DNA of 64,000 nt, taken from positions 3,410,001 to 3,474,000 of the forward strand of contig NZ_CP058348.1 of the NCBI RefSeq assembly GCF_013752535.1, given 5' to 3'. Made by a program: the position numbers and the translations under genes. The notes under the pieces were generated by a model. That model was not told where the DNA came from, did not search any database, and saw nothing but the letters and a program-made list of their open reading frames with translations. Of the stretch, positions 1-64,000 are shown in pieces (the stretch's first letter is position 1; each line of letters opens with the position of its first letter). Source of the DNA: Bdellovibrio sp. KM01. Lineage in GTDB: Bacteria; Bdellovibrionota; Bdellovibrionia; Bdellovibrionales; Bdellovibrionaceae.

Positions 1-1
1 C

Positions 2-616
2 CTGACATCCATCTTAAGTTTTTCAGCCCTCCTCAGTGAATCGGCATTGGCAGATGAAGACAAACTGATGGTAAACCGCATTTCTCGCAGCGCCGATCGT
101 TTGAAAAATCTGGTGGACGATGTCTTGTTGATTGTTCGTGCCGAAACAAATCAGCTTAAGATCGACGTGCAAAACGTTTCGTTTTCTGAGTTTAGCGATC
201 TTCCTAAAGAAGTCGTAAATCTTTTGAATCAAAAAAATATCACGATTGGAAATCACATCTCACCTAACGGAGTGCTGGCAGACGTGCGTTTGGTGAAACA
301 GATTATGCAAAGATTGATTCACAATGCAGCGAAGTTTTGTCAGGACGGAACTGAAATCGAAGTGAAAGTTGCTCCAGAAGCAAATGTGGCTAGATTCTCT
401 GTCACAAACCGCGGCCCTCATCTTTCCAGTAAAGTTGTGGAAAAAATCATGAAGCCTTTTTACATTGATGAAGATGTCATGCACCACTCATCAGGAACTG
501 GCCTGGGGCTGACAATTTGTCAGGCGATTTTGAAAGCACACGGTTCACACTTGCAATTTAAGAATACCGATCAAGGTGTGATGGTTTCTTTCGAACTTCC
601 TCTCGCCAATCCGTAA
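2..616 (+). CDS. Sensor histidine kinase, C-terminal part (5' end outside window)
   Basis: The reading frame is open from base 2, so the gene begins upstream. What remains is the end of a HisKA dimerisation helix (LTSILSFSALLSE, typical of the segment just after the phospho-acceptor His, which lies outside) and a full HATPase_c domain. Visible ATP-binding motifs are the N-box (LIHNAAKF), a short G1-like stretch (NRGPHLS) and the G2 box (SGTGLGLTICQAI), ending in a typical FELPL strand. About 204 residues are seen. Sensor domains and partner regulator cannot be judged. The next gene starts 75 bases on and is unrelated. Confidence 0.9.
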   Translation: MTSILSFSALLSESALADEDKLMVNRISRSADRLKNLVDDVLLIVRAETNQLKIDVQNVSFSEFSDLPKEVVNLLNQKNITIGNHISPNGVLADVRLVKQIMQRLIHNAAKFCQDGTEIEVKVAPEANVARFSVTNRGPHLSSKVVEKIMKPFYIDEDVMHHSSGTGLGLTICQAILKAHGSHLQFKNTDQGVMVSFELPLANP

Positions 617-691
617 ATGTCCGAACCTCGCAGGCTCATACCATATGAACTTGCGAGGCCCTGCGCTTAAAGGTTGCTCTGGCACCCTCCC

Positions 692-2002
692 ATGAAGACC
701 TTTCTATTTTTACTTTGTCTGATTTATTCCCATATTACCTTCGGTTCCACTACTGAAATCGTTCTTTCCTTAGGCGAATCCAGCAGTTTAAACATTCACG
801 CCCACTCATCTGTGTGGATTCAGGATCGCGCGATTCTAAAGGCCGACGCCTTGGGGGCACGCCTAAACATCAAGGGTGTTGGCGAGGGGATGACCAACGC
901 GCGAGTCGACGGAAAACTTTATCGCATTCAAGTCGTCCACCCCGCAAAACGGGCCGCTCTATCTGACTTGAAAAAGCAGTTGGCAAAATTTATCGGACTG
1001 AATGCCGAAGTTGGTGAAGGTGACTTATTGGTCACGGGACGCCTGTATCGCCTTCAGGATTGGATCCGCCTGGCTGATTCGTTGAAAGATTCAGGCATCA
1101 CTTATCAAATGCGCGCAGTAATGTCTCCGACTCTGCAAAATGAAAGTCAGCAACACCTCAGTGACCTTTTGAACAAAGCAAAAATTCCTCCGCAAACTAT
1201 TATCTTTGTGCCAGCACCAGAAGTTCGAGTCGCTGGAAATGATCTGGTATTACGTAAGTACCAAAAGCTATTACTACCCTATGGTATTTCCATCGTGAAG
1301 GATCAAACCAGTCTGGACATTGCGCCGACAGTGAAAGTTCAAATCACTGTAGCTGAAGTCATTCACTCCAATGCCGTGAAATACGGTATCAAATGGCCCC
1401 AAGAGTATTCTGCGACTGTATTACCTAAGGACGGAAACGTGTGGGGCGAAGCCGTCTTTACCGCGCAAGCATTTGAGGAAAAAGGCTTTGGAAGAATCCT
1501 AGCAAGTCCCAATATCATCTGTCGCAGCGGCAGCGAGGCTGAATTCCTTGCTGGTGGAGAGTTTCCAATCAAGATCATGAATTATGAAGTTCAAGATATC
1601 GTGTGGAAAAGATATGGGATCTTGCTGCGAGTGAAGCCCCGCGCAGATGCCGCGGGCAGAATCAGTCTGTCCATTGAGACGGAGGTATCGACGCTGGATC
1701 AAGCCCGTGCCGTGGATGGTGTACCCGGAGTTTTAACCAATCGGGTCTCCAGTCACTTTGATTTAACCCGGCCACAGACCATTGCTCTTTCAGGTTTGTT
1801 AAAAAATGATGAGGGAAACAGCTCAAGCGGTCTGCCAATACTTTCCAGAATTCCTATCCTGGGCCCGCTGTTTTCGAGCAAAGACTTTCGAGAAAACAAG
1901 TCTGAACTTGTGATCTTTGTTCGCCCCTCCATCATGAATGAAAATGAAAACAACGGCGAAGGCCGTCCCCGCCACCTGGGCGAAATTCAAAATAGCATAT
2001 GA
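692..2002 (+). CDS. cpaC: CpaC/RcpA-like secretin (Flp/Tad-type pilus or type II secretion)
   Basis: Outer-membrane secretin of about 436 residues. The ATG at 692 is preferred over a TTG 18 bases upstream because it starts directly with a signal peptide (MKTFLFLLCLIYSH, cleavage near FGS). The N-terminal third fits the pilus-formation N-terminal domain plus a BON-like segment. The C-terminal half is a secretin domain: VAEVIHSNAVKYGIKW, ILASPNIICRSGSEAEFLAGGEFP, and the hallmark end GLPILSRIPILGPLFSS followed by ELVIFVRP. Its stop overlaps the ATPase start by 4 bases (ATGA), so the two are translationally coupled. No TadV, TadB/C or pilin gene is next to it. The symbol follows family resemblance only. 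Confidence 0.88.
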   Translation: MKTFLFLLCLIYSHITFGSTTEIVLSLGESSSLNIHAHSSVWIQDRAILKADALGARLNIKGVGEGMTNARVDGKLYRIQVVHPAKRAALSDLKKQLAKFIGLNAEVGEGDLLVTGRLYRLQDWIRLADSLKDSGITYQMRAVMSPTLQNESQQHLSDLLNKAKIPPQTIIFVPAPEVRVAGNDLVLRKYQKLLLPYGISIVKDQTSLDIAPTVKVQITVAEVIHSNAVKYGIKWPQEYSATVLPKDGNVWGEAVFTAQAFEEKGFGRILASPNIICRSGSEAEFLAGGEFPIKIMNYEVQDIVWKRYGILLRVKPRADAAGRISLSIETEVSTLDQARAVDGVPGVLTNRVSSHFDLTRPQTIALSGLLKNDEGNSSSGLPILSRIPILGPLFSSKDFRENKSELVIFVRPSIMNENENNGEGRPRHLGEIQNSI

Positions 2003-3141
2003 TCACACTTCTTAAACAGCACTATCTGGATCTTCAGGTTGCAATTCAACGCCTGCCCTTAAACGAGTTACTGCTTTCGCCAGACGAGGAAACGCAGTTG
2101 CGTTCGCAAAAAATCGACCAATTAATTCTGCAAGAAACCTCCCGAATGAATTCTGAAATGGGGCAAAGACTTCGGGCAGAGTTTTATTCCTGGGGACCTT
2201 TGTGCAGCTTGATGGAAGACGAAACCGTTACAGAAATTCTGGTGAATGGGCCCGACAAAATCTGGTTCGAAAGAAATGGTAAACTGATGGAACATCAGGA
2301 CGGATTCTTATCTGAAATCAGCTTCCGCAATTGCATTGAACGGATGTCCCAAGCGGCGAAGTGCTTTATCACTGTTGAACATCCTTCCGCGGACAGCAGC
2401 TTTGGTGACTTTCGTTTAAGCCTCGTCGGCGCTGACTTAACTCAGTCCCATGCGCATCTATCCCTCCGTCGCCATCCGAAAAATCCTTGGACATTTGATA
2501 AATTAAAGTCCCATCAGTGGTGTGGTGATCGCGAAGTGGATTTTTTTAAACAGCTGATTCAGGAACGAAAGAATTTTCTGGTTATTGGCTCCACAGGATC
2601 CGGAAAAACGTCGGTATTGAATTCACTATTGGATTTGCTACCCGCAAACGAGCGCGTGGTGGTCATCGAAGATACTTCGGAAATCGCACTTTCAAATAGT
2701 GCCAGCATGAAGCTTCTTACCCGGGAAGATCCTCAAGGCATTTTGCCGAACATAGACCAAACTCAACTGGTAAAGCGTTCGTTGCGATTAAGACCGGATC
2801 GATTGGTGATGGGTGAAGTACGTGGAGCTGAAGCGAAAGATTTTTTAATGGCATTAGCAACGGGGCATGCGGGAAGCTTTGGAACGCTTCATGCGCAAGA
2901 TCCGCAACAGGCTTTGATTCGCCTGGAAATGCTGATCCAAATGGGTGCACCCCAATGGAATCTGATAGCAATTCGTCGCCTGATTCAGCTCTCGCTCGAC
3001 TACATTCTGGTTGCCGGTCGAGAGCCATCAGGTTTAAGAATTTTTAAAGGGGCTTATCGCCTGTGTTCTCTTGAGGACCACGGCTTCCTGGTTGAGCCAT
3101 TGGACCTGACTTCGTCGGGAAGAACTCTTGAGCGTCTTTGA
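1999..3141 (+). CDS. cpaF: CpaF/TadA-type secretion ATPase
   Basis: Cytoplasmic hexameric ATPase that powers Flp/Tad pilus assembly or type II secretion; 380 residues, in the range of short CpaF proteins. The N-terminal region holds the conserved LMEDETVTEILVNGPDKIW stretch (about residues 71-89). The Walker A is GSTGSGKTS at 197-205, the Asp box is VVVIEDTSEI, and the Walker B region is RPDRLVMGEVRG near 265, followed by the His-box ALATGHAGSFGTLHA. The start is coupled to the upstream secretin. Its last 98 bases overlap a gene on the other strand. Confidence 0.93.
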   Translation: MITLLKQHYLDLQVAIQRLPLNELLLSPDEETQLRSQKIDQLILQETSRMNSEMGQRLRAEFYSWGPLCSLMEDETVTEILVNGPDKIWFERNGKLMEHQDGFLSEISFRNCIERMSQAAKCFITVEHPSADSSFGDFRLSLVGADLTQSHAHLSLRRHPKNPWTFDKLKSHQWCGDREVDFFKQLIQERKNFLVIGSTGSGKTSVLNSLLDLLPANERVVVIEDTSEIALSNSASMKLLTREDPQGILPNIDQTQLVKRSLRLRPDRLVMGEVRGAEAKDFLMALATGHAGSFGTLHAQDPQQALIRLEMLIQMGAPQWNLIAIRRLIQLSLDYILVAGREPSGLRIFKGAYRLCSLEDHGFLVEPLDLTSSGRTLERL

Positions 3142-3472
3142 CGTTATTCAAAGCTTCCTCTGAACGAGTTGTTTCCGCGTTTTCACGAGCGATAGACTTC
3201 GGATTTGTAAAGAAGGCTTTATTCAAGTCTTCGATAACTTTCTTTTTGCTCATCTCAGGAGTTTTATAACTGATGGGAGCTTCGGGCTCCGGCATCGCTC
3301 CTGATTGGCGCATTTCTTCCAACTGTTTGCTCAATTGAACTCGGTCACCCAAGGAATTTTTTCCTTCGGGACGACCAAATGCGGGAGCACCTGGGCGCGC
3401 CGGTTGGGATGCTGACACATCCGTCGCTCGGGTTCTTGCGCTAGAAGGAAGGATTCCGCTGATCTTATCCAT
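3044..3472 (-). CDS. Small hydrophilic protein of unknown function
   Basis: 142 residues, rich in Pro, Ser, Lys and Glu, with no signal peptide or membrane segment; probably cytosolic and partly disordered. A good ribosome binding site (GGAGGT, 5 bases before the ATG) supports it as real. The 3' end overlaps the end of cpaF on the other strand by 98 bases, an unusual amount for bacterial convergent genes; the conserved-looking part (residues 1-110) lies outside the overlap. I do not recognise a family. The opening MDKISGILPSSAR and basic middle loosely recall FlgM-type anti-sigma proteins, but this is too weak to call. Confidence 0.6.
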   Translation of the reverse strand: MDKISGILPSSARTRATDVSASQPARPGAPAFGRPEGKNSLGDRVQLSKQLEEMRQSGAMPEPEAPISYKTPEMSKKKVIEDLNKAFFTNPKSIARENAETTRSEEALNNVKDAQEFFPTKSGPMAQPGSRGPQENTGDKPL

Positions 3473-3540
3473 ACCACACCTCCGTGTGTGTTAAAGAAAA
3501 CCATCCATGGTTTCCCTTATACTTCGTATCGGATTAAGAC

Positions 3541-3555
3541 GTCTCAGCTTGAGAC
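3541..3555. repeat. Inverted repeat GTCTCA-N3-TGAGAC
   Basis: A 6-base palindromic pair with a 3-base centre, 69 bases upstream of the leftward gene starting at 3472. The same arms occur at 58290-58304. It could be a protein-binding operator or a small hairpin. A CCTAGG-centred palindrome (GACCTAGGTC) follows about 18 bases to the right. Confidence 0.4.
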
Positions 3556-3590
3556 CTGCAGCGGATTTCTGGACCTAGGTCAGAGTTTAA

Positions 3591-4361
3591 CTAAGACAGA
3601 GGATAGAAATTCCAAGGACTTGCGGGATGCCCCAGCAGTCTTTCGCAGATTTTCTTCACCAAGGGATCTTCACTGCCCGACCAAAATGTTCGACCAATCA
3701 GGAAGCTTTGGGAAAACTCCATCCAGTCATGAAACTTGCCCTCGGCGATGGGCGCCATTTTTAAAATTTCAGCCCACGCTTCGTTGTCATTTAAATATCC
3801 TGCAACAAAACTCAAGCGCGCCAGGTGGACAAAACGAGCTGCATCCCAAGCAAGGATGCCGTGTTGTCCTAAAAACTTATGTGTTCTTTGAAACCATTGT
3901 GCGAGTTTACGAATGTCCTCGTCGGAAATCTGCGCTGGTTTGTCTTCGCTGAAATCAAAAGTGAAAACCTGTTTGAATTTTTCCAGCGTGTGGTGATCCG
4001 GGTTTCCCTCAGCAGGAACGATACCACGCAAAACATTGAACTTTACGCGATGACCCTGTTGGCGAATGTCTTCCAGATTCTTAAGAGCATCTTCGCGACT
4101 TTTAACTCCCCAATAATCCTGCAGAATTTCGATACAATCCGCTTTAATTTCATCGCCCCAGTTCATGTCCAGGCGAAAAAAGTACTCGCCCACTTCTTCC
4201 AAAACCTGATCTTTGACGTCCCCGGCCAATTCCTGACCTTCCACCAAATCGGAACCAATGATTTCGTACAAATCGTCCAGAAGAAAGTTTTCTTCAATAA
4301 ATACAGCTCCCATGCACATCATGTTTTTTTCTAAGGTTGTTTCGGGCAAAACTCTTTGCAT
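3591..4361 (-). CDS. DUF1266 domain protein
   Basis: About 256 residues. The ATG at 4361 is chosen over one 36 bases further out because AGGAG sits 7 bases before it. The C-terminal half carries the DUF1266 pattern: GILAWDAARFVHLARLSFVAGYL, then NDNEAWAEIL, FHDWMEFSQSFLIGRTFW. Proteins of this family have no settled function; some occur near toxins or secretion systems. No signal peptide is visible, so it is probably cytosolic. It stands alone between the two intergenic gaps. Confidence 0.78.
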   Translation of the reverse strand: MQRVLPETTLEKNMMCMGAVFIEENFLLDDLYEIIGSDLVEGQELAGDVKDQVLEEVGEYFFRLDMNWGDEIKADCIEILQDYWGVKSREDALKNLEDIRQQGHRVKFNVLRGIVPAEGNPDHHTLEKFKQVFTFDFSEDKPAQISDEDIRKLAQWFQRTHKFLGQHGILAWDAARFVHLARLSFVAGYLNDNEAWAEILKMAPIAEGKFHDWMEFSQSFLIGRTFWSGSEDPLVKKICERLLGHPASPWNFYPLS

Positions 4362-4438
4362 GAGGTAACTCCTGTGGAAGATCTGTCTCTTATTCAATTA
4401 CGTTTCTTTGTCATTTTCAATGTGATAAATATGAGACC

Positions 4439-5092
4439 ATGTTGAAGAAGCTGATCATGGGTGCGATTGCCCTCTTTTTTATTTTTGTCGGCTCGATGAT
4501 TATTCTCATCGGATACACGATCTATAATCCAAATTCGATCTTTACGGCTTTCAATAAAGTCACCAGACACTTTGCTGCCGGCGAAGATCATAAGGAACAA
4601 GAAGAATACTTTCTGCAAGGAATTCAAACTATCCAGGTGCGCAGCAACCGTATGCCAATTCATGTGCGAACATACAATGGTTCAACATTAAAAGTTTTGG
4701 TCGAGGGCAAAGCTCCCCGTTTTGAAAAAGGTCCTTTTGTCAGCCAGATCACAGAGTCAGGAAAGTTGACTCTGGAACTGCACGATCCGATGTCCACACA
4801 TTGGATTCATTTGAATATCAATGGCGAAGAGTACACCGAAGAATCAGACTCCAAACTTGAGGCTTCGGTTTATCTTCCGGAAAAATACGCCGGCCAACTG
4901 CAACTGCAATCACAAAGCGGAGATATTGAATTTGTCGTGGATAAAAATCAGATTTTCGAATTTGAATTAAAATCAGAGATCGGCAAGATCGATAATCACG
5001 CTCAGATGAATCCTGCCGCGGCCACATCTTTAGATCAAGTGGCTAAGATTCACATCCTAACCACTTCCGGCAATATCACAGTCACTAACTAG
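4439..5092 (+). CDS. Membrane-anchored DUF4097-like protein
   Basis: 217 residues. One N-terminal membrane helix (about residues 5-27, GAIALFFIFVGSMIILIGY) is followed by a beta-rich outer domain with repeated short strands (TIQVRSNRMPIHVRTYNGSTLKV; LQSQSGDIEFVV; ILTTSGNITVTN). The SGDI/SGNI turns are typical of the right-handed beta-solenoid DUF4097 'putative adhesin' family. It probably faces the periplasm. Function unknown. It converges on aspS with a shared hairpin at the junction. Confidence 0.7.
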   Translation: MLKKLIMGAIALFFIFVGSMIILIGYTIYNPNSIFTAFNKVTRHFAAGEDHKEQEEYFLQGIQTIQVRSNRMPIHVRTYNGSTLKVLVEGKAPRFEKGPFVSQITESGKLTLELHDPMSTHWIHLNINGEEYTEESDSKLEASVYLPEKYAGQLQLQSQSGDIEFVVDKNQIFEFELKSEIGKIDNHAQMNPAAATSLDQVAKIHILTTSGNITVTN

Positions 5093-5116
5093 AGCAAGGC
5101 TATTAAGCCTCGCTCT
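5091..5116. terminator. Bidirectional terminator hairpin at convergent gene ends
   Basis: Imperfect stem AGAGCaAGGCT / AGCCTcGCTCT with a 4-base loop. It begins inside the last bases of the 4439-5092 gene and covers the aspS stop codon. A CTCTTTC run follows on the right; U-tracts are weak on both sides. Confidence 0.5.
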
Positions 5117-6941
5117 CTTTCGCAGTCACACCCTTGACTTTATCCGCCAAAGTTTTCTCTGCCAAAGCACTCAAACGAATGCCCACTTCCGCAAGCTGAT
5201 CGTTTTTCACTTCACTTGGACAATCCGCCATCAGGTCCGTCGCTTTCGCCGTTTTCGGGAATGCGATCACTTCACGGATAGCGTCTGTTTCACAAAGTAG
5301 CATCACCAAACGGTCCAAGCCCCAAGCAATACCACCATGTGGAGGAGTTCCGTATTTCAGAGCTTCCAAGAAGAATCCAAATTTGTGTTCAGTTTCTTCT
5401 TTGCTCATGCCCAATAAACGGAACATCGCCTGCTGAATTTCATTACGATAGATACGGATAGATCCGCCACCCATTTCGTAACCGTTACAAACAAGGTCAT
5501 AAGCTTTCGCCAGGATCTTGCCGTAAGCCGCTTCGTTCGTACCCAACAAGTCATCAAAAGACTCATCCTTAGGAGACGTGAACGGATGGTGACGAGCGAC
5601 CCAGCGTTTTTCATCCGGGGAGTACTCAAGAAGTGGGAAGTCCACCACCCACAAGAATTTGTAGGTTTTTGTATCGATCAAATTCAATTCTTTACCCAAG
5701 TGCAGACGCAATGTCGAAAGTGCTGCGCAAGCGATATCGAATTCATCCCCTACGATCAAAGCACAGTCGCCTTTTTGGGCGCCGGTCGCCATAAAGATCT
5801 CTGAAAGTTTTTCTGGCGAGAAGAATTTGGAAACTGGAGAACTCAATGTGCCGTCAGCTTCAGATTTGATCCAAACCAAACCTTTAGCACCCGCACGTTT
5901 TGCCATATCCGTCAGTTTATCAAATTGACCGCGAGAGTATGTACCACCTTTAGGAACAGCGATACCACGCACGATACCATCACGAGACAAAACATCGTCG
6001 AATACTTTAAAGCCAGAACCGGTTACAATGGATTTCAGATCTTTGATTTCCATTCCAAAACGCGTGTCAGGCTTATCGATACCATAACAATCCATCGCGT
6101 CCTGATAAGTCATACGCGGGATTTCACCCACGTCGATACCTTTGATCTCTTTCCAGATCGTGCGAAGCATTCTTTCATTCATCGCCATAATGTCTTCTTG
6201 ATCAATGAAAGACATTTCCATATCGATTTGGGAAAACTCAGGCTGGCGGTCCGCACGCAAATCTTCGTCACGGAAGCAACGAGCGATTTGGAAGTAACGG
6301 TCATAACCACCGATCATCAAAAGCTGTTTCAACGTTTGCGGAGACTGTGGCAACGCATAGAACGTCCCTTGGTTCACACGTGAAGGAACCAAATAGTCAC
6401 GTGCACCTTCCGGAGTGGATTTGTAAAGAATCGGAGTTTCAACTTCCAGGAAGCCGTTATCTGACAAGAAACGACGAACCACTTGAGCCACCTTGTGACG
6501 AGTGATCAAGTGAGATTGCAAACGCTCTGTACGCAAATCTAAATAACGATATTTTAAACGCAGCATTTCGTTTACGTTGTTATCGCCCGCTTGGAACGGA
6601 GGAACTGCAGACTCATTCAGAATTTCACAACGAGTTGCTTCGATTTCCACTTCACCTGTTTTGATTTTAGTATTTTTCATACCGTCAGGACGCGCACGAA
6701 CGATACCTTCAACCGCGACAACGAATTCGCCACGGAGATTTTTTGATGCAGAAGTTTCAGCTTTGTTTGGATCAAGAACGACTTGAACGATACCTTCGCG
6801 ATCGCGCAAATCAATGAACACCAAGTTCCCGTGATCGCGTCGCACATCGACCCAACCCATCACAACAACTTTTTGCCCAACATTGGCTGCAGTCATTTTA
6901 CCGCAATAATCAGTTCTCTTAAGATCCTTAACAAATTTCAT
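5103..6941 (-). CDS. aspS: Aspartate--tRNA ligase (bacterial type)
   Basis: Charges tRNA-Asp, and tRNA-Asn too if the enzyme is non-discriminating. 612 residues, slightly longer than the E. coli enzyme. Order: N-terminal OB-fold anticodon domain ([22 protein letters not shown], 29-50), class II motif 1 region ([23 protein letters not shown]), motif 2 ([16 protein letters not shown], about 223-238), the bacterial GAD insertion, and motif 3 ([13 protein letters not shown]). The GAD insert marks the bacterial rather than the archaeal type. Whether asparagine charging goes through Asp-tRNA-Asn cannot be told here. It stands alone and diverges from the 7308 gene across a 366-base gap that holds a long inverted repeat. 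Confidence 0.98.
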
Positions 6942-7121
6942 GGATAACCCTTATCAAAGGTAGAACGCTCGGAACTATCCCAAGCATCCAAAAATACTCC
7001 CATTTTTATTAAAAAAGGTCAAAATCCAACGCACCCCTCCCCCACATTCTCCCCATCAGAATGCCGACCTGAGCCTCTGGGTCCTGAGGACTTATGTATT
7101 TTTGAATTAACACTCGACGAG

Positions 7122-7253
7122 GAGGGAAAGCTTTAAGGCGGGAGGGCTTATCGCAAGTTCCACAGCGAGCCCAAAGCCTAGGCAATATCACAAATACAAA
7201 TCGAGCGAGGACTGTCCAAAGCGAGAAGCCCTCCCGCCTTAAAGCTTCCCCTC
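7122..7253. repeat. Long near-perfect inverted repeat (33-base arms) in divergent intergenic region
   Basis: Arms at 7122-7154 and 7221-7253 differ at only two positions and enclose a 66-base loop. The arm core is CTTTAAGGCGGGAGGGCTT. The element sits between aspS (leftward) and the 7308 gene (rightward), so it cannot be the terminator of either. Transcribed either way it would form a very stable long hairpin. The loop contains a CCTAGG site. The remaining bases of this 366-base gap show no gene. Confidence 0.85.
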
Positions 7254-7307
7254 CGGCGCCACGAAGCGATATACTCAAAAAACAGAACGTTTGAAAGGAC
7301 CGCAAGA

Positions 7308-7613
7308 ATGCCTAAGTTCACGATTAATCACGATTCCAGCCAGCCCGCGCCAGAAGCTTATAAGAAAATTAAAGAATTTTTGGCAAATGACCTTGATCTT
7401 CGTAAATTCGATCCCAAATTGAAGTGCGATTTCAGTGATGGAACGATGAGTTGCAAACTTAATGGCTCCCAATTCAAAGCTGACATGAATGTTGCTGCTG
7501 CGGGCAATGGCAGTAAGGTATCAGTTGTGGTGGATCTGCCATTGATGCTTACTCCGTTCAAGGGTAAGGTGCAGGAAACTTTGGAGCGTAAGCTCGCTAA
7601 GTATCTGGCTTAA
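7308..7613 (+). CDS. Polyhydroxyalkanoic acid system-like small protein
   Basis: 101 residues, no signal peptide. The pattern fits the PHA_gran_rgn family: a short N-terminal strand with a conserved His (FTINHDSS), an alternating strand/loop middle (CDFSDGTMSCKLNGSQFKADMNV), and the amphipathic end VDLPLMLTPFKGKVQETLERKLAKYL. The family name comes from neighbours of PHA synthesis genes elsewhere; no PHA gene is seen here, so a role in storage granules is not shown. AAAGGA lies upstream of the ATG. The sigma factor gene follows after 49 bases. Confidence 0.7.
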   Translation: MPKFTINHDSSQPAPEAYKKIKEFLANDLDLRKFDPKLKCDFSDGTMSCKLNGSQFKADMNVAAAGNGSKVSVVVDLPLMLTPFKGKVQETLERKLAKYLA

Positions 7614-7662
7614 ATCCTGGACTAATTTATCCCGCTAATTGTTCGATTTCGAAAAAGGGACT

Positions 7663-8790
7663 ATGGCAAAAACCAAGGCTAAAACTTCTCCCGAGAAGGA
7701 CAAAAAGGTAACGGTGGCTTCCAAAGAAGCCACCCCGGCAAAACCTACGCCTAAAAAAGCCCCTGCAAAAAAAACTTCCAAAGAAAAAGTCGAACCCAAA
7801 AAAGTTGTCGCGGAAATAGTTGAGGACGAATCATCGGATTCTATGGAGCATGCAGAGGCTGATAAAGCTTACGCGGTTCCTTCTTCTCATGACGAGGACG
7901 CTGACGAGTTCGCAGAGACTGAAGAGTCCCCCAAGCTTCCAAGTATTGATAGCTCCAAGGCACTGACATCCAGCGACCCTTTGGTGATGTATTTGAACGA
8001 AATCCGCAAATACAAAGTTCTCACCAAAGAAGAAGAGATCGCTCTTGCTAAAAAATATTTCGAAACCAAAGATCCCGAGGCAGCTCAAGCCTTGGTGAAG
8101 TCAAATTTGCGCTTCGTCGTCAAAGTCGCAGCGGAGTATTCTAAGTTTGGTGCGAAGATGATCGACTTGATTCAAGAAGGTAACGTAGGACTGATGCATG
8201 CCGTGCGCGAGTTCAATCCCTATAAAGGTGCCCGACTGATCACTTATGCCGTTTGGTGGATCAAAGGTTACATTCAAGAATATCTGATGCGCCAATATTC
8301 CATGGTGCGCATTGGTACAACTCAGAATCAAAGAAAACTCTTTTATCAGCTACAGAAAGAAAAAAACGCCTTGGACGCAATGGGTGTTGAACCCACAACG
8401 GCTTTAATCAGTTCTCGACTGGGAATTCCTGAAGACGAGGTTCGTGATATGGCCATGCGCATGTCAGGCCGTGATGTAAGTTTGGATAAACCGGTGGATG
8501 ATGACTCTGGTACCAGCCTGGGTGATCTGCAGAAAGGTTTCAGCGATCAACCATTGGATGAGCAAATGGCGCGCGAAGAACAACTGGATATCTTAAAACG
8601 GAAAATCGAAGAAATTCGCCCTGAACTTTCTGACCGCGAAAAGATCATTCTGGATGAGCGTATTCTGAATGACGAACCCCTGACTTTACAGGAGATCGGT
8701 GAAAAATACGGCATCACGCGTGAGGCTGTTCGCCAGATGGAAGCGCGCTTGATGAAAAAGATCAAAGTCAAAATGGAAGACGAAGAGTAA
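7663..8790 (+). CDS. RpoH-type alternative sigma factor with basic N-terminal tail
   Basis: 375 residues. The ATG at 7663 (MAKTKAKTS) is preferred over a TTG 24 bases upstream. Residues 1-50 are a Lys/Ala/Pro-rich basic tail not found in E. coli RpoH, followed by an acidic stretch (about 55-95). Sigma region 1.2 (DPLVMYLNEIRKYKVLTKEEEIALA), region 2 (SNLRFVVKVAAEYSKFGAKMIDLIQEGNVGLMHAV, and TYAVWWIKGYIQEYLMRQYS), region 3, and region 4 (LTLQEIGEKYGITREAVRQMEARLMKKI) are all present. The WWIK...YLMRQYSMVRIGTTQNQRKLF segment is the RpoH signature. It likely directs heat-shock or growth-phase genes. Which genes it controls cannot be read here. Confidence 0.9.
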   Translation: MAKTKAKTSPEKDKKVTVASKEATPAKPTPKKAPAKKTSKEKVEPKKVVAEIVEDESSDSMEHAEADKAYAVPSSHDEDADEFAETEESPKLPSIDSSKALTSSDPLVMYLNEIRKYKVLTKEEEIALAKKYFETKDPEAAQALVKSNLRFVVKVAAEYSKFGAKMIDLIQEGNVGLMHAVREFNPYKGARLITYAVWWIKGYIQEYLMRQYSMVRIGTTQNQRKLFYQLQKEKNALDAMGVEPTTALISSRLGIPEDEVRDMAMRMSGRDVSLDKPVDDDSGTSLGDLQKGFSDQPLDEQMAREEQLDILKRKIEEIRPELSDREKIILDERILNDEPLTLQEIGEKYGITREAVRQMEARLMKKIKVKMEDEE

Positions 8791-8793
8791 CAA

Positions 8794-9060
8794 CTAAAAC
8801 TTCCATTCCAAGCTGGTCATCGCTTTCATTTTATTGGCTGCCTGACCCGTAAAATCATCGACCGCCACATGGCTGATCAATTTACATTTCATTTTTTTGA
8901 TTGGTTCTGCCCAACCCACCTGCATCTCGTGATCCTTTAAATTGCCGCTAAGCTTTTCAAAGCCGTCGCCTTTTAATTCGACTGCTGCTTGCGCCGCTGT
9001 GGCTTGGAAGATTAAAAAGAAACCCATTAAGACCGTCATGATTTGTATTGCTGTTCTCAT
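8794..9060 (-). CDS. Small secreted protein of unknown function
   Basis: 88 residues with a clear signal peptide (hydrophobic VLMGFFLIFQATAAQAA, cleavage near residue 26), leaving about 62 mature residues that hold one Cys. It converges on the sigma factor gene with a 3-base gap. I do not recognise it; the mature part is mixed charge with no known motif. Confidence 0.6.
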   Translation of the reverse strand: MRTAIQIMTVLMGFFLIFQATAAQAAVELKGDGFEKLSGNLKDHEMQVGWAEPIKKMKCKLISHVAVDDFTGQAANKMKAMTSLEWKF

Positions 9061-9175
9061 GGATTTAATATTACTAGAACGTGCCTGAAATCACTCACTC
9101 ACATTCAAGCTGTTTCAAGACAAACTCCAAGTTTCTTGCATAAGAAAAATCTGTTAGCCCTTTGCTCTCACAAAT

Positions 9176-9511
9176 TTATTCGAATTGTGCAGGAATCTCT
9201 GAACCTTGAACCTCTCCGTCTGGACGATCAGGCTGAACTCTTAAAGCTCCGTCAGTCGAAGGATTGCAATCCCGACTGTGGTTTTCCAGTCTCGCCAGAT
9301 CGTTCATTTTCGTCATGCGTGATTGATCGGGACAAGGCAGAATACCGGGTTGTTTAAACAAGCTGGAAGGTCTGCGTGACGTCGTTTGGGATTGTTGGGC
9401 CGTTCCATCATCGCTCATTAAAGTTTCTGAACGTAATGTCGCTGGAGCTGCAAAAGCGAAAGAGGATGCAGATAAGATCAAAGTTGCCAGAAGTACCTTT
9501 AGAATTCTCAT
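9176..9511 (-). CDS. Small secreted protein of unknown function
   Basis: 111 residues from the ATG at 9511, which has GGGAGG 5 bases upstream; the frame is open 48 bases further but without such a site. The signal peptide is MRILKVLLATLILSASSFAFA. The mature part is short, Pro/Ser/Asp-rich and low in hydrophobics, with two Cys (LPCPDQS, RDCNPS) that could form a disulfide. No family recognised. It is separated from fliA by a terminator. Confidence 0.6.
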   Translation of the reverse strand: MRILKVLLATLILSASSFAFAAPATLRSETLMSDDGTAQQSQTTSRRPSSLFKQPGILPCPDQSRMTKMNDLARLENHSRDCNPSTDGALRVQPDRPDGEVQGSEIPAQFE

Positions 9512-9592
9512 AATGGCCTCCCTGTTCATATACGAATGATAGCACATCTCCAAAAGCAATTCCGGGACCTGTCGTTTGTCAGTCCAGATATA

Positions 9593-9624
9593 AAAAACGC
9601 CATGGGGTTAGCCATGGCGTTTTT
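9593..9624 (-). terminator. Rho-independent terminator of the flagellar operon
   Basis: Perfect 13-base stem (AAAAACGCCATGG paired with CCATGGCGTTTTT) and a 6-base loop, 32 bases after the fliA stop on the leftward strand. A/T runs on both flanks make it usable in both directions. Confidence 0.88.
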
Positions 9625-9655
9625 CTGATTTAATTATGAAAATAAACTCAGCAAG

Positions 9656-10441
9656 CTAAGCGACTTCTAACTCGCCCGCACCGATCGTCGCAGCCAATTT
9701 CGCACGAAGGCGAGTGACTGCTTGAGCGTGCAATTGAGAAACGCGGGATTCAGTCACGCGCAATACTTGACCGATCTCTTTCAAATTCAAATCTTCATAG
9801 TAATACAAAGACAGAACCAGACGTTGTCTTTCCGGAAGTTCCTCAATCGCCGTCGCCACAACTTCTTTAATGTTTTTAACATTCAATTGGTTGAAGGGGC
9901 TGTTCGTACGAGAACCTTCCAAAATATCCATGATGGATTTTTTGTCTGTGTTACTGAAAGTTGTGGCTTGGTCGATTGGTAACAAGCTGACAGGGCGAAC
10001 TTGATTTACCAGATCATGGAACTCATCGATATTGATGTTCAGGGCCTTAGCCACTTCTTCATCAGTTGCATTGCGACCAAGATCCGCTTCCAATTGCACC
10101 ATCGTACGATCTAGCAATTTTGCCTTATCACGAATAGAGCGTGGAACCCAGTCCTGCGCGCGAAGTTCATCCAGGATGGCACCACGGATACGGAACTCAG
10201 CGTAAGTCTTAAATTTATTATCACGTGTAGAATCGTATTTCTCGATGGCGTCCATCAAGCCGATAACACCCGCAGAAATCAGGTCATCCAATTCGATGTT
10301 AGAGGGAAGTCTAACGGCGATTTTCTGAGCGATAAATTTAATGAGTGGAGCGTATTCTTTAATTAGATCGTCTTTTTTTGTCGGCGCGAGCTGACGTGGC
10401 TCATCCTTGTACTTCTTCAACAATGCCGCATTTTTCCCCAT
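9656..10441 (-). CDS. fliA: Flagellar sigma factor 28 (FliA/WhiG family)
   Basis: 261 residues. Directs RNA polymerase to late flagellar and motility promoters. Region 2 is YAPLIKFIAQKIAVRLPSNIELDDLISAGVIGLMDAIEKYD with the FliA-typical FKTYAEFRIRGAILDELRAQDWVPRSIR; region 4 is LPERQRLVLSLYYYEDLNLKEIGQVLRVTESRVSQLHAQA. It is the last gene of the long flagellar operon, 79 bases after flhG, with the terminator just beyond. FlgM, its usual anti-sigma, is not identified in the window. Confidence 0.96.
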   Translation of the reverse strand: MGKNAALLKKYKDEPRQLAPTKKDDLIKEYAPLIKFIAQKIAVRLPSNIELDDLISAGVIGLMDAIEKYDSTRDNKFKTYAEFRIRGAILDELRAQDWVPRSIRDKAKLLDRTMVQLEADLGRNATDEEVAKALNINIDEFHDLVNQVRPVSLLPIDQATTFSNTDKKSIMDILEGSRTNSPFNQLNVKNIKEVVATAIEELPERQRLVLSLYYYEDLNLKEIGQVLRVTESRVSQLHAQAVTRLRAKLAATIGAGELEVA

Positions 10442-10520
10442 ATTTATCCCTCTTGAAGTCTATGTTAGCAAACAGCCCTATGCGCTGAAAGTCCAATTCT
10501 GTGGCGGACTAGGATTTGCC

Positions 10521-11351
10521 TTAAGCGAAACCCACCACTTGATCCCAGAACATCTGCATTCCGCCATTAGCTTCAATTAGCTTGGAGGATTTTTCGATCT
10601 GCGCAGAAATTTGACGAATTGCCTTGGAAGATTCCGCACCCACATCGTGTCTCACAATGAGACGTTGCATTTGTGTTGCTTTTCTCAGCACCGCATCGTT
10701 TGGAACTGAGCCCCAGTAATCAAGACCAATGTATAGGAAGCGGTTCACGACATCGTTGAAGCGCTTGTATAGATTCATCCCTTCTTCTTCATCGCGCACC
10801 TGATTGCACACGATTGAGAAGTGATTTACTTTGTACTGTTTGTTCAAAACTTTAATAAGTGCATAAGCATCTGCAAAGCTGGACGGGTCTGGTGTGATCA
10901 CCACACTTACCGACTGAGCTGCAGAATTAAGGAACAAAACGTTCTCTGCGATACCAGGAGCGGTATCAATTAACAGATAGTCAAAGCCCATCGGCAACGA
11001 ACTGATGGCTTCCACCATCGCACGTCTTTCAAAATGATTCAGGTTATTAAACTCTACGATTCCGCTGCCACCAGGAATCAAAAAGACATCCTTAGAAACT
11101 TCCAAAAGAATGTCTTTCATCTCTTTGCGACCGGCGATGATATCGTGAATGCTGCCCTGACATTTGGCGCCGAACATGATATCCACGTTCGCCATCCCCA
11201 GGTCCCCATCCAGAATCAAAACCTTCTTACCTTTTTGAGCGAGGCTCAAAGCAAGATTGGCCACCAAAGTCGTCTTGCCAACACCACCCTTACCAGAAGT
11301 GATGCTGATCGTTCTTGTGCGGTATAAATCAAAAGTATTTAATCGGCTCAT
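10521..11351 (-). CDS. flhG: Flagellar number regulator, MinD-like ATPase FlhG/FleN
   Basis: 276 residues. MinD/ParA-family ATPase that with FlhF limits the number of polar flagella. The deviant Walker A is SGKGGVGKTTLVANLALSLAQ (about residues 19-39), followed by VLILDGDLGMANVDIMFG, Walker B DYLLIDTAPGI, and VVITPDPSSFADAYALIK. The C-terminal part is shorter than the MinD amphipathic tail region of some family members. The start overlaps the flhF stop by 4 bases. Confidence 0.95.
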   Translation of the reverse strand: MSRLNTFDLYRTRTISITSGKGGVGKTTLVANLALSLAQKGKKVLILDGDLGMANVDIMFGAKCQGSIHDIIAGRKEMKDILLEVSKDVFLIPGGSGIVEFNNLNHFERRAMVEAISSLPMGFDYLLIDTAPGIAENVLFLNSAAQSVSVVITPDPSSFADAYALIKVLNKQYKVNHFSIVCNQVRDEEEGMNLYKRFNDVVNRFLYIGLDYWGSVPNDAVLRKATQMQRLIVRHDVGAESSKAIRQISAQIEKSSKLIEANGGMQMFWDQVVGFA

Positions 11352-12781
11352 ACAGCTTCAGAATCCTGTTGTTTGAATTTAGTGATATTGAAAATAAGAT
11401 CCAACAAACGCTCTTTCGTCGCGAATTCAAAGTCTTCTGGAACGCGCGAGCCAATACCGAAAGAGTGAAGTGGGATATCAAAACGCTTCATGAAATTGTA
11501 AATCGTACCGTGCTGAGTGGATTCATCCAAAGATGTGAATACCACGTCTTTATAACCCAACACCGAATAGCGACGGCCCAATTCAATCGCATCGGCGTCT
11601 TTCGTATTCGACGACATCGTCAGATGAATGTTCGCGTTCAATGCTTGCGGTGGCAAAATGCTGCGCAAAAGATTGATCTCTTCATTGTTTTTAAGGCTTA
11701 GCCCCGCAAAGTCCACCAACACGCAATCAACATTCGCCAAATAGCGCATTAGATTGTGCCAGTCGTTTTGATTGCGAATCACAGAGAACGGAACATTCAG
11801 GATTTGCGCATAGATCTTCATTTGATCAGCCGCACCCACTTTGAATGTATCTGTTGTGAAGATCGCAACTTTCTTGCGCTCACGAACCACCATATGGCTC
11901 GCCATTTTAATCAATGCTGAAGTTTTACCGCTGCCTGCCGGACCCACGAAGCAGTGAATTTTTCCCGCTGTTGGGTTTTGCGCGATCTTAATAGCGTCCA
12001 AAACACGACGAGCAACAAACGCTTCTACCAAAGCTTTGTTTTTTATTTTCAAAGGTGGCAATGTTTCTTGAGTCTGAGTCAAGATATCAGCCGCGATCTC
12101 TGGTGCCATTCCTGAGCGAGTCAGTTTTTCAAAAATAGAACTTAAATCGTAAGAAATACCAAAATCTGCTCCCGGATGAGCCCCCACGAAGGATTGTGGC
12201 ATTTGTTGGAACTGAGTGATCACTTGACGCAAGTTTGCGATCTCGCTTTTCAAAGCGATAACTTCTGGTGACTCACCTGCTGGTTTAGCTGGGGCCGGAG
12301 CCGCAGCCGGTTTTAGGGGTACAGCCGCTTTTTTAGGTGCAAAGTTTTGTTCTTGTTCCTGGAAAGCATGCAAAGCGCGTTGAGCCGCATTCTTAACTCT
12401 TTCCTCAGACATTTTCTGCTGACGAGCGTATTCATTTTCATCTTCGATATCGATGTAACGACGTTGCGTTATTTGCGCAGGTGGCTGGCTTTTTTGCACA
12501 TGCTTTTCCACCATTTTGGTGATCAGCTCTTTTTGCTGACGTGCGGTGCTAGCCTGAAATCTTTGGCGATCTTGCTCACGCAATTTAGATTCTGCAAATT
12601 TCTTTTTTTGCAAAGTTTCTTCGGAGACGGCGGCTGTGATTTCCACGCTTCCTTCACCGACCAAGCCGAAGCTTTTGTTGTTGTCGCGGGCAGAGAGGAT
12701 GATGGCATCAGGACCCAGCTGGGTCTTAACCATCTCCAGAGCTTCCTTCATCGTACGTGCTTCAAATTTCTTAACCTGCAT
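11348..12781 (-). CDS. flhF: Flagellar placement GTPase FlhF with altered G3 and G4 motifs
   Basis: 477 residues; SRP-type GTPase that positions the flagellar pole. Basic/Gln-rich B region (1-200), N domain, then the G domain: G1 GPAGSGKTS (280-288) and G2 DTFKVGAADQ (311-320) are intact. G3 reads DFAGLS at 357 where the family has DTAGR, and G4 reads TSLDE at 416 where TKxD is usual. The closing FGIGSRVPEDFEFA is normal. Loss of the G3 Thr/Arg and the G4 Lys suggests weaker GTP binding or hydrolysis. It overlaps flhA by 11 bases and flhG by 4. Confidence 0.95.
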   Translation of the reverse strand: MQVKKFEARTMKEALEMVKTQLGPDAIILSARDNNKSFGLVGEGSVEITAAVSEETLQKKKFAESKLREQDRQRFQASTARQQKELITKMVEKHVQKSQPPAQITQRRYIDIEDENEYARQQKMSEERVKNAAQRALHAFQEQEQNFAPKKAAVPLKPAAAPAPAKPAGESPEVIALKSEIANLRQVITQFQQMPQSFVGAHPGADFGISYDLSSIFEKLTRSGMAPEIAADILTQTQETLPPLKIKNKALVEAFVARRVLDAIKIAQNPTAGKIHCFVGPAGSGKTSALIKMASHMVVRERKKVAIFTTDTFKVGAADQMKIYAQILNVPFSVIRNQNDWHNLMRYLANVDCVLVDFAGLSLKNNEEINLLRSILPPQALNANIHLTMSSNTKDADAIELGRRYSVLGYKDVVFTSLDESTQHGTIYNFMKRFDIPLHSFGIGSRVPEDFEFATKERLLDLIFNITKFKQQDSEAV

Positions 12782-14870
12782 GGCTCATCTCCACAAGGGC
12801 AACCGATTGAACATCCGCATCTGACGTCAATTCATTGTGCGAAAGCACAACCAACTGAGGAATAAAACGCGAAGTCAGTTTATAAATATGACGACGGGAA
12901 GTCGGGCTGGTCAGCAGAATCGGCTGACTTGCCACTTCCGGATGGTTTTCCACCGCACGCGCGATCTCATTGATCAAGCGATGTGCTGTATTTGGATCCA
13001 TCACCAACTGCACACCCTGCTCTGTTTGCAACAAAGAGTTCGCTATCAATTCCTCGATCACCGGGTGCAAGGTCATCACAGGGATGTTGCCTTGATCAGT
13101 TGTATATTTTGCGGTGATACCGCGAGCCAGGGACCTACGAACACTTTCTGTAAGGACTTCAATATCTTTTGTACGCGGAGCTTCATCTGCTAAAGTCTCA
13201 AAGATCGTAAGCAAATTACGAATCGAAACTTGTTCTTTAAGAAGCCCTTGCATAACGCGAACAACAGAACCCAATGACATAAGATCCGGGATAAGCTCTT
13301 CGACGACTTTAGGATGAGATTTCTTAAAGTTCTCAACCAAGGAAGCTGCTTCCTGACGACCCAACAATTCATGAGCATGAGAGCGGATGATTTCCGTCAA
13401 GTGAGTGGCCATAACGGTTGGCAAGTCCACCACTGTGTAACCAGCGATTTCAGCGTCTTCTTTTCGGTTTGGAGAAATCCAAAGAGCATCAAGACCGAAT
13501 GCAGGCTCTTTTGTTTTAATACCATCGATAGGATCAGAAACATTTCCTGGATCCATGGCAAGCATCGCTTCTGGACGAAGTGTACCACCACCGACTCTGT
13601 TCCCTTTGATCATCACGCGGTACTCACCCGGCGCCAGCTGTAAGTTGTCGCGGATATGAATACTTGGCACCACGATCCCCAGATCCAAAGCAAACTGCTT
13701 ACGGATACTGACGATACGCTCAAGCAAGTCCCCGGATTGGTCAGACTCCACGATACTGATCAAGCCATAACCAACTTCCAATTCCACCATGTCGACCGGA
13801 AGCATGCTTTCGATGTTTTCCTTTTTCGGTGCAATTGCTTGAGTTTCCAAAGCTTTCTTTTCTGCTGCGACAGTCTCGGCTTTGTATTTTTTAATAACCC
13901 AGGAAGTTCCACACATCAATCCACCCATCATCAAGAATGGAATTGTTGGAAGACCCGGGATGATACCCATAAGGATTAACACACCACCCGAAATCATAAC
14001 GGCACGAGGGTTGACCAAAAGTTGGCTCGTAACCTCAGCACCCATGTCTTTATCCGAATTCGAAGTACGAGTAACAATCGTACCGGCAGCGGTGGAAATG
14101 ATAAGTGCCGGAATCTGCGAAAGCAAACCGTCACCGATCGTCAACATCGTGTAGTACTTGGCAGCTGTGCTCACATCCAAACCTTTTTGGATCACACCAA
14201 TTGCCAAACCACCCAGGATATTGATCAACGTAATAATGATACCAGCGATAGCGTCACCACGTACGAACTTAGAGGCACCGTCCATCGCACCATAAAAGTC
14301 AGCTTCTTGTTCGATCTGACGACGGCGTTTACGAGCTTCAGCTTCAGTGATGTGACCCGCATTTAATTCCGCGTCGATCGACATCTGCTTACCCGGCATC
14401 GCATCCAAGGTGAAACGTGCAGCGACTTCGGCTACGCGCCCAGAACCCTTCGTGATTACCATGAAGTTGATGACGATCAGGATCGCGAACATGATAAAAC
14501 CGATGACGTAGTTACCACCGACAACGAAATTTGCGAACGAGGCGATAACATCACCGGCCGCTTTTTCACCTTCGTGTCCGTGAGTCAAAATCAAACGAGT
14601 TGTCGCTACGTTCAGGGACAGACGGAATAACGTCGTCATCAACAGCAGCGATGGGAAAGATGTGAAATCAAGTGCTCGTTGAGTATAGATACTTACAAGC
14701 AGGATCAGGATACTGATCGCCAGGGAGAATGTAAGAGAGATATCCAGCATCATTGGAGGCAATGGAATGATCATGACCGCCAGGATTGCCAGGATACCAA
14801 ACGCAATAAAAAGATCCGTATTCTTAGTATACTTTTCGAATCTCTTTAAAAATTGAAAAACATCTTCCAT
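12771..14870 (-). CDS. flhA: Flagellar type III export gate protein FlhA
   Basis: 699 residues, the usual length. The N-terminal half has about eight membrane helices (IAFGILAILAVMIIPLPPMMLDI onward) and the conserved FHIPEP motif region (TLDAMPGKQMSIDAELNAG, EADFYGAMDGASKFVRGDAIAG). The C-terminal half is the cytoplasmic domain that receives chaperone-substrate complexes (VGYGLISIVE..., YRVMIKGNRVGGG, PAFGLDALWI, VVDLPTVMATHLTEIIR). It begins at the flhB stop (overlap TAATG). Confidence 0.98.
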   Translation of the reverse strand: MEDVFQFLKRFEKYTKNTDLFIAFGILAILAVMIIPLPPMMLDISLTFSLAISILILLVSIYTQRALDFTSFPSLLLMTTLFRLSLNVATTRLILTHGHEGEKAAGDVIASFANFVVGGNYVIGFIMFAILIVINFMVITKGSGRVAEVAARFTLDAMPGKQMSIDAELNAGHITEAEARKRRRQIEQEADFYGAMDGASKFVRGDAIAGIIITLINILGGLAIGVIQKGLDVSTAAKYYTMLTIGDGLLSQIPALIISTAAGTIVTRTSNSDKDMGAEVTSQLLVNPRAVMISGGVLILMGIIPGLPTIPFLMMGGLMCGTSWVIKKYKAETVAAEKKALETQAIAPKKENIESMLPVDMVELEVGYGLISIVESDQSGDLLERIVSIRKQFALDLGIVVPSIHIRDNLQLAPGEYRVMIKGNRVGGGTLRPEAMLAMDPGNVSDPIDGIKTKEPAFGLDALWISPNRKEDAEIAGYTVVDLPTVMATHLTEIIRSHAHELLGRQEAASLVENFKKSHPKVVEELIPDLMSLGSVVRVMQGLLKEQVSIRNLLTIFETLADEAPRTKDIEVLTESVRRSLARGITAKYTTDQGNIPVMTLHPVIEELIANSLLQTEQGVQLVMDPNTAHRLINEIARAVENHPEVASQPILLTSPTSRRHIYKLTSRFIPQLVVLSHNELTSDADVQSVALVEMSHAG

Positions 14871-15934
14871 TATCTTTTCTTCCTACGCAATCGGTAAACA
14901 TATGAAAGGACTTCGGCCACCGCAACAAACAGATCCCTTGGGATCACTTGTCCGATCTTCATGGTTTTAAAGATCGTGCGGGCCAATGGTTTATTCTCAA
15001 CGATCGGAATATTATGCTCTCTTGCAAGCGCCTTAATATTCTCTGCCACGACATCCGCACCCATCGCCACCACTTGAGGAGCTGGCAAGTTGTCTGAGTA
15101 TTTCAAAACAACTGCGATATGCGTCGGGTTCGTGATCACAACGTCGGCCTTAGGGATGTCAGCCATCATACGCTTAGAGGCCATCTCCCTTTGGATACGA
15201 CGAATGCGCGATTTGATCATAGGATCACCCTCGCGCTGTTTGTGCTCTTCTTTCACTTCTTGTTTGGTCATCATCATTTTCTTTTCAAGATCCCAACGTT
15301 GATAGAAATAGTCAGCTCCAGCCAGAACCAACATCACTCCACCCACGCCGCCCAAAAGCTTTGCGACAATGCCACCAATGTAAGTGCAGATTTGTTCAAT
15401 CGAGAAACTCATCAAATACGGGATTTGATGAACTTCGCCACGTAACAAGAAATACAAAACCATACCGATTGCGCCCATTTTCAGAATACCTTTTACGGCT
15501 TCCATGACGGCGCGAAGACTCATCACTCGTTTCATGCCCTCTACGGGATTCAGCTTATTGGGATCCGGAGTCAGTGCATCTTCAACTTGCAAGAAACCGA
15601 TTTGCGCCACAGTCGCCGCAACACCCAACAAACCTGCAATACCCATTACAGGTGCAATAAGAATCAAAGTTTTCTCTCCGTTAATACGAAGAGCTTCAGT
15701 GAAGTTCCCGGAACGAATAGTTGAAACCATGTCGGGACCGAAGGAATACTGGAAAAGGTCATAGAAATTCTTGAAAAAGAAACGACCAAGCGCATAGACG
15801 CCACCGGAAGCCGCCAACAACAAAACTGCTGTAGCTAGCTCCTTGGACTGCGCAACATTTCCTTGCTTGCGAAATTCTTCCCGTCTGGCATCCGTGGCCG
15901 ATTCGGTTTTTTCGCTGTCGTTTTCCCCTGACAC
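14870..15934 (-). CDS. flhB: Flagellar export switch protein FlhB
   Basis: 354 residues. Inner-membrane protein that switches export from rod/hook to filament substrates. N-terminal EKTESATDARREEFRKQGNVAQSKEL is typical, then four membrane helices, then the cytoplasmic domain with the self-cleaving NPTH site at 269-272 (VVITNPTHIAVVLKY). The C-terminal end is short. It lies 37 bases after fliR. Confidence 0.98.
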   Translation of the reverse strand: MSGENDSEKTESATDARREEFRKQGNVAQSKELATAVLLLAASGGVYALGRFFFKNFYDLFQYSFGPDMVSTIRSGNFTEALRINGEKTLILIAPVMGIAGLLGVAATVAQIGFLQVEDALTPDPNKLNPVEGMKRVMSLRAVMEAVKGILKMGAIGMVLYFLLRGEVHQIPYLMSFSIEQICTYIGGIVAKLLGGVGGVMLVLAGADYFYQRWDLEKKMMMTKQEVKEEHKQREGDPMIKSRIRRIQREMASKRMMADIPKADVVITNPTHIAVVLKYSDNLPAPQVVAMGADVVAENIKALAREHNIPIVENKPLARTIFKTMKIGQVIPRDLFVAVAEVLSYVYRLRRKKR

Positions 15935-15971
15935 TTAGTTCCTTCCTAGAACTTCATCTCTCTCTAAAATT

Positions 15972-16751
15972 CTACAATGCTTTCATCACTTTGAACAGTT
16001 GACTGGCCGTGATTTCGACCAGTCCGTTCATCTCGGAAACCATCAATGGTAAACAGATAAACACAACCGTCATACCGATCATAATAGAGACCGGCATACT
16101 CGTAACCAGGACGTTAATCTGGGGAACTGCTCTACCGAGGATACCCATCGATAAATTCACCAGCAAAATCGTCACCAACACAGGGGCACACATCTTAATT
16201 GTAAGAATAAAAGTCGTTTGACCAAACATCGCCATTTCTGCGAATGGCCCCACATTCAAACTCAAAGAGCTGACCGGAACCAAGGTGTAACTCTCGACAA
16301 TGGCGCGAATCAGAATATGGTGCCCGTTGATCGCGAGAAAAACCAACGTCCCCAGAGTGGAGTAAAAAGACTCCATCGCATTTCCAGATGTTCCTAGCAA
16401 TGGATTGTACATCTGACCGGCAGACAAACCCACGCTCATCGCGATAAGATCCCCCACCATAGAGACAACGAAAAAGAAGATGCGGGTTAAAAAACCCAAC
16501 ACTAGACCGACCATCAGTTCGCGGATGGCTAAGGATATGATTTCATTAGAGATCGTAAGGTAATCCACGTTGCCAATTTTAACGATCGGAAACAAAAGGA
16601 CGCTCAAGATCAGGGACAATAAAATCTTCACGGGAGCTGGAATATTACCTGCACCAAAGAAAGCGGAAGCAATCACAAAAGCCACCATACGCAGAAAGAT
16701 CAGCGCGAAAAGGAGGATTTGTGCTTCTGTAAGTGCCGTCCAGTTTAACAT
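15972..16751 (-). CDS. fliR: Flagellar export gate protein FliR
   Basis: 259 residues, with about six hydrophobic helices throughout. Typical features are LFALIFLRMVAFVIASAFFG near the start, the GLSAGQMYNPLLGTSGNAMESFYSTLGTLVFLAINGHH block, and the GRAVPQINVLVTSMPVSIMIG end. It forms the export gate with FliP and FliQ. It starts 4 bases after fliQ. Confidence 0.96.
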   Translation of the reverse strand: MLNWTALTEAQILLFALIFLRMVAFVIASAFFGAGNIPAPVKILLSLILSVLLFPIVKIGNVDYLTISNEIISLAIRELMVGLVLGFLTRIFFFVVSMVGDLIAMSVGLSAGQMYNPLLGTSGNAMESFYSTLGTLVFLAINGHHILIRAIVESYTLVPVSSLSLNVGPFAEMAMFGQTTFILTIKMCAPVLVTILLVNLSMGILGRAVPQINVLVTSMPVSIMIGMTVVFICLPLMVSEMNGLVEITASQLFKVMKAL

Positions 16752-16755
16752 TCAG

Positions 16756-17028
16756 CTATTCCCTGACCATGGCCGGAATATTTTCAATTAATGTCGAAGT
16801 GTATGTCGTCAAAACGTCCATCATCCACGGCCCAGCTAAAACGACCACCACTGCAACCACGATCATCTTCGGAATGAACGTCAAAGTTGCTTCATTGATC
16901 TGAGTCAATGCTTGGAAAATGGAAACGGCCAAACCTACGACCAGAGTGCTGATCAATAGAGGTGCTGACAACATCGCCGTTGTTCTTAGAGCATCTTGAC
17001 CAAGCTTAATCACTAATTCTTCAGTCAT
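16756..17028 (-). CDS. fliQ: Flagellar export gate protein FliQ
   Basis: 90 residues, the family's standard size, with two membrane helices (STLVVGLAVSIFQALTQINEATLTFIPKM is the family core, split by the conserved QINEATL turn). Part of the FliPQR export gate. It sits between fliP and fliR with 8- and 4-base gaps. Confidence 0.96.
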   Translation of the reverse strand: MTEELVIKLGQDALRTTAMLSAPLLISTLVVGLAVSIFQALTQINEATLTFIPKMIVVAVVVVLAGPWMMDVLTTYTSTLIENIPAMVRE

Positions 17029-17036
17029 TTATTACC

Positions 17037-17795
17037 TCAACCGAAACTTTTTACCATCGAACCGATCAGCAAACCCCAACCGTCGACGAGTACGAAAAGC
17101 ATAATCTTAAATGGAAGCGAAATCACAATCGGGGGAAGCATCATCATACCCATCGCCATCAAAACGCTGGATGCGACGATGTCGATAACCAGGAATGGCA
17201 GAAAGATAATGAATCCGATCTGGAATGCTGTTTTAAGTTCAGAAACCACAAACGCTGGAACCAAAACCATCGTTGGAACTTCCGCACGTGTCTTCGGTTT
17301 TTCAACTTTAGAAAGTTTTACGAACAAAGCCAGATCCGCATCACGCGTTTGGTTGAACATAAATTTACGAAGAGGAGCCAGGGAGTTCTCGATCGCAGCC
17401 TCTTGAGAAATCGTGCCCTTCAAATAAGGCTGAACACCCTTTGTGTTAATTTCATTGAATGCTGGTTGCATCACAAAGAAAGTCAGGAACAAAGACAAAC
17501 CCACCAACAATTGATTCGGTGGCATTTGTTGAACACCCATCGCTTGTCTTAAAAAAGACAATACGATGATAATACGTGTAAAGCCTGTCATCATGATCAA
17601 GATACCCGGTGCCAAAGTCAGCACGGTCATGATCAAAACCAGTTTAATCGCGTTTACAACTTCATTTGGGTTGTCAGAAGTTTTGAACCCCAGATTCACT
17701 GTTGGCAAAGTCACTTGCGCAAAAGCATGTGAACTTGTCAGCAAAATCAGAGGCAGCAGAATCAAACTCCAAAGAGTCAGTTTCTTAAAGTTCAC
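17037..17795 (-). CDS. fliP: Flagellar export gate protein FliP
   Basis: 252 residues. It has a cleavable signal-like N-terminus (LLPLILLTSSHAFA), as in E. coli FliP, then APGILIMMTGFTRIIIVLSFLRQAMG, QMPPNQLLVGLSLFLTFFVM, VLVPAFVVSELKTAFQIGFIIFLPFLVIDIVASSVLMAMGMMMLPP, and the DGWGLLIGSMVKSF end. All are family hallmarks. The start overlaps the fliO stop by 4 bases. Confidence 0.98.
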   Translation of the reverse strand: MNFKKLTLWSLILLPLILLTSSHAFAQVTLPTVNLGFKTSDNPNEVVNAIKLVLIMTVLTLAPGILIMMTGFTRIIIVLSFLRQAMGVQQMPPNQLLVGLSLFLTFFVMQPAFNEINTKGVQPYLKGTISQEAAIENSLAPLRKFMFNQTRDADLALFVKLSKVEKPKTRAEVPTMVLVPAFVVSELKTAFQIGFIIFLPFLVIDIVASSVLMAMGMMMLPPIVISLPFKIMLFVLVDGWGLLIGSMVKSFG

Positions 17796-18499
17796 TGAAA
17801 ATTCCTCATACCTTTCAAACGTTTTGAAACGATATCTTTGATTCCGCTGATGGCGAACTCGTCGTCCGCGTCTGTGCTTGCGCTATCTTTTGCACGGCTT
17901 TTGAATGAAACACGTTCTTTAGGCTCCGTGCCGAATTGTTGCTGGTCTTCGTCTTCATCAAAAGTTGCCATTGTTTTACCAAAGCTTTTGGGAGCTTCTT
18001 CCGGAACTTCGTCATCCAACAAAGAAAGGGATTTAATCATCGAGATATTATGATCCGTCACACCGATCAGGATGGACTCACCCGCTACGCGAACGATGGC
18101 CAAGCTTTTCTTAGGACCCAGGTAATGCTGTTGCAAAACCTTGATCTGCGTTTGATGCTTTCTTTCCTTAGGAACCGAGTACTTGCGCAAAAAGATAAAT
18201 GCACCACAAGCCACTGCACCCAAAATCGAAAGTGTCATCAAAATGCGGAACCAGCTTGAACCTTCAGTTCCGGCATTTTTTTGTTTTTCCAAATTCAGTG
18301 GAATTTCAGATTCTTTACGATTATCGATTTTCGGCAAATCTTTCGTCGCCACTGCATCAGCTGTTGTTGCCGCCGCCGCTGCGTCGGTTTTCGCTTCTGC
18401 CGTGACAGCTGCTGGAGCTGCCTCAGAGGTAGGGGCCTCTTTGTCTGCTGCATGAGCAGATACGGAAATCACAAAAAGAAGAGAAAGAATCCACTTCAT
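17792..18499 (-). CDS. fliO: Flagellar biosynthesis protein FliO
   Basis: 235 residues, longer than the enteric FliO. Signal peptide (MKWILSLLFVISVSAHA), an Ala/Thr-rich linker, one membrane helix (FRILMTLSILGAVACGAFIFL, about 82-102), then a cytoplasmic domain with the FliO pattern KVLQQHYLGPKKSLAIVRVAGESILIGVTDHNI. The end is acidic and probably disordered. FliO helps FliP assemble. Its place directly before fliP supports the call. Confidence 0.9.
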   Translation of the reverse strand: MKWILSLLFVISVSAHAADKEAPTSEAAPAAVTAEAKTDAAAAATTADAVATKDLPKIDNRKESEIPLNLEKQKNAGTEGSSWFRILMTLSILGAVACGAFIFLRKYSVPKERKHQTQIKVLQQHYLGPKKSLAIVRVAGESILIGVTDHNISMIKSLSLLDDEVPEEAPKSFGKTMATFDEDEDQQQFGTEPKERVSFKSRAKDSASTDADDEFAISGIKDIVSKRLKGMRNFQ

Positions 18500-18509
18500 T
18501 AAAAACCTC

Positions 18510-18884
18510 TTACTTCAGCTGTTCTACGCGTTCAGCCGGAGAAATGATATCAGTCAAACGTACACCGAACTTCTCATTCACCACCACGGCTTCACCGCGT
18601 GCGATCAATTTGTCGTTCACATAAACTTCCATTGGCTCACCCGCCAATTTGTTCAATTCAATAACGCTACCTTGAGTCAGATTCAAAAGCTCACTCACTG
18701 GCATTTTCGTACGACCCAATTCCACCGTTACTTTCAATGGAATATCCAGGATCAGATTTAGATTTCTATCTTTCACGATAGAATTACTGTTATTTTCTTT
18801 TTTCGGAGCTGCATTTTCAGCGGCCATTCCCGAAGCTTCTGCCATTAACTGATCTGCCAAGTCGTCCAATTTATCGTCTGTCAT
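18510..18884 (-). CDS. fliN: Flagellar motor switch protein FliN
   Basis: 124 residues. The C-terminal SpoA (surface presentation of antigens) domain is clear: LILDIPLKVTVELGRTKMPVSELLNLTQGSVIELNKLAGEPMEVYVNDKLIARGEAVVVNEKFGVRLTDI in pattern. The N-terminal 45 residues are acidic and variable. Forms the lower C-ring with FliM. It starts 8 bases after fliM. Confidence 0.97.
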   Translation of the reverse strand: MTDDKLDDLADQLMAEASGMAAENAAPKKENNSNSIVKDRNLNLILDIPLKVTVELGRTKMPVSELLNLTQGSVIELNKLAGEPMEVYVNDKLIARGEAVVVNEKFGVRLTDIISPAERVEQLK

Positions 18885-18892
18885 TTATCCCC

Positions 18893-19915
18893 CTACTTGA
18901 TTACCGGACGAGTCACTTGGACAGCCACGGTTCCATGATGTATTCCGTAATAACCTAAAAACTTTTTGATACCTTCAATTTCAACTTCAAATTCGCCGGT
19001 GGCATCTTGATCCAAAGGAATGACATCCCCTACTTTCAAGCCCATCATGTCACGAAGTTTGATCTCGGTTTCACCCAAGTTCACTTTGATTTCCAAATCT
19101 GTTTCCAAAAGCTGCTCTTGAATTGTAGAAGTCCACAATTTCTTGTCCGTTTGGTCACTTTCTACTTGGAAACCTGTAGATAATTTTTGCTTGATCGGCT
19201 CGATCGTTGCGTAAGGGATCACGATCGAAACCGTGCCCGATGCATTCTCAAGCTCAACGTCGAAAGTGGAGGCAATAACCACGTCAGTTGGAGGTACGAT
19301 ACCTACGAACTGTGGATTCACTTCCGTACGAACAAATGAACAACCGATTTTTTCAACTGAAGCCCAGGCCGTTTCAAGATCGTTGATCGCAAGACCCACA
19401 ACTTTTTGAACGATCTGGAGTTCGATCGGAGTAAAGTCTTTACCGTCAATTTTAGTGTATGGACGATCGGCTCCACCAAAGAAACTGTCCACCAAAGCGT
19501 AAGCCAACTTACTTTCGATTACGAAAAGAGCTGAACCACGCAAGTTACCAAAGCGCAGAACGCACATACAAGTGGGCATCGGCAACGTATTGATAAACTC
19601 ACCGAATTTCAGGAACTCCGTACCAGTCAAAGTGATCGACGCGATTTTGCGAAGAGCCGAAGACAAAGAAACACGGAAAGCTCTCATGAACTTTTCGTAA
19701 ATAACTTCCAGCTGAGGCAAACGACCGCGGATAATACGATCCTGGCTGGTTAAGTCGTAAGATATAATTTTGCGCTCTTCAACTTTACCGTTGCTGCCGC
19801 CACCGCCGCCACCTTGGCCATCATCTGACTTTGGTGAATCCGAAGAGGCAACATCCCCGTCGGAAACCGCGGCTAAAAGCGCATCAACTTCACTCTGTGA
19901 AAGAACCTGATTCAT
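18893..19915 (-). CDS. fliM: Flagellar motor switch protein FliM
   Basis: 340 residues. The N-terminus carries the CheY-P binding peptide (VLSQSEVDALLAAV), then a Gly-rich linker (GQGGGGGGSNGK), the middle CheC-like domain (YDLTSQDRIIRGRLPQLEVIYEKFMRAFR), and a C-terminal SpoA domain. It binds phosphorylated CheY and sets rotation direction; chemotaxis genes are not in the window. It starts 9 bases after fliL. Confidence 0.98.
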   Translation of the reverse strand: MNQVLSQSEVDALLAAVSDGDVASSDSPKSDDGQGGGGGGSNGKVEERKIISYDLTSQDRIIRGRLPQLEVIYEKFMRAFRVSLSSALRKIASITLTGTEFLKFGEFINTLPMPTCMCVLRFGNLRGSALFVIESKLAYALVDSFFGGADRPYTKIDGKDFTPIELQIVQKVVGLAINDLETAWASVEKIGCSFVRTEVNPQFVGIVPPTDVVIASTFDVELENASGTVSIVIPYATIEPIKQKLSTGFQVESDQTDKKLWTSTIQEQLLETDLEIKVNLGETEIKLRDMMGLKVGDVIPLDQDATGEFEVEIEGIKKFLGYYGIHHGTVAVQVTRPVIK

Positions 19916-19924
19916 AGCCCTGCC

Positions 19925-20455
19925 TTAGTTGTATAAGAACTCAGTAAAGAGCACGTTTGAAATCTTCCCTTGAACCAGGAAGGAGTTAATCGTGTCTTTG
20001 ATTTCATTTTTCAAACTGTCACGACCCTCACGAGTCGACACTTCTTCGTATGTTTTAGAAGAAAGAATAATGATAATGATGTCGCGGATTTGCGCTTTAC
20101 GCTTGTCGATTTCTTCCGCAGCCTTTTCGCCTTTCAGCTCAAGCTCGATATTGACCTTGGCAACACGACGACCTTTGGAACCTGCAAGATTGACGATGAA
20201 TGTTTCAAGTGGAACGACTTTACCGACCAACTCTTTTTCTTCAGCTTCTTCTTTATGTTGAGCTTCAGCTTCACCTTTAATTACATGTTCAATTTTAGGC
20301 TCGGCTGCTTCTTTCTGCTTGTTTTTATAAAGCATGAAGCCCACGCCTGCGACGATGAGCATATTGATCACTGCTAGAGCGATAAGAAGTATGGGCTTTT
20401 GTCCTGAACCGCCAGACGGAGCTGCTTCAGCTGCCGCCGCTTTTTCTTCTGCCAT
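19925..20455 (-). CDS. fliL: Flagellar basal body protein FliL
   Basis: 176 residues. Ala-rich N-terminus, one membrane helix (ILLIALAVINMLIVAGVGFML, about 22-42), a highly charged linker, and a periplasmic stomatin-like domain ending in IKDTINSFLVQGKISNVLFTEFLYN. It supports stator function. It is the first gene of the operon; GGAGG lies 4-5 bases before the ATG. Confidence 0.95.
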   Translation of the reverse strand: MAEEKAAAAEAAPSGGSGQKPILLIALAVINMLIVAGVGFMLYKNKQKEAAEPKIEHVIKGEAEAQHKEEAEEKELVGKVVPLETFIVNLAGSKGRRVAKVNIELELKGEKAAEEIDKRKAQIRDIIIIILSSKTYEEVSTREGRDSLKNEIKDTINSFLVQGKISNVLFTEFLYN

Positions 20456-20750
20456 TCATCCTCCATGATGAACGACCACAGATGGGAGTGGTCTCATGGA
20501 AATTGTAAGCAACTGGAATGCCAACACGCCTTCGGTCCAGGCACCTGTCCTGCGGTCTAACATATTTGATTACAGGCAATTTTTGCCCCTGGGGAAAATG
20601 TTTCCCTACAAAATTTTTATGACGGTAGTCAAAAGTTTGGCGAGGCAAAGTTGACTGTGTCTCTTGTCAGGCCCAGACCTAGGTCTATAGTGAGAACCCC
20701 CTGACAGGTTCATAATAAAAGAGGGTCCACGCATAAAAAAGGAGATCTTT
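20456..20750. promoter_or_regulatory. Divergent control region of the flagellar operon
   Basis: No gene. It separates fliL (leftward) from the 20751 gene (rightward) and must hold both promoters. Visible structure: small hairpins GGCAA-ttt-TTGCC and GGGAAA-atg-TTTCCC near 20574-20608, and a nested palindrome in which TGTCAGG and CCTGACA flank AGACCTAGGTCT (about 20665-20706). The last could be an operator. I cannot assign -35/-10 boxes with confidence. Confidence 0.5.
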
Positions 20751-21062
20751 ATGGATAATCAAAATCAAACCGTGGGAGGCCTTCAAAGCAAATTCGGAGA
20801 AATGTCCTCCGCACTAAAAGCTCAATTCGCAAACTTGAATCTTTCAGATGCTCAAATCAGAGACGCCTTAAAAAGTCCTGATGATTTAATTAATATGATC
20901 TGCGAAAAAACCGGCATGTCCAAAGAAGCCGCCACAGAAAAAGTTCATTCCTTGATGGCCAAATACAACATCACCGATGAGCAGGCAAAAGGCTTTATGG
21001 CCCGCTGGGGTGAAAAAGTCGAACACGGCATTGAAACAATCAAATCAAAATTCACCCATTAG
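20751..21062 (+). CDS. Small helical cytosolic protein of unknown function
   Basis: 103 residues, no signal peptide, mostly amphipathic helix. Two similar helical units can be seen (LKAQFANLNLSDAQIRDALKSPDDLINMI and MAKYNITDEQAKGFMARW). A strong ribosome binding site (AAGGAGA, 6 bases before the ATG) suggests high expression. It is not obviously CsbD or any other stress family. It diverges from the flagellar operon, but a motility role is not shown. Confidence 0.7.
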   Translation: MDNQNQTVGGLQSKFGEMSSALKAQFANLNLSDAQIRDALKSPDDLINMICEKTGMSKEAATEKVHSLMAKYNITDEQAKGFMARWGEKVEHGIETIKSKFTH

Positions 21063-21080
21063 TTCAGTCAGGCTTTCTTA

Positions 21081-21118
21081 ATGGATTTATCCTAACCATC
21101 TGGTTAGGATAAATCCAT
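21081..21118 (+). promoter_or_regulatory. Perfect 38-base palindrome overlapping the next start codon
   Basis: Arms of 18 bases (21081-21098 and 21101-21118) with a 2-base centre, starting ATGGATTTATCC. The right arm contains AGGAT and the first two bases of the ATG at 21117. In RNA this hairpin would bury the ribosome binding site and start codon of the DUF2914 gene. It has no U-tract, so it is a poor terminator. Confidence 0.85.
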
Positions 21119-22211
21119 GACATCACTGAAACAACGCCTTCTCGATTACTACGAAAAAAATGAAACCAAAGTGGACATCGCCTTTTTCCTGGGCGGATTT
21201 ATATTCGATGTTCTGACTCTTTCAGATATCGATGATCCCTTAAGTATCGTGCAACAGGTGGTGTACCTTGGAGTCATCGGTTTGATCTTATTCTATGACT
21301 TCTTAAACACCCACAACTTAGTCACAATCTCCCCGCGTGTTTCAAAATATTGGGAATATCGAAATCTGGCCGTGCATTTCCTTTTGGGAAGCTTGCTTAG
21401 TGTCTATTCGTTGTTCTTTCTAAAAAGTGCTTCGATCTTTTCATCGATCGTGTTTGTTGTATTGATGATGGGTATCATGGTGGCTAACGAACTTAAAAGC
21501 GTTCAGAAGGCCGCTGTCGATCTAAAAGTCGCCTTGTACGTTATCTGCCTGTTTGCATTTTTCTCAATGACTATTCCGGTGCTCTTAGGTTTTGTGGGAG
21601 TGACAACGTTCCTGCTGTCTATTGCCCTGACGGCTGCGGTAATTTATGGCGCGTTTGCTTTACTAACCAAAAAAGTTCAAAACAAAAAACTCCTGCTAAG
21701 AACTTTGGCCGTTCCCGGCTTCGGCGTTCTAGGATTGTTTCTGGTTTTGTACTTCATCGGCTGGATTCCACCTGTGCCTCTATCGGTGCAGAACATGGGC
21801 ATTTATCACAACATTGAAAAGTCTGACGGGAATTACCTGCTATCCCATGAAAACCCTTCCTGGAGATTCTGGAAAACAGGAGATCAGGAATTTTTGGCAG
21901 AGCCCGGAGATAAAATTTACTTCTTTGCGCAGATCTACTCCCCTGCACGCTTTAGTGATTCCGTTATTGTTCATTGGTATTACAAAGATCCGCGCCAGGG
22001 TTGGATCAGCACCGACAAAGTTCCGATGAAAATTTCTGGCGGCAGAAAAAATGGCTTCAGAGGATTCGCCGTAAAACAGAATTACGCCGCGGGCGAGGGA
22101 CGCGTCAGTATTGAAACCACTGACGGTCGCGAAATTGGTCGTATTTACTTTAATGTGATGAAGAATGAAATGTCCTCGGAAAATCGCACCTTCACCACCG
22201 ACGTTATGTAA
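21117..22211 (+). CDS. Multi-pass membrane protein with C-terminal DUF2914 domain
   Basis: 364 residues. Residues 20-235 hold about seven membrane helices (e.g. VVYLGVIGLILFYDFL, FHLL-type segments, LAVPGFGVLGLFLVLYFIGWI). The C-terminal 120 residues match DUF2914: EFLAEPGDKIYFFAQIYSP, VIVHWYYKDPRQGW, the GRKNGFRGFAVKQNYAAGEGRVSIET block, and IGRIYFNV. The outer domain probably lies in the periplasm. Function unknown. Its start lies inside a strong hairpin. It converges on suhB. Confidence 0.82.
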   Translation: MTSLKQRLLDYYEKNETKVDIAFFLGGFIFDVLTLSDIDDPLSIVQQVVYLGVIGLILFYDFLNTHNLVTISPRVSKYWEYRNLAVHFLLGSLLSVYSLFFLKSASIFSSIVFVVLMMGIMVANELKSVQKAAVDLKVALYVICLFAFFSMTIPVLLGFVGVTTFLLSIALTAAVIYGAFALLTKKVQNKKLLLRTLAVPGFGVLGLFLVLYFIGWIPPVPLSVQNMGIYHNIEKSDGNYLLSHENPSWRFWKTGDQEFLAEPGDKIYFFAQIYSPARFSDSVIVHWYYKDPRQGWISTDKVPMKISGGRKNGFRGFAVKQNYAAGEGRVSIETTDGREIGRIYFNVMKNEMSSENRTFTTDVM

Positions 22212-22216
22212 AAAAA

Positions 22217-23056
22217 CTAATTCGTTTCTTTGCTGATGTGTGGAGCAAATGCAGTTTGCAGTTGCTTCACAATTGCGGCAGGCCCCGCGATAATTGAATT
22301 CTTATACGGATTATATTTTTCTCCGCGATAGGTTTCAACAATCCCACCCGCCTCTTCAACCAACAGAATTCCCGCAGCGGCATCCCACGGTTGAATATTG
22401 CGCTCCCAATATCCGTCAAACACTCCGCGTGCGACTTGCGCTAGATCATAAGCTGCAGCACCTGGGCGGCGCACCCCGCGTGCTTTGCGAACAACGTCCG
22501 TGAAAATTTTAAGTTGTTCAGAAATCACGTGCTCGTGTTCTGCCACGAATCCTGTGGCCAACAGGGCATCTTCCAATTTTTCATTTTTAGTGATGGAAAG
22601 TCTGCGACCATTCACGAAAGCACCCTCACCGCGAATCGCTGTGTAGGTTTCATTCAGCATCGGAACATCAATCACTGCGAGCTGAATCTGTCCGTTGATT
22701 TCCAAACCCAAGCTGATACAAAAAATTGGAAAGCGATGAATGTAGTTCGTTGTTCCATCCAATGGATCCAAAATCCAACGCCCGCGCGCCCCTGCGGTTT
22801 CCCACTGGACTTTCGCCCCAGCGGCATAAGATTCCTCTCCAAGAAACTCTATGTCAGGAAAATTTTTCTTAAGGTAGTCCGAGATGACTCGTTCTGATTC
22901 TTTGTCGGCCTCAGACACAAGTCCAGCCTGGAATTTGTGCTCAATGTGCTCTAAGTTACCGAAATAATTGAGAAGGACTTCTCTGCCAAGGCTCACCGCC
23001 TTGATGGCCGTACCTAAGACCTGCTTCCAATCTGTTGATTTTACGCTGCTTTCCAC
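22217..23056 (-). CDS. suhB: Inositol monophosphatase family protein
   Basis: 279 residues from the GTG at 23056, chosen because GAGGT sits 5 bases before it; a GTG 12 bases further out has none. Metal-dependent phosphatase: EFLGEES, WILDPLDGTTNYIHRFPIFC (metal site DPLDGT), and WDAAAGILLVEEAGG are the family's three motifs. Substrate may be inositol-1-phosphate or a related sugar phosphate; in enterics SuhB also binds the transcription machinery. It stands alone. Confidence 0.92.
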   Translation of the reverse strand: MESSVKSTDWKQVLGTAIKAVSLGREVLLNYFGNLEHIEHKFQAGLVSEADKESERVISDYLKKNFPDIEFLGEESYAAGAKVQWETAGARGRWILDPLDGTTNYIHRFPIFCISLGLEINGQIQLAVIDVPMLNETYTAIRGEGAFVNGRRLSITKNEKLEDALLATGFVAEHEHVISEQLKIFTDVVRKARGVRRPGAAAYDLAQVARGVFDGYWERNIQPWDAAAGILLVEEAGGIVETYRGEKYNPYKNSIIAGPAAIVKQLQTAFAPHISKETN

Positions 23057-23190
23057 GATGTACCTCACAAGTCAGGACCGTCAGGTTATTGACCGGTTCC
23101 AGGACTTAAAGCTACCATGGATATAAGGCCAAAGGAAGGGCCCTAAACTTAAGCATTTACGCGGGTTTTAACACTATGAGGATTCAAAAA

Positions 23191-24000
23191 ATGGCAGCGA
23201 AATCAGATACGGTTGTAAAACTAGTGATAGTTTTGTTCATCTCTCTTCTTTCTTTTTCGGTGGGCTTATTCGCCGGTAAAAACTTTAGTGACAACCAACA
23301 CACGATTTCACAACTTGAGCCATCTAAAACAGCAACGCGTGAAGTGGCTTCTGAGCACGGTGCAACTGCAACTGAATCTAAATCCGGTGCGATGACTGAC
23401 GAAGAGATCGCGAAACTTGCTGAAGAGTTCGTTGCTGACGAAAAACCAGTGGCTGCAGGTCACGGTGAAACAGCAGCTGGTCACGGCGAAGCGGCTCCCG
23501 CTGCTGGTCACGGTGAGACAGCTCCAGCACACGGTGCTCCCGCTAAAACTGAAACTGCAAAACACGGTGAAGCTCCAGCCGCTCATGGCGCTCCAGTAGC
23601 AGCCGCGGATCACGGTGCAAAAGCAGAACCTTCTTCTGTAGCAAAAGATCTGGCAGCTGGTAAAGCTCCACAAACTCGCACCGCTCCTGCTGCAAAATCA
23701 GCAACTGCTGAATCACGCATTCCTTCTTCATTGCCACAAAACGTAGCGCAATACACGGTTGGTAAATTCACAGTGCAAGTAGCTTCTTATGCTGATGAAG
23801 CGGAAGCACAAAAATTTGCTTCTGATCTGAAAACTAAAGGTTATAGCGCTTTCTACGTACCAGCGAACATCAAAGGTAAAACTTGGTTCCGTGTCAGCGT
23901 AGGTCAATTCGCAACTTCTAAAGAAGCTGCTTCTTACAGAACTGAATTGATCAGCAAAGCAAAAGTTTCTTCTGCAATCGTTCAAAAAATTACCGAGTAA
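23191..24000 (+). CDS. SPOR-domain inner-membrane protein with His-Gly repeats
   Basis: About 269 residues from the ATG at 23191 (AGGA 8 bases upstream); an in-frame ATG at 23176 is possible. One N-terminal membrane helix (LVIVLFISLLSFSVGLFAG), then a periplasmic linker (about 50-180) with about ten HG dipeptides in GHGETA/AHGAP-type units, and a C-terminal SPOR domain (YTVGKFTVQVASYADEAEAQKFASDL to the end) that binds glycan stripped of stem peptides at division sites. The layout resembles FtsN or DedD, but E. coli FtsN's essential helix is not recognisable. A terminator follows. Confidence 0.88.
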   Translation: MAAKSDTVVKLVIVLFISLLSFSVGLFAGKNFSDNQHTISQLEPSKTATREVASEHGATATESKSGAMTDEEIAKLAEEFVADEKPVAAGHGETAAGHGEAAPAAGHGETAPAHGAPAKTETAKHGEAPAAHGAPVAAADHGAKAEPSSVAKDLAAGKAPQTRTAPAAKSATAESRIPSSLPQNVAQYTVGKFTVQVASYADEAEAQKFASDLKTKGYSAFYVPANIKGKTWFRVSVGQFATSKEAASYRTELISKAKVSSAIVQKITE

Positions 24001-24058
24001 TCTTCCTTACTCGGTCAACTCCGACTACACCGGAGTGCACACATTCAAAACTCGCAAA

Positions 24059-24092
24059 AAAAACCCCATCTTTGATCAGATGGGGTTTTTTG
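24059..24092 (+). terminator. Rho-independent terminator
   Basis: Perfect 13-base stem (AAAAACCCCATCT with AGATGGGGTTTTT), 6-base loop, T-run after it and A-run before, so it can serve both the SPOR gene and the leftward methyltransferase gene that ends at 24114. Confidence 0.9.
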
Positions 24093-24113
24093 TTTTAAAG
24101 GTGTTCTTTGAAC

Positions 24114-24953
24114 TTATTTAGAGGACGTCGCCGTCGAAAAACGCATGGCCATCTCCTTCAAGTTAAGCTCTTCCAGAATCCAATTCAAACGATCGGCCGC
24201 ACGCTGGCGAGGGCCTTCTTTCTTAGTGGCAATGATCAGTTCGTTTTTCATGGAATGTTCGAACCCGACAAGCTCCGTCACAGTGACTTGATAACCATGG
24301 GCTTCCAATCTAAGACTGCGCAAAACATTCGTCAAATGACTCCCGAATTCACGGGTGTGAATAGGGTGACGCCAAACTTCTGTAAGTGGGCTTGCAAGTT
24401 GTTTGGCTTTATTTTGACGAAGGACTTTGGCCATTTCGGCCTGACAACACGGAACTAGTACGATGTGCTTCGCTTGCTTCTTCAATGCAAAATCAATGGC
24501 GTCATCGGTCGCCGTATCGCAAGCATGCAGGGCTGTAACCAAACCGATTTTTTCCGGCAAGAGTTTAGATTCAGTGGCTTCCGCCACCAACAAAGGCAGG
24601 AAAGACATGTTCGGAAAGTCTAACTTTCCCTGTAGCTCGACGGATTTCTTAACAAGCTCGTCACGCGTTTCAATACCGTACACATGACCTTTGCTTGCTA
24701 GATTTTTAAAGAACAAATCATAGATGATAAAACCCAGGTAAGACTTGCCAGCGCCATGATCCACCAATGTCACGTCGTCGCCAGATGCTTGAAGATCTTT
24801 CAGCAACGGCTCGATGAAATTATACAGGTGATACACCTGCTTCAATTTTCGACGACTGTCTTGATTAATTTTTCCGTCACGGGTCAGAATGTGAAGTTCT
24901 TTAAGTAACTCGATCGATTGACCGTCGCGCATTTCTTCTAAGGGCTTTTTCAT
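24114..24953 (-). CDS. SAM-dependent methyltransferase (Methyltransf_32 type)
   Basis: 279 residues. The SAM-binding motif is TLVDHGAGKSYLGFIIYDLF (about 82-101); VYGIETRDELVKKS is motif II; LVTALHACDTATDDAIDFALKK and HIVLVPCCQAEM are typical of the METTL25/Methyltransf_32 group. The target is unknown; the conserved HACD and PCC segments are family marks. No signal peptide. It starts with a short gap from the outer-membrane protein gene and may share its transcript. Confidence 0.85.
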   Translation of the reverse strand: MKKPLEEMRDGQSIELLKELHILTRDGKINQDSRRKLKQVYHLYNFIEPLLKDLQASGDDVTLVDHGAGKSYLGFIIYDLFFKNLASKGHVYGIETRDELVKKSVELQGKLDFPNMSFLPLLVAEATESKLLPEKIGLVTALHACDTATDDAIDFALKKQAKHIVLVPCCQAEMAKVLRQNKAKQLASPLTEVWRHPIHTREFGSHLTNVLRSLRLEAHGYQVTVTELVGFEHSMKNELIIATKKEGPRQRAADRLNWILEELNLKEMAMRFSTATSSK

Positions 24954-24988
24954 GCATCGCTTCTATCTGTTATTGTTCGAAAAGTACA

Positions 24989-25627
24989 CTACCAAGCGTA
25001 ATAAATTCCGGTACGAATAACGCCACCGAAAGTGGGATTCGGATCCAGCTCCTGCCCGATCAAACCGCGGCCTTCAGCGGCGGCGATGACTCCGAAATAT
25101 TTTGTAAAGTCATAAGAAATATCCGCACCCGCGGCAAGACCACTTAAAAACTTCCCACCGGTGGAGTCCTTCTGACTGGTGCCAGACAAAGTCGTCGTTA
25201 CGTCTTCTTTGTACGTTCCAAGACTGCCACCACCGTATACGGAAACGCGCATGGATTTTTTCTGCAGACGCCACAAATGCCAGCGTCCCCACAGCAACAT
25301 TTCCTCGTGATCGCGCTTGATATTCAAAGTGGGATTGCCACTTTCTTCGGTGAACTTGGAATATTCAAACAAAACAGACCAGGCATTCGTGCGATAGGCA
25401 AAGCTTAAATTCTGAGGTTTTTGCTCGATGTAGTTATCAGCCGAGTCTTTTTCATAGCGAATGTCCATCGCCAATGGATAAAGCTGCAACTGATTCAGCT
25501 TTGGAATCAGTACAGGACGTTTCATGCGGGTCTCTTGCGGTGCCGACGCAGCCGCTGGCGTCGCTGCGGTTTGCGCAAACGCATTCATCCCAATCAAAAA
25601 AGACATCATGGCTAAAACTAATTTCAT
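24989..25627 (-). CDS. Outer-membrane beta-barrel protein
   Basis: 212 residues with signal peptide (MKLVLAMMSFLIGMNAFA). The mature part has alternating amphipathic strands (YPLAMDIRYEKDSA, WSVLFEYSKFTEES, MRVSVYGGGSLGTY, AAGADISYDF, GGVIRTGIYYAW) and ends in an aromatic residue, as expected for a barrel inserted by Bam. Its ATG overlaps the stop of the lipoprotein metalloprotease gene by 4 bases, so the two are translationally coupled and probably act together at the outer membrane. Confidence 0.8.
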   Translation of the reverse strand: MKLVLAMMSFLIGMNAFAQTAATPAAASAPQETRMKRPVLIPKLNQLQLYPLAMDIRYEKDSADNYIEQKPQNLSFAYRTNAWSVLFEYSKFTEESGNPTLNIKRDHEEMLLWGRWHLWRLQKKSMRVSVYGGGSLGTYKEDVTTTLSGTSQKDSTGGKFLSGLAAGADISYDFTKYFGVIAAAEGRGLIGQELDPNPTFGGVIRTGIYYAW

Positions 25628-26973
25628 TTCTTAGCCTCTGTCAGATCATAGCGTTTTGCAGACGCCACACACGTCTTGGCTGTGTTCTCTTCAGTCGAGT
25701 TCACAACCTCTGCCAGGAATTCACATTCCTTTTGATTCAAATCCGGAATCACGCTGGCAAGTACAGACAGAAAACGTGTCGGAGGATAGTAACCTTGAGA
25801 ATCTGTGTCGATAAAATCCTGACGATAGACCGGCAACGCTGCCACGATCCATTTAGCAACTTCCTTACGCATCTCTTGGTGATCCACGTTGCGTGCATCC
25901 GCCGCTGTTTCTGTGAAAAGTTTTAACAAGCGAGAATACTGCGTGCCCAGACGGTAAGATTTATCGCGCATATCATCTTCATATTGCGAGCGGTCTCTGT
26001 AGTTTACATAAGCTGCTGAAAAATCACGGAAGCGTTCCGCCTTCACCAGACTTACCACTTCATAGTCCGCGACATTCAACGTGCGAAGCCCCTTAAACGC
26101 TGGCAAAGAAGACGCAATAAAATCAGGGTCACCGGTATAAACCCAACCCCACACGTCCGCCAAACCTTCATTCAAAGCACGGTGGAAATAACGATTGTAA
26201 TAACGCTTCACCAGTTTTTCGGAGATAACCACAGCGCGACCGTGACCTTTTTTAAGACCTCCATCGTCAACTCGAGGATTTACCGCCGCATCTGAAGCTT
26301 CCTCCACGATACCAGCCGCTTTCATAAAGCCATTGCGATCATGGATAGAGCCCGTGTCTGTTTGATTGTTATCACTTGGATCGTCAAAGCCCTTCATCAC
26401 AAGTTTGAAAAACAACGAGTGAAAGTGCTCATGCGCCAAGATCCCGCCGTTCACAGCGATAGGAAGATTTTCTTTTGTGTACGGTACGATCAAAATAGAA
26501 TCCGTCGTTCCGTCGTAAAGAGCATTATTTGTAAGACCACTGGATTCACGAACCGCCACGCCGATATCACGCGGCCAGTGATTCACTCCGCCCGCACCCA
26601 CTGCTTCATCCAGTTTTGCTAGATTTTGCATATGAGAATAAATCGCCACCAACTGCTGACTTTGCTCATTGGCAGGAACGTATTTGCCTTCGGAATTTTT
26701 AATGAAGCGACCTTGAGGAGAAGGACCGTTTAAGCGATTGTCCAAAATACGCGGGCTGATAAAAAAACGAACGAAACGTCCGGAAACCTCACGCAAGTTA
26801 TCCAAGCCTGAAAGCTCGATGAATTTCAGCGTGTACCCACTTTTGCTATCATTCACAGGAGAAAGAACTTCGACCGAGCCCGAAACTTGGGACGTTTCCT
26901 CTTGGCCAGAGCATGCTGTGACAGCCATAGCCAACAAAACGACGGCAGTGATTTTAGGAAGAACGCGCTTCAC
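25624..26973 (-). CDS. Lipoprotein with HExxH zinc metalloprotease signature
   Basis: 449 residues from the GTG at 26973 (GAGAGG 5 bases upstream). Lipobox VTAC gives lipid attachment at Cys 21. A zinc-protease site is visible: HEHFH at about 181-185 in GGILAHEHFHSLFF, followed about 85 residues later by ALNEGLADVWGW, which supplies a likely third zinc ligand (Glu) and the Asp seen in gluzincins such as thermolysin and fungalysin. I cannot assign a MEROPS family. It probably acts on the outer membrane facing the periplasm or outside. Coupled to the beta-barrel gene that follows. Confidence 0.75.
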   Translation of the reverse strand: MKRVLPKITAVVLLAMAVTACSGQEETSQVSGSVEVLSPVNDSKSGYTLKFIELSGLDNLREVSGRFVRFFISPRILDNRLNGPSPQGRFIKNSEGKYVPANEQSQQLVAIYSHMQNLAKLDEAVGAGGVNHWPRDIGVAVRESSGLTNNALYDGTTDSILIVPYTKENLPIAVNGGILAHEHFHSLFFKLVMKGFDDPSDNNQTDTGSIHDRNGFMKAAGIVEEASDAAVNPRVDDGGLKKGHGRAVVISEKLVKRYYNRYFHRALNEGLADVWGWVYTGDPDFIASSLPAFKGLRTLNVADYEVVSLVKAERFRDFSAAYVNYRDRSQYEDDMRDKSYRLGTQYSRLLKLFTETAADARNVDHQEMRKEVAKWIVAALPVYRQDFIDTDSQGYYPPTRFLSVLASVIPDLNQKECEFLAEVVNSTEENTAKTCVASAKRYDLTEAKK

Positions 26974-27074
26974 AAAGTCCTCTCCAGGCACTATAAAAAA
27001 GGTGCCCCGGCTGGTCTTCGACCAAATGCGTTATAGTTTTAGCGGAAGTTCACAAAAAACTCAATGATAACTTA

Positions 27075-27099
27075 GGGATAGACAAACTTTGTCAGTCCC
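27075..27099. repeat. Small hairpin upstream of helicase gene
   Basis: GGGA...GACAAA-C-TTTGTC...TCCC nested palindrome in the 216-base gap between two divergent genes. A second G/C-rich hairpin-forming stretch (CGCC...GGCG) lies near 27122-27140. Possible operator; nothing else seen in the gap. Confidence 0.4.
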
Positions 27100-27189
27100 A
27101 CTAAAACTTCGACAGTCACCTACGCCAAGGCTACGGCGCCCAGGGCCGCCAGGTTTCTTTTAGAAATTCGCTGGAATGAGGAGCATCTT

Positions 27190-29490
27190 GTGGATGTATT
27201 GGAATTTGTTACGAAAAATTTGAATCCGGCACAGAAGGAAGCAGTTGAGACCCTGGAAGGGCCGATTCTGATTCTGGCGGGAGCAGGTTCCGGCAAAACC
27301 CGCGTTCTTACTCATCGCATGGCCAATATGATCGGAAACGGCGCCGCAAGCCCCGAAGAAATCCTTATGGTGACCTTTACAAATAAGGCCGCCAAAGAGA
27401 TGGAACATCGTATTTACAAGCTTCTGACGGACCTTCAAGTTCCGGTTCACAGCCAGCTTTGGATTTCCACTTTCCATAGTTTCTGCGTGCGCGTTTTACG
27501 CCAACACGTGACCCTTTTGGATTATAAACCGTTCTTTGGAATCTATGACTCTTCTGATTCGCTGGCGCAAATCAAAAAAGTTATGACCGCTTTGAACATC
27601 AACGACAAAATTTATCCTGCTAAAAATTTTCAAGGCCGTATCAGCAGCGCCAAAATGTTGGGTCTGACTCCTGACCAATTTGAAAAGGGCAACAAACGCC
27701 TGATGGACCAAAAAACGGTCGAGGTGTACAAAGCCTACGAAAACGAAATGAAAAAAGCGAACAGCATGGATTTCGACGATCTTCTGATGAAGACTTACGA
27801 ACTCTTCCGCATGTATCCAGACATCCTCGCTCAGTACCAGCAAAAATTCCGCTTCATCATGGTGGATGAATATCAAGATACGAATCACATCCAATATCTT
27901 TTGGTGCAAATGCTGGCGAAAGCTCACCGTAACTTGTGCGTCGTCGGTGACGAAGATCAATCGATCTATTCGTGGCGTGGAGCAGACATCAAAAACATTC
28001 TGGATTTCGAAAAAGACTTCCCAGAAGCGAAAGTTGTAAAGCTCGAAGAAAACTATCGTTCTTCAGCGAACATCGTGAACGCGGCGACAGCCGTGATCAA
28101 AAACAACTCGCAACGTAAAGACAAAACTCTTTTCACTTCCAACACGGAAGGCGACCTGATCAACGTGCGCGAAGAGCGTAACGAATACGACGAAGCGAAA
28201 TTCGTCGCAAAAACAATTCAGACGATGATCAACGAGGGCGAAGGGTCTTACAATGACTACGCCGTGTTTTACCGCACCAATGCGCAGTCTCGCGTGCTTG
28301 AAGAACAACTGCGCACCTTTGGCATTCCTTACCGCTTGATCGGCGGCGTGCGTTTCTATGAACGCATGGAAATCAAAGACATCATTTGCTACCTGAAACT
28401 TTCCATCAACCCGGCGGACGATATTGCCTTCAAACGTATTATCAATGTGCCGGCGCGTGGTATCGGCAAAACGACTGTCGAGAAAATCGAAGAGCTGGCT
28501 TTCCAAAAAAATATGACTTTGATGGAAGCCGCAGAAAAAGCTGTGAATGAACGCCTGTTCAACGCCGGCACTTCTGGAAAAGTTCGCAGATTCCTGGATT
28601 TGATGACAGAACTTACAGCGAATGCAAATGCGTTTAAGCTGACTGATTTCTATCACATCGTATTGGACCGCTCTGAATACTTGATGGCCTTGAAAAAAGA
28701 CGAGTCTCCAGAAGCACAAGCCCGTATCGAAAACTTAGAAGAACTCGACAATGCTATCGCTCAATTCGCGAAAGAACGTGGCGAGGAATCCACTTTGACC
28801 AGCTTCCTGGAAGAAATGGCTTTGGTAAATGACGTTGATTCCCTGGATCAGGAACAAAACTCTGTGACCATGATGACACTTCATATCTCCAAAGGTTTGG
28901 AGTTCCCTTATGTGTTCGTGGTGGGCTTAGAGGAAAACCTTTTCCCCAGCTCGCGCAGTGCTGAATCAGAATCCGAAGAGGATGTTGAAGAAGAGCGCCG
29001 CCTGGCCTATGTCGGTATGACTCGCGCCCGTCAAAAATTGTGGCTGACTTATGCAAAGATGCGCCGTGTATGGGGGCAGGAGCAATTCAATCCGCCATCA
29101 CGCTTCATCAAAGAAATTCCGACGCAGTTTGTGAATTTCAAATCCGCGGCGGCCGATGCCCCTCGTTTTGTATCCAGATATGGCACAAGTGGTAGTAATT
29201 CTGACGAATACTTCCCAAGTGCGTGGTCTTCCTCGGGTTCAAGTGATCGCAACAAACCTCGCTCTGGTGGCGATGACTTTGATACCCAAGACTTCCCGGA
29301 TTACGATGACATGGGTTCATCCAGCAAGAGTTCTTACTCTAAAGGTATGCGCGTCCGCCATCCAACATTTGGAGTCGGCACGGTGTACTCCACAGAAGGT
29401 GCTGGGGATAATTTGAAGGTCAGCGTTATGTTCACAGACAATACCGTGAAAAAGTTTGTCGTTAAATACGCGCGTCTTGAAAGAGTTTAA
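27190..29490 (+). CDS. UvrD/PcrA-type DNA helicase
   Basis: 766 residues from a GTG at 27190 with GAGGAG 6 bases upstream. SF1A 3'-5' helicase for repair and clearing of proteins from DNA. Motif I ILAGAGSGKTRVLTHR, Ia MVTFTNKAAKEM, II MVDEYQDTN, III VVGDEDQSIYSWRGAD, IV KLEENYRSS, V MTLHISKGLEFPYVFVVGLEENLFPS, VI ERRLAYVGMTRARQKLW. The end (GMRVRHPTFGVGTVYS...YARLERV) is the Tudor-like PcrA/UvrD C-terminal domain that binds RNA polymerase. A Ser/Asp-rich linker precedes it. PcrA and UvrD cannot be told apart here. Confidence 0.96.
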   Translation: MDVLEFVTKNLNPAQKEAVETLEGPILILAGAGSGKTRVLTHRMANMIGNGAASPEEILMVTFTNKAAKEMEHRIYKLLTDLQVPVHSQLWISTFHSFCVRVLRQHVTLLDYKPFFGIYDSSDSLAQIKKVMTALNINDKIYPAKNFQGRISSAKMLGLTPDQFEKGNKRLMDQKTVEVYKAYENEMKKANSMDFDDLLMKTYELFRMYPDILAQYQQKFRFIMVDEYQDTNHIQYLLVQMLAKAHRNLCVVGDEDQSIYSWRGADIKNILDFEKDFPEAKVVKLEENYRSSANIVNAATAVIKNNSQRKDKTLFTSNTEGDLINVREERNEYDEAKFVAKTIQTMINEGEGSYNDYAVFYRTNAQSRVLEEQLRTFGIPYRLIGGVRFYERMEIKDIICYLKLSINPADDIAFKRIINVPARGIGKTTVEKIEELAFQKNMTLMEAAEKAVNERLFNAGTSGKVRRFLDLMTELTANANAFKLTDFYHIVLDRSEYLMALKKDESPEAQARIENLEELDNAIAQFAKERGEESTLTSFLEEMALVNDVDSLDQEQNSVTMMTLHISKGLEFPYVFVVGLEENLFPSSRSAESESEEDVEEERRLAYVGMTRARQKLWLTYAKMRRVWGQEQFNPPSRFIKEIPTQFVNFKSAAADAPRFVSRYGTSGSNSDEYFPSAWSSSGSSDRNKPRSGGDDFDTQDFPDYDDMGSSSKSSYSKGMRVRHPTFGVGTVYSTEGAGDNLKVSVMFTDNTVKKFVVKYARLERV

Positions 29491-29558
29491 TAGAAATCCG
29501 GTTGACTCCTTTTTGATAAACAACAATCATTTTGTTGAACATTTAAAGGAGTCTCATC

Positions 29559-30125
29559 ATGAAAAAACTTTTTGTAGCAGCAGCATTGATCGCTTCCGCA
29601 TTTTGCTCTGTAGCATCTGCGAAAGATTACTCATCAACTTCATTTACTTCTTACAGCTCTCAACCGTTGAACGAAGTTACAACTAATCTTACAACAGGTT
29701 ACTTCTTCTCTGGCGAAAGATGTAAAGATTGCGACAGCGGCAGCGACCTGACTGTTAACGTCTCTTACCTTCGTTATTTGACTGACGGCTGGCAAGTGGG
29801 CGGCGAAGGTGGTCTTCAACTTCTTTCTAAACAATTCTCTGGAACTGGCAGCAGCGAAACATTGATCACTCTAGTTGGTATCGGTGCATACAACTTCCAA
29901 TCTGATATCAAAACTTCTATGTACGCTAAAGCAGGTGTGGGCTTGTACCCTGTTCTTGATGGAACTAGCTACAAATCACAACTTGGTTTCTTTATCGGTG
30001 GTGGTAAACGCTTCCAAATCTTTAACAGCATCACGTACACTCCAGAAGTTCGCCTTGAAAAACACGGTGACTTGGATATGGGAATCAGCATCGCATTCCT
30101 AAACTTCTCTCTTTTCTGGAACTAA
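29559..30125 (+). CDS. Secreted outer-membrane beta-barrel protein
   Basis: 188 residues with signal peptide (KLFVAAALIASAFCSVASA). AAAGGAG lies upstream of the ATG. The mature protein shows amphipathic strands (ATGYFFSG-like, LTVNVSYLRYLTDGWQVGGEGGLQLLS, SMYAKAGVGLYP, QLGFFIGGGKRF, TPEVRLEKH) and ends FSLFWN, with a near-terminal aromatic typical of barrels. A CKDC motif near residue 53 may form a disulfide. Function unknown. Terminator follows. Confidence 0.78.
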   Translation: MKKLFVAAALIASAFCSVASAKDYSSTSFTSYSSQPLNEVTTNLTTGYFFSGERCKDCDSGSDLTVNVSYLRYLTDGWQVGGEGGLQLLSKQFSGTGSSETLITLVGIGAYNFQSDIKTSMYAKAGVGLYPVLDGTSYKSQLGFFIGGGKRFQIFNSITYTPEVRLEKHGDLDMGISIAFLNFSLFWN

Positions 30126-30150
30126 TTATTTCTAAAAGATTGAATACGAA

Positions 30151-30178
30151 AGGCTCTGGGCAACCAGGGCCTTTTTTA
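30151..30178 (+). terminator. Rho-independent terminator
   Basis: AAGGCtCTGG / CCAGgGCCTT stem, 4-base GCAA loop, then a T-run. It lies 26 bases after the 29559-30125 stop. Confidence 0.88.
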
Positions 30179-30273
30179 TTTTACGGGTCTGGTTTTCTTT
30201 AACTCCTAGCCTGGAGTCCTACCCGGGGTCAGGAAGCTTTTGATTTTGTCTTTCAAGTTGCTACGCTTTTAGT

Positions 30274-30735
30274 ATGACAACATTCAAGTATTTCATCGTG
30301 GCTCTAAGTCTTCTTGTATCTTCTTTCTCTTTTGCAGCCGCTCGCCCCGGTTTTAAACTTATCGGTCCCAAAGCAGTCACCGAAGACAACGTAAAATTCC
30401 GCTGGATGAGTAACGATGGTGAAATCATTTTGAACTGCTCGCACGTCTATGATCGCCCCGATGCTTGGGATTGGGATGTTTGGTGTGGCAAGGGAACTAA
30501 AATGCTTCGCGAATTCCGCGTGCATTTCTTGGTTCAAGAATACAATCACCCAAAACTAGAAAAAAAAGCATTTCAAGTTTTGTACTGGGTGACAGATCGC
30601 AATTCAGAACCGCGCAAGTTTGATTCCATGTCGCAATGGCTGCAATTCAACGGCAAACCTGATGTCGAGTATTTCAGCTTCTCAGTCGGCGTAGAAAACG
30701 ACTACGGTATTCTGGAACTGGATTACCGCCCGTAA
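30274..30735 (+). CDS. Secreted protein of unknown function
   Basis: 153 residues with signal peptide (FIVALSLLVSSFSFA, cleavage near AAA). The mature part is rich in Trp, Tyr and Phe (RPDAWDWDVWCGKG, QVLYWVTDRN, YFSFSVGVENDYGILELDY), suggesting an all-beta domain; two Cys (LNCSHV, DVWCGKG) could bond. No family recognised. Stands alone between terminator and a palindrome. Confidence 0.7.
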   Translation: MTTFKYFIVALSLLVSSFSFAAARPGFKLIGPKAVTEDNVKFRWMSNDGEIILNCSHVYDRPDAWDWDVWCGKGTKMLREFRVHFLVQEYNHPKLEKKAFQVLYWVTDRNSEPRKFDSMSQWLQFNGKPDVEYFSFSVGVENDYGILELDYRP

Positions 30736-30763
30736 GAATACTTTCATCCAAACGTTGTGCGTT

Positions 30764-30784
30764 GCGGAACCGCAGCGGTTCCGC
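30764..30784. terminator. 21-base G/C-rich palindrome between convergent genes
   Basis: GCGGAACCGC-A-GCGGTTCCGC, a perfect 10-base inverted repeat with a 1-base centre, between convergent genes ending at 30735 and 30807. It lacks a T-run, so intrinsic termination is uncertain; it could stall either transcript or bind a protein. Confidence 0.45.
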
Positions 30785-30806
30785 ATGATGTCACCAAAAT
30801 AACATT

Positions 30807-31997
30807 TTAATAATTTTTAGATTTTGCCGACTTTAGCTGATTCCACTCTTGTTCGTAGTGATGCAGCTCGGGCTTTTTGATTTTATCTGGTGCAGGGCTG
30901 ATATACTGAGCTTGCACTCCATCCCACCCTGTATAGGTGCGAACATTGCCCTCGCGAGATGTTTCAAAATTGGGAACCAAATAAGTTTTTCCACCGCCAT
31001 CTGGAATATCCACAGACAGATTCGGCATCGCAAGGCCTGACAAGTGCCCCCACAACTCTTTTTGAATTTCCAAAGAATCTTCAATCGAAGTGCGCAAGTG
31101 ATCCGTTCCTTGCGAAGGGTCGCACTGAAACATGTAGTACGGTTTTACTCGCAAGAACAACAAACGACGATTCAAAGCTTGCACCAAGGCTGGATGATTG
31201 TTTACGCCGTTAAGCAACACCATCTGATTCATCACCGGTACCCCGTTATCCACCAGCTTTTCCAGACCAGCAGCTGCTTCCGCGGTTAATTCATTGGGAT
31301 GATTAAAGTGCGACATCAAAAACACTGGCTTGTGCTTTTTCAAAATTTTTACCAGATCGTCAGTGATACGCATCGGGCAGACCACTGGCATACGGGATCC
31401 GATACGGATGATTTCAACATGCTCAATCGCACGCAAGTCACCCAACACTCGATCCAGCTGGCCATCACTCACCGTCAACGGATCGCCGCCCGATAAGATG
31501 ACTTCGCGAATACCTGGATGAGTTTTTATATAGCTGATCGCTTTTTCGTATTCTTCGTTACGAATAAAAGCCTGTTCCTGACCGGTAAAATGCTTACGCG
31601 TGCAGAAGCGACAATAAACGCTACAAATATCCGTGATCAAAAACAGCACGCGATCTGAATAGCGATGAATCACGCGCGGAGCCGGATTGTTTTTCCGCTC
31701 CCCCAAAGGATCCAGCATCTGCTGCAAACCTTCTTCGATTTCAAACTTTTGTGGCATCAAAATCTGGCGAATAGATTCGCCTTCGCCACCGGCCAAGCTC
31801 GCATAATATGGCGTTGTACGGATATTAAAGAGCTCGCTGCCTTCACTGAAAGCGGCACGCTCGTTTTCAGACAGATCAAAGGCCTTTTCAAAATCAGCTT
31901 TAGTCTTAAGTGAATGACGAAGCTGCCACGTCCAATTGTTCCAATCAGAGTCGGCGATATCAGCAGGTTTACGGGAATAAGGGAAATGCAGCTTCAT
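30807..31997 (-). CDS. Lysine 2,3-aminomutase family radical SAM enzyme
   Basis: About 396 residues from the ATG at 31997 (an in-frame extension of 24 codons lacks family similarity). Radical SAM cluster CSVYCRFC (CxxxCxxC) with TRKHF after it, SAM-binding GGDPLTVSD, and a PLP-lysine motif PDGGGKTYLVP near the C-terminus. The opening DWNNWTWQLRHSLKT is the KamA/EpmB entry. Length favours KamA (L-lysine to beta-lysine) over the shorter EpmB, but substrate cannot be settled; no efp or epmA gene is near. Confidence 0.9.
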   Translation of the reverse strand: MKLHFPYSRKPADIADSDWNNWTWQLRHSLKTKADFEKAFDLSENERAAFSEGSELFNIRTTPYYASLAGGEGESIRQILMPQKFEIEEGLQQMLDPLGERKNNPAPRVIHRYSDRVLFLITDICSVYCRFCTRKHFTGQEQAFIRNEEYEKAISYIKTHPGIREVILSGGDPLTVSDGQLDRVLGDLRAIEHVEIIRIGSRMPVVCPMRITDDLVKILKKHKPVFLMSHFNHPNELTAEAAAGLEKLVDNGVPVMNQMVLLNGVNNHPALVQALNRRLLFLRVKPYYMFQCDPSQGTDHLRTSIEDSLEIQKELWGHLSGLAMPNLSVDIPDGGGKTYLVPNFETSREGNVRTYTGWDGVQAQYISPAPDKIKKPELHHYEQEWNQLKSAKSKNY

Positions 31998-32311
31998 TGA
32001 GAGGGTGTTATCGATGAATTTACGTCTATGCGCAAGCGGAAGCGCCACAAAGTGGCATTTTGGCGGCATTTCCTTACCAGGCCCCTCTGTGGAGGTAACC
32101 TATTGATTTTTAGGGACTATTTCCAATTCTCATAGTGGCACTCCAGAAGTTCGACATGTGAGTTTTTATAGGACACCGATCTCAACATGAGAATAAGCAA
32201 GATATTCGCGGGGTTATCCGTGCCAGTTCAGGGACCCTAAGTTGGCGCGCACTTCGCTTTACCTTCTAGTAGGAAAAAGGGTCTGGAAGACCCGTTAACT
32301 AGGAGGACTTT
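31998..32311. promoter_or_regulatory. 314-base divergent intergenic region
   Basis: No gene seen. It holds small hairpins: GCCAC-aaa-GTGGC near 32043 and GGGTCT-gga-AGACCC near 32279-32293, the latter about 18 bases before the strong AGGAGG site of the 32312 gene. Promoters for both flanking genes must lie here, but I cannot place boxes. Confidence 0.4.
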
Positions 32312-33814
32312 ATGAAATTCAACGATACACAAAAGAAATGGGCCATGACCGGTGTTCTATTAGCCGTGCTTGGATTTAATATCTCACCACCAAAATCTGT
32401 GAGAGGTTTTTCATTAACAGAGATGGCATCCACTGAAGACGTGAAGATCGACGAGATCACTCGCGAAGACGGTGTTTATGAAGCTAAATACTCTAAATTC
32501 AATGATAACCAAACACTCGTTGAATATCGTAAAATCCTGACCGAATCAGGCGCCGAAGTAAATTGCGATATTTGTATGGAAAAAATGGTTCTTGATAAGC
32601 CATTCGCAACTCGCGTTGATGTCCTTAATATGAATCTGATGAAAGCGCTTTCAGCAGTAGAACCAAAAGTAGCAGCGGCAACCGCATCACGCGGCGAAGC
32701 TCGCAGACGTTCTGCTAGAGGCGTTAAAGAAGAACAAGCTGTAAAAGAAACGAAGAGAGCACCTAAGGAAGAAGAAGAGGAAATGGATACTGAAGAAGAA
32801 TCTTCAGCATTCTCTTCATCACTAGCTTCTCTTGCGGAAACTTGTAAAGCTAAGAAAAAAGGCATGAAGCAACTAGAGTGCCTATCTAACGGTCTTTCTA
32901 GACTCATGGAAAAGACTGACTCTGAAGAAATCGAAGATGCAGCAGTTAAATCGTTCATCCAACGTAAAGTTCTTCCACTTCAGGCAGACTTGGTTTTGAA
33001 AAACAGAAAAGCTCAGTACGAATACGCTCTTAACGGCGGAGAAGAACCACCTGAGACGACTTTGTCGATCCTTAAACCAATGGAAGACATCATCGCAAGC
33101 ATCCCGGAAGACCATGCAGCACTTCAATCCGCATTGGTTAAATCCACAGCTGCGGTAAAGGCATCTGAATTGAAGTTTATCTCCAACTTGAACGCTCGCG
33201 CACAAAACAGTGAAGGTATCGAGAAAACAGAGTTGTTGAATGAATCCAACTGGAGAATGAACTCTTCAAGAACTATCGATAACGATTTGCAAAGAATGAT
33301 TTCTCAAGCGCTTTATGTGTCTGACGGAATGTCTCAAGCAAATAAATTGTCTTCAGCTCTTCAAGGGCAGTTGAACCAAGTTTGGGTAGACTACAGCAAC
33401 GGCCGCTTGGGCACCTCTGAAACTTTCCAAATTGGTGATGGAGTATACACTCGCGTAGGTACAGTAAATAATCGCGGTGGTATAACTCCAACACAAATCA
33501 ACACAACAGGTGTGATTGTACCGAATACGCAGTTCACTCAAACGAATTTGATGCCGATCCAAGTTCCAACGAACAATGGAGTAGCAGCGGTTCCGTCGCA
33601 ACAACAAATGTTCGCTCAGCCGCAACAACAAGTTCAGTTTGTGAACCAACAACCACAACAACAGTTTGTAGGTCAGCCACAGCAGTTCGTTCCACAACAA
33701 CAGTTCACTGCTCCGCAAACTCAAGCAGGTGTTGTGAATATGGGAACTTTCAGAACAGGTGGCGTACCAGCAACAGTGGGTAACGGTATCCAGGTAGTTC
33801 CTCGCGGCCAATAG
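32312..33814 (+). CDS. Large Gln-rich exported or membrane-anchored protein, unknown function
   Basis: 500 residues with AGGAGG before the ATG. A single hydrophobic stretch (WAMTGVLLAVLGFNI, about 11-25) may be a signal or anchor. Then come a CDICMEKM Cys pair near 90, a basic-then-acidic segment (about 125-165, with EEEEEMDTEEE-like runs), a long helical middle (175-380), and a C-terminal Gln-rich tail (about 425-480, repeated QQQ/QPQ units with Phe and Val). Likely partly coiled coil and partly disordered. No family recognised. A hairpin at 33846 follows. Confidence 0.75.
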   Translation: MKFNDTQKKWAMTGVLLAVLGFNISPPKSVRGFSLTEMASTEDVKIDEITREDGVYEAKYSKFNDNQTLVEYRKILTESGAEVNCDICMEKMVLDKPFATRVDVLNMNLMKALSAVEPKVAAATASRGEARRRSARGVKEEQAVKETKRAPKEEEEEMDTEEESSAFSSSLASLAETCKAKKKGMKQLECLSNGLSRLMEKTDSEEIEDAAVKSFIQRKVLPLQADLVLKNRKAQYEYALNGGEEPPETTLSILKPMEDIIASIPEDHAALQSALVKSTAAVKASELKFISNLNARAQNSEGIEKTELLNESNWRMNSSRTIDNDLQRMISQALYVSDGMSQANKLSSALQGQLNQVWVDYSNGRLGTSETFQIGDGVYTRVGTVNNRGGITPTQINTTGVIVPNTQFTQTNLMPIQVPTNNGVAAVPSQQQMFAQPQQQVQFVNQQPQQQFVGQPQQFVPQQQFTAPQTQAGVVNMGTFRTGGVPATVGNGIQVVPRGQ

Positions 33815-33845
33815 TCGGAACGAAACTACAATAGCAGAATCCTCC

Positions 33846-33868
33846 AACGGGTCCATGACGGGCCCGTT
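33846..33868 (+). terminator. Possible terminator hairpin
   Basis: AACGGG...CCCGTT with an 11-base inner part that can pair further (GTCC/GGGC partly), followed by TTCC. Weak T-run. It lies 32 bases after the Q-rich gene and before the lipoprotein pair. Confidence 0.4.
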
Positions 33869-33895
33869 TCCTACTAAGAGAAGAAAGGAGATCAC

Positions 33896-34891
33896 ATGAA
33901 AAAATACATCATTGCTACAACGGTAATGCTTTCTTTTTTGATAGGATGCTCCTTTTCAAAAGATAACAATAAAGGGAAAACCCAACAAATTACCGAACAG
34001 TCACCAGAAGATATTTTCAGCATTGTAAAACACGGAAGTGTTGAGGACTTGATTGAAGAACTGAAGAAATATAATCCATATCAGCTAACATATGCATCCA
34101 AAGATGGACGCTCATTACTGCAAGTATCAGTCGATCGTGGAAGTACGGAGGTCGCTAGCATTTTGCTAAATGCTGGTGCTTCTCCATATTACCCTGACTC
34201 CAATGGAAAAAGCTTTTATAGTTCCTTCGAAGATTCAAATGTAATCAGCACTTCCATTGAAGCACACATTGCCAAAGGTTCGACATCTTACCTCGCAAAA
34301 GAATTTTCCTATTCGCGTCCTGACAAAATTCAATACTTTATCAGACAAGTTAATCAGCATCTTCTGCCTTGTGATCAAACGTTAGCACAACTTTTGAACA
34401 GCAATGATGGCCCCGCTAACGTATCTCTATTCTTAAGTGAAGTGAAGAACTGTGAACAAACGATAATTAGGAAAAACGTAAAATACATCTTTGAATCAGC
34501 CACAAAGAATTTCTTAGTTAAAAACAACATCTCCGGGCCAGATTATCTAAAAATTCTGAACACCATACCTGAATCGTTCAAATATGATTTAATCTATGTC
34601 AAAACCATCTCCAAATCCCCTTCCTGGGAAATTGGTGTCCATCCAGAAGTTGTATTGAATACGTTGAGAAAATACTATCCCGACAAAATTGCGCTCATTT
34701 TATCGGAACTACAAAAGAAAAGACTACATAACGAACCTGCATTTGCTCTGGTTTCAAGCAAGGAAAAGTATACTCCCATGGGAAACTTAAATGAATACTT
34801 TCATTCACCAAGGCAATATTCTTTGATCGAGGAACCTATAATTCAGATAATTAATCCCACTTTATTAGAAGATGACGGGGATAACCTATGA
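33896..34891 (+). CDS. Lipoprotein with ankyrin repeats
   Basis: 331 residues. Lipobox LIGC after a short signal (MKKYIIATTVMLSFLIGC) gives a lipid-anchored protein at Cys 18. Residues 45-115 hold about two ankyrin-like repeats (IVKHGSVEDLIEELKKY, DGRSLLQVSVDRGSTEVASILLNAGASPYYPDSNGKSF). The rest is helical and unassigned. The DNA is visibly richer in A/T than the flanks, and codon choice (AAT, ATA, TTA) differs, which hints at transfer or relaxed selection. Its stop overlaps the next lipoprotein start by 4 bases. Confidence 0.8.
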   Translation: MKKYIIATTVMLSFLIGCSFSKDNNKGKTQQITEQSPEDIFSIVKHGSVEDLIEELKKYNPYQLTYASKDGRSLLQVSVDRGSTEVASILLNAGASPYYPDSNGKSFYSSFEDSNVISTSIEAHIAKGSTSYLAKEFSYSRPDKIQYFIRQVNQHLLPCDQTLAQLLNSNDGPANVSLFLSEVKNCEQTIIRKNVKYIFESATKNFLVKNNISGPDYLKILNTIPESFKYDLIYVKTISKSPSWEIGVHPEVVLNTLRKYYPDKIALILSELQKKRLHNEPAFALVSSKEKYTPMGNLNEYFHSPRQYSLIEEPIIQIINPTLLEDDGDNL

Positions 34892-35868
34892 AATATTTCC
34901 TCTTTTTTATATTGGTCATCGCCGGTTGTTCATTCAAAAAGAATGCAAATTCAGATGGAAAAACTGCCTCCGAAATGAATCGAGTATTGAGCATAGAAGC
35001 CATCCGTAAAATACAAGAAGATCCGGCTGAAGCTGCCATTAAGTATCTGGAATCGATTCCATCGGAATCAATTTTAAATACTTCGCTCGAAAGTGAGATT
35101 GTTAGCAGCGCACTAATTCGTGGTGAACCTAAACTTATCTCATATGTCACAAAAAGATTCTCTATATATATCGACGCAGGAAAGCATCGTAACTACCTGC
35201 TCGATCCAGCATTTGCCTCAAATACTTTCGACATGGTAACCACAATTAATGCACAACTGCTTGATGATTTGCAAAAAGTAGAACAGAAAAATATCAGTGC
35301 ATTCCTTAAGAAGAATAGAATTCCGTGTATTGCATTATTTGACCTTACTCAAGAGGTTCGCCTCAGAATGGCGGCAATAAACATAAATCCAAACTTCGAT
35401 AATCTTAACTACTACTTCCAGAATTCTGAAGAATGTAATCTTGCAAACTCAAAGTATAAATCGGAATGGATGGATAAAGGTGTAGCAGCCCAGTTTTCAT
35501 CTAACATTTACCCGAAAAAAAGTTTTCTTTTTCTAGCGAGCTTGTTTAATAACCATGAATACAAATCTGATCTTGGAAAATTCATTCCAAAATCTGCCTT
35601 TAGTGAAATTGATTTAATTGGCTACATCAATCGAAAATATGGTTCTGAACTACCGGAAGCTGACCACTGCCTAGAAGAAATAACAAGAATCTCCGACAAT
35701 TACTATAGCCAAGTAAATCACGATCTATCAAATATTGAAGACGACAAGCAAAAAGAGCAGTTCATGAGTAACATTGACTCTCAATTAATGACTTACAGAC
35801 AGCTTTCTCGAACAGCTATTCAAAGAATAGACTTAGCTTTGACAACTCCAAGTCGATTTTTTCCTTGA
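34888..35868 (+). CDS. Lipoprotein of unknown function, coupled to ankyrin lipoprotein
   Basis: 326 residues with lipobox VIAGC (MKYFLFFILVIAGCSFKK), so lipid-anchored. The remainder is almost all helical and polar, ending TTPSRFFP. No family recognised. Size, lipobox, A/T-rich composition and helical make-up match the upstream gene, and the two may be a diverged pair. The ATG overlaps the previous stop (ATGA-type). The stop abuts the stop of the leftward gene at 35869 with no base between. Confidence 0.75.
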   Translation: MKYFLFFILVIAGCSFKKNANSDGKTASEMNRVLSIEAIRKIQEDPAEAAIKYLESIPSESILNTSLESEIVSSALIRGEPKLISYVTKRFSIYIDAGKHRNYLLDPAFASNTFDMVTTINAQLLDDLQKVEQKNISAFLKKNRIPCIALFDLTQEVRLRMAAININPNFDNLNYYFQNSEECNLANSKYKSEWMDKGVAAQFSSNIYPKKSFLFLASLFNNHEYKSDLGKFIPKSAFSEIDLIGYINRKYGSELPEADHCLEEITRISDNYYSQVNHDLSNIEDDKQKEQFMSNIDSQLMTYRQLSRTAIQRIDLALTTPSRFFP

Positions 35869-36237
35869 TTAACGAAGATAAATTTGAATTTGTGCAGGCA
35901 TATTGCGATCAAGATTGATCACGTTCATGCGGATGTCGCGTACGGAATCTGCCAGGAAGTTTGCGCTGGCGTCGCGAGGGCCGCGGTAATCACCTTGAAT
36001 TGTGAATGCGGAAACTTGACCTTTGTTTTTAAGCCAGATCATGGGATTTTGAATTCGTACGCTGCCACGATTTACTCGAACCAGGATTTGCGAATAAACT
36101 TCCTTGGAATTCACTGGATAGATTTTCATTTGCGGTGCATTCGGAAAAATATTTTCAGTCGCTACCAGCTTCCAGGAACCAGCAAAAGCAGAAGCTGACA
36201 TAATCAATGTCACAAACATCGCGAAGAACTTTTTCAT
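35869..36237 (-). CDS. Small secreted protein of unknown function
   Basis: 122 residues with signal peptide (MKKFFAMFVTLIMSASAFA). The mature domain is beta-rich (WKLVATENIF, YSQILVRVNRGSVRIQNPMIWLKNKGQVSAFTIQG, DIRMNVINLDRNMPAQIQIYL), perhaps a small beta-sandwich. No catalytic motif. Nine bases after the lipoprotein gene at 36247, so probably co-transcribed with it. Confidence 0.72.
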   Translation of the reverse strand: MKKFFAMFVTLIMSASAFAGSWKLVATENIFPNAPQMKIYPVNSKEVYSQILVRVNRGSVRIQNPMIWLKNKGQVSAFTIQGDYRGPRDASANFLADSVRDIRMNVINLDRNMPAQIQIYLR

Positions 36238-36246
36238 ACGAACTCC

Positions 36247-36936
36247 TTACAAGACTTGAAATGCAAACGAGTGAACTCGAACTTCGGCATCTTCAGAATA
36301 AAGCCCCAAAGCTCCCGCCTGATCATACAACGCATCAGGCATCTGGCTACCGTGGTAGTCCATAATCTGAATTCCGTCACGAAAAACACGGAAACGTTGG
36401 CCCTGCTTGGCAAAATAGTAAGTCACTCGCGCCCCGACGTCCTGCTTTGATTGCTCGGATGTCATTAAAAACTTCTGACCCTTGTCTTCAAAGAATCGCC
36501 CCAGCTCTACTCCTGAATTAGGCTTTTGAATAAAGTAGTTTGCAGTTTTAATCAGATGCGGATCTTTACGGTAGTTGCTGACGAACCAAAAGACTTCCCA
36601 ATCGTTGGGAGTGGACGAGCGCAGTTGGCGAATGGTTGTGACTTCCATTTTCACAACATAGTTATTCACTGGTGACGTCAGAGTGTTCTTTAGCAGCAAA
36701 AGGCTTGCAAAAGTTTGCAGTGAGGTCTTTGCCGTTTGCGGATAAAAAACCAAATCACCCGTTCCTTCGACATTGAATTTTACTTCTCCGCCACCATCAA
36801 ACGCCACCGTCCAATATTTTGCAGTCAAAGGCACATTGATCAGACGATTGTACTTAGGAAGATCCATAGGCCGTGGAGCTTTCTGCGCACAGGCACTCAG
36901 AATTAACAAGAAAAAGAGGCAGAGGACGGCTTTCAT
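36247..36936 (-). CDS. Lipoprotein with possible lectin-like/LamG-type domain
   Basis: 229 residues from the ATG at 36936, which gives a clean lipoprotein signal (MKAVLCLFFLLILSAC). The frame is open 150 bases further, but that part only translates a G/C-rich hairpin region. The mature domain (YWTVAFDGGGEVKFNVEGTGDLVFYP, WEVFWFVSN, VTYYFAKQGQRFRVFRDGIQIMDY, GALGLYSEDAEVRVHSFAFQVL) has the strand pattern of concanavalin/LamG-like folds that bind glycans. This is tentative. Confidence 0.7.
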   Translation of the reverse strand: MKAVLCLFFLLILSACAQKAPRPMDLPKYNRLINVPLTAKYWTVAFDGGGEVKFNVEGTGDLVFYPQTAKTSLQTFASLLLLKNTLTSPVNNYVVKMEVTTIRQLRSSTPNDWEVFWFVSNYRKDPHLIKTANYFIQKPNSGVELGRFFEDKGQKFLMTSEQSKQDVGARVTYYFAKQGQRFRVFRDGIQIMDYHGSQMPDALYDQAGALGLYSEDAEVRVHSFAFQVL

Positions 36937-36976
36937 CGCACCATCATAGGACGTTCCCGCAGGATTTTTAATAAAT

Positions 36977-37071
36977 AAAATCCCAGGAAGGGATTTTTTC
37001 GCGGCAGCCCCGCCAGGGGCCGAGGGCAGGAGCCCGAGGCAAAAAAAATCCCCGGGGGTTTCCCCCCGGGG
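36977..37071 (-). terminator. Terminator of the porin gene with competing downstream hairpins
   Basis: On the leftward strand the stem GCCCCGGGGG/CCCCCGGGG (about 37050-37071) is followed by eight T (37041-37048), a strong intrinsic terminator 71 bases after the porin stop. Further on, three copies of a GGGATTTT/AAAATCCC unit (37043-37052, 36990-36999, 36977-36984) can pair in two exclusive ways, and small hairpins GCCCC...GGGGC and GGGC...GCCC lie between. Confidence 0.8.
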
Positions 37072-37141
37072 CCTGCTCACCACCAAACAAGATGTAAAAT
37101 TATGTCATCAAGCTGTCGTACAAGTTGCAATCAAGTTGTTA

Positions 37142-38563
37142 TCAAAAGCTGATGGCGGCTTTAGAAACGAATCCAAATGTAAAGTCATTACCCTTATTCC
37201 CACCGGCGCCTGTACCGTTCTTCCAAGCTTCTCCAGGGAAAAGTAGACCAAGCTGATTCACCCATTGAACACGTTCAATTGGTTTGTAAACTAGCTCGAT
37301 ATCCCATTCTAGGCCTAAATCTTTTTTAGCATCAACAGAATTTTGAAGCGTGTTCATCAATTGTGCATAAACCACGGTGTTGCGAAGATTGAAACGCTCG
37401 TTGATTGTGTAATTCACTGAAGGAGCCAAGTAGAAAGCGTTTCCAACACTTTCATCGTCCGCTGAGTTACCAACACCCAAAGTTGCACCAGAACTTGCAG
37501 AAGCAACTGGTTTCACCACGTTCGTGTTAAAGAAATCAGCACCACCCAAACGGTGATTGAACATCAACATCGCAACGTCATAGTTTTTATTAAATGCAAA
37601 TCCAGAGAAATTAGTTGCCGCTGTATCGCCCGTCGCCATACCCGTTTTGAAAGACCAGTCCCATTTAGATTCTTTTGCCGGGAAATAGAATTCCGCAGCC
37701 AATCCGTAACCATCCAATGCTACGTTTTCAGAACCGTTTTTGATCCCTGTTTCACCAGATTGGAAAGCACCTTCGATTTTGTAACCGAAAGAATCCCAAG
37801 CGCGACCCAAGATGAAGCTAGTTGTGTTGATGCTCATGTCACCACCCACAGTACCCGTACCACCACCTGTGTACGCAGCTAACTGGTCAGCCGTGTAGTT
37901 CAAAGTCGTGCGTGCACCTTTTTTCTGTTCAACGTAAACGCCGATCACAGATTTTGCCTCAATGTTTTCGTATTGAAGTTGAGCACCCCAGAAAGTTTGG
38001 TTGTTACCTTGACCGAAGTCATTGGCAACAATACGACCCAACATCGGCATCAAGAACCAGTCGCCCACGATGATTTTGTAAGCGGCCATGTCGCGAGTGT
38101 TATACCAGTGATCAAACTGACCTTTACCCGCAGAGTACATCATGCCCATACCGAAATCGAATGGCACACGACCCACCATCAAGGAACCGAACTCTTGGTT
38201 CACGTTCAAGTACAACTGACTTGCAGTCACCGATGCAGGACCTTGATTGCCTGAAGTCGTTTGATTGTCAGAAGTGTTCATTCCCCAGATAGTTCCCAAT
38301 TGAGAACCTGGATAGATACTGCTGTTGAAGATATCCACGCGAGAAATGATGTTTACACCATCGGCCGCGATGATTTTTGGAGTTAGATACAGGTAATTCA
38401 AACCGTAAGCTTTGCGCTCTGTTGGAGTTGTCAAAGACGGCTTATCCACCTCTGTCCATTCCGCACGGTATCCACCTGACCAGTCCAAAGACATTGCGTG
38501 AGCCGCTGTTGACGACAAAGCAATGGAAAGACCCAATACTTTTAGAAAATGTGCTTTCAACAT
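37142..38563 (-). CDS. Outer-membrane porin-like protein
   Basis: 473 residues with signal peptide (LKVLGLSIALSSTAAHA). Many amphipathic strands with aromatic girdles (YGLNYLYLTPKIIAADGVNIISRVDIFNS, GSLMVGRVPFDFGMGMMYSAGKG, AQLQYENIEAKSVIGVYVEQKK, YNLR-type segments) and the terminal Phe required for barrel insertion. Size fits a 16- to 18-strand porin; it resembles the abundant outer-membrane porins described from Bdellovibrio. Substrate unknown. Ten bases after the groES-like gene on the same strand, so perhaps co-transcribed, and ended by a strong terminator. Confidence 0.85.
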   Translation of the reverse strand: MLKAHFLKVLGLSIALSSTAAHAMSLDWSGGYRAEWTEVDKPSLTTPTERKAYGLNYLYLTPKIIAADGVNIISRVDIFNSSIYPGSQLGTIWGMNTSDNQTTSGNQGPASVTASQLYLNVNQEFGSLMVGRVPFDFGMGMMYSAGKGQFDHWYNTRDMAAYKIIVGDWFLMPMLGRIVANDFGQGNNQTFWGAQLQYENIEAKSVIGVYVEQKKGARTTLNYTADQLAAYTGGGTGTVGGDMSINTTSFILGRAWDSFGYKIEGAFQSGETGIKNGSENVALDGYGLAAEFYFPAKESKWDWSFKTGMATGDTAATNFSGFAFNKNYDVAMLMFNHRLGGADFFNTNVVKPVASASSGATLGVGNSADDESVGNAFYLAPSVNYTINERFNLRNTVVYAQLMNTLQNSVDAKKDLGLEWDIELVYKPIERVQWVNQLGLLFPGEAWKNGTGAGGNKGNDFTFGFVSKAAISF

Positions 38564-38573
38564 TTGTATTCCT

Positions 38574-39200
38574 TTACTTTTCTACCACGCCCATCACTTC
38601 AGTTTCGCGAAGGATGACGAGGTCTTCATTTTTTAATTTAATTTTTGAACCGGAGTATTGCGAGAACACAACTTTGTCCCCGACTTTCAGTTCCATTGGC
38701 GTCAAGTGACCTTTTTTATTCACATGACCACGCCCCACAGAAACCACTGTTCCATGCAGATTGCCGGAAACATCAGCTACCGTGTCTGGAATATAAAGCA
38801 AACCGCTCGCCGACATACGATCAGAACCAGAAGTTTGCACAATCAAACGATCATCCAGTGGAGTGACAAAATCACTGAGGTCCACCAACTTTTTCGCTGC
38901 TGGCTTTACCAAATGAGCCATCGCTGGCGCTTTAGTTTTTACGGCTGGAGATTTCTTTGCCGGTGCTTTAGCTACTTTTTTAGGTGCAGCTTTCTTAGGT
39001 GCTGCCTTTTTCGCAGCCGTTTTTTTAACAGCCTTCGGAGCTGCTTTCGCTGCGGCTTTTTTTACTGGAGCTTTTTTTGCGACTTTACCCGCAGACTTTT
39101 TTGCTGGCGATTTTTTAGAAACTTGTTTTGCGACTTTTTTAACGACCTTTTTTGCGGTCTTTTTTACGGCTTTCTTAGCAGAAGATTTCTTCTTAGCCAC
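38574..39200 (-). CDS. groES2: GroES-like co-chaperonin with long histone H1-like N-terminal tail
   Basis: 208 residues from a GTG at 39200 (AAAGGG 7 bases upstream). Residues 1-98 are almost only Lys, Ala, Pro, Val and Ser in KKxxAKK units, like bacterial histone H1-like proteins. Residues 112-208 form a complete Cpn10 domain (TPLDDRLIV, mobile loop DRMSASGLLYIPDT, GTVVSVGRGHV, LKVGDKVVFSQYSGSKIKLKNEDLVILRETEVMGVVE). The hydrophobic loop tripeptide that docks on GroEL is kept. No groEL is next to it, so this is a second, unlinked groES, as reported for B. bacteriovorus. The tail may bind DNA or RNA; this is inference. Confidence 0.9.
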   Translation of the reverse strand: MAKKKSSAKKAVKKTAKKVVKKVAKQVSKKSPAKKSAGKVAKKAPVKKAAAKAAPKAVKKTAAKKAAPKKAAPKKVAKAPAKKSPAVKTKAPAMAHLVKPAAKKLVDLSDFVTPLDDRLIVQTSGSDRMSASGLLYIPDTVADVSGNLHGTVVSVGRGHVNKKGHLTPMELKVGDKVVFSQYSGSKIKLKNEDLVILRETEVMGVVEK

Positions 39201-39263
39201 AACTTATCCCTTTCACGAAAAAACACTTCAACTGTGTCTATATTTCGTACTACTCTTATGTGC

Positions 39264-41573
39264 ATGTTGCGACCAAGATTAAAGACCATTTTAATTCGTT
39301 TTACAATCCTCGTGACGCTTGCAATCATCGTGGGCCTTGGGATTGGTGTCTATTCCTATTTCTCTCTCGAAAAAGAGATGTCACAGAAGCTCGAGTCCAA
39401 GCGCTTCATTGTACCTACGGAGTACTATGCGGGGCCGCGAGTTTTCAATGTGCGCAACAGCGCCGACGCCAACACCGTAGAAGGCCTCTTTAAGAATCAA
39501 AATTTCCGTCGTCGCGACTATGATCAGCGTTTGTTGCAGGGCGATTACTTTCTGGCCGACAAAGAGCAGTGCAGCGCTCGACTCCAACTACCGTTGGATG
39601 AGAATCAAGTCGCTTGCTTTGCCTGGGTGAACAAAGATGTCGCAACCGACAAAGTTGATTCCAGCATGCAGGTTTTGGTTTTCCAAAATGATGGCACTAT
39701 CTCGAAAATATTACTGGGAGCGCCTTTCCAGGAATCACAAACGGCTTACGGCGAAGCGCCACTTTTGGCACAGTACATCGGTAACGAACCTTTAATGCAA
39801 AAAACCGTGACATTGGGTGAAGTACCTCCAACCTGTTCAAACGCGATCATGGCAATCGAAGATGCACAGTTTCTGGAACACGGCGGAGTCAGCATCAAAG
39901 GCATCATGCGGGCCGTGGTCAAGAATATTACGACCGGTCGTAAAGAAGGTGGTAGCACCATCACGCAACAGCTGGTGAAAAACTATTTCCTGACCAGCGA
40001 AAGAACTTTCAAAAGAAAATACAATGAATTCATCATGTCGATCTTGTTAGAGTCGCGCTTTAACAAAGACGAAATTCTAGAGACTTACCTGAATGTCATC
40101 TACATGGGACAAAATGGTTCGTTCCAGGTGCGTGGCTACGGAGCAGCGGCACGTTACTACTTTAATAAAGAAGTTTCCGATTTAGATCTGTCAGAGTGTT
40201 CTTTGTTAGCTGCCATTGTGAATAGCCCGGGCCTTTACAATCCGTTCAAAAAACCCGCGAACGCAGAACGCCGGCGCCACCTGGTTTTGGATAAAATGAA
40301 GGGTTTAGATTATATTACTGAAGCACAAATGACGGCTGCGGATCACATGCCTTTGCCAAGCGCTCCGATCACACTGGCGACAGAAACAGCTCCGTACTAT
40401 CTGGATGCCGTTCGCAAACAATTGGACTCGTTAAAAATTCCAGTGGAAGGACTGCGCATCTACACCGCTTTGGATCTGGAAGCCCAACAAGCGGCGCAAG
40501 AATCTTTGCGCAATCATCTGGATGGACTTGAAAAGACCAATAAACACATCAAAAGCCTGAAAGAAAAAGGCAACAGCCTGGAAGGCATTGTCTTGGTCGG
40601 TGACAATCGTTCTGGCTTGGTAAATGTGGTGGTTGGCGGTCGCAATTATCGCATGACTCAGTTCAACCGCGCGATCGATGGACATCGTCAAGTGGGCTCG
40701 ACCATGAAGCCCTTCGTTTATTTGACGGCGTTGATGAATGAGACCCCCGAGGGGAAACCTTACTCTCCGATCACGCTGCTAAATGATGAAAAGCAGCAGA
40801 TTAAGTACGAAGGACAAACATGGGCCCCGGAAAATTATGGCAAAAAATATTACGGCCAAGTTCCGATGTTCTATGCTTTGAAAAACTCCATGAATGCGGC
40901 AACCGCCAATCTTGGCATGCAAGTCGGTATCGGTAACATCGTCGATATCGCTCACAAATTCGGGATCGACTCGGAATTAAAAGCCTTCCCATCTCTGACT
41001 TTGGGTGCATTTGAAATGTATCCCCGCGAAGTTTTACAAAGCTATATGACTATCGCGAACATGGGACTTCGTCGCGATATTTCCTTTGTTCGCAAAGCCG
41101 TGAATGCCGAAGGTAACGAAGTTTACACTTTCGATGCGCACGAAAGACAAGTGGAAGACCCTGCCACGGTCGCAAGCCTGATCAGCATGATGAAACAAGT
41201 GATCGTATCGGGTTCGGCGCGGGCGATTCCTTTGAATGGATTTACAAATCCTGCCGCAGGAAAAACCGGCACCACAAATGACAATAAGGATGCCTGGTTC
41301 AGCGGTTTCACACCTTATCTGACAACGATTGTGTGGGTTGGATATGACAACAACCTTCAACACAAATTGACGGGTTCAAGTGGTGGCGTTCCAGTATGGA
41401 CTGACTTTATGAAGAAAATTGGAAGTCGCTATCCGGCAGATGATTTCGCTTGGCCAGAAGGCACCGTGAAAGTGACTTTGGATGAAGAAACACTAAAAGC
41501 CTTGAACGCTGTTCAAGCTCCCTTCGATCCGACTTCAGTTGAATTGATCTTCAGAAAAGGTACCGAGCCATAA
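39264..41573 (+). CDS. Class A penicillin-binding protein (PBP1-type transglycosylase/transpeptidase)
   Basis: 769 residues from the ATG at 39264 (one at 39258 adds two residues; neither has a clear binding site). The frame is open 600 bases upstream, but that is the antisense of the tailed groES. One membrane helix (FTILVTLAIIVGLGIGVYSYF), then a UB2H-like segment as in PBP1b (EYYAGPRVFNVRNSADANTVEGLF), GT51 with the catalytic Glu near 199 (AIEDAQFLEHGGVS; EGGSTITQQLVKNYFL; ETYLNVIYMGQ), and transpeptidase with STMK at 479-482, KNSMN, and KTGTTN at 667. Builds and cross-links peptidoglycan. Confidence 0.95.
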   Translation: MLRPRLKTILIRFTILVTLAIIVGLGIGVYSYFSLEKEMSQKLESKRFIVPTEYYAGPRVFNVRNSADANTVEGLFKNQNFRRRDYDQRLLQGDYFLADKEQCSARLQLPLDENQVACFAWVNKDVATDKVDSSMQVLVFQNDGTISKILLGAPFQESQTAYGEAPLLAQYIGNEPLMQKTVTLGEVPPTCSNAIMAIEDAQFLEHGGVSIKGIMRAVVKNITTGRKEGGSTITQQLVKNYFLTSERTFKRKYNEFIMSILLESRFNKDEILETYLNVIYMGQNGSFQVRGYGAAARYYFNKEVSDLDLSECSLLAAIVNSPGLYNPFKKPANAERRRHLVLDKMKGLDYITEAQMTAADHMPLPSAPITLATETAPYYLDAVRKQLDSLKIPVEGLRIYTALDLEAQQAAQESLRNHLDGLEKTNKHIKSLKEKGNSLEGIVLVGDNRSGLVNVVVGGRNYRMTQFNRAIDGHRQVGSTMKPFVYLTALMNETPEGKPYSPITLLNDEKQQIKYEGQTWAPENYGKKYYGQVPMFYALKNSMNAATANLGMQVGIGNIVDIAHKFGIDSELKAFPSLTLGAFEMYPREVLQSYMTIANMGLRRDISFVRKAVNAEGNEVYTFDAHERQVEDPATVASLISMMKQVIVSGSARAIPLNGFTNPAAGKTGTTNDNKDAWFSGFTPYLTTIVWVGYDNNLQHKLTGSSGGVPVWTDFMKKIGSRYPADDFAWPEGTVKVTLDEETLKALNAVQAPFDPTSVELIFRKGTEP

Positions 41574-41576
41574 CTC

Positions 41577-42557
41577 CTAAAGAACGACTTCCAGTCCTTC
41601 GTGGGCGAAATCCCAAGAGACATTCGGAAGAGTCTCGTTGTTCGCAGCTGAGGCACGAGCCACCGCTTCATAGTATTCCCGAGTTTGACGACGCAATTCC
41701 AAAACATGATCCGTGCGAGCGCCCGGGTCATGATGCGCAAATAGAACTCGCTTGATGCCTTCACGGAATGCGATTTCTAATCCCACTTGCGCGGCACTGT
41801 GCCCCCAGTTGGCCTTTTCCGCCAACTCCGGCAACGTGTACTGCGCATCGAAATACATCAAATCGATATTCTGATACAGAGGCAAATCCGCACCCAACTC
41901 TTCTTGAGTCACCCGCGTGCCTTCTGTATCCACACAATGTGCATAGGATTTACCATTCGCTTGAACTTTGAAACCCCAACAAGGATCTGGATGGTCGAGC
42001 TGATAAGGTGTCACCTTGAATTCGCCGACTTGAATCATTTTGCGCGGCTCTAAAACATGGAAATGAATTTTCGCCTGCAAGGCTTCAAACGGCACCGGGA
42101 AGTAAGGTTTTTTAAACAAACCACGAATCAAAGATTCCAGCTCCGGCTGCACAGCATAGTAGTGAATTTCTTCGCCAGGAATAAAATGCGGAACAAAGAA
42201 CGGCAAACCGATCACATGATCCCAGTGAAAATGAGTCATGAAGATATGATAAGGACCTTTTTTGCGAGTCGCTGTGCCTTTAAGAATTCTTTCGCTGATC
42301 GAACGAATGCCGCTGCCACCATCAATGATAATTTGATCATTGCCATAGTTCAGCTCCACACAAGTTGTTGCGGATCCGTAACCACCAACAACAGGCTCTT
42401 CCATTCCCCGAATGTACATGGAGACCTGATCGGCACTGCGATGACCAGCAGTGAAAAAGTTCTGAAGAACTCCCTCAATGTGTTGTGCCCAAACTGATGG
42501 TGGTGGAGACGATGGCAAAGAGCCACGAACGCCCCAAAATTTTATGGAGAATGACAT
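41577..42557 (-). CDS. Metallo-beta-lactamase fold hydrolase
   Basis: 326 residues from the ATG at 42557. Begins FSIKFWGVRGSLPS, characteristic of a PhnP/RNase Z-related MBL group. Metal ligands: HFHWDH (HxHxDH), a later His in AHCVDTEG, and FAHHDPGARTDH. YGSATTCVELNYGNDQIIIDGGSG precedes the metal motif. Substrate unknown; phosphodiesters are likely for this subgroup. It converges on the PBP gene with a 3-base gap. Confidence 0.87.
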   Translation of the reverse strand: MSFSIKFWGVRGSLPSSPPPSVWAQHIEGVLQNFFTAGHRSADQVSMYIRGMEEPVVGGYGSATTCVELNYGNDQIIIDGGSGIRSISERILKGTATRKKGPYHIFMTHFHWDHVIGLPFFVPHFIPGEEIHYYAVQPELESLIRGLFKKPYFPVPFEALQAKIHFHVLEPRKMIQVGEFKVTPYQLDHPDPCWGFKVQANGKSYAHCVDTEGTRVTQEELGADLPLYQNIDLMYFDAQYTLPELAEKANWGHSAAQVGLEIAFREGIKRVLFAHHDPGARTDHVLELRRQTREYYEAVARASAANNETLPNVSWDFAHEGLEVVL

Positions 42558-42865
42558 ACCTTCTAAGGATGCCTCAGAATAAACACGAAACAAATTAATA
42601 TTTTGTCCCGGGACCGACCTAGGTAGGTGACCCTCACTAAATTGGAATAAATTCGGGTAAATACAGAAGTTCGACTTAGATATCGCAACCATTCTAACGG
42701 TGTCATCGCGCCCTCTCGAGTAAGGATTACTCGAATGGCGGTTCCTTTTGCACCCACCTATAATACGTCGCAGCCAAAAGTGGTAACGTAAGTAGCTGAA
42801 ATTACTTAAATAATTTTATATATCTGGGGCTTTGAATTGGTACGCCTATTGCTTACTTCTGCAGT
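42558..42865. promoter_or_regulatory. 308-base divergent control region before the RiPP-like operon
   Basis: A TATAAT box at 42759-42764 with a poor -35 (TGGCGG) could start the rightward operon, leaving a leader of about 95 bases. A CCTAGG palindrome lies at about 42617. A perfect hairpin TCGAGTAA-GGA-TTACTCGA (42716-42734) ends at an ATG that opens an 18-codon frame. No other gene is seen. Confidence 0.45.
42735..42791 (+). CDS. Possible 18-residue leader or precursor peptide
   Basis: Short frame MAVPFAPTYNTSQPKVVT followed by TAA. AAGGA lies 8 bases before the ATG, inside a perfect hairpin. The upstream position relative to the radical SAM gene would suit a leader peptide or a second small substrate. 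It has no Cys. A TATAAT at 42759 lies within it, so if that is the promoter this frame is not transcribed. Weakly supported. Confidence 0.25.
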   Translation: MAVPFAPTYNTSQPKVVT

Positions 42866-44173
42866 ATGGAAATTCGGAGACAAAATGACATCATTGCTTT
42901 TCGTGCGCCTGGGGAAACCCCAGTGGCTTTTCATGCGCGAAATCTAGAGGTCGCCGACATCTCCGAAGAACTTTGGGGCGAGATGACCCAAGCGTCCAAC
43001 GACTCCCTTCAGTCCGTGTTGACTGACTGGAACAACGAAATCAACCCCCAAACAACAACGACAGTTCCCGGTAAAGAAATTCGCGCGCTGACCATCAACG
43101 TTACGCAAATTTGCAATTTGAAATGCACATACTGCGCAGCTGGTGGCGATGGGACCTACGGTGCTGCTCAAACTAAAATCTCGGTTGAAAAAACCCTACC
43201 GCAGCTAAAATATTTCCTGGAGAAGGTTTCTGATTCAGGAACATTCCGCATCGGCTTCATCGGTGGCGAACCCCTGCTTTATCCAGATGGTATTCGTGCC
43301 ATCGCAAATTATGTGAAATTGATGACGGCAGGAAAAAATATTCGCGCGCAGTTTTCTATTGTGACGAATGGAACTTTGCTGACGGATGCAAACATCGCTT
43401 TGCTTGAAGAAATCAAATGCAATATCTCCGTAAGCATTGATGGCCAAGCTAAGTACAACGATGCGGCTCGCCCTATGAAAAACGGTCAAGGCAGCACCGC
43501 TGTTGTCGTTGAAGGCCTTAAAAAACTTTTTGCTCGTAAAGAAAATTTCGGTTCCATCACTTTGCATGGTGTTTTCACAGCTGAAAACATGCACGTGGCG
43601 GAGGCTTATGAGTTTTATCGCCAATTCCCAGCGGATGCGTACGAATTCACTTACAGCGTTTCTGATTTGAATCAGGAAGCCAGTGATACTTTCACGCGCG
43701 AGATGCGCTTGATCGCGGCCATGGCTTACTCCCAAGGTGGCGAGACTGCACTTCGTAAGATCAGCTTTTTTAATCGCATTTTCTCGGCGTTGGATGAACA
43801 ACGTCGTACGGAAAACTTCTGTGGCGCCGGGAAATCCTTCCTGGTCGTTGATGCCCGTAACAACCTCTTTACCTGCCCTTGGGACGTTGGCAACAACGCC
43901 ATGAAAGTGGGTCAAGGCACAGAGGTTTCCGAGGCCGCATTAGAAGAGTACTCAAGCCCCCTGATTGAACAAAACAACTGCCAAAGCTGCTGGGCCAGAT
44001 TCCTTTGCGGCGGTGGCTGTATGTATGTTCACAAGGAAGCTACGGGTTCAAAACATCAAAAAAACGGTCAATTCTGCGAAAGAACGCGCAGCTTGGTCGG
44101 AACAGCAATTTTATACTTTAAAAAAAGTCGTCAGACTGATATTCAAGAGGACAGTGACTATGGAAAACACTAA
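42866..44173 (+). CDS. Radical SAM/SPASM peptide maturase (RiPP-type)
   Basis: 435 residues. The radical SAM [4Fe-4S] cluster is CNLKCTYC (Cys 83, 87, 90); the SAM-binding GGEP is in FRIGFIGGEPLLYP. The C-terminal SPASM domain has seven Cys, with the core C-x2-C-x5-C-x3-C at 372, 375, 381 and 385 (CQSCWARFLCGGGC) plus FCGAG and FTCPWD before and a last FCER. This pattern is that of enzymes making thioether or C-C crosslinks in ribosomal peptides. The N-terminal 75 residues may be a peptide-binding entry domain; no clear RRE is seen. No good ribosome binding site precedes the ATG. Its end overlaps the small peptide gene. Confidence 0.92.
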   Translation: MEIRRQNDIIAFRAPGETPVAFHARNLEVADISEELWGEMTQASNDSLQSVLTDWNNEINPQTTTTVPGKEIRALTINVTQICNLKCTYCAAGGDGTYGAAQTKISVEKTLPQLKYFLEKVSDSGTFRIGFIGGEPLLYPDGIRAIANYVKLMTAGKNIRAQFSIVTNGTLLTDANIALLEEIKCNISVSIDGQAKYNDAARPMKNGQGSTAVVVEGLKKLFARKENFGSITLHGVFTAENMHVAEAYEFYRQFPADAYEFTYSVSDLNQEASDTFTREMRLIAAMAYSQGGETALRKISFFNRIFSALDEQRRTENFCGAGKSFLVVDARNNLFTCPWDVGNNAMKVGQGTEVSEAALEEYSSPLIEQNNCQSCWARFLCGGGCMYVHKEATGSKHQKNGQFCERTRSLVGTAILYFKKSRQTDIQEDSDYGKH

Positions 44174-44264
44174 AAAAACTACGACCCACATCAAGAAAGT
44201 AAAGCCTCGTGGCAACGTGCTTTCTGCCGTACCCACAGCCAGCGAATGCATCCCCGTTAAATAA
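44160..44264 (+). CDS. 34-residue putative RiPP precursor peptide
   Basis: Starts inside the last 14 bases of the radical SAM gene in another frame, with AGAGGA 8 bases before the ATG; overlapping starts of this type imply translational coupling. The leader-like part (residues 1-20: MENTKKTTTHIKKVKPRGNV) is basic and polar; the end LSAVPTASECIPVK holds the only Cys (residue 30), two Ser and two Thr that could be linked to it. It has no aromatic residue, so cyclophane or tyramine chemistry is unlikely. Position and size, not homology, support the call. Confidence 0.7.
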   Translation: MENTKKTTTHIKKVKPRGNVLSAVPTASECIPVK

Positions 44265-44297
44265 CCAGCTAAATAATCTGGAGCTATCTAAAACTAT

Positions 44298-46178
44298 ATG
44301 AAACTGCCAAGTCCATTCGAGGAAACAACGAACTCCTCGAAACCAGTGCAATACCGCGTTTACGCGATCAGAGCTGTATTAGCTATGATCATGGCGTTCC
44401 TTATTGCGCAAATCAATTTGGACTATGTGGAATCATGGCTTTACGACTTCCGCATCCGCTCGCAGCTCTTCCAAAGAACTTCCGAAAAAATTGAGCTGGT
44501 TTATATCAAACCCTCAACGGTTCAGGCTTTCAAAGGCCAACCTAACGCCAAGGACCAGACGGCTATTCTTTATAACCTGCTTGCCGCTCACCCGCGCGCC
44601 GTGGTCTATGACTTTGCAATCGACGATGCCCAAGGCAGCGAAGAAGACAAAGCTGAATGGGCGAACCTGATCGTTCAAAGCACGAATGTCTATGTGGCCA
44701 CTCCCGACACCCCATTAAAGGGCGAGGAGCGCAGCCTCTATTTACCTCTGCCGTTTGATCATGTGCGCATGGTTTCGGCTCCTAAGACTTCTGATACCAT
44801 TAACTTTGCCAAAGACCGCGTCACTCGCCGTATGCTTTTGTCTTATCAGGATTCATTGATGCTTCCTGTGACTTTGGCGGGCTTTTATAATCCTGATGTT
44901 TTAGATTTCAGAAATATCCGGGGTTATTTTGATTTCTATGATACCAAGCAATCCTTTATCGACTACCGTCGCCCCGGCTCGTTCCCGTCGACCGTATTTG
45001 ACGATCTTGCCAATGGCAAAGTGGATTGGACTAAATTCGAAGATAAGATCGTTATCATCGGCACTGATTTAAATATCAGCGAGTCGGACTATATTCTGAC
45101 TCCCTACAGCCGTATTCCTTCGGCTATGACCCGCATTGAAATGCAGGCAAATATTATCGATACCCTGATCCGTAATTCCAGCCCGGTCAGAATGCCCACC
45201 TATGTGAATTGGATTCTGCTGACTTTGATTTCCATCTTGGCGATTCAAATCGTCCTGAGCATGAGCCCAGCAATGGGTTTGGTGATTTTAGTGGGAACAC
45301 TAACAGGATTTTCGGTTATCTCGTTCACGCTGTTCTGGTTATTTGGCTGGTGGATCACGATGGCCGCTCCGCTGCTGGCGGGTTTCCTGGTTTACTATTT
45401 CTTTATCCCTTACCGTCTGATCATCGAAAACCGTCGTAGCTGGGAATACTATCAAAAGAATAAACTTTTAAGTCAGGTGGAAGAGCTTAAGACGAACTTT
45501 ATCTCGATGATGTCCCATGATTTGAAGACGCCGATTGCGCGTATTCAAGGGATGACGGACGTGATCCTGGCGGATCAGGTGCAATTGAGCACGCAACAGC
45601 GTGAAGCCGTTGATACGATCAAGCACTCGTCGGACGACCTATTGAAATTTATCAGCTCGATTTTGAATTATGGAAAAATTCAAAGCGAAGGCGTGGAACT
45701 GCACATGCAAACCAAGGACATCAACAATGTCCTGCAGGAAGTCATCCGTAAGCATGAGTTCCTGGCAAAAGTAAAACGCATCCAAATCGTGTCAGAGCTT
45801 GAACCACTGTTCCCTATTCGCATGGATCCGGATTTGATGCGCCAAGTGCTTTCAAATCTGGTGGAAAATGCGATCAAGTACAGCCCGGATGACACGAAAA
45901 TTCTGGTTACCAGCGAGGAAAAGGATGAACGAGTTGTCATCCAAGTTTCTGACCAGGGACCGGGAATTCCAGAGGACGAACTGAATAATATTTTCATGAA
46001 GTTCTTTAGAAGCAAAAACGTAAAGAGCACGCAGATCAAAGGCTCTGGGTTGGGCCTTTACCTGGCTAAATATTTTACAGAACTACACAAGGGACGCATC
46101 TTTGTGGAGTCGAAAGATGGAAAAGGTTCCACATTTACGGTAGAACTGCCGATGGAACAAGGGGGCGTAAATGCTTAA
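44298..46178 (+). CDS. CHASE2-domain sensor histidine kinase
   Basis: 626 residues. One N-terminal membrane helix (AIRAVLAMIMAFLIAQINL), a large extracytoplasmic CHASE2 domain (about 45-300, IELVYIKPSTVQAFKGQPNAKDQTAILYNLLAAHPRAVVYDFAI onward), three membrane helices (about 305-380, as is usual after CHASE2), then HisKA with the phospho-acceptor His 407 in MSHDLKTPIARI, and HATPase (NLVENAIKYSPD, DQGPGIPEDE, GSGLGLYLAKYF). The stop overlaps the regulator gene by 8 bases. It starts 33 bases after the small peptide gene on the same strand, so may be in its operon. Ligand unknown; CHASE2 could sense a peptide in the periplasm. Confidence 0.95.
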   Translation: MKLPSPFEETTNSSKPVQYRVYAIRAVLAMIMAFLIAQINLDYVESWLYDFRIRSQLFQRTSEKIELVYIKPSTVQAFKGQPNAKDQTAILYNLLAAHPRAVVYDFAIDDAQGSEEDKAEWANLIVQSTNVYVATPDTPLKGEERSLYLPLPFDHVRMVSAPKTSDTINFAKDRVTRRMLLSYQDSLMLPVTLAGFYNPDVLDFRNIRGYFDFYDTKQSFIDYRRPGSFPSTVFDDLANGKVDWTKFEDKIVIIGTDLNISESDYILTPYSRIPSAMTRIEMQANIIDTLIRNSSPVRMPTYVNWILLTLISILAIQIVLSMSPAMGLVILVGTLTGFSVISFTLFWLFGWWITMAAPLLAGFLVYYFFIPYRLIIENRRSWEYYQKNKLLSQVEELKTNFISMMSHDLKTPIARIQGMTDVILADQVQLSTQQREAVDTIKHSSDDLLKFISSILNYGKIQSEGVELHMQTKDINNVLQEVIRKHEFLAKVKRIQIVSELEPLFPIRMDPDLMRQVLSNLVENAIKYSPDDTKILVTSEEKDERVVIQVSDQGPGIPEDELNNIFMKFFRSKNVKSTQIKGSGLGLYLAKYFTELHKGRIFVESKDGKGSTFTVELPMEQGGVNA

Positions 46179-47694
46179 GGTTTTGGTAGTAGACGACGAT
46201 CAAGGGTTAAGACTGTCCGTTAAAACAGCTCTTACAGCCAACCAACGTTTTGACGTCGACGAAGCATTCGATGGCATCAACGCCATGGAAAAAATTAAAG
46301 CCGGCACGACGAAGTACGACCTTGTTATTCTTGATGTCGACATGCCTCGCTTGAATGGTCTTGAAACTCTTCGCGCCATCAAAGAATACGACTCTGGAAT
46401 CATCGTGATGGTCATGACAGCGCACGCGACTTTGAATGATGCTGTTCAAGCAGTTAAAGACGGCGCATACAACTATCTTTCCAAACCAGTTGCGGGTGAT
46501 GAGTTACTGGCTTTGATCGACAAAGCCGTGAACGCCCACAACTTGATTTCCAATATCGCATTCTCTGCACCGGTGATGGTAGAAGAAGGTCGCAAGATCA
46601 TTGGTCACACATCCCAAATGCAAAAAGTATTTAACATCATCCACCGCCTTGCCAAAGTGGACACTCCGGTTTTGATCCGTGGCGCTTCGGGTACGGGTAA
46701 AGAGTTGGTCGCAAAAGCGATCCACTTTAACTCTGCCCGCAAAGACGAAAAATTCGTGGCAATCAACTGCTCTGCAATTCCAGAGAACTTGTTTGAATCT
46801 GAATTGTTCGGTCATGAAAAAGGGTCCTTCACAGGCGCTGACCAACGTAAAATCGGTAAATTCCAATTCGCTGAAGGCGGCACTTTGTTCTTGGACGAAG
46901 TGGGTGACATGCCCCAGCTGATGCAAGTTAAAATCTTGCGCGTACTTCAGGAAAAACTATTTACGCCAGTGGGTTCGAACCGCGAATTCGCCAGCAACGT
47001 ACGTATCATCGCTGCGACAAACCGTCCTTTGGAAGACATGATCAAAGCGGGAACTTTCCGTGAAGATTTGTTCTATCGCCTGAACGTCGTACCTATATTC
47101 TTGCCAGCTCTTCAAGAGCGCAAAGACGACCTTGAGCACATGATCAACATCTTCATTAAGAAGTTCAATCAAGCTCAAGGCAAACGCATCAATGGAATCA
47201 CTCCGGATGCCATGGCGGTTCTTAAAAAGCATTCTTGGCCAGGAAATATTCGTGAGCTTGAGAACGTGATTGAACATGCTTTCGTTCTGGAAACGAGCAA
47301 CCTCATCACTTTGGCTTCATTGCCAGAGGCTTTGTTGATCGCAACAGGGACTAACTTAATCGACCTTTCACCGTTTGAAACGGCTCAAAATGTGGCTTCT
47401 GCTGGCATCGTTAAGGCAGCAAAGGCGCATGTGAGCTTGGGTGAAGACGATGAAAACGCTGGCAGTGATATCGACTCCGAAGACCTTGAGGGTGAAGAGA
47501 TCGTTCCTTACTCTGGCGAGAATCTTGATTTCAACGCGCAAAAAGAAGCGTTCGAAAAAGAATTCATCATCAAGGCACTTAAAACTTTCCGTGGTCGCAT
47601 CAATCAAACGGCACTTCACGCGAACATTCCGAAAAAAACTTTGCTACGCAAAATTGAAAAATACGGAATTATCGCCAAAGACTACGCAAACTAA
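46171..47694 (+). CDS. NtrC-family sigma-54-dependent response regulator
   Basis: 507 residues. Receiver (VVDDDQ; phospho-Asp in LVILDVDMPRLNG; MTAH; SKPV), AAA+ domain (Walker A GASGTGKELVAKAIH, the sigma-54 contact loop GSFTGAD, a working variant of GAFTGA, Walker B GGTLFLDEVGDMP, RIIAATNRP, REDLFYRLNVVPI, HSWPGNIRELENV), an acidic linker (about 430-455), and a Fis-type helix-turn-helix (INQTALHANIPKKTLLRKIEKYGI). Partner of the kinase just upstream. Targets unknown; I found no confident sigma-54 promoter in the window. Confidence 0.96.
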   Translation: MLKVLVVDDDQGLRLSVKTALTANQRFDVDEAFDGINAMEKIKAGTTKYDLVILDVDMPRLNGLETLRAIKEYDSGIIVMVMTAHATLNDAVQAVKDGAYNYLSKPVAGDELLALIDKAVNAHNLISNIAFSAPVMVEEGRKIIGHTSQMQKVFNIIHRLAKVDTPVLIRGASGTGKELVAKAIHFNSARKDEKFVAINCSAIPENLFESELFGHEKGSFTGADQRKIGKFQFAEGGTLFLDEVGDMPQLMQVKILRVLQEKLFTPVGSNREFASNVRIIAATNRPLEDMIKAGTFREDLFYRLNVVPIFLPALQERKDDLEHMINIFIKKFNQAQGKRINGITPDAMAVLKKHSWPGNIRELENVIEHAFVLETSNLITLASLPEALLIATGTNLIDLSPFETAQNVASAGIVKAAKAHVSLGEDDENAGSDIDSEDLEGEEIVPYSGENLDFNAQKEAFEKEFIIKALKTFRGRINQTALHANIPKKTLLRKIEKYGIIAKDYAN

Positions 47695-47716
47695 ATTCAT
47701 TCTTTTCAGCTCCAGC

Positions 47717-47747
47717 AAGGCCTTCCATCCCCGGAAGGCCTTTTTTA
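47717..47747 (+). terminator. Rho-independent terminator of the kinase-regulator operon
   Basis: Perfect stem AAGGCCTTCC / GGAAGGCCTT, 6-base loop, followed by TTTTTT. It closes the transcript that includes the radical SAM gene, peptide, kinase and regulator. Confidence 0.9.
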
Positions 47748-47993
47748 TTTCCGGCTGATGCACGATAAAAATAGGTGCCTAACTAAAAGTGTCTGCCCTG
47801 AATGCAAGTGAAAGTTATCAATAAAAAATCGGTTTCTGCATCGCCTCTAGTTATTTAATCCAAAAACAATCACCAGATCTAGTGTTGCATGTTTTTTAAG
47901 CACAATTTGTTTAAGAATCATGTCGACGATACATTGACTCGATGTTGTGAAATTTGTAACGTCAGCCCCTCGACCCCGGAGAAATTCAAAGAC

Positions 47994-48608
47994 ATGACCA
48001 TGAACCCCTTGCCACCGCAGGCTTACACAAAAGAGACGCTGCTGAAAGCCTACCAATGGCTGATGTCGCAAAACTCTAATATCAAGGAGATCGCAACGAC
48101 TCCTGATATGCTGGTAAGTCTTTATCTAAAATCGGTGCGTGATGGTGAAAGCGCTTTGGAGCGCCCAAGTATCAAGAATTTCAAATCCGAATTAAAAAGC
48201 TTGTCAGCAATGATGGGCGAGTTGGATCGTCCTAATCAAAATCACGGAACGGGCGCGACTTATCATCAGCAAGCTCCACAGCCTCAACCTCAAGCCGTCC
48301 AGCAACAGCCCGTTCAACAGGTTTTGCACGCTCAACCGATCCTGCAACCGGCTTCGCCGATTCAAACTGCTGTCCAACCACAGATGGTTCAGGTGGCGCC
48401 GGCGATGGTTCCTCAAACTCAAGTTTCTTACACAGAGAAGACCCTGACCACGACCACTCAAGGTTCCGACGTCATGGAGCTTTTTGATTGTGGGACTAAA
48501 TCAATGATTCAGGAAGTCAAAGACGAGTTCAATTTGAGTTCTGAACTAGAAGCCTTGCGCATGCTCGTAAAAATCGGTTATGTGAAGTCTAAAGGCATGC
48601 TAAAATAG
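47994..48608 (+). CDS. Gln/Pro-rich cytosolic protein of unknown function
   Basis: About 204 residues from the ATG at 47994 (or 48000); the frame is open 105 bases further out but that part is Cys-rich and unlikely. Residues 1-85 are a helical domain (YTKETLLKAYQWLMSQNSNIKEIATTPDMLVSLYLKSVRDGE), the middle (about 90-160) is Gln/Pro/Val-rich, and the end is a short helical unit (DVMELFDCGTKSMIQEVKDEFNLSSELEALRMLVKIGY). The terminal helix pair could be a docking or ribbon-helix-helix-like module. No family recognised. lspA follows after 16 bases. Confidence 0.7.
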   Translation: MTMNPLPPQAYTKETLLKAYQWLMSQNSNIKEIATTPDMLVSLYLKSVRDGESALERPSIKNFKSELKSLSAMMGELDRPNQNHGTGATYHQQAPQPQPQAVQQQPVQQVLHAQPILQPASPIQTAVQPQMVQVAPAMVPQTQVSYTEKTLTTTTQGSDVMELFDCGTKSMIQEVKDEFNLSSELEALRMLVKIGYVKSKGMLK

Positions 48609-48624
48609 TTTAAGAGGCCCACAC

Positions 48625-49131
48625 ATGAACAAAAAATACATCTGGCTGGCAGCGATTGCAGGCTTTTTGGTCGCTTTAGACCAAGTAACGAAACTCTACA
48701 TTCACACACACTTTCACTTGGGTGAATCCGTTGTTGTGATTCCAAACTTCTTTAATTTTACTTACGTTAGAAACTTTGGTGCGGCGTTTGGATTTTTGGC
48801 TGAAAGCCATCCCTCTTTCCGTGAATTGTTCTTTCTAAGCATGCCACCGATCGCTTTGATCATCATCATGGGGATCTTGCGTGGAGTGAAAAACGAAGAC
48901 ACGAAACAAATCGTCGCTCTTTCCAGCATCTTTGGTGGCGCGATCGGGAACTACATCGACCGTATCCGCTTCCGCTACGTGATCGACTTCCTGGACTTCC
49001 ATATCTATGGAAAGTGGAGCTGGCCAGCGTTCAATATCGCTGACATGGCGATCGTGGGCGGTGTGGGACTCCTACTTCTGTTAATGTTCCTAGAGAACAG
49101 CAAAAAGAAAGAATCAGAAAAAGGCGCTTAA
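48625..49131 (+). CDS. lspA: Lipoprotein signal peptidase (signal peptidase II)
   Basis: 168 residues with four membrane helices. Cuts signal peptides of diacylglyceryl-modified prolipoproteins. Family motifs: LVALDQVTKLYI at the start, NFTYVRNFGAAFGF, GNYIDRIRFRYVIDFLDF (first catalytic Asp), and WPAFNIADMAIVGG (second catalytic Asp). With lgt 8.4 kb further on, it serves the many lipoproteins in this window. AGAGG lies before the ATG. Terminator overlaps the stop. Confidence 0.97.
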   Translation: MNKKYIWLAAIAGFLVALDQVTKLYIHTHFHLGESVVVIPNFFNFTYVRNFGAAFGFLAESHPSFRELFFLSMPPIALIIIMGILRGVKNEDTKQIVALSSIFGGAIGNYIDRIRFRYVIDFLDFHIYGKWSWPAFNIADMAIVGGVGLLLLLMFLENSKKKESEKGA

Positions 49132-49146
49132 AGGCGCCTTTTTTTT
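49119..49146 (+). terminator. Rho-independent terminator overlapping lspA stop
   Basis: AAAGGCGC-ttaaag-GCGCCTTTT stem followed by a T-run. Almost the same sequence closes the gene pair at 50721-50743. Confidence 0.85.
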
Positions 49147-49233
49147 GCTCGTTAACTTTACGGATTCAGTATTTGGCAAACAGGACTAGACCTGGCCCTA
49201 GACATATTTCTTTTCCCCGCCGAAAATTTATTT

Positions 49234-50265
49234 ATGAAAATAAGTCGTTTTTTGGTGGCGCTCGTTTCATTACTTTCAATAATTTGTATCGCCTACGAGG
49301 TGGATAACTTCACTCTTCGCTATAAGTCCTTGCCAGACTCTAGGGATGCGATGAACGACGAAGTGAATCGCATGCTTCAAGAGGCTCAAGCAAAGCTCGA
49401 AGGCAAGGGCTGCAGCCCAGACAAATTGGTCACAGCTGTGCATGACACATTAGGTGGCTGGGTGGTGGGTAAACTGGAAGAATTTGCTTCGGATTCAGAT
49501 ACCGTAAAAAAGCATCAATCCCCTTCTGACAATATTTATTCAAAACGAAGTGCGAAATCAAAACTCTCAGGCTTCATGATGACCTTTGCAGGTCTTAATG
49601 ACTCTGTGAATTTGAATGGCCAATATGTGGGTGCTGACAAGTTCGGTCACTTTATCGATCAGGGTTGGGAATACTATAAAGAGTATGAGAGCAGACCATC
49701 CCCAACAGAAGGTACTGCGGCTGCCTTGAAGTATGGAGTCGGCCTGGAAGAAGGCGGATTCGGCTTAAAAGCGACGGGAGTTAAATCCCACGGCGATCTT
49801 GCTGCGAACTATTCTGGATTTCGTTTTTGGTTAAACCTGCATAAAGGTGATGTGCCATATTTCAAGTGCGAGAACGATCAATGGACGCAAGTTCGCCAAT
49901 TTGATTTTATTGATTACGTAAATCCAGCTTGGGATGAAGCGATTAACTGTAGTGATTTTAAATCGGATGACATGGCAACTTCGGTTGTCGAGCGTGCCAC
50001 TGAACTGGAAGAAACAGCCTCGAAAAATGGTAAAACTCAGCGCTATGTCTGCCCAGTTTCTCCCAATGATTGTGTGAAAATGAAAAAGTACTATGGCGAC
50101 AAGGCTCCGATGATTCTTTCTGAGAAATGCTTGAACGCAAAACCAGAGGCAGATAACACTCGTCACTCGGCTCAAGTTTCTGCTCAAGAACTTGGTACAT
50201 CCAAATATAGCAAACGCGCACCTAAAACAACTGAAACGCCTCAACCTACACAGGGGACACGATGA
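49234..50265 (+). CDS. Exported protein of unknown function
   Basis: 343 residues with an N-terminal signal or anchor (FLVALVSLLSIICIAYEV). A conserved-looking centre reads NLNGQYVGADKFGHFIDQGWEYYKEYE and later YSGFRFWLNL, a pattern I associate with uncharacterised YfiM/DUF2279-like periplasmic proteins, but not firmly. Six Cys in the mature part suggest disulfides. The Thr/Pro-rich end is probably flexible. A CTAGAC...GCCGAAAA stretch upstream (about 49195-49220) loosely resembles a sigma-28 promoter. The stop overlaps the next start by 4 bases. Confidence 0.72.
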   Translation: MKISRFLVALVSLLSIICIAYEVDNFTLRYKSLPDSRDAMNDEVNRMLQEAQAKLEGKGCSPDKLVTAVHDTLGGWVVGKLEEFASDSDTVKKHQSPSDNIYSKRSAKSKLSGFMMTFAGLNDSVNLNGQYVGADKFGHFIDQGWEYYKEYESRPSPTEGTAAALKYGVGLEEGGFGLKATGVKSHGDLAANYSGFRFWLNLHKGDVPYFKCENDQWTQVRQFDFIDYVNPAWDEAINCSDFKSDDMATSVVERATELEETASKNGKTQRYVCPVSPNDCVKMKKYYGDKAPMILSEKCLNAKPEADNTRHSAQVSAQELGTSKYSKRAPKTTETPQPTQGTR

Positions 50266-50714
50266 AACACGTAATTCTTATCTCTCTTTTGATTAGCCAA
50301 GTGTCTTTCGCGGTGACAATGAAACCAGCGCCAAAGGCAGCACCAACTAAAAACAGAATGACAGCAAACACGGAATATTCTGCGGAAATTAAAGTGCTTT
50401 CGTCTCTGATTGGCTGTGTGAAATCCGGGACGAGCCCCGAGGGCATCCGTGCCTGCAGCAAAGACTTGCTTTCTGAATCTTTGAAACAGAAACACCGGGA
50501 TTTGGTTTTAACTTGGTTCGAGCAGCAAGTGGAAATCAGCTATCCGGCAGCTTGCCCAGCGTCTGATTTGGAATTCATCGATAAAGCAGTTTTAGCAAAA
50601 TCCAAAGCGACTTTGTGCTCGAACTTTTCTCGTGGAGATCAGACCAGACAAGTCATGTTCTTTATCAGCGAAGAAAAAGGCCAACCGCGCCTTTTGAATC
50701 TTAAAGAAAGATAG
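50262..50714 (+). CDS. Small secreted protein of unknown function
   Basis: 150 residues with signal peptide (MKHVILISLLISQVSFA). Four Cys in the mature part (IGCVKSG, RACSKD, AACPAS, TLCSNF) likely form two disulfides. Mostly helical. Translationally coupled to the upstream exported protein (ATGA overlap), so the two probably act together in the periplasm. No family recognised. Confidence 0.72.
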   Translation: MKHVILISLLISQVSFAVTMKPAPKAAPTKNRMTANTEYSAEIKVLSSLIGCVKSGTSPEGIRACSKDLLSESLKQKHRDLVLTWFEQQVEISYPAACPASDLEFIDKAVLAKSKATLCSNFSRGDQTRQVMFFISEEKGQPRLLNLKER

Positions 50715-50720
50715 AATTAA

Positions 50721-50743
50721 AAAGGCGCTTAAAGGCGCCTTTT
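50721..50743. terminator. Bidirectional terminator
   Basis: AAAGGCGC-ttaaag-GCGCCTTT stem between convergent genes; T-rich to the right (TTTCTTATTT) and A-rich to the left, so it can serve both. Confidence 0.8.
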
Positions 50744-50744
50744 C

Positions 50745-51272
50745 TTATTTATTGGGAATGTTCTTGCGAAGCTTCCGTTGCAGGCTCTGCCTGTGAAGTC
50801 CCAATTTTTTTGCGGCTTGAGTGATATTGCCGTTCGAAGTATTCAAAACGTAATCAATATATTCCCGCTCCATGCGCGCCAAGGAAATCTCGGATTCATC
50901 TTTAGGTGCTTCTGAAACCTGTTCCTCGGTAAAAGCACGAACAATCATATCTGGTGTCACTGGTTTTGCCAGGAAGTTTTCAGCTCCCAGCTGCATGGAT
51001 TTTACCGCAGAAGCCACCGACCCAAAGCCACTCATCATCACCACGCGAGCTCCAGGAAATTTTGCCGTCAGCAGCTTAATAAAATCTAAACCGTTGTCGT
51101 TACCGACACGCAGATCCAGCAAAACTCCATCGGGCGGAATCACACGGTCCAGATCAGGAAGCTCGCCATAACTTTCCACGTTGAAATCACGTTCTTCCAG
51201 TTCCTGATGCAGAACTTCTCTTAAACGAGTATCGTCTTCGATCACTAAAAGGTTTTTTACGATTTTTTTCAT
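50745..51272 (-). CDS. RegA/PrrA/ActR-type response regulator
   Basis: 175 residues, the family's usual size. Receiver (LVIEDDTRLREVL; phospho-Asp in GVLLDLRVGNDNGL; MMSGFGSVASAV; LAKPVTPD), a short linker, and a C-terminal Fis-like helix-turn-helix (GNITQAAKKLGLHRQSLQRKLRKNIP) that is the RegA DNA-binding signature. Start overlaps the kinase stop by 4 bases. In alpha-proteobacteria this pair controls respiration and redox balance; the same role here is inference. Confidence 0.9.
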   Translation of the reverse strand: MKKIVKNLLVIEDDTRLREVLHQELEERDFNVESYGELPDLDRVIPPDGVLLDLRVGNDNGLDFIKLLTAKFPGARVVMMSGFGSVASAVKSMQLGAENFLAKPVTPDMIVRAFTEEQVSEAPKDESEISLARMEREYIDYVLNTSNGNITQAAKKLGLHRQSLQRKLRKNIPNK

Positions 51273-52564
51273 TTCGACTCCTCGTAAGGAATCGACAGAC
51301 GCGCCGTCGCTCCTTTGGCGGGACTGTTATTGCGAAGGCTGAACTCGCCCCCCATAGATTGCGCCGTCATCATGGCAGAGTAAACTCCCAAGCCATTGCC
51401 GTTTTGTTTGTTCGTATTGAACGGCTCACCCAAGCGTTCGATAATTTCTGCAGACACACCAGAACCTGCATCGACCACTTCGATCACGATCTCACCATTA
51501 TTTTGATAGACGCGCAGGGAAATATCGGTGACGGAACCGGAAGCTTCCTTTGCATTATCCAATAGATCGAAAACTGTTTGCGCAAAGGATAGCGGCTGCA
51601 GACGGCAAAAAAGTTCACCGGGCGCCCATTCTTTATTCAGGATGATTTTATTGTCGGCTTCCCAGGATTGTACAATGTCCTGCAAAACAGAATGAACATT
51701 GAGTTTTTGCAAATCACCTTCGGCAGATGTAGCAAATACGCCCACCATTTTTTGAAAGATCGAAATACATTCATCCAAAGACAACTGTGCCTGTTGAATT
51801 TCGGCGTGGGCTGCCACGGGATCACCCAGCTTGCGAACGCCACGATCCAAACGCAGCTTAAGCGAGTTCAGCGGAGTCGCCATCTCATGGGAAAACCCTG
51901 CAGCCAAGGCCCCCAAAGATTTCAGACGATCAGCGCGGTGTTGGCGGTTTTGCAAACTGCGAATACGCTCTTCTTGTTTTTCCAACAAGACGGAAAACAA
52001 ACGCGCGACAAACCAGGCCCCAACAACAACGACCCATTGAAATAGAAAATGGAAAGCCATTTCTTTGCGATCCACATTCAACGTCACTGCAAGATCTTTG
52101 TTCGTCTCGCTTTGCAAGATTCCCAACAACCCTAAAAGAATCACGGCAAATAAAAGACTGCGTTTATTTATAAGAAGCATGCCTCCTAAAAACGCATGCA
52201 GCGTGAGTACTGCGATGAATGGATTCGCAGCTGATCCACTGACAAATAAAAGTCCCGCGACGGCCAGCAAATCCACCAACAGCTGAACAAATAACAGGGA
52301 CTGCTCTTTGGCGGCGGAAGTTTTGCTCCAGATACCTTGAGTAAGGCCATTGAAAACCGCAAGCAATGCCACCACGGCCATAAAGTAAAAAAGCTGCTCT
52401 TTTAATAAGTATCCAGATTCCAAAAGAGGAACTGTTCCAACCATCATGAAAATGATCGCGATCCATCGGAAGCGCACGATTCCCTGAATCAGGGATGTAT
52501 CGGGCCAAAATGATTTAACGACAGAGGATAACATGGGCCTTTCATAGTCCAGAGAGGCAGACAC
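51269..52564 (-). CDS. RegB/PrrB-type redox sensor histidine kinase
   Basis: 431 residues from the GTG at 52564, or 421 from the ATG at 52534. Six membrane helices fill residues 20-185, with GSAANPFIAV matching the GGxxNPF quinone-binding loop of RegB. The H-box is GFSHEMATPLNSLKLRLD, with HATPase DLLDNAKEASG, DAGSGVSAE and GNGLGVYSA. The redox Cys that follows the H-box in Rhodobacter RegB is not seen, so any sensing probably runs through quinone. Pairs with the RegA-type regulator downstream. Confidence 0.87.
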   Translation of the reverse strand: MSASLDYERPMLSSVVKSFWPDTSLIQGIVRFRWIAIIFMMVGTVPLLESGYLLKEQLFYFMAVVALLAVFNGLTQGIWSKTSAAKEQSLLFVQLLVDLLAVAGLLFVSGSAANPFIAVLTLHAFLGGMLLINKRSLLFAVILLGLLGILQSETNKDLAVTLNVDRKEMAFHFLFQWVVVVGAWFVARLFSVLLEKQEERIRSLQNRQHRADRLKSLGALAAGFSHEMATPLNSLKLRLDRGVRKLGDPVAAHAEIQQAQLSLDECISIFQKMVGVFATSAEGDLQKLNVHSVLQDIVQSWEADNKIILNKEWAPGELFCRLQPLSFAQTVFDLLDNAKEASGSVTDISLRVYQNNGEIVIEVVDAGSGVSAEIIERLGEPFNTNKQNGNGLGVYSAMMTAQSMGGEFSLRNNSPAKGATARLSIPYEESK

Positions 52565-52648
52565 AGCAAGCTCTTGCGTATTTCCGCAACTATCCGCTGC
52601 ACTGACGCACCCGCGAAAATCATTTGGGTTTCTAATTGCAAATTACTT

Positions 52649-52676
52649 GCGTTTAAGAAAGGTCCACGTTAAACGC
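52649..52676. promoter_or_regulatory. Candidate operator upstream of the metal-uptake operon
   Basis: Perfect 8-base inverted repeat GCGTTTAA...TTAAACGC with a 12-base centre, 28 bases before the ATG at 52705. Position, A/T-rich arms and the operon's role suggest a Zur- or MntR-type metal repressor site; no such regulator gene is in the window. Confidence 0.5.
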
Positions 52677-52704
52677 TATTGCAGATAGACCCTGGAGGAA
52701 TTGA

Positions 52705-53766
52705 ATGAAGAGATACCTTTTGCCTTTAGCATTGTGCCTGGCAAGTACATCGACTTATGCCCAAACAACCTCACCTTTGGTGCAAAACTTAAATTTTTCT
52801 GCGGCGATTGATGCCACCGCACCAGTTAATTTTGATGATTCTTCGGAAAACCAATTGGGAATTCGTTCGGCAGAGCTGATGCTTTACGCCCCTGTTGATC
52901 CCACCTTTGATGCCATGATCAACTTTGCGGCTCACAATGAAGACGGCGAATACCATGCGGAACTTCATGAAGGTTATATCTCTTCTTCGAAATTAATTCC
53001 GAATTTGCGTTTTAAAGTCGGAATGTTTTTCTTAGGCGTGGGTCGACTGAATCAATTCCATCAACATGATTGGGCCTTTATTTCTGCACCGAAAGTACAA
53101 TCTGAATTCTTTGCCGACGAAGGCATTCACGATACGGGAGCTGAAGCGACATACATTCTGCCAACAGATCACTATTTTGATGTCACAGTGGGCGTGACTG
53201 ATGGTTACAAATGGCATGAAGACGATACGCCGGAAAGACCCAAGGCGCCGGTTCACTATATCCGTCCGTCGACGTTCTTTAGTATCGGCGACAATGGCGG
53301 CCTGCAAATCGGCTTGAACTATTTGGGTCGCACCGATGCCGCGGGACTGCAAACACAACTGACAGGCCTTGATTTGGTCTATAAGCAAAAAGAAGGCAAA
53401 TTCAATCGCTGGTTGTTCCAGTCAGAAATTTGGAATCAGGTGCAAAACAGTGATCTGACAGATCGCTCGAATAAAATGGGCGCGTATTTTTATCCAGAGT
53501 ATGGTTTCAATGAACGTTGGTTCCTGGGACTTCGCCTGGATGCATTTACTGATATGAGTTTGAAGTATGACGACGGAGATCGCCGAGACAATCTGGATTA
53601 CGCCTTCGTACCAACGATCACTTTCAGAAATTCAGAATTTGTGACTTGGCGTTTGGCTTACACACATGAAGTAAATTATGTAGCTATGGAATCAGACCAA
53701 ACAAACCGCGTACTTGAATTGCAATTCATCGCGATTCTTGGCGCCCACCCTGCCCACGCATTTTAG
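52705..53766 (+). CDS. Outer-membrane beta-barrel of the metal-uptake operon
   Basis: 353 residues with signal peptide (YLLPLALCLASTSTYA) and GGAGGA before the ATG. Barrel-like strands throughout (LGIRSAELMLYAPVDPTFDAMINFAAHNE, LRFKVGMFFLGVGRLNQFHQHDWAF, GGLQIGLNYLGR, WRLAYTHEVNYVAME). It ends HPAHAF with the terminal Phe. No TonB plug is visible and it is shorter than TonB receptors, so it is more likely a porin-like channel. His-rich spots (HQHDW, HPAHAF) could touch metal. It lies 8 bases before the substrate-binding protein gene. Confidence 0.82.
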   Translation: MKRYLLPLALCLASTSTYAQTTSPLVQNLNFSAAIDATAPVNFDDSSENQLGIRSAELMLYAPVDPTFDAMINFAAHNEDGEYHAELHEGYISSSKLIPNLRFKVGMFFLGVGRLNQFHQHDWAFISAPKVQSEFFADEGIHDTGAEATYILPTDHYFDVTVGVTDGYKWHEDDTPERPKAPVHYIRPSTFFSIGDNGGLQIGLNYLGRTDAAGLQTQLTGLDLVYKQKEGKFNRWLFQSEIWNQVQNSDLTDRSNKMGAYFYPEYGFNERWFLGLRLDAFTDMSLKYDDGDRRDNLDYAFVPTITFRNSEFVTWRLAYTHEVNYVAMESDQTNRVLELQFIAILGAHPAHAF

Positions 53767-53774
53767 AGGTGATT

Positions 53775-54650
53775 ATGAATAAATTGATTTCTATCCTGGT
53801 ACTTTTTGTTTCTGTAAATGCCTTCGCAAAAATCAAAGTCGTTGCGACGTTGCCAGATATCGCTGAAATCGTGAAGGCGATTGGACAGGATAATGTTGAA
53901 GTTTCCTCTTTGCTTGCTGGTGGGACAGATCCGCATTTTGCAGATGCTCGCCCCGACTATATTTTGAAAGTGAACCGCGCGGATGTGGTTTGCTCAGTGG
54001 GTCTTGATTTGGAAATTGGCTGGCTGCCAAAAGTTCTGGAAAAAGCCGCAAATGCCAAAGTCCAAGCTGGTGGCACGGGCTTTTGTGAACTGGGTGATGC
54101 GATCAAGCCTTTGGAAATCCCAACGGGCGTGATCAATCGTTCGTTAGGCGATGTCCATCCTCATGGAAATCCGCACTTTACATTAGATCCTTTGAAAGTG
54201 GCTGAATCCGGCGCTGAAGTCGTTCGGGTGCTGTCAGCTGTCGATGCGGGAAATGCGGCTGTCTACCAGAAAAATTATGATGCATTCAAAAAACAGATGG
54301 AGACTTTACACACTCAGCTAAAAGCAAAAGTTAAAAAAGCAAAAGTGATGGAGTACCACAAGGAATTTACGTATTTCTTTAATTCCTATGGTTTGGATTC
54401 AGCTGGTTCTTTAGAAGAAAAACCGGGAATGCCACCTTCTGCGACTCGCATTGCTCAGGTGGCTCAAGCCGCAAAAGCGAACAAGGTCCAAGTTTTGTTT
54501 GCGACGGCTTCCGCTCCCCATCAAACATTGGAACGCTTCACAGAACTTTCAGGAATTCCAGTTGTCACTGCGCCTTCCTATATTCAATCATCAGGTGACG
54601 CAAAGACCATTGAGGCTTTGCAAAACTTGTTGGTAAAATCTATTCCATGA
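53775..54650 (+). CDS. Metal ABC transporter substrate-binding protein (ZnuA/TroA family)
   Basis: 291 residues from the ATG at 53775 (AGAGG 5 bases upstream), with signal peptide (LISILVLFVSVNAFA). Cluster A-1 fold: VVATLPDIAEIVKAIGQDNVEVSSLLAGGTDPHFADARP supplies the first His; DVHPHGNPHFTLDP the second; MEYHKEFTYFFNSYGL the third. The His-rich loop of E. coli ZnuA is absent. Zn or Mn is the likely cargo; the pattern does not decide between them. Its stop overlaps the ATPase start. Confidence 0.9.
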   Translation: MNKLISILVLFVSVNAFAKIKVVATLPDIAEIVKAIGQDNVEVSSLLAGGTDPHFADARPDYILKVNRADVVCSVGLDLEIGWLPKVLEKAANAKVQAGGTGFCELGDAIKPLEIPTGVINRSLGDVHPHGNPHFTLDPLKVAESGAEVVRVLSAVDAGNAAVYQKNYDAFKKQMETLHTQLKAKVKKAKVMEYHKEFTYFFNSYGLDSAGSLEEKPGMPPSATRIAQVAQAAKANKVQVLFATASAPHQTLERFTELSGIPVVTAPSYIQSSGDAKTIEALQNLLVKSIP

Positions 54651-55213
54651 ACAAGCTTTTAAGCGTTTCCAGTCTGCAGGCCTTGAGTAAATCAGGCACA
54701 CAACTTTCCCCTGCTGTGAATTTTGAACTTCACGCGGGGGATATTCTTTTTCTGCGCGGAGAAAATGGCGCTGGCAAAAGCACGATTTTGAAAACGCTGC
54801 TAAAGCTGCATGCTTACTATTCCGGTAAGTTTGAGTTCAATGTTAAGAATGAAGAAATTGAATATCTGCCTCAGCTGGGAAATTTAAATTTCCATCTGCC
54901 ACTGACATTGGCGGATATGTTGGGGGAAGCGACGACGTCTCCCTTGCTGGCTGGTCTTGATCTGAATAAAAAATGGAATACGGCCAGCGGTGGCGAACGT
55001 CAGAAGATTTTGTTTTCTGCTGCTTTGGCGAAAAAACCCAAAGTTTTGATTTTGGATGAGCCCTTTAATCACGTCGATAAAGATGCCGGTCTTTTACTGG
55101 AGCAGGGACTGCTGCAATTCTTAAATGAAAATCCGGAAAGTGCGTTGATATTGGTGTCTCACCGTTCATTGACGCAAAACCATGCCCGCATGCGTTTCCT
55201 GGAGATTCAATGA
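54647..55213 (+). CDS. Short ABC transporter ATPase (ZnuC-like)
   Basis: 188 residues, about 60 fewer than usual ZnuC. Walker A GENGAGKST, Q-loop near EYLPQLGNLNFHLPLTLADML, signature TASGGERQKILFSAALAKKPK, Walker B VLILDEPFNHVD, H-loop VSHR. All catalytic parts are there; the C-terminal extension is missing. Overlaps both neighbours by 4 bases, so the transporter genes are coupled. Confidence 0.92.
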   Translation: MNKLLSVSSLQALSKSGTQLSPAVNFELHAGDILFLRGENGAGKSTILKTLLKLHAYYSGKFEFNVKNEEIEYLPQLGNLNFHLPLTLADMLGEATTSPLLAGLDLNKKWNTASGGERQKILFSAALAKKPKVLILDEPFNHVDKDAGLLLEQGLLQFLNENPESALILVSHRSLTQNHARMRFLEIQ

Positions 55214-56022
55214 CGGCATTCTTGTCTTTATTAGGAATTTATAAGTGGTCTCTTCCAGCCAGCACGTTGATGGCGGGAACTTTGTGCCTGATTGGTGCGC
55301 AGTGGACGGCGCGTGAAAAAAGCTCACAGATCTTCGTTTTGGGACAAGGTTCCTCCCTGGGTATCGTCTTAGGGTTGGTTTTAAATATTCTATTGGGAAC
55401 TGATTTTCACTGGCTAAGTCTGGCGGGTGGATTAGGCGTAGGTGCACTTACTTTGATTCTTTCCGATCTTTTGATTCAAAGAAAGTCCGATCGTAACCAT
55501 GTGTATCTGACCTTATTTGTTTTGTTCCTGTCTTTGACTTATCTGATGTCTTCGCTCACTCCGTCACTTGAAAGCCATATGGCGGCAGCTTACTTTGGTG
55601 ATTTGGCCGTTATGAGTGATACGGCGGCAGCGATTGCGATGTTTGCAGCGGTTCTATTCATGGGTTTCATTTTGATGAATTGGCGAATTTTGACTCAAAT
55701 CAGTTTTCAACTGGTGAATCAAAGCTTGATTCACCGTCACTGGAAAAATCGCCTCTTTGATGTGGGAACACTGGTAATCACGACAATTGCCATTCAAAGT
55801 ATGGGCTATTTATTCACCATGGGCTCATTGTTTATTGCGACAAGCTTTGCTTCGCAGCGAAGCCGTAATTTGAGCAATTACACTCAAAGAGTGTTAGTGA
55901 TTTCTATCGTGGGATGCTTATTGGGTTTCTTGGTTTCCCTTTTGTCTACCAATCTGCCCACAGTTCCATGCGTGATGCTGGGACAGATTGCAGTGGGAAT
56001 TCTGACTTACATGAAAAAGTAA
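55210..56022 (+). CDS. Metal ABC transporter permease (ZnuB-like)
   Basis: 270 residues with about eight membrane helices. The ABC-3 family pattern is visible: ASTLMAGTLCLIGAQWTAREKSSQIFVLGQGSSLGIVLGLVLN near the start, YFGDLAVMSDTAAAIAMFAAVLFM in the middle, and IQSMGYLFTMGSLFIATSFAS before the last helices. Its last 16 bases overlap the end of the leftward regulator gene. Confidence 0.87.
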   Translation: MTAFLSLLGIYKWSLPASTLMAGTLCLIGAQWTAREKSSQIFVLGQGSSLGIVLGLVLNILLGTDFHWLSLAGGLGVGALTLILSDLLIQRKSDRNHVYLTLFVLFLSLTYLMSSLTPSLESHMAAAYFGDLAVMSDTAAAIAMFAAVLFMGFILMNWRILTQISFQLVNQSLIHRHWKNRLFDVGTLVITTIAIQSMGYLFTMGSLFIATSFASQRSRNLSNYTQRVLVISIVGCLLGFLVSLLSTNLPTVPCVMLGQIAVGILTYMKK

Positions 56023-57437
56023 TGGAAAGACGGTTGAGCCAGGCGCTTTTGACCGTCCAAATTGAACAGACAAATCACTTCCGTGCGCACACCTTGTTTC
56101 ACATTGAAAATCGTCAAATCTGAATTCTCGATAATCTGGTGAAGACCGCGACCTGCGCCACCCTTTGTAGTGTTCAAGCTGCCGGCTGTTCCATTGTAAC
56201 AAGTTTGCAGATAATCGATAATCACGTCTCTTTGCAGAGCGCCAAATGGATCAACCACGGCAACTGCCGCCATCACCCCATCCGTCGCATATCTAAAGAC
56301 GGATTGTTGGTGAGTTTCCAATTGCACTTCTTGTTTGCGGCTGACGTGATTAAAGATAGCTTTGCCATGGGAATCTACAGGTGCATCATAAATCGCGTTC
56401 ATCAGCATCTCTTCAGCCACCGTATTCACACGATCGATAACCGACGTGCGCACACCCGCTTTTTTCAAGTAAGTACACATATCATCGCGCAACTGTTCAC
56501 GCTGCCCTGAATGTGTGACCACTCTTTTTTGAATATCGACCCCCCAAGTAAGGTACTTGTCGATACCAAAAAGGTCTTTGTTCAAAAGTTTGCCTAAGGC
56601 AGTCAACACAAAGCGAATTGTCGCATTTTTATCTTCCGCATCGCGGGAGATAATGTTTTTGATGAAACGATTCGGAACCAGAATCCCCAGGTTGCCCTGA
56701 ACATCATGACTGGTTAACAAAATCACATTCGGACTTAGCTTTTGTTCTTCAACTTTACGAAGCACATCAACGCAGCTGTCTTCACCGACAACGACATCGT
56801 ATTTGCCACCTTTTAAAAGCTCTTCAGCTTGGGCCGCATCACTCGCGATATCCAAATGAACACCCGTACTGCCCAAAGCCATACGCAATGGCATTTGCTG
56901 CTTTTTGTCTGGCTCGATCAAAAGAACACGTCCACCGGCGCCACGTTGCAAAGCATTTTGGGCTTCATGCAATTCGCGGTTCAGGATTTCAAACAAACGA
57001 GCTTTTTCGTTCGTTTTAATCAGGCGCTCGGTCAAAATCATACAGTAGATTTGATAGAGCAATGCTTGAAAGCGGTCTTTGTCTTTAGGGTGAACGTGGG
57101 CAAAGTCTTCATCTTTGATCACATAGCACGTCACTTCTGTGATTGCGCGGACCGATGTGGAAGCTGGATTTGATGTGATAACACTCATCTCTCCCCAAAC
57201 TTCACCGGGAGTATCAAAAGAGGCAAGCACTTCACCAGCCAAAGAAATTTCCAATTTTCCAGATCTTAGAAAGTAAAGATTGCGATTGGTTTGGCCTTCT
57301 TTAAGAACCACTGTCCCAGCAGGAAACACTTCATTGTGCATCATCGCTGCTACTTGCAGTAACAGGTCGGTGCTGAATGATTTAAAAAAGGAGTAGCCCT
57401 TAATTTCCTGAACTATATCTGCTGGGTGCATTTTCAT
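56007..57437 (-). CDS. cNMP-binding / pseudo-receiver / RsbW-like ATPase regulator
   Basis: 476 residues in three parts. 1-135: cyclic-nucleotide-binding beta-roll (VFPAGTVVLKEGQTNRNLYFLRSGKLEIS, TPGEVWGEMSVITSNPASTSVRAIT). 165-285: receiver-like fold (RVLLIEPDKKQQMPLRMAL, YDVVVGEDSCVD, ILLTSHD) whose acidic pair and phospho-Asp site are altered, so it is likely a pseudo-receiver. 310-476: GHKL ATPase of the anti-sigma RsbW type (VNTVAEEMLMNAIYDAPVD, GGAGRGLHQIIENSD). It has no HisKA. It could link a cyclic nucleotide signal to a partner switch; partners are not in the window. Confidence 0.82.
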   Translation of the reverse strand: MKMHPADIVQEIKGYSFFKSFSTDLLLQVAAMMHNEVFPAGTVVLKEGQTNRNLYFLRSGKLEISLAGEVLASFDTPGEVWGEMSVITSNPASTSVRAITEVTCYVIKDEDFAHVHPKDKDRFQALLYQIYCMILTERLIKTNEKARLFEILNRELHEAQNALQRGAGGRVLLIEPDKKQQMPLRMALGSTGVHLDIASDAAQAEELLKGGKYDVVVGEDSCVDVLRKVEEQKLSPNVILLTSHDVQGNLGILVPNRFIKNIISRDAEDKNATIRFVLTALGKLLNKDLFGIDKYLTWGVDIQKRVVTHSGQREQLRDDMCTYLKKAGVRTSVIDRVNTVAEEMLMNAIYDAPVDSHGKAIFNHVSRKQEVQLETHQQSVFRYATDGVMAAVAVVDPFGALQRDVIIDYLQTCYNGTAGSLNTTKGGAGRGLHQIIENSDLTIFNVKQGVRTEVICLFNLDGQKRLAQPSFHYFFM

Positions 57438-57539
57438 ATGCTACAATTATGTAGTCAGACATCTGTATATGGGTAGTTTCGCTTGAAAATTCTTCGGAAT
57501 TTTTTAAAAATTAAGTCTATCGTCGGTGTCAGGAGTACT

Positions 57540-58286
57540 GTGTTTCCAACGATCGAAATCTCATCTGAAATCCACGTTCCCACATATTATCTTGTAATAT
57601 GTGTTGTGGTCGCAATTTGCCTTATCTGGGTCACACGACGGAGTCAGCAACAGAAACTTTCTGTCCCCCACACCCTCGACCTAAGTCTTCTGATCATGGC
57701 GTTTGGTTTCATTGGTGGACGCCTGTTTCACGTATTTTATGAAAGTTTCAGCTATTACCAAAACAACCTGATGCGCATCCTTTATTTCTGGGATGGTGGT
57801 TTTGTATTTTACGGAGGCGCTTTGTTAGCAGCCTTCGCTGGGATGACGTACCTGTATTTCAAAGCGCACGATCAGCTGGAAAATTACCTGGATTTGCTCG
57901 CTCCTGTTTTAGCCTTGGGTTACGGCCTGGGGCGAATTGCCTGTTTTCTGGCGGGTTGCTGCTATGGGCGCGCCTGTGACCTGCCTTGGGCCATTGCCGG
58001 AAAACATCCTTCGCAGCTCTATGCAGTTTTGTGGGAATTGGGCGTGGTCATGGTCCTCCTCGGCTTGGAAAAATCCCGCCGGCCATTGAAGTTCTTTCGA
58101 ACTCCAGGAAGACTCTTTTATGTATGGATGATCCTGCATGGAAGCGGCCGCCTTATTATGGAGTCCTTCCGTGATGACTTCCGCGGTCCTACTGTGGGCT
58201 TTTCAATCTCCAGCTGGATTAGCTGGGGGATCATTGTTCTCGGCTTAACGCTGCTTTCAAAAAAGCCCGTGGATTCCAAGGTTTAA
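57540..58286 (+). CDS. lgt: Prolipoprotein diacylglyceryl transferase
   Basis: 248 residues from the GTG at 57540 (AGGAG 4 bases upstream; gives MFPTIEISSEIHVPTYYL as in most Lgt proteins). A TTG at 57483 would add 19 residues. Seven membrane helices. Signature region GYGLGRIACFLAGCCYGRACDLPWA, and HPSQLYAVLWE and GSGRLIMESFRDDFRG are Lgt marks. Adds the diacylglycerol to lipobox Cys before LspA cleavage. The usual GRxGNFxN reads GRIACFLAG here, a divergent form. Confidence 0.88.
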   Translation: MFPTIEISSEIHVPTYYLVICVVVAICLIWVTRRSQQQKLSVPHTLDLSLLIMAFGFIGGRLFHVFYESFSYYQNNLMRILYFWDGGFVFYGGALLAAFAGMTYLYFKAHDQLENYLDLLAPVLALGYGLGRIACFLAGCCYGRACDLPWAIAGKHPSQLYAVLWELGVVMVLLGLEKSRRPLKFFRTPGRLFYVWMILHGSGRLIMESFRDDFRGPTVGFSISSWISWGIIVLGLTLLSKKPVDSKV

Positions 58287-58289
58287 AGT

Positions 58290-58304
58290 GTCTCATGTTG
58301 AGAC
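58290..58304. repeat. Inverted repeat GTCTCA-N3-TGAGAC after lgt
   Basis: Same arms as at 3541-3555. Flanking AAA and TTT extend the pairing slightly, so it may be the weak terminator of lgt or an operator for the lipoprotein gene 160 bases on. Confidence 0.4.
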
Positions 58305-58463
58305 TTTAGACAAAAGGTGACACAAATTGGCGAAGTGTCTAAAGAGTTCAACACCCTCACCCCTCTCAAATCGTAAATAACAAATCTCTGCGCATAGTTG
58401 GCTGTGGCACGTCCCGTGTATTGCATCTGTAGTGAAGAAGCTTATTTAATGAGAGAGGTATTT

Positions 58464-59201
58464 ATGAAAAAGCTCATCCTACTATTAGTAACGACGGCAT
58501 CGATGCTGACGTTTGTTGGTTGTGGCAACAATGACAGTGGCGGAGGCGGTGGAACCGTAATCCCAACATGTAATTACGGCTCTACATGGAATGGCCAATA
58601 CTGTGTTACTTCAAACGGTAACATTGTTAGCCCTGGTGTAACGACCATGCGTTTTGGTGACTATAAATATTGGTTCCAGATCGACTATTACACACGCATG
58701 CCGGTGCAAGTCGTAACAAGTGAAACAGGTAACCTACAAATCACGAATACGACTGTGTATGCAAAATTCCTTAAAGAAGCGATGGCTGTATGTGATCGCA
58801 CGATCTGGGGTTGGAACACAGGTTACGCGAATTGCAGTTCTTGGACGACAGGTTCTTTGATGGTGCAACTTGATATGAGCAACAGCTTGAAACCATCTTT
58901 GTACTTCACGGCGATTCCATCTCAGCAGTATTTCAGCTTTAACATTGGTATCAACGGTGGCGGCATGGCTTACAACCCACTGGCTTTGGTTCAAAATACG
59001 ACTTACAACTTGATCAACCAAAACAAAGGCTTTGAGATCCGCACCAATGGATCTTCCATGAACGGTGGCGGTTTGCACTTGATCCAACTTCAAGTACCAA
59101 ACGGTTCCATCAACGACAGCCAAGTGACTTACCAACTTGCTTATCCAGATGCTAACGGTAAAGGCACTGTGTTCGCGACAGGTGTCTTGAAAAAGTACTA
59201 A
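58464..59201 (+). CDS. Lipoprotein of unknown function
   Basis: 245 residues from the ATG at 58464 (AGAGG 5 bases upstream). Lipobox TFVGC gives lipid attachment, followed by a Gly-rich flexible linker (GGGGGT). The mature domain is beta-rich with many Tyr, Thr and Asn (YKYWFQIDYYTRMPVQVV, YLNITNTTVYAKF-like, QYFSFNIGINGGGMAYNPLALVQ, LHLIQLQVPNGSINDSQVTYQLAYP) and looks like a jelly-roll. No family recognised. A long hairpin follows. Confidence 0.75.
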   Translation: MKKLILLLVTTASMLTFVGCGNNDSGGGGGTVIPTCNYGSTWNGQYCVTSNGNIVSPGVTTMRFGDYKYWFQIDYYTRMPVQVVTSETGNLQITNTTVYAKFLKEAMAVCDRTIWGWNTGYANCSSWTTGSLMVQLDMSNSLKPSLYFTAIPSQQYFSFNIGINGGGMAYNPLALVQNTTYNLINQNKGFEIRTNGSSMNGGGLHLIQLQVPNGSINDSQVTYQLAYPDANGKGTVFATGVLKKY

Positions 59202-59224
59202 TAGTTAATGAAATGAATTTTAAG

Positions 59225-59277
59225 CAACCGATTGACGTAACTTCGCAAGTCGCATGGCGGAGTTGCACAATCGGTTG
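59225..59277. repeat. 53-base inverted repeat between lipoprotein gene and yacG
   Basis: Outer arms CAACCGATTG / CAATCGGTTG pair perfectly; inside, AACTtCGC and GCGgAGTT pair with one mismatch. It has no T-run. It lies 23 bases after one stop and 32 bases before the yacG ATG. Confidence 0.6.
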
Positions 59278-59309
59278 ATCTCGTTTCAACTCTGCGCAAT
59301 TATCCTACC

Positions 59310-59555
59310 ATGAGTGAATCAGAAAAACCCCAAGGTAAAATGGTAAAGTGTCCACAGTGTGGCAAGCCTGCTTTGTACTCACCTGAAAATCCTGCGCGCC
59401 CTTTTTGCTCTGAACGCTGCCGCCTGATTGACCTTGGTGAGTGGGCTTCTGAGGGATATCGCATTCCTGTGAACAATCAATCTTCAAGTGATTCTTTAAC
59501 TTCCATCGACGATGCATACGATGATGAAGATGGCAGCAACGACCCACGACACTGA
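59310..59555 (+). CDS. yacG: DNA gyrase inhibitor YacG-like zinc protein
   Basis: 81 residues. Zinc ribbon: CPQCGKPA, then [22 protein letters not shown], the YacG hallmark with Cys at CxxC...CxxxC. In E. coli YacG binds GyrB and blocks gyrase activity. The C-terminal 25 residues are acidic, as in other YacG proteins. It stands alone here, not next to coaE. Confidence 0.93.
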
Positions 59556-59729
59556 TGCGCACATTATAAATCTGTTTCGTGAAAATGGCTGTGCGAGCGT
59601 TTTTCGTAAATAGCCGTTGACGAAGCAGCGTTTTTAATTTGTTATTTGAAAGTCATCGGAAGACGAGAATTTATCATCAGGATTTTAAACAACTGAGACA
59701 CACACATGTGTCACTAAAGAGGAGTTCAA

Positions 59730-60002
59730 ATGAACAAGGCTCAATTGATCGAAAAAATCGCTGGCGAAACTAAAGTTTCTAAAGCTCAAGCTGAAGCAAT
59801 CCTTGACTGCGCAGTAGAAAACATCAAAAAAGCAGTTAAAAAAGGCGACGACGTTAAACTTGTTGGCTTCGGTACTTTCACTAAAGCTAAACGCAAAGCT
59901 CGCACTGGTCGCAACCCACAAACTGGTAAAGCAATCAAAATCCCAGCTGCATGGGCTCCAAAATTCCGCGCTGGCGCTGAATTCAAATCAATGGTTAAGT
60001 AA
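59730..60002 (+). CDS. hup: HU-family nucleoid protein
   Basis: 90 residues, standard HU size. Starts MNKAQLIEKIAGET; the DNA-binding arm region is VGFGTFTKAKRKARTGRNPQTGKAIKIPA, with an intact R-T-G-R-N-P tip and the conserved Pro that bends DNA. AGAGGAG before the ATG and a codon set rich in preferred triplets suggest strong expression. Homodimer or heterodimer state unknown. Ends with a strong terminator. Confidence 0.97.
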   Translation: MNKAQLIEKIAGETKVSKAQAEAILDCAVENIKKAVKKGDDVKLVGFGTFTKAKRKARTGRNPQTGKAIKIPAAWAPKFRAGAEFKSMVK

Positions 60003-60030
60003 TTAGTTTTACAACTAATCACTGATTTAA

Positions 60031-60058
60031 AAAGGCGTTCGCAAGAACGCCTTTTTTT
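60031..60058 (+). terminator. Rho-independent terminator of the HU gene
   Basis: Perfect stem AAAGGCGTTC / GAACGCCTTT, GCAA tetraloop, then a T-run. Confidence 0.92.
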
Positions 60059-60060
60059 AT

Positions 60061-60227
60061 TCTCAAAACCACTCCCTCATCTCCCCCCAAAAAAAACTCC
60101 TTGTTCCCCCAAAGACTCCAAAAAACGTACTCACACCGTACACACCACAGGATCTACCACCAACGCAGGAAACAACACCCCGCTCCAAATCTCTTATGAA
60201 TTTGTCATAGTAGTTTAGCACTGAAGA
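60061..60227. other. G-poor, C/A-rich gene-free stretch
   Basis: The first 140 or so bases of this gap hold by eye only about ten G on the + strand against more than fifty C, a strong strand bias seen nowhere else in the window. No frame on either strand looks like a protein. It could be an unstructured leader or a binding site. Confidence 0.5.
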
Positions 60228-60379
60228 GGAAATTTCAAAGGGAATCCCCTGTGGAGCGTGAGTGCAGCAACCTCCGGTGGCGCCCGGATGGCGCGAACTC
60301 GCCGAAGGCGAGCACCGGTTGAGCCACGATGGCGTGTTGCGGAACACACGCTCCACAGGGGATTCCCTTTGAAATTTCC
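60228..60379. repeat. Perfect 33-base inverted repeat with structured 86-base centre
   Basis: Arms 60228-60260 and 60347-60379 match at all 33 positions (outer end GGAAATTTCAAAGGG). The centre can fold further: CTCGCCgaaGGCGAG forms a hairpin, and GCAAC/GTTGC and GTGGC/GCCAC pair around it. It ends 25 bases before the pfkA ATG. It is not a terminator (no T-run). Confidence 0.9.
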
Positions 60380-60404
60380 GGCTCCCAGAGCTAATCTTCC
60401 CTTC

Positions 60405-61394
60405 ATGGCAACTTTCAATAAAAAGATCAAAAGATTAGGTGTGTATACAAGTGGTGGCGATGCGCCGGGGATGAATGCTGCTCTAAGAGCGGTGGTTCGC
60501 GCAGGTATCGCAAACAAACTCGAAGTTTTCGCGGTCATGCAAGGTTATGTGGGCATGATTGAAAATCATATCGAATCGATCGATCAACGTTATGTTGCCA
60601 ACATCATCCAGCGTGGTGGAACTGTTATTAAAACAGGTCGCTCGACTGAATTTACAAAACCTGAGGGTCGCGCGAAAGCTGTCGCGAATTTGAAAGCCCA
60701 CGATATCGATGCTTTGGTTTGTATCGGTGGTGATGGTTCTTTCCGCGGAGCCCATGCTTTGTGGGAAGAACATCAAATTCCTATCGTCGGTGTTCCGGGC
60801 ACCATTGATAATGACGTTTATGGGTCTGATAAAACGATTGGTTTCGACACGGCTGTGAACACGGCTCTAGAAGCTATCGACAGAATTCGCGACACGGCGG
60901 CTTCTCATGACCGTTTGTTCATCGTTGAAGTGATGGGCCGCAACTCTGGCTTTATCGCTTCTGCTGTGGGTCTTGCGGGTGGAGCGGAAGAAATTTTCGC
61001 ACCGGAATCATTGACGACTGTTGATAAAGCTGTGGACCGCATCAAAGACGGTATTGCTCGTGGCAAAACTAGCTCTATTCTTGTGACAGCCGAAGGCCAA
61101 AAACCAGGCCGCGCTTATGATTTAGCGGATGCTATTCGTAAGAAAACCGGCTGGGATGCAAAAGTTTGCATCTTGGGTCACCAACAACGTGGTGGCTCTC
61201 CGACTGCTGCTGACCGCATTCTTGCAAGCCGCATGGGCGCCGCCGCTGTGGATTCATTGCTGAAAGGTCATTGCGACATCATGATCGGCACTGAAGGGGA
61301 AAAATTGATTGAAGTTCCTCTCGATATTGTAACGAAAAATGAAAGAAAAGCGCATCTTGACTTGATCAGTCTTGCAAGTGTTTTGGCCACTTAA
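60405..61394 (+). CDS. pfkA: 6-phosphofructokinase (ATP-dependent type)
   Basis: 329 residues from the ATG at 60405; the open frame reaches 147 bases further, but only by translating the inverted repeat. Committing step of glycolysis, fructose-6-phosphate to fructose-1,6-bisphosphate. Motifs: GVYTSGGDAPGMNAALRAVVR, GGDGSFRGA (Gly at the position that favours ATP over PPi), PGTIDNDVYGSDKTIGFDTA (catalytic TIDND), VEVMGRNSGFIA, and LGHQQRGGSPTAADR. No clear ribosome binding site precedes the ATG. The long hairpin just upstream may affect its expression. Confidence 0.96.
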   Translation: MATFNKKIKRLGVYTSGGDAPGMNAALRAVVRAGIANKLEVFAVMQGYVGMIENHIESIDQRYVANIIQRGGTVIKTGRSTEFTKPEGRAKAVANLKAHDIDALVCIGGDGSFRGAHALWEEHQIPIVGVPGTIDNDVYGSDKTIGFDTAVNTALEAIDRIRDTAASHDRLFIVEVMGRNSGFIASAVGLAGGAEEIFAPESLTTVDKAVDRIKDGIARGKTSSILVTAEGQKPGRAYDLADAIRKKTGWDAKVCILGHQQRGGSPTAADRILASRMGAAAVDSLLKGHCDIMIGTEGEKLIEVPLDIVTKNERKAHLDLISLASVLAT

Positions 61395-61400
61395 AAACTC

Positions 61401-61467
61401 TTGACCTCTTTTGTAGATACTTGAATTCTAAACGCTATTCGCGTTTTAGAATTACAAAAGAGGTCAA
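61401..61467 (+). promoter_or_regulatory. Long hairpin masking the ribosome binding site of the binding-protein gene
   Basis: TTGACCTCTTTTGTA (61401-61415) pairs perfectly with the 15 bases ending just before the ATG (61453-61467), which contain AAAAGAGG. After a 9-base bulge, ATTCTAAACGC pairs with GCGTTTTAGAAT across a 5-base loop. The hairpin starts 6 bases after the pfkA stop and has no T-run. Confidence 0.85.
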
Positions 61468-61468
61468 C

Positions 61469-62590
61469 ATGAAACGTCTGGTACTTTCCCTATTACTAGT
61501 ACTTCCTTTACTAGCGAGCTGTACAAAAAAAGAAAACGAAATCGTGATCGGTGAATACGACTCCTTGTCTGGAAGCGATGCCACTTTTGGCTTGAGCTCT
61601 AACAAGGGTGTTCGTTTGGCATTTGATGAAATCAATGCTGCTGGCGGTATCAAAGGTAAAAAAATCGAATTAAAAACGATGGACGATCAAGGTAAGAACG
61701 AGGAAGCCGCTGCTGCGACAACTCGCTTGATCACACAAAATAAAGTTGTTGCGATTATCGGTGGCGTTGCCAGCGGTCGTTCTAAAGCAGCCGCTCCAAT
61801 TGCTCAGGCAAAAGGTGTTCCTTTTGTATCCCCGGCTTCCACAAATCCTGATGTGACCAAAATCGGAGATTACGTTTTCCGTATTTGCTTCATCGATCCG
61901 TTCCAAGGTTCTGTGATGGCGAAATTTGCCAGCGAAAATCTTAAGATCAAAAAAGTCGCTATTCTTCGCGACGTTAAAAATGATTACTCAGTAGGTTTGG
62001 CTGATGCCTTCCTGACTGACTTCAAAAAACGCGGTGGCGAAATCGTAGCTGATGTTTCCTACCAAGCGGGCGATATTGATTTCAAAGCGCAATTGACTCA
62101 AATCCGCTCTAAAAACCCTGAAGCACTTTATGTTCCCGGTTATTACACTGAAGTTGGTTTGATCGCACAACAAGCGCGTCAATTGGGTATCAAAGCTCCA
62201 TTGATGGGTGGCGACGGCTGGGATTCTGATAAACTTCATGAAATCGGAAAAGAAGCTATCAACGGTAACTACTATTCAAATCACTACACTGTTGAATCAA
62301 CAGATCCTGCTGTGACTGAATTTATCAAAAAGTTCAAAGCGAAATACAACGAAACTCCGGACGCATTGGCGGCTTTGGGTTACGATGCCGCAAAAATCTT
62401 GGCTGGTGCAATTGAGCGCTCTGCAGACTTGTCAGGCAAAGCGATCCGTGATGAACTGGCTAAAACTAAAGATTTCCCGGGTGTGACGGGTAAGATCTCC
62501 TTGAATGAAAACCGCGATGCTGTGAAAAGCGCTGTGGTGATTCAAGTGGACGGACCAAATCGCAAGTACATCACGACAGTGACACCATAA
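61469..62590 (+). CDS. livJ: Branched-chain amino acid ABC transporter substrate-binding lipoprotein
   Basis: 373 residues from the ATG at 61469; AAGAGG lies 5 bases upstream. The lipobox LLASC makes it a lipid-anchored form rather than a free periplasmic protein. Type I periplasmic-binding fold of the Leu/Ile/Val family: GEYDSLSGSDATFGLSSNKGVRLAFDEINAAGGI, ELKTMDDQGKNEEAAAATTRLI, PFVSPASTNPDVT, DYVFRICFIDPFQG, LGYDAAKILAGAI. Exact ligand unknown. First gene of livJ-H-M, 23 bases before livH. Its start site sits in a hairpin. Confidence 0.93.
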   Translation: MKRLVLSLLLVLPLLASCTKKENEIVIGEYDSLSGSDATFGLSSNKGVRLAFDEINAAGGIKGKKIELKTMDDQGKNEEAAAATTRLITQNKVVAIIGGVASGRSKAAAPIAQAKGVPFVSPASTNPDVTKIGDYVFRICFIDPFQGSVMAKFASENLKIKKVAILRDVKNDYSVGLADAFLTDFKKRGGEIVADVSYQAGDIDFKAQLTQIRSKNPEALYVPGYYTEVGLIAQQARQLGIKAPLMGGDGWDSDKLHEIGKEAINGNYYSNHYTVESTDPAVTEFIKKFKAKYNETPDALAALGYDAAKILAGAIERSADLSGKAIRDELAKTKDFPGVTGKISLNENRDAVKSAVVIQVDGPNRKYITTVTP

Positions 62591-62613
62591 TAGGTCACTA
62601 ACGAAGGACAGAC

Positions 62614-63516
62614 ATGCAGGATTTCGTACAACATTTGATTAATGGTATCAGCCTTGGCTCCATCTACGCATTGATCGCCCTCGGCTACACCATGGTGTAC
62701 GGAATCCTGAAAATGATTAACTTTGCCCACTCGGATGTTTACATGGTGGGCGCCTTCGGAGCTTTCTATATCGCCCGCGCATTTGGAATCGAAGCAAATC
62801 CTGGCGTCGGTTCTCTTGCGATCCTTCTGATTTCCTCCATGCTTGTGTGCAGTATCCTGGGTCTTTTGATTGAAAGACTGGCCTACCGCCCTCTTCGTAA
62901 TGCACCAAAACTAAATATCCTGATCACAGCCATCGGTGTGAGTTTGTTTTTAGAATATGGTGGCCAAGCTTTGTTCGGAGCCAATCCCAGAGTTTTTCCT
63001 GAAGTCATGAAAGATTTTGTGATTTTCTCCTTCGGTAACGTCGAGTTGAAATCCTTCGACGTCACAGTTCTGATCGTCAGCGTTCTGGCGATGTTGGGAC
63101 TGCAATATCTGATCTATAAAACCAAACTAGGCAAAGCGATGCGCGCTGTCAGTGCCAATGCATCGGTTGCAAGTCTTTTGGGAGTGAATCCCGATAAGAT
63201 TATCGCTTTCACTTTTATCGTCGGCTCCGCACTTGCCGGTGTCGGCAGCGTTCTCGTGGGCATGAAATATCCAAAGATCGATCCTTTGATGGGAATGATG
63301 ATCGGGATGAAAGCTTTCGTTGCTGCAGTTCTTGGTGGTATCGGAAATGTTCGTGGCGCCGTTCTGGGCGCATTGATCATGGGTCTTTCAGAAGAAATGG
63401 TCGTGGCCTACTTGTCTTCGACTTACCGTGATGCTTTGGCTTTCGGTATTTTGATTGCGATTTTGATCTTTAAACCTGCCGGCTTGCTGGGCAAATACTC
63501 TGTGGAGAAAGTGTGA
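62614..63516 (+). CDS. livH: Branched-chain amino acid ABC permease LivH
   Basis: 300 residues with about eight membrane helices. Family pattern: LINGISLGSIYALIALGYTMVYGILKMINFAHSDVYMVGAFGA at the N-terminus, and GSALAGVGSVLVG...MMIGMKAFVAAVLGGIGNVRGAVLGALIMGLSE near the end (EAA-like loop that meets the ATPase). AAGGA lies before the ATG. The stop overlaps livM by one base (TGATG). Confidence 0.96.
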   Translation: MQDFVQHLINGISLGSIYALIALGYTMVYGILKMINFAHSDVYMVGAFGAFYIARAFGIEANPGVGSLAILLISSMLVCSILGLLIERLAYRPLRNAPKLNILITAIGVSLFLEYGGQALFGANPRVFPEVMKDFVIFSFGNVELKSFDVTVLIVSVLAMLGLQYLIYKTKLGKAMRAVSANASVASLLGVNPDKIIAFTFIVGSALAGVGSVLVGMKYPKIDPLMGMMIGMKAFVAAVLGGIGNVRGAVLGALIMGLSEEMVVAYLSSTYRDALAFGILIAILIFKPAGLLGKYSVEKV

Positions 63517-64000
63517 TGATTCGCGCGTTCAAGAATCCTCTTTTATCTTTGCTTGGTGTTTTAGCGGTCGGTGCGATCTTCCAATTTGCATTTGATGAAT
63601 ACATTCAGTTGATGGTTTTATTCATCACCGTGAACTGCCTGATGGCGATGAGCTTGAATCTGGTAAATGGCTACACAGGTCAGTTTTCACTGGGGCATGC
63701 AGGCTTCATGGCGATCGGTGCTTACTTTACGGCTTACGCCTCCACTCATTGGAATTTTCTTCCGGCAGAGCTCCAAGGCGTGTCCTTCTTTATTTTTGCT
63801 ATCGGCAGCGGTCTTGCGGCGGCTTTGGCGGGTTTCCTGGTCGGCCTTCCTTCCTTGCGATTGAAAGGTGACTACCTGGCGATCGTGACTTTGGGTTTTG
63901 GTGAAATCATTCGTGTGTCCTTGCTGAATATGGATGTTTTGGGTGGCCCTCGTGGTTTCGCAAACATTCCTGGGTTTTCGAATTTCTATATGTCTTATTC
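63516..64000 (+). CDS. livM: Branched-chain amino acid ABC permease LivM (3' end outside window)
   Basis: First 161 residues only; the window ends inside the gene. Early membrane helices (LLSLLGVLAVGAIFQFAF, LMVLFITVNCLMAMSLNLV), then the LivM signature NGYTGQFSLGHAGFMAIGAYFTAY and LRLKGDYLAIVTLGFGEIIRV, followed by GGPRGFANIP. Coupled to livH. The ATPase genes livG and livF are expected beyond the window. Confidence 0.95.
   Translation, partial: MIRAFKNPLLSLLGVLAVGAIFQFAFDEYIQLMVLFITVNCLMAMSLNLVNGYTGQFSLGHAGFMAIGAYFTAYASTHWNFLPAELQGVSFFIFAIGSGLAAALAGFLVGLPSLRLKGDYLAIVTLGFGEIIRVSLLNMDVLGGPRGFANIPGFSNFYMSY

Follow-up and report, generated by a model that had tools for sequence, protein, structure and literature searches.

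A four-gene operon of Bdellovibrio sp. KM01 was found that, with a probability of roughly 0.8, encodes a new kind of radical-SAM-modified peptide together with its own switch; both the chemistry and the role of the product are inferred. The operon lies in the window, which is the whole 64,000-nucleotide stretch of DNA that was analysed. Sequence comparison shows its four genes to be conserved and co-linear; they encode a radical SAM/SPASM maturase, a single-Cys precursor peptide, a CHASE2 sensor kinase and a sigma-54 response regulator. The new parts are the precursor family and the two-component wiring. Support comes from sequence and predicted structure, without mass or expression data.

Organization of the locus

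The host genome of the window is a single contig of 3.96 Mb, and those retrieved relatives that bear names belong to Bdellovibrio and Bdellovibrionales. The preliminary description of this DNA had reported a radical SAM/SPASM maturase with a full CxxxCxxC motif and a SPASM core, followed by a 34-residue frame with a binding site upstream and a 14-base overlap, and both genes were found as described. The maturase (42866..44173, + strand, 435 aa) was assigned from its ORF and from family, structure and sequence comparisons. The precursor peptide, MENTKKTTTHIKKVKPRGNVLSAVPTASECIPVK (44160..44264, + strand), is encoded in a different frame from the maturase, with AGAGGA upstream of its ATG, and its assignment was based on the ORF, conservation, selection and a profile search. 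After a gap of 33 bases comes the gene for the CHASE2 sensor histidine kinase (44298..46178, + strand, 626 aa), which follows the peptide gene in 61/62 loci. This gene overlaps by 8 bases that of an NtrC-type sigma-54 response regulator of 507 residues (46171..47694, + strand), recognized by its domains (receiver, AAA+ and Fis HTH) and its neighbourhood. Because of the tight spacing, it was inferred that the four genes are likely to be carried on one transcript.

No exporter, protease or immunity gene was found within the conserved operon when the neighbourhoods of related loci were read, and the previous remark that no transporter or protease is adjacent was correct. The most informative context, namely the downstream kinase and regulator and the sigma-54 promoter, had been absent from that account.

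Three side observations were made. At one locus (L083, genome G137), the sole such case among the loci read, the regulator gene does not follow the kinase gene but is found on the opposite strand, upstream of the maturase gene. This Bdellovibrionales operon was also present (L125, CALQIT020000002.1) in a record titled as a Streptomyces griseus MAG, an organism label that is probably wrong. Elsewhere in the window (38574-39200, - strand) a GroES-like protein follows a Lys/Ala/Pro-rich, histone-H1-like tail of about 100 residues; this fusion, identified by eye without a family search, is unusual for a co-chaperonin.

Distribution and conservation of the precursor peptide

When 291 genomes from across the phylum were searched, a maturase orthologue (E≤1e-40) was detected in 58, all of them within the order of the window and distributed over three family-level groups. 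Maturase loci of the Bdellovibrionales were then taken with their flanks (62 loci), and their 60 distinct peptide sequences were used for residue counts. In 61 of the 62 loci, the interval between the maturase and kinase genes holds a small ORF whose product combines a basic leader with a C-terminal Cys. The remaining locus is at a contig end; its peptide was recovered by the profile search on another contig (G228:C3:62-160), 83 bases before a kinase match. Conservation of the small frame beside the maturase, which had been proposed as a check, was confirmed by these results.

The Cys residue was present in all 60 distinct peptides and Pro at Cys+2 in 57, and a HIKK-like leader, with the consensus HIKKxKP, was seen in at least 55. 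In the window the leader motif is HIKKVKP (residues 10-16; 44187..44207, + strand) and the core is Cys30-Ile-Pro32, or C-x-P (44247..44255, + strand). The ASEC end emphasized in the preliminary description was not upheld, as the residues ASE were not conserved and only the Cys and Pro(+2) were. Exactly one Cys was found in 61/62 peptides, Trp was absent from every peptide and Tyr was absent from 57/62. The residue after the Cys was Ile in half of the distinct sequences (30/60) and Pro, Arg, Phe, Thr or Glu in the others. The peptides are strongly basic and non-hydrophobic and have no signal segment; a further example, the G006-type peptide, is MTQQTHIKKIKPLKPKPSSTTKLAGPGGGTGEGCIPVR. One locus (L056, G259) has two tandem peptide genes in the maturase-kinase interval, encoding MNTKTQHIKKVKPVKAIATSTTGLSCIPIG and a longer second copy. 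Divergent peptides were encoded at three loci of family f4 (L079, L082 and L086), where the Cys is kept and C-P-E or C-E-I replaces C-x-P; these variants offer natural variation for mapping the modified residue.

Substitutions between relatives numbered 451, 373 and 1037 at codon positions 1, 2 and 3, respectively, and dN/dS was mostly about 0.1-0.3. As read from these substitutions, the peptide frame is under purifying selection, and the claim passes the refutation test that had been set for it, the small frame being conserved in all relatives in which the maturase is kept. The counts take in related pairs and are descriptive only; their direction did not differ among the clades that had changed enough. 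The overlap with the maturase gene proved to be a local feature and not one of the family, since the peptide gene touches or overlaps the maturase end in only 20/62 loci.

A peptide profile (36 sequences, 32 positions) was run over the 291 genomes. Matches with E<1e-4 were obtained in 41 genomes, each at this maturase locus, and no clear match was obtained outside the locus or in a maturase-free genome. Weaker matches elsewhere were partial and at noise level. The profile overlooks some divergent true members, as is expected with 32 positions. The precursors were recognized by no NCBIfam model, leader families included, and no recognizable peptide of the C-x-P kind was found beside distant maturase relatives from other phyla (L164-L190).

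Features of the maturase

Pfam Radical_SAM was detected in the maturase with an E-value of 5e-19. In a 55-member alignment all of the radical SAM and SPASM cysteines were invariant. They comprise the CxxxCxxC cluster (C83, C87 and C90; 43112..43135, + strand) and the SPASM region, assigned to auxiliary clusters, with C319, C337, C372-x2-C375-x5-C381-x3-C385 and C404 (43820..44077, + strand); C319, C337 and C404 are additional to the core that had been described previously.

The AlphaFold model of the maturase had a pLDDT of 92 and a pTM of 0.91. Its best PDB match was CteB (TM 0.80), to which it is also related in sequence (E 6e-34), followed by ChlB, anaerobic sulfatase-maturating enzymes and TigE; the epimerase EpeE (8ai4) was also among the structural matches, and both EpeE and TigE ranked below CteB. 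In NCBIfam the nearest models were those for the Nif11-like peptide maturase and the PapB maturase, with scores far under every cut-off shown.

The model places a beta4-alpha2 domain of about 60 residues at the N-terminus (42866..43045, + strand), for which no Pfam match was found. The five best PDB matches of this domain were all to the RRE of TbiB1 with leader peptide, none of them significant (E 0.19-0.45). On the strength of the modelled fold, it is probably an RRE-like leader-binding element, subject to the reservation that the fold match lacks significance; leader binding is inferred. A viral origin was considered and rejected, as viral contigs contained only distant radical SAM relatives (best match 28% identity).

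Comparison with known RiPP systems

A radical SAM/SPASM maturase and a co-conserved adjacent short precursor were both present, and the precursor was absent where there was no maturase. The claim that this precursor matches no named RiPP core motif was supported by testing the motifs on the 60 distinct peptides. PapB joins Cys-X3-Asp/Glu (PMC9413430), and a ranthipeptide of the PapB/freyrasin type was rejected because Asp or Glu stands at Cys+4 in only 1/60 peptides; an NxxC ranthipeptide was rejected in the same way, with Asn at Cys-3 in only 1/60. The cyclophane type was excluded by the scarcity of aromatic residues near the Cys (6/60 only), streptide (Lys-Trp) by the lack of Trp, and PqqA (Glu-Tyr) and spliceotides (Tyr-Gly) by the lack of Tyr in most peptides. 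A SCIFF precursor has six Cys in about 45 residues, not the one Cys seen here. A sactipeptide, in which Cys forms a thioether to an alpha-carbon and the acceptor type is variable, is compatible with an invariant Cys and no constant acceptor.

The nearest known enzyme by both sequence and fold is CteB, the SCIFF maturase (PDB 5wgg/5why; TIGR03974), which likewise combines radical SAM and SPASM regions with an N-terminal domain; in contrast to the number of Cys residues in its precursor, one is found here, and the TIGR03974 score was 142.8 against a cut-off of 425. The best NCBIfam match was the Nif11-like peptide maturase (TIGR04064, E 1.6e-56), but that system was also rejected, with 192 bits compared to a cut-off of 518.7 and precursors that match no NCBIfam leader family. 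The PapB/freyrasin maturase (NF047865) was second (179.4 bits, cut-off 340), and Cys is the thioether donor of PapB.

The single Cys had been regarded as an oddity. It remains true that no family fits, but single-Cys thioether RiPPs do exist: NxxcA of Streptococcus carries one thioether, from Cys23 to Asn20 (PMC8326336). Although the NxxcA/NxxcB system resembles the present one in its single thioether, NxxcA needs an Asn at -3, and no Rgg/SHP regulator is found here. Judged from the peptide sequences, the novelty is the lack of an Asn or Asp/Glu acceptor and not the single Cys alone. The streptococcal RaS-RiPP operons are hard-wired to an Rgg regulator (PMC13361665), and the present operon is similar in being tied to a regulator of its own; unlike the Rgg/SHP operons, the one here, in the Gram-negative Bdellovibrionota, uses a membrane CHASE2 kinase and a sigma-54 activator. 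No description of a radical SAM/RiPP system or a CHASE2/sigma-54 system from Bdellovibrio was found in the literature searched, which included few subscription journals; RiPP clusters are mentioned in PMC8067016 only in general terms.

A sigma-54 promoter precedes the operon

A sigma-54 (-24/-12) promoter, TGGTACGCCTATTGCT (42838..42853, + strand), is located 28 bases before the maturase ATG. Of 60 loci, 48 have the pattern TGG-N8-TTGCW within a 150-base segment at the start of the maturase gene, compared with 0.19 expected from letter shuffles. The strict match was absent from the other 12 loci, some of which contain near-matches. The distance from promoter to ATG was 28-32 bases in the 19 nearest loci, so that a nearly leaderless mRNA is predicted there, and 38-86 bases in farther relatives.

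Upstream of the promoter is a perfect inverted repeat, CGAGTAAGGATTACTCG (42717..42733), a candidate regulator site. This palindrome belongs to the clade of the window, and its core is kept in near relatives. Either the genus element TGAAATAGTTTCCTTTTG or, in the window's clade, CGAGTAAGGATTACTCG stands about 110-120 bases before the promoter; the element is kept within the genus only and is not common to all loci. From its sequence and position it is plausible that it acts as an activator site for the response regulator, a function that is inferred. In the three genomes that have an exact copy, TGAAATAGTTTCCTTTTG was found exactly at this operon only, which suggests local autoregulation. A wider regulon was rejected on this basis and on that of the matches with 3 mismatches, which were no commoner than in the control.

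The features of an autoregulated operon are present, namely a -24/-12 promoter before the operon, a sigma-54 activator encoded inside it and rpoN in the genome. It is likely, by inference, that the response regulator switches on the promoter of its own operon; the action of the regulator on the promoter is untested.

The kinase-regulator pair is older than the peptide unit

The sensor part of the CHASE2 kinase was found in 133/291 genomes, compared with 58/291 for the maturase; the kinase is phylum-wide and nearly always single copy. Regions upstream of the kinase were read in 20 maturase-free genomes, of which 19 were intact and one ends at a contig edge. The same sigma-54 regulator follows the kinase in all 20, and the peptide was found in 0/19 of the intact loci with kinase and regulator; one ORF there had a chance C-x-P without the leader motif. 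Because the pair spans the phylum and also occurs in maturase-free loci, it is considered to be older than the peptide system and to have a wider distribution, and the basic circuit therefore does not need the peptide. In 8 maturase-free genomes TGG-N8-TTGCW also lies no more than about 310 bases from the start of the kinase gene; sigma-54 control of the pair is therefore probably older than the peptide.

When mapped onto the kinase tree, maturase presence requires 6 changes, at least 4 of which are forced by well-supported branches. The count of 6 includes one genome (G008) with a contig break, and gain could not be distinguished from loss. Since kinase-only genomes exist, lack the peptide and are separated by forced changes on the tree, the maturase and peptide are missing together. 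By this comparison of genomes, they form one unit that was either gained by or lost from the older pair.

Discussion

In the proposed mechanism the N-terminal domain of the maturase would bind the HIKKxKP leader, and the active site would receive the C-x-P end. That the maturase acts on the peptide in this way is inferred in the absence of mass data and is regarded as very probable. The nature of the product is much less certain. By analogy with CteB, it may be a thioether centred on the Cys, with a loss of 2 Da, that reaches a nearby carbon of the backbone or of a side chain, an inference given about an even chance. A sactionine-like bond, for which the side chain is irrelevant, is favoured because only the Cys and Pro are constant and there is no acidic, Asn or aromatic partner. 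The thioether cannot be read from the sequence, because no acceptor residue was conserved around the Cys in the 60 peptides, and epimerisation or some other modification of Cys or Pro is possible.

That last option, in which C-x-P is epimerised or otherwise changed, for example to give a redox-cofactor precursor with a reactive Cys, is a competing but less likely explanation. It draws on the invariance of Cys and Pro alone without a constant acceptor, and on the presence among the structural matches of the epimerase EpeE and of TigE, which forms cyclopropylglycine (PDB 8vpo; PMC9062424). However, both enzymes match worse than CteB, the variable residue after the Cys is ill-suited to Ile/Val-specific chemistry, and the operon contains no further biosynthetic enzyme. 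Even less can be said for the peptide acting unmodified, as a cytoplasmic kinase partner or output protein, with the maturase serving another substrate. Although the peptide gene always directly precedes the kinase gene and is separated from the maturase end in many loci, the peptide tracks the maturase and not the kinase, the genome-wide profile gave no clear match outside maturase loci, and a leader with a Cys core is the layout of a maturase substrate; this explanation was judged highly improbable. The small frame is short and overlaps the maturase end in the window, as might an ORF that arose by chance or serves as a regulatory leader and yields no functional product, but this reading is barely tenable given amino acids conserved across three families, the third-position bias of substitutions and a peptide that was never lost where the maturase was kept.

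The response regulator would activate the sigma-54 promoter before the maturase, and the modified peptide would in turn influence either the CHASE2 kinase itself or the state of the envelope which this kinase senses. Such feedback, by a regulatory or signal peptide and not an antibiotic, is a guess whose odds are put a little below even. An antimicrobial or predation peptide resembling sactipeptides or ranthipeptides, directed against prey or rivals and merely timed by the two-component system, would agree with the antimicrobial nature of many radical SAM RiPPs, with the predatory habit of the Bdellovibrionota (PMC8067016) and with the regulated production that is common in such systems, as under Rgg in the streptococcal RaS-RiPPs (PMC13361665). 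It is nonetheless improbable. A signal role is favoured because exporter, protease and immunity genes are all absent from the conserved operon, the very basic peptides have no hydrophobic signal, and a single copy, present in nearly all sampled members of the family and conserved across divergent lineages in place of a variable, patchy repertoire, is accompanied by a kinase and regulator. The most far-reaching version of the signal reading, a new RiPP class in predators in which a single-Cys C-x-P peptide, modified by radical chemistry in a way not yet described (such as a thioether from Cys to Pro or to a neighbouring carbon) and lacking a dedicated exporter, is the autoregulatory ligand of the CHASE2 kinase, is possible but doubtful.

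For radical SAM enzymology the peptide provides a small, single-Cys substrate. Almost all genomes sampled from the predator family have one conserved copy of it, tied to a kinase and a sigma-54 regulator, and this favours a housekeeping or life-cycle signal over an optional antibiotic. Whether a radical-modified peptide sets a two-component switch becomes a testable question in a genetically tractable predator and, if the ligand reading is true, it would establish a connection between two-component signalling and radical SAM peptide chemistry in the Bdellovibrionales.
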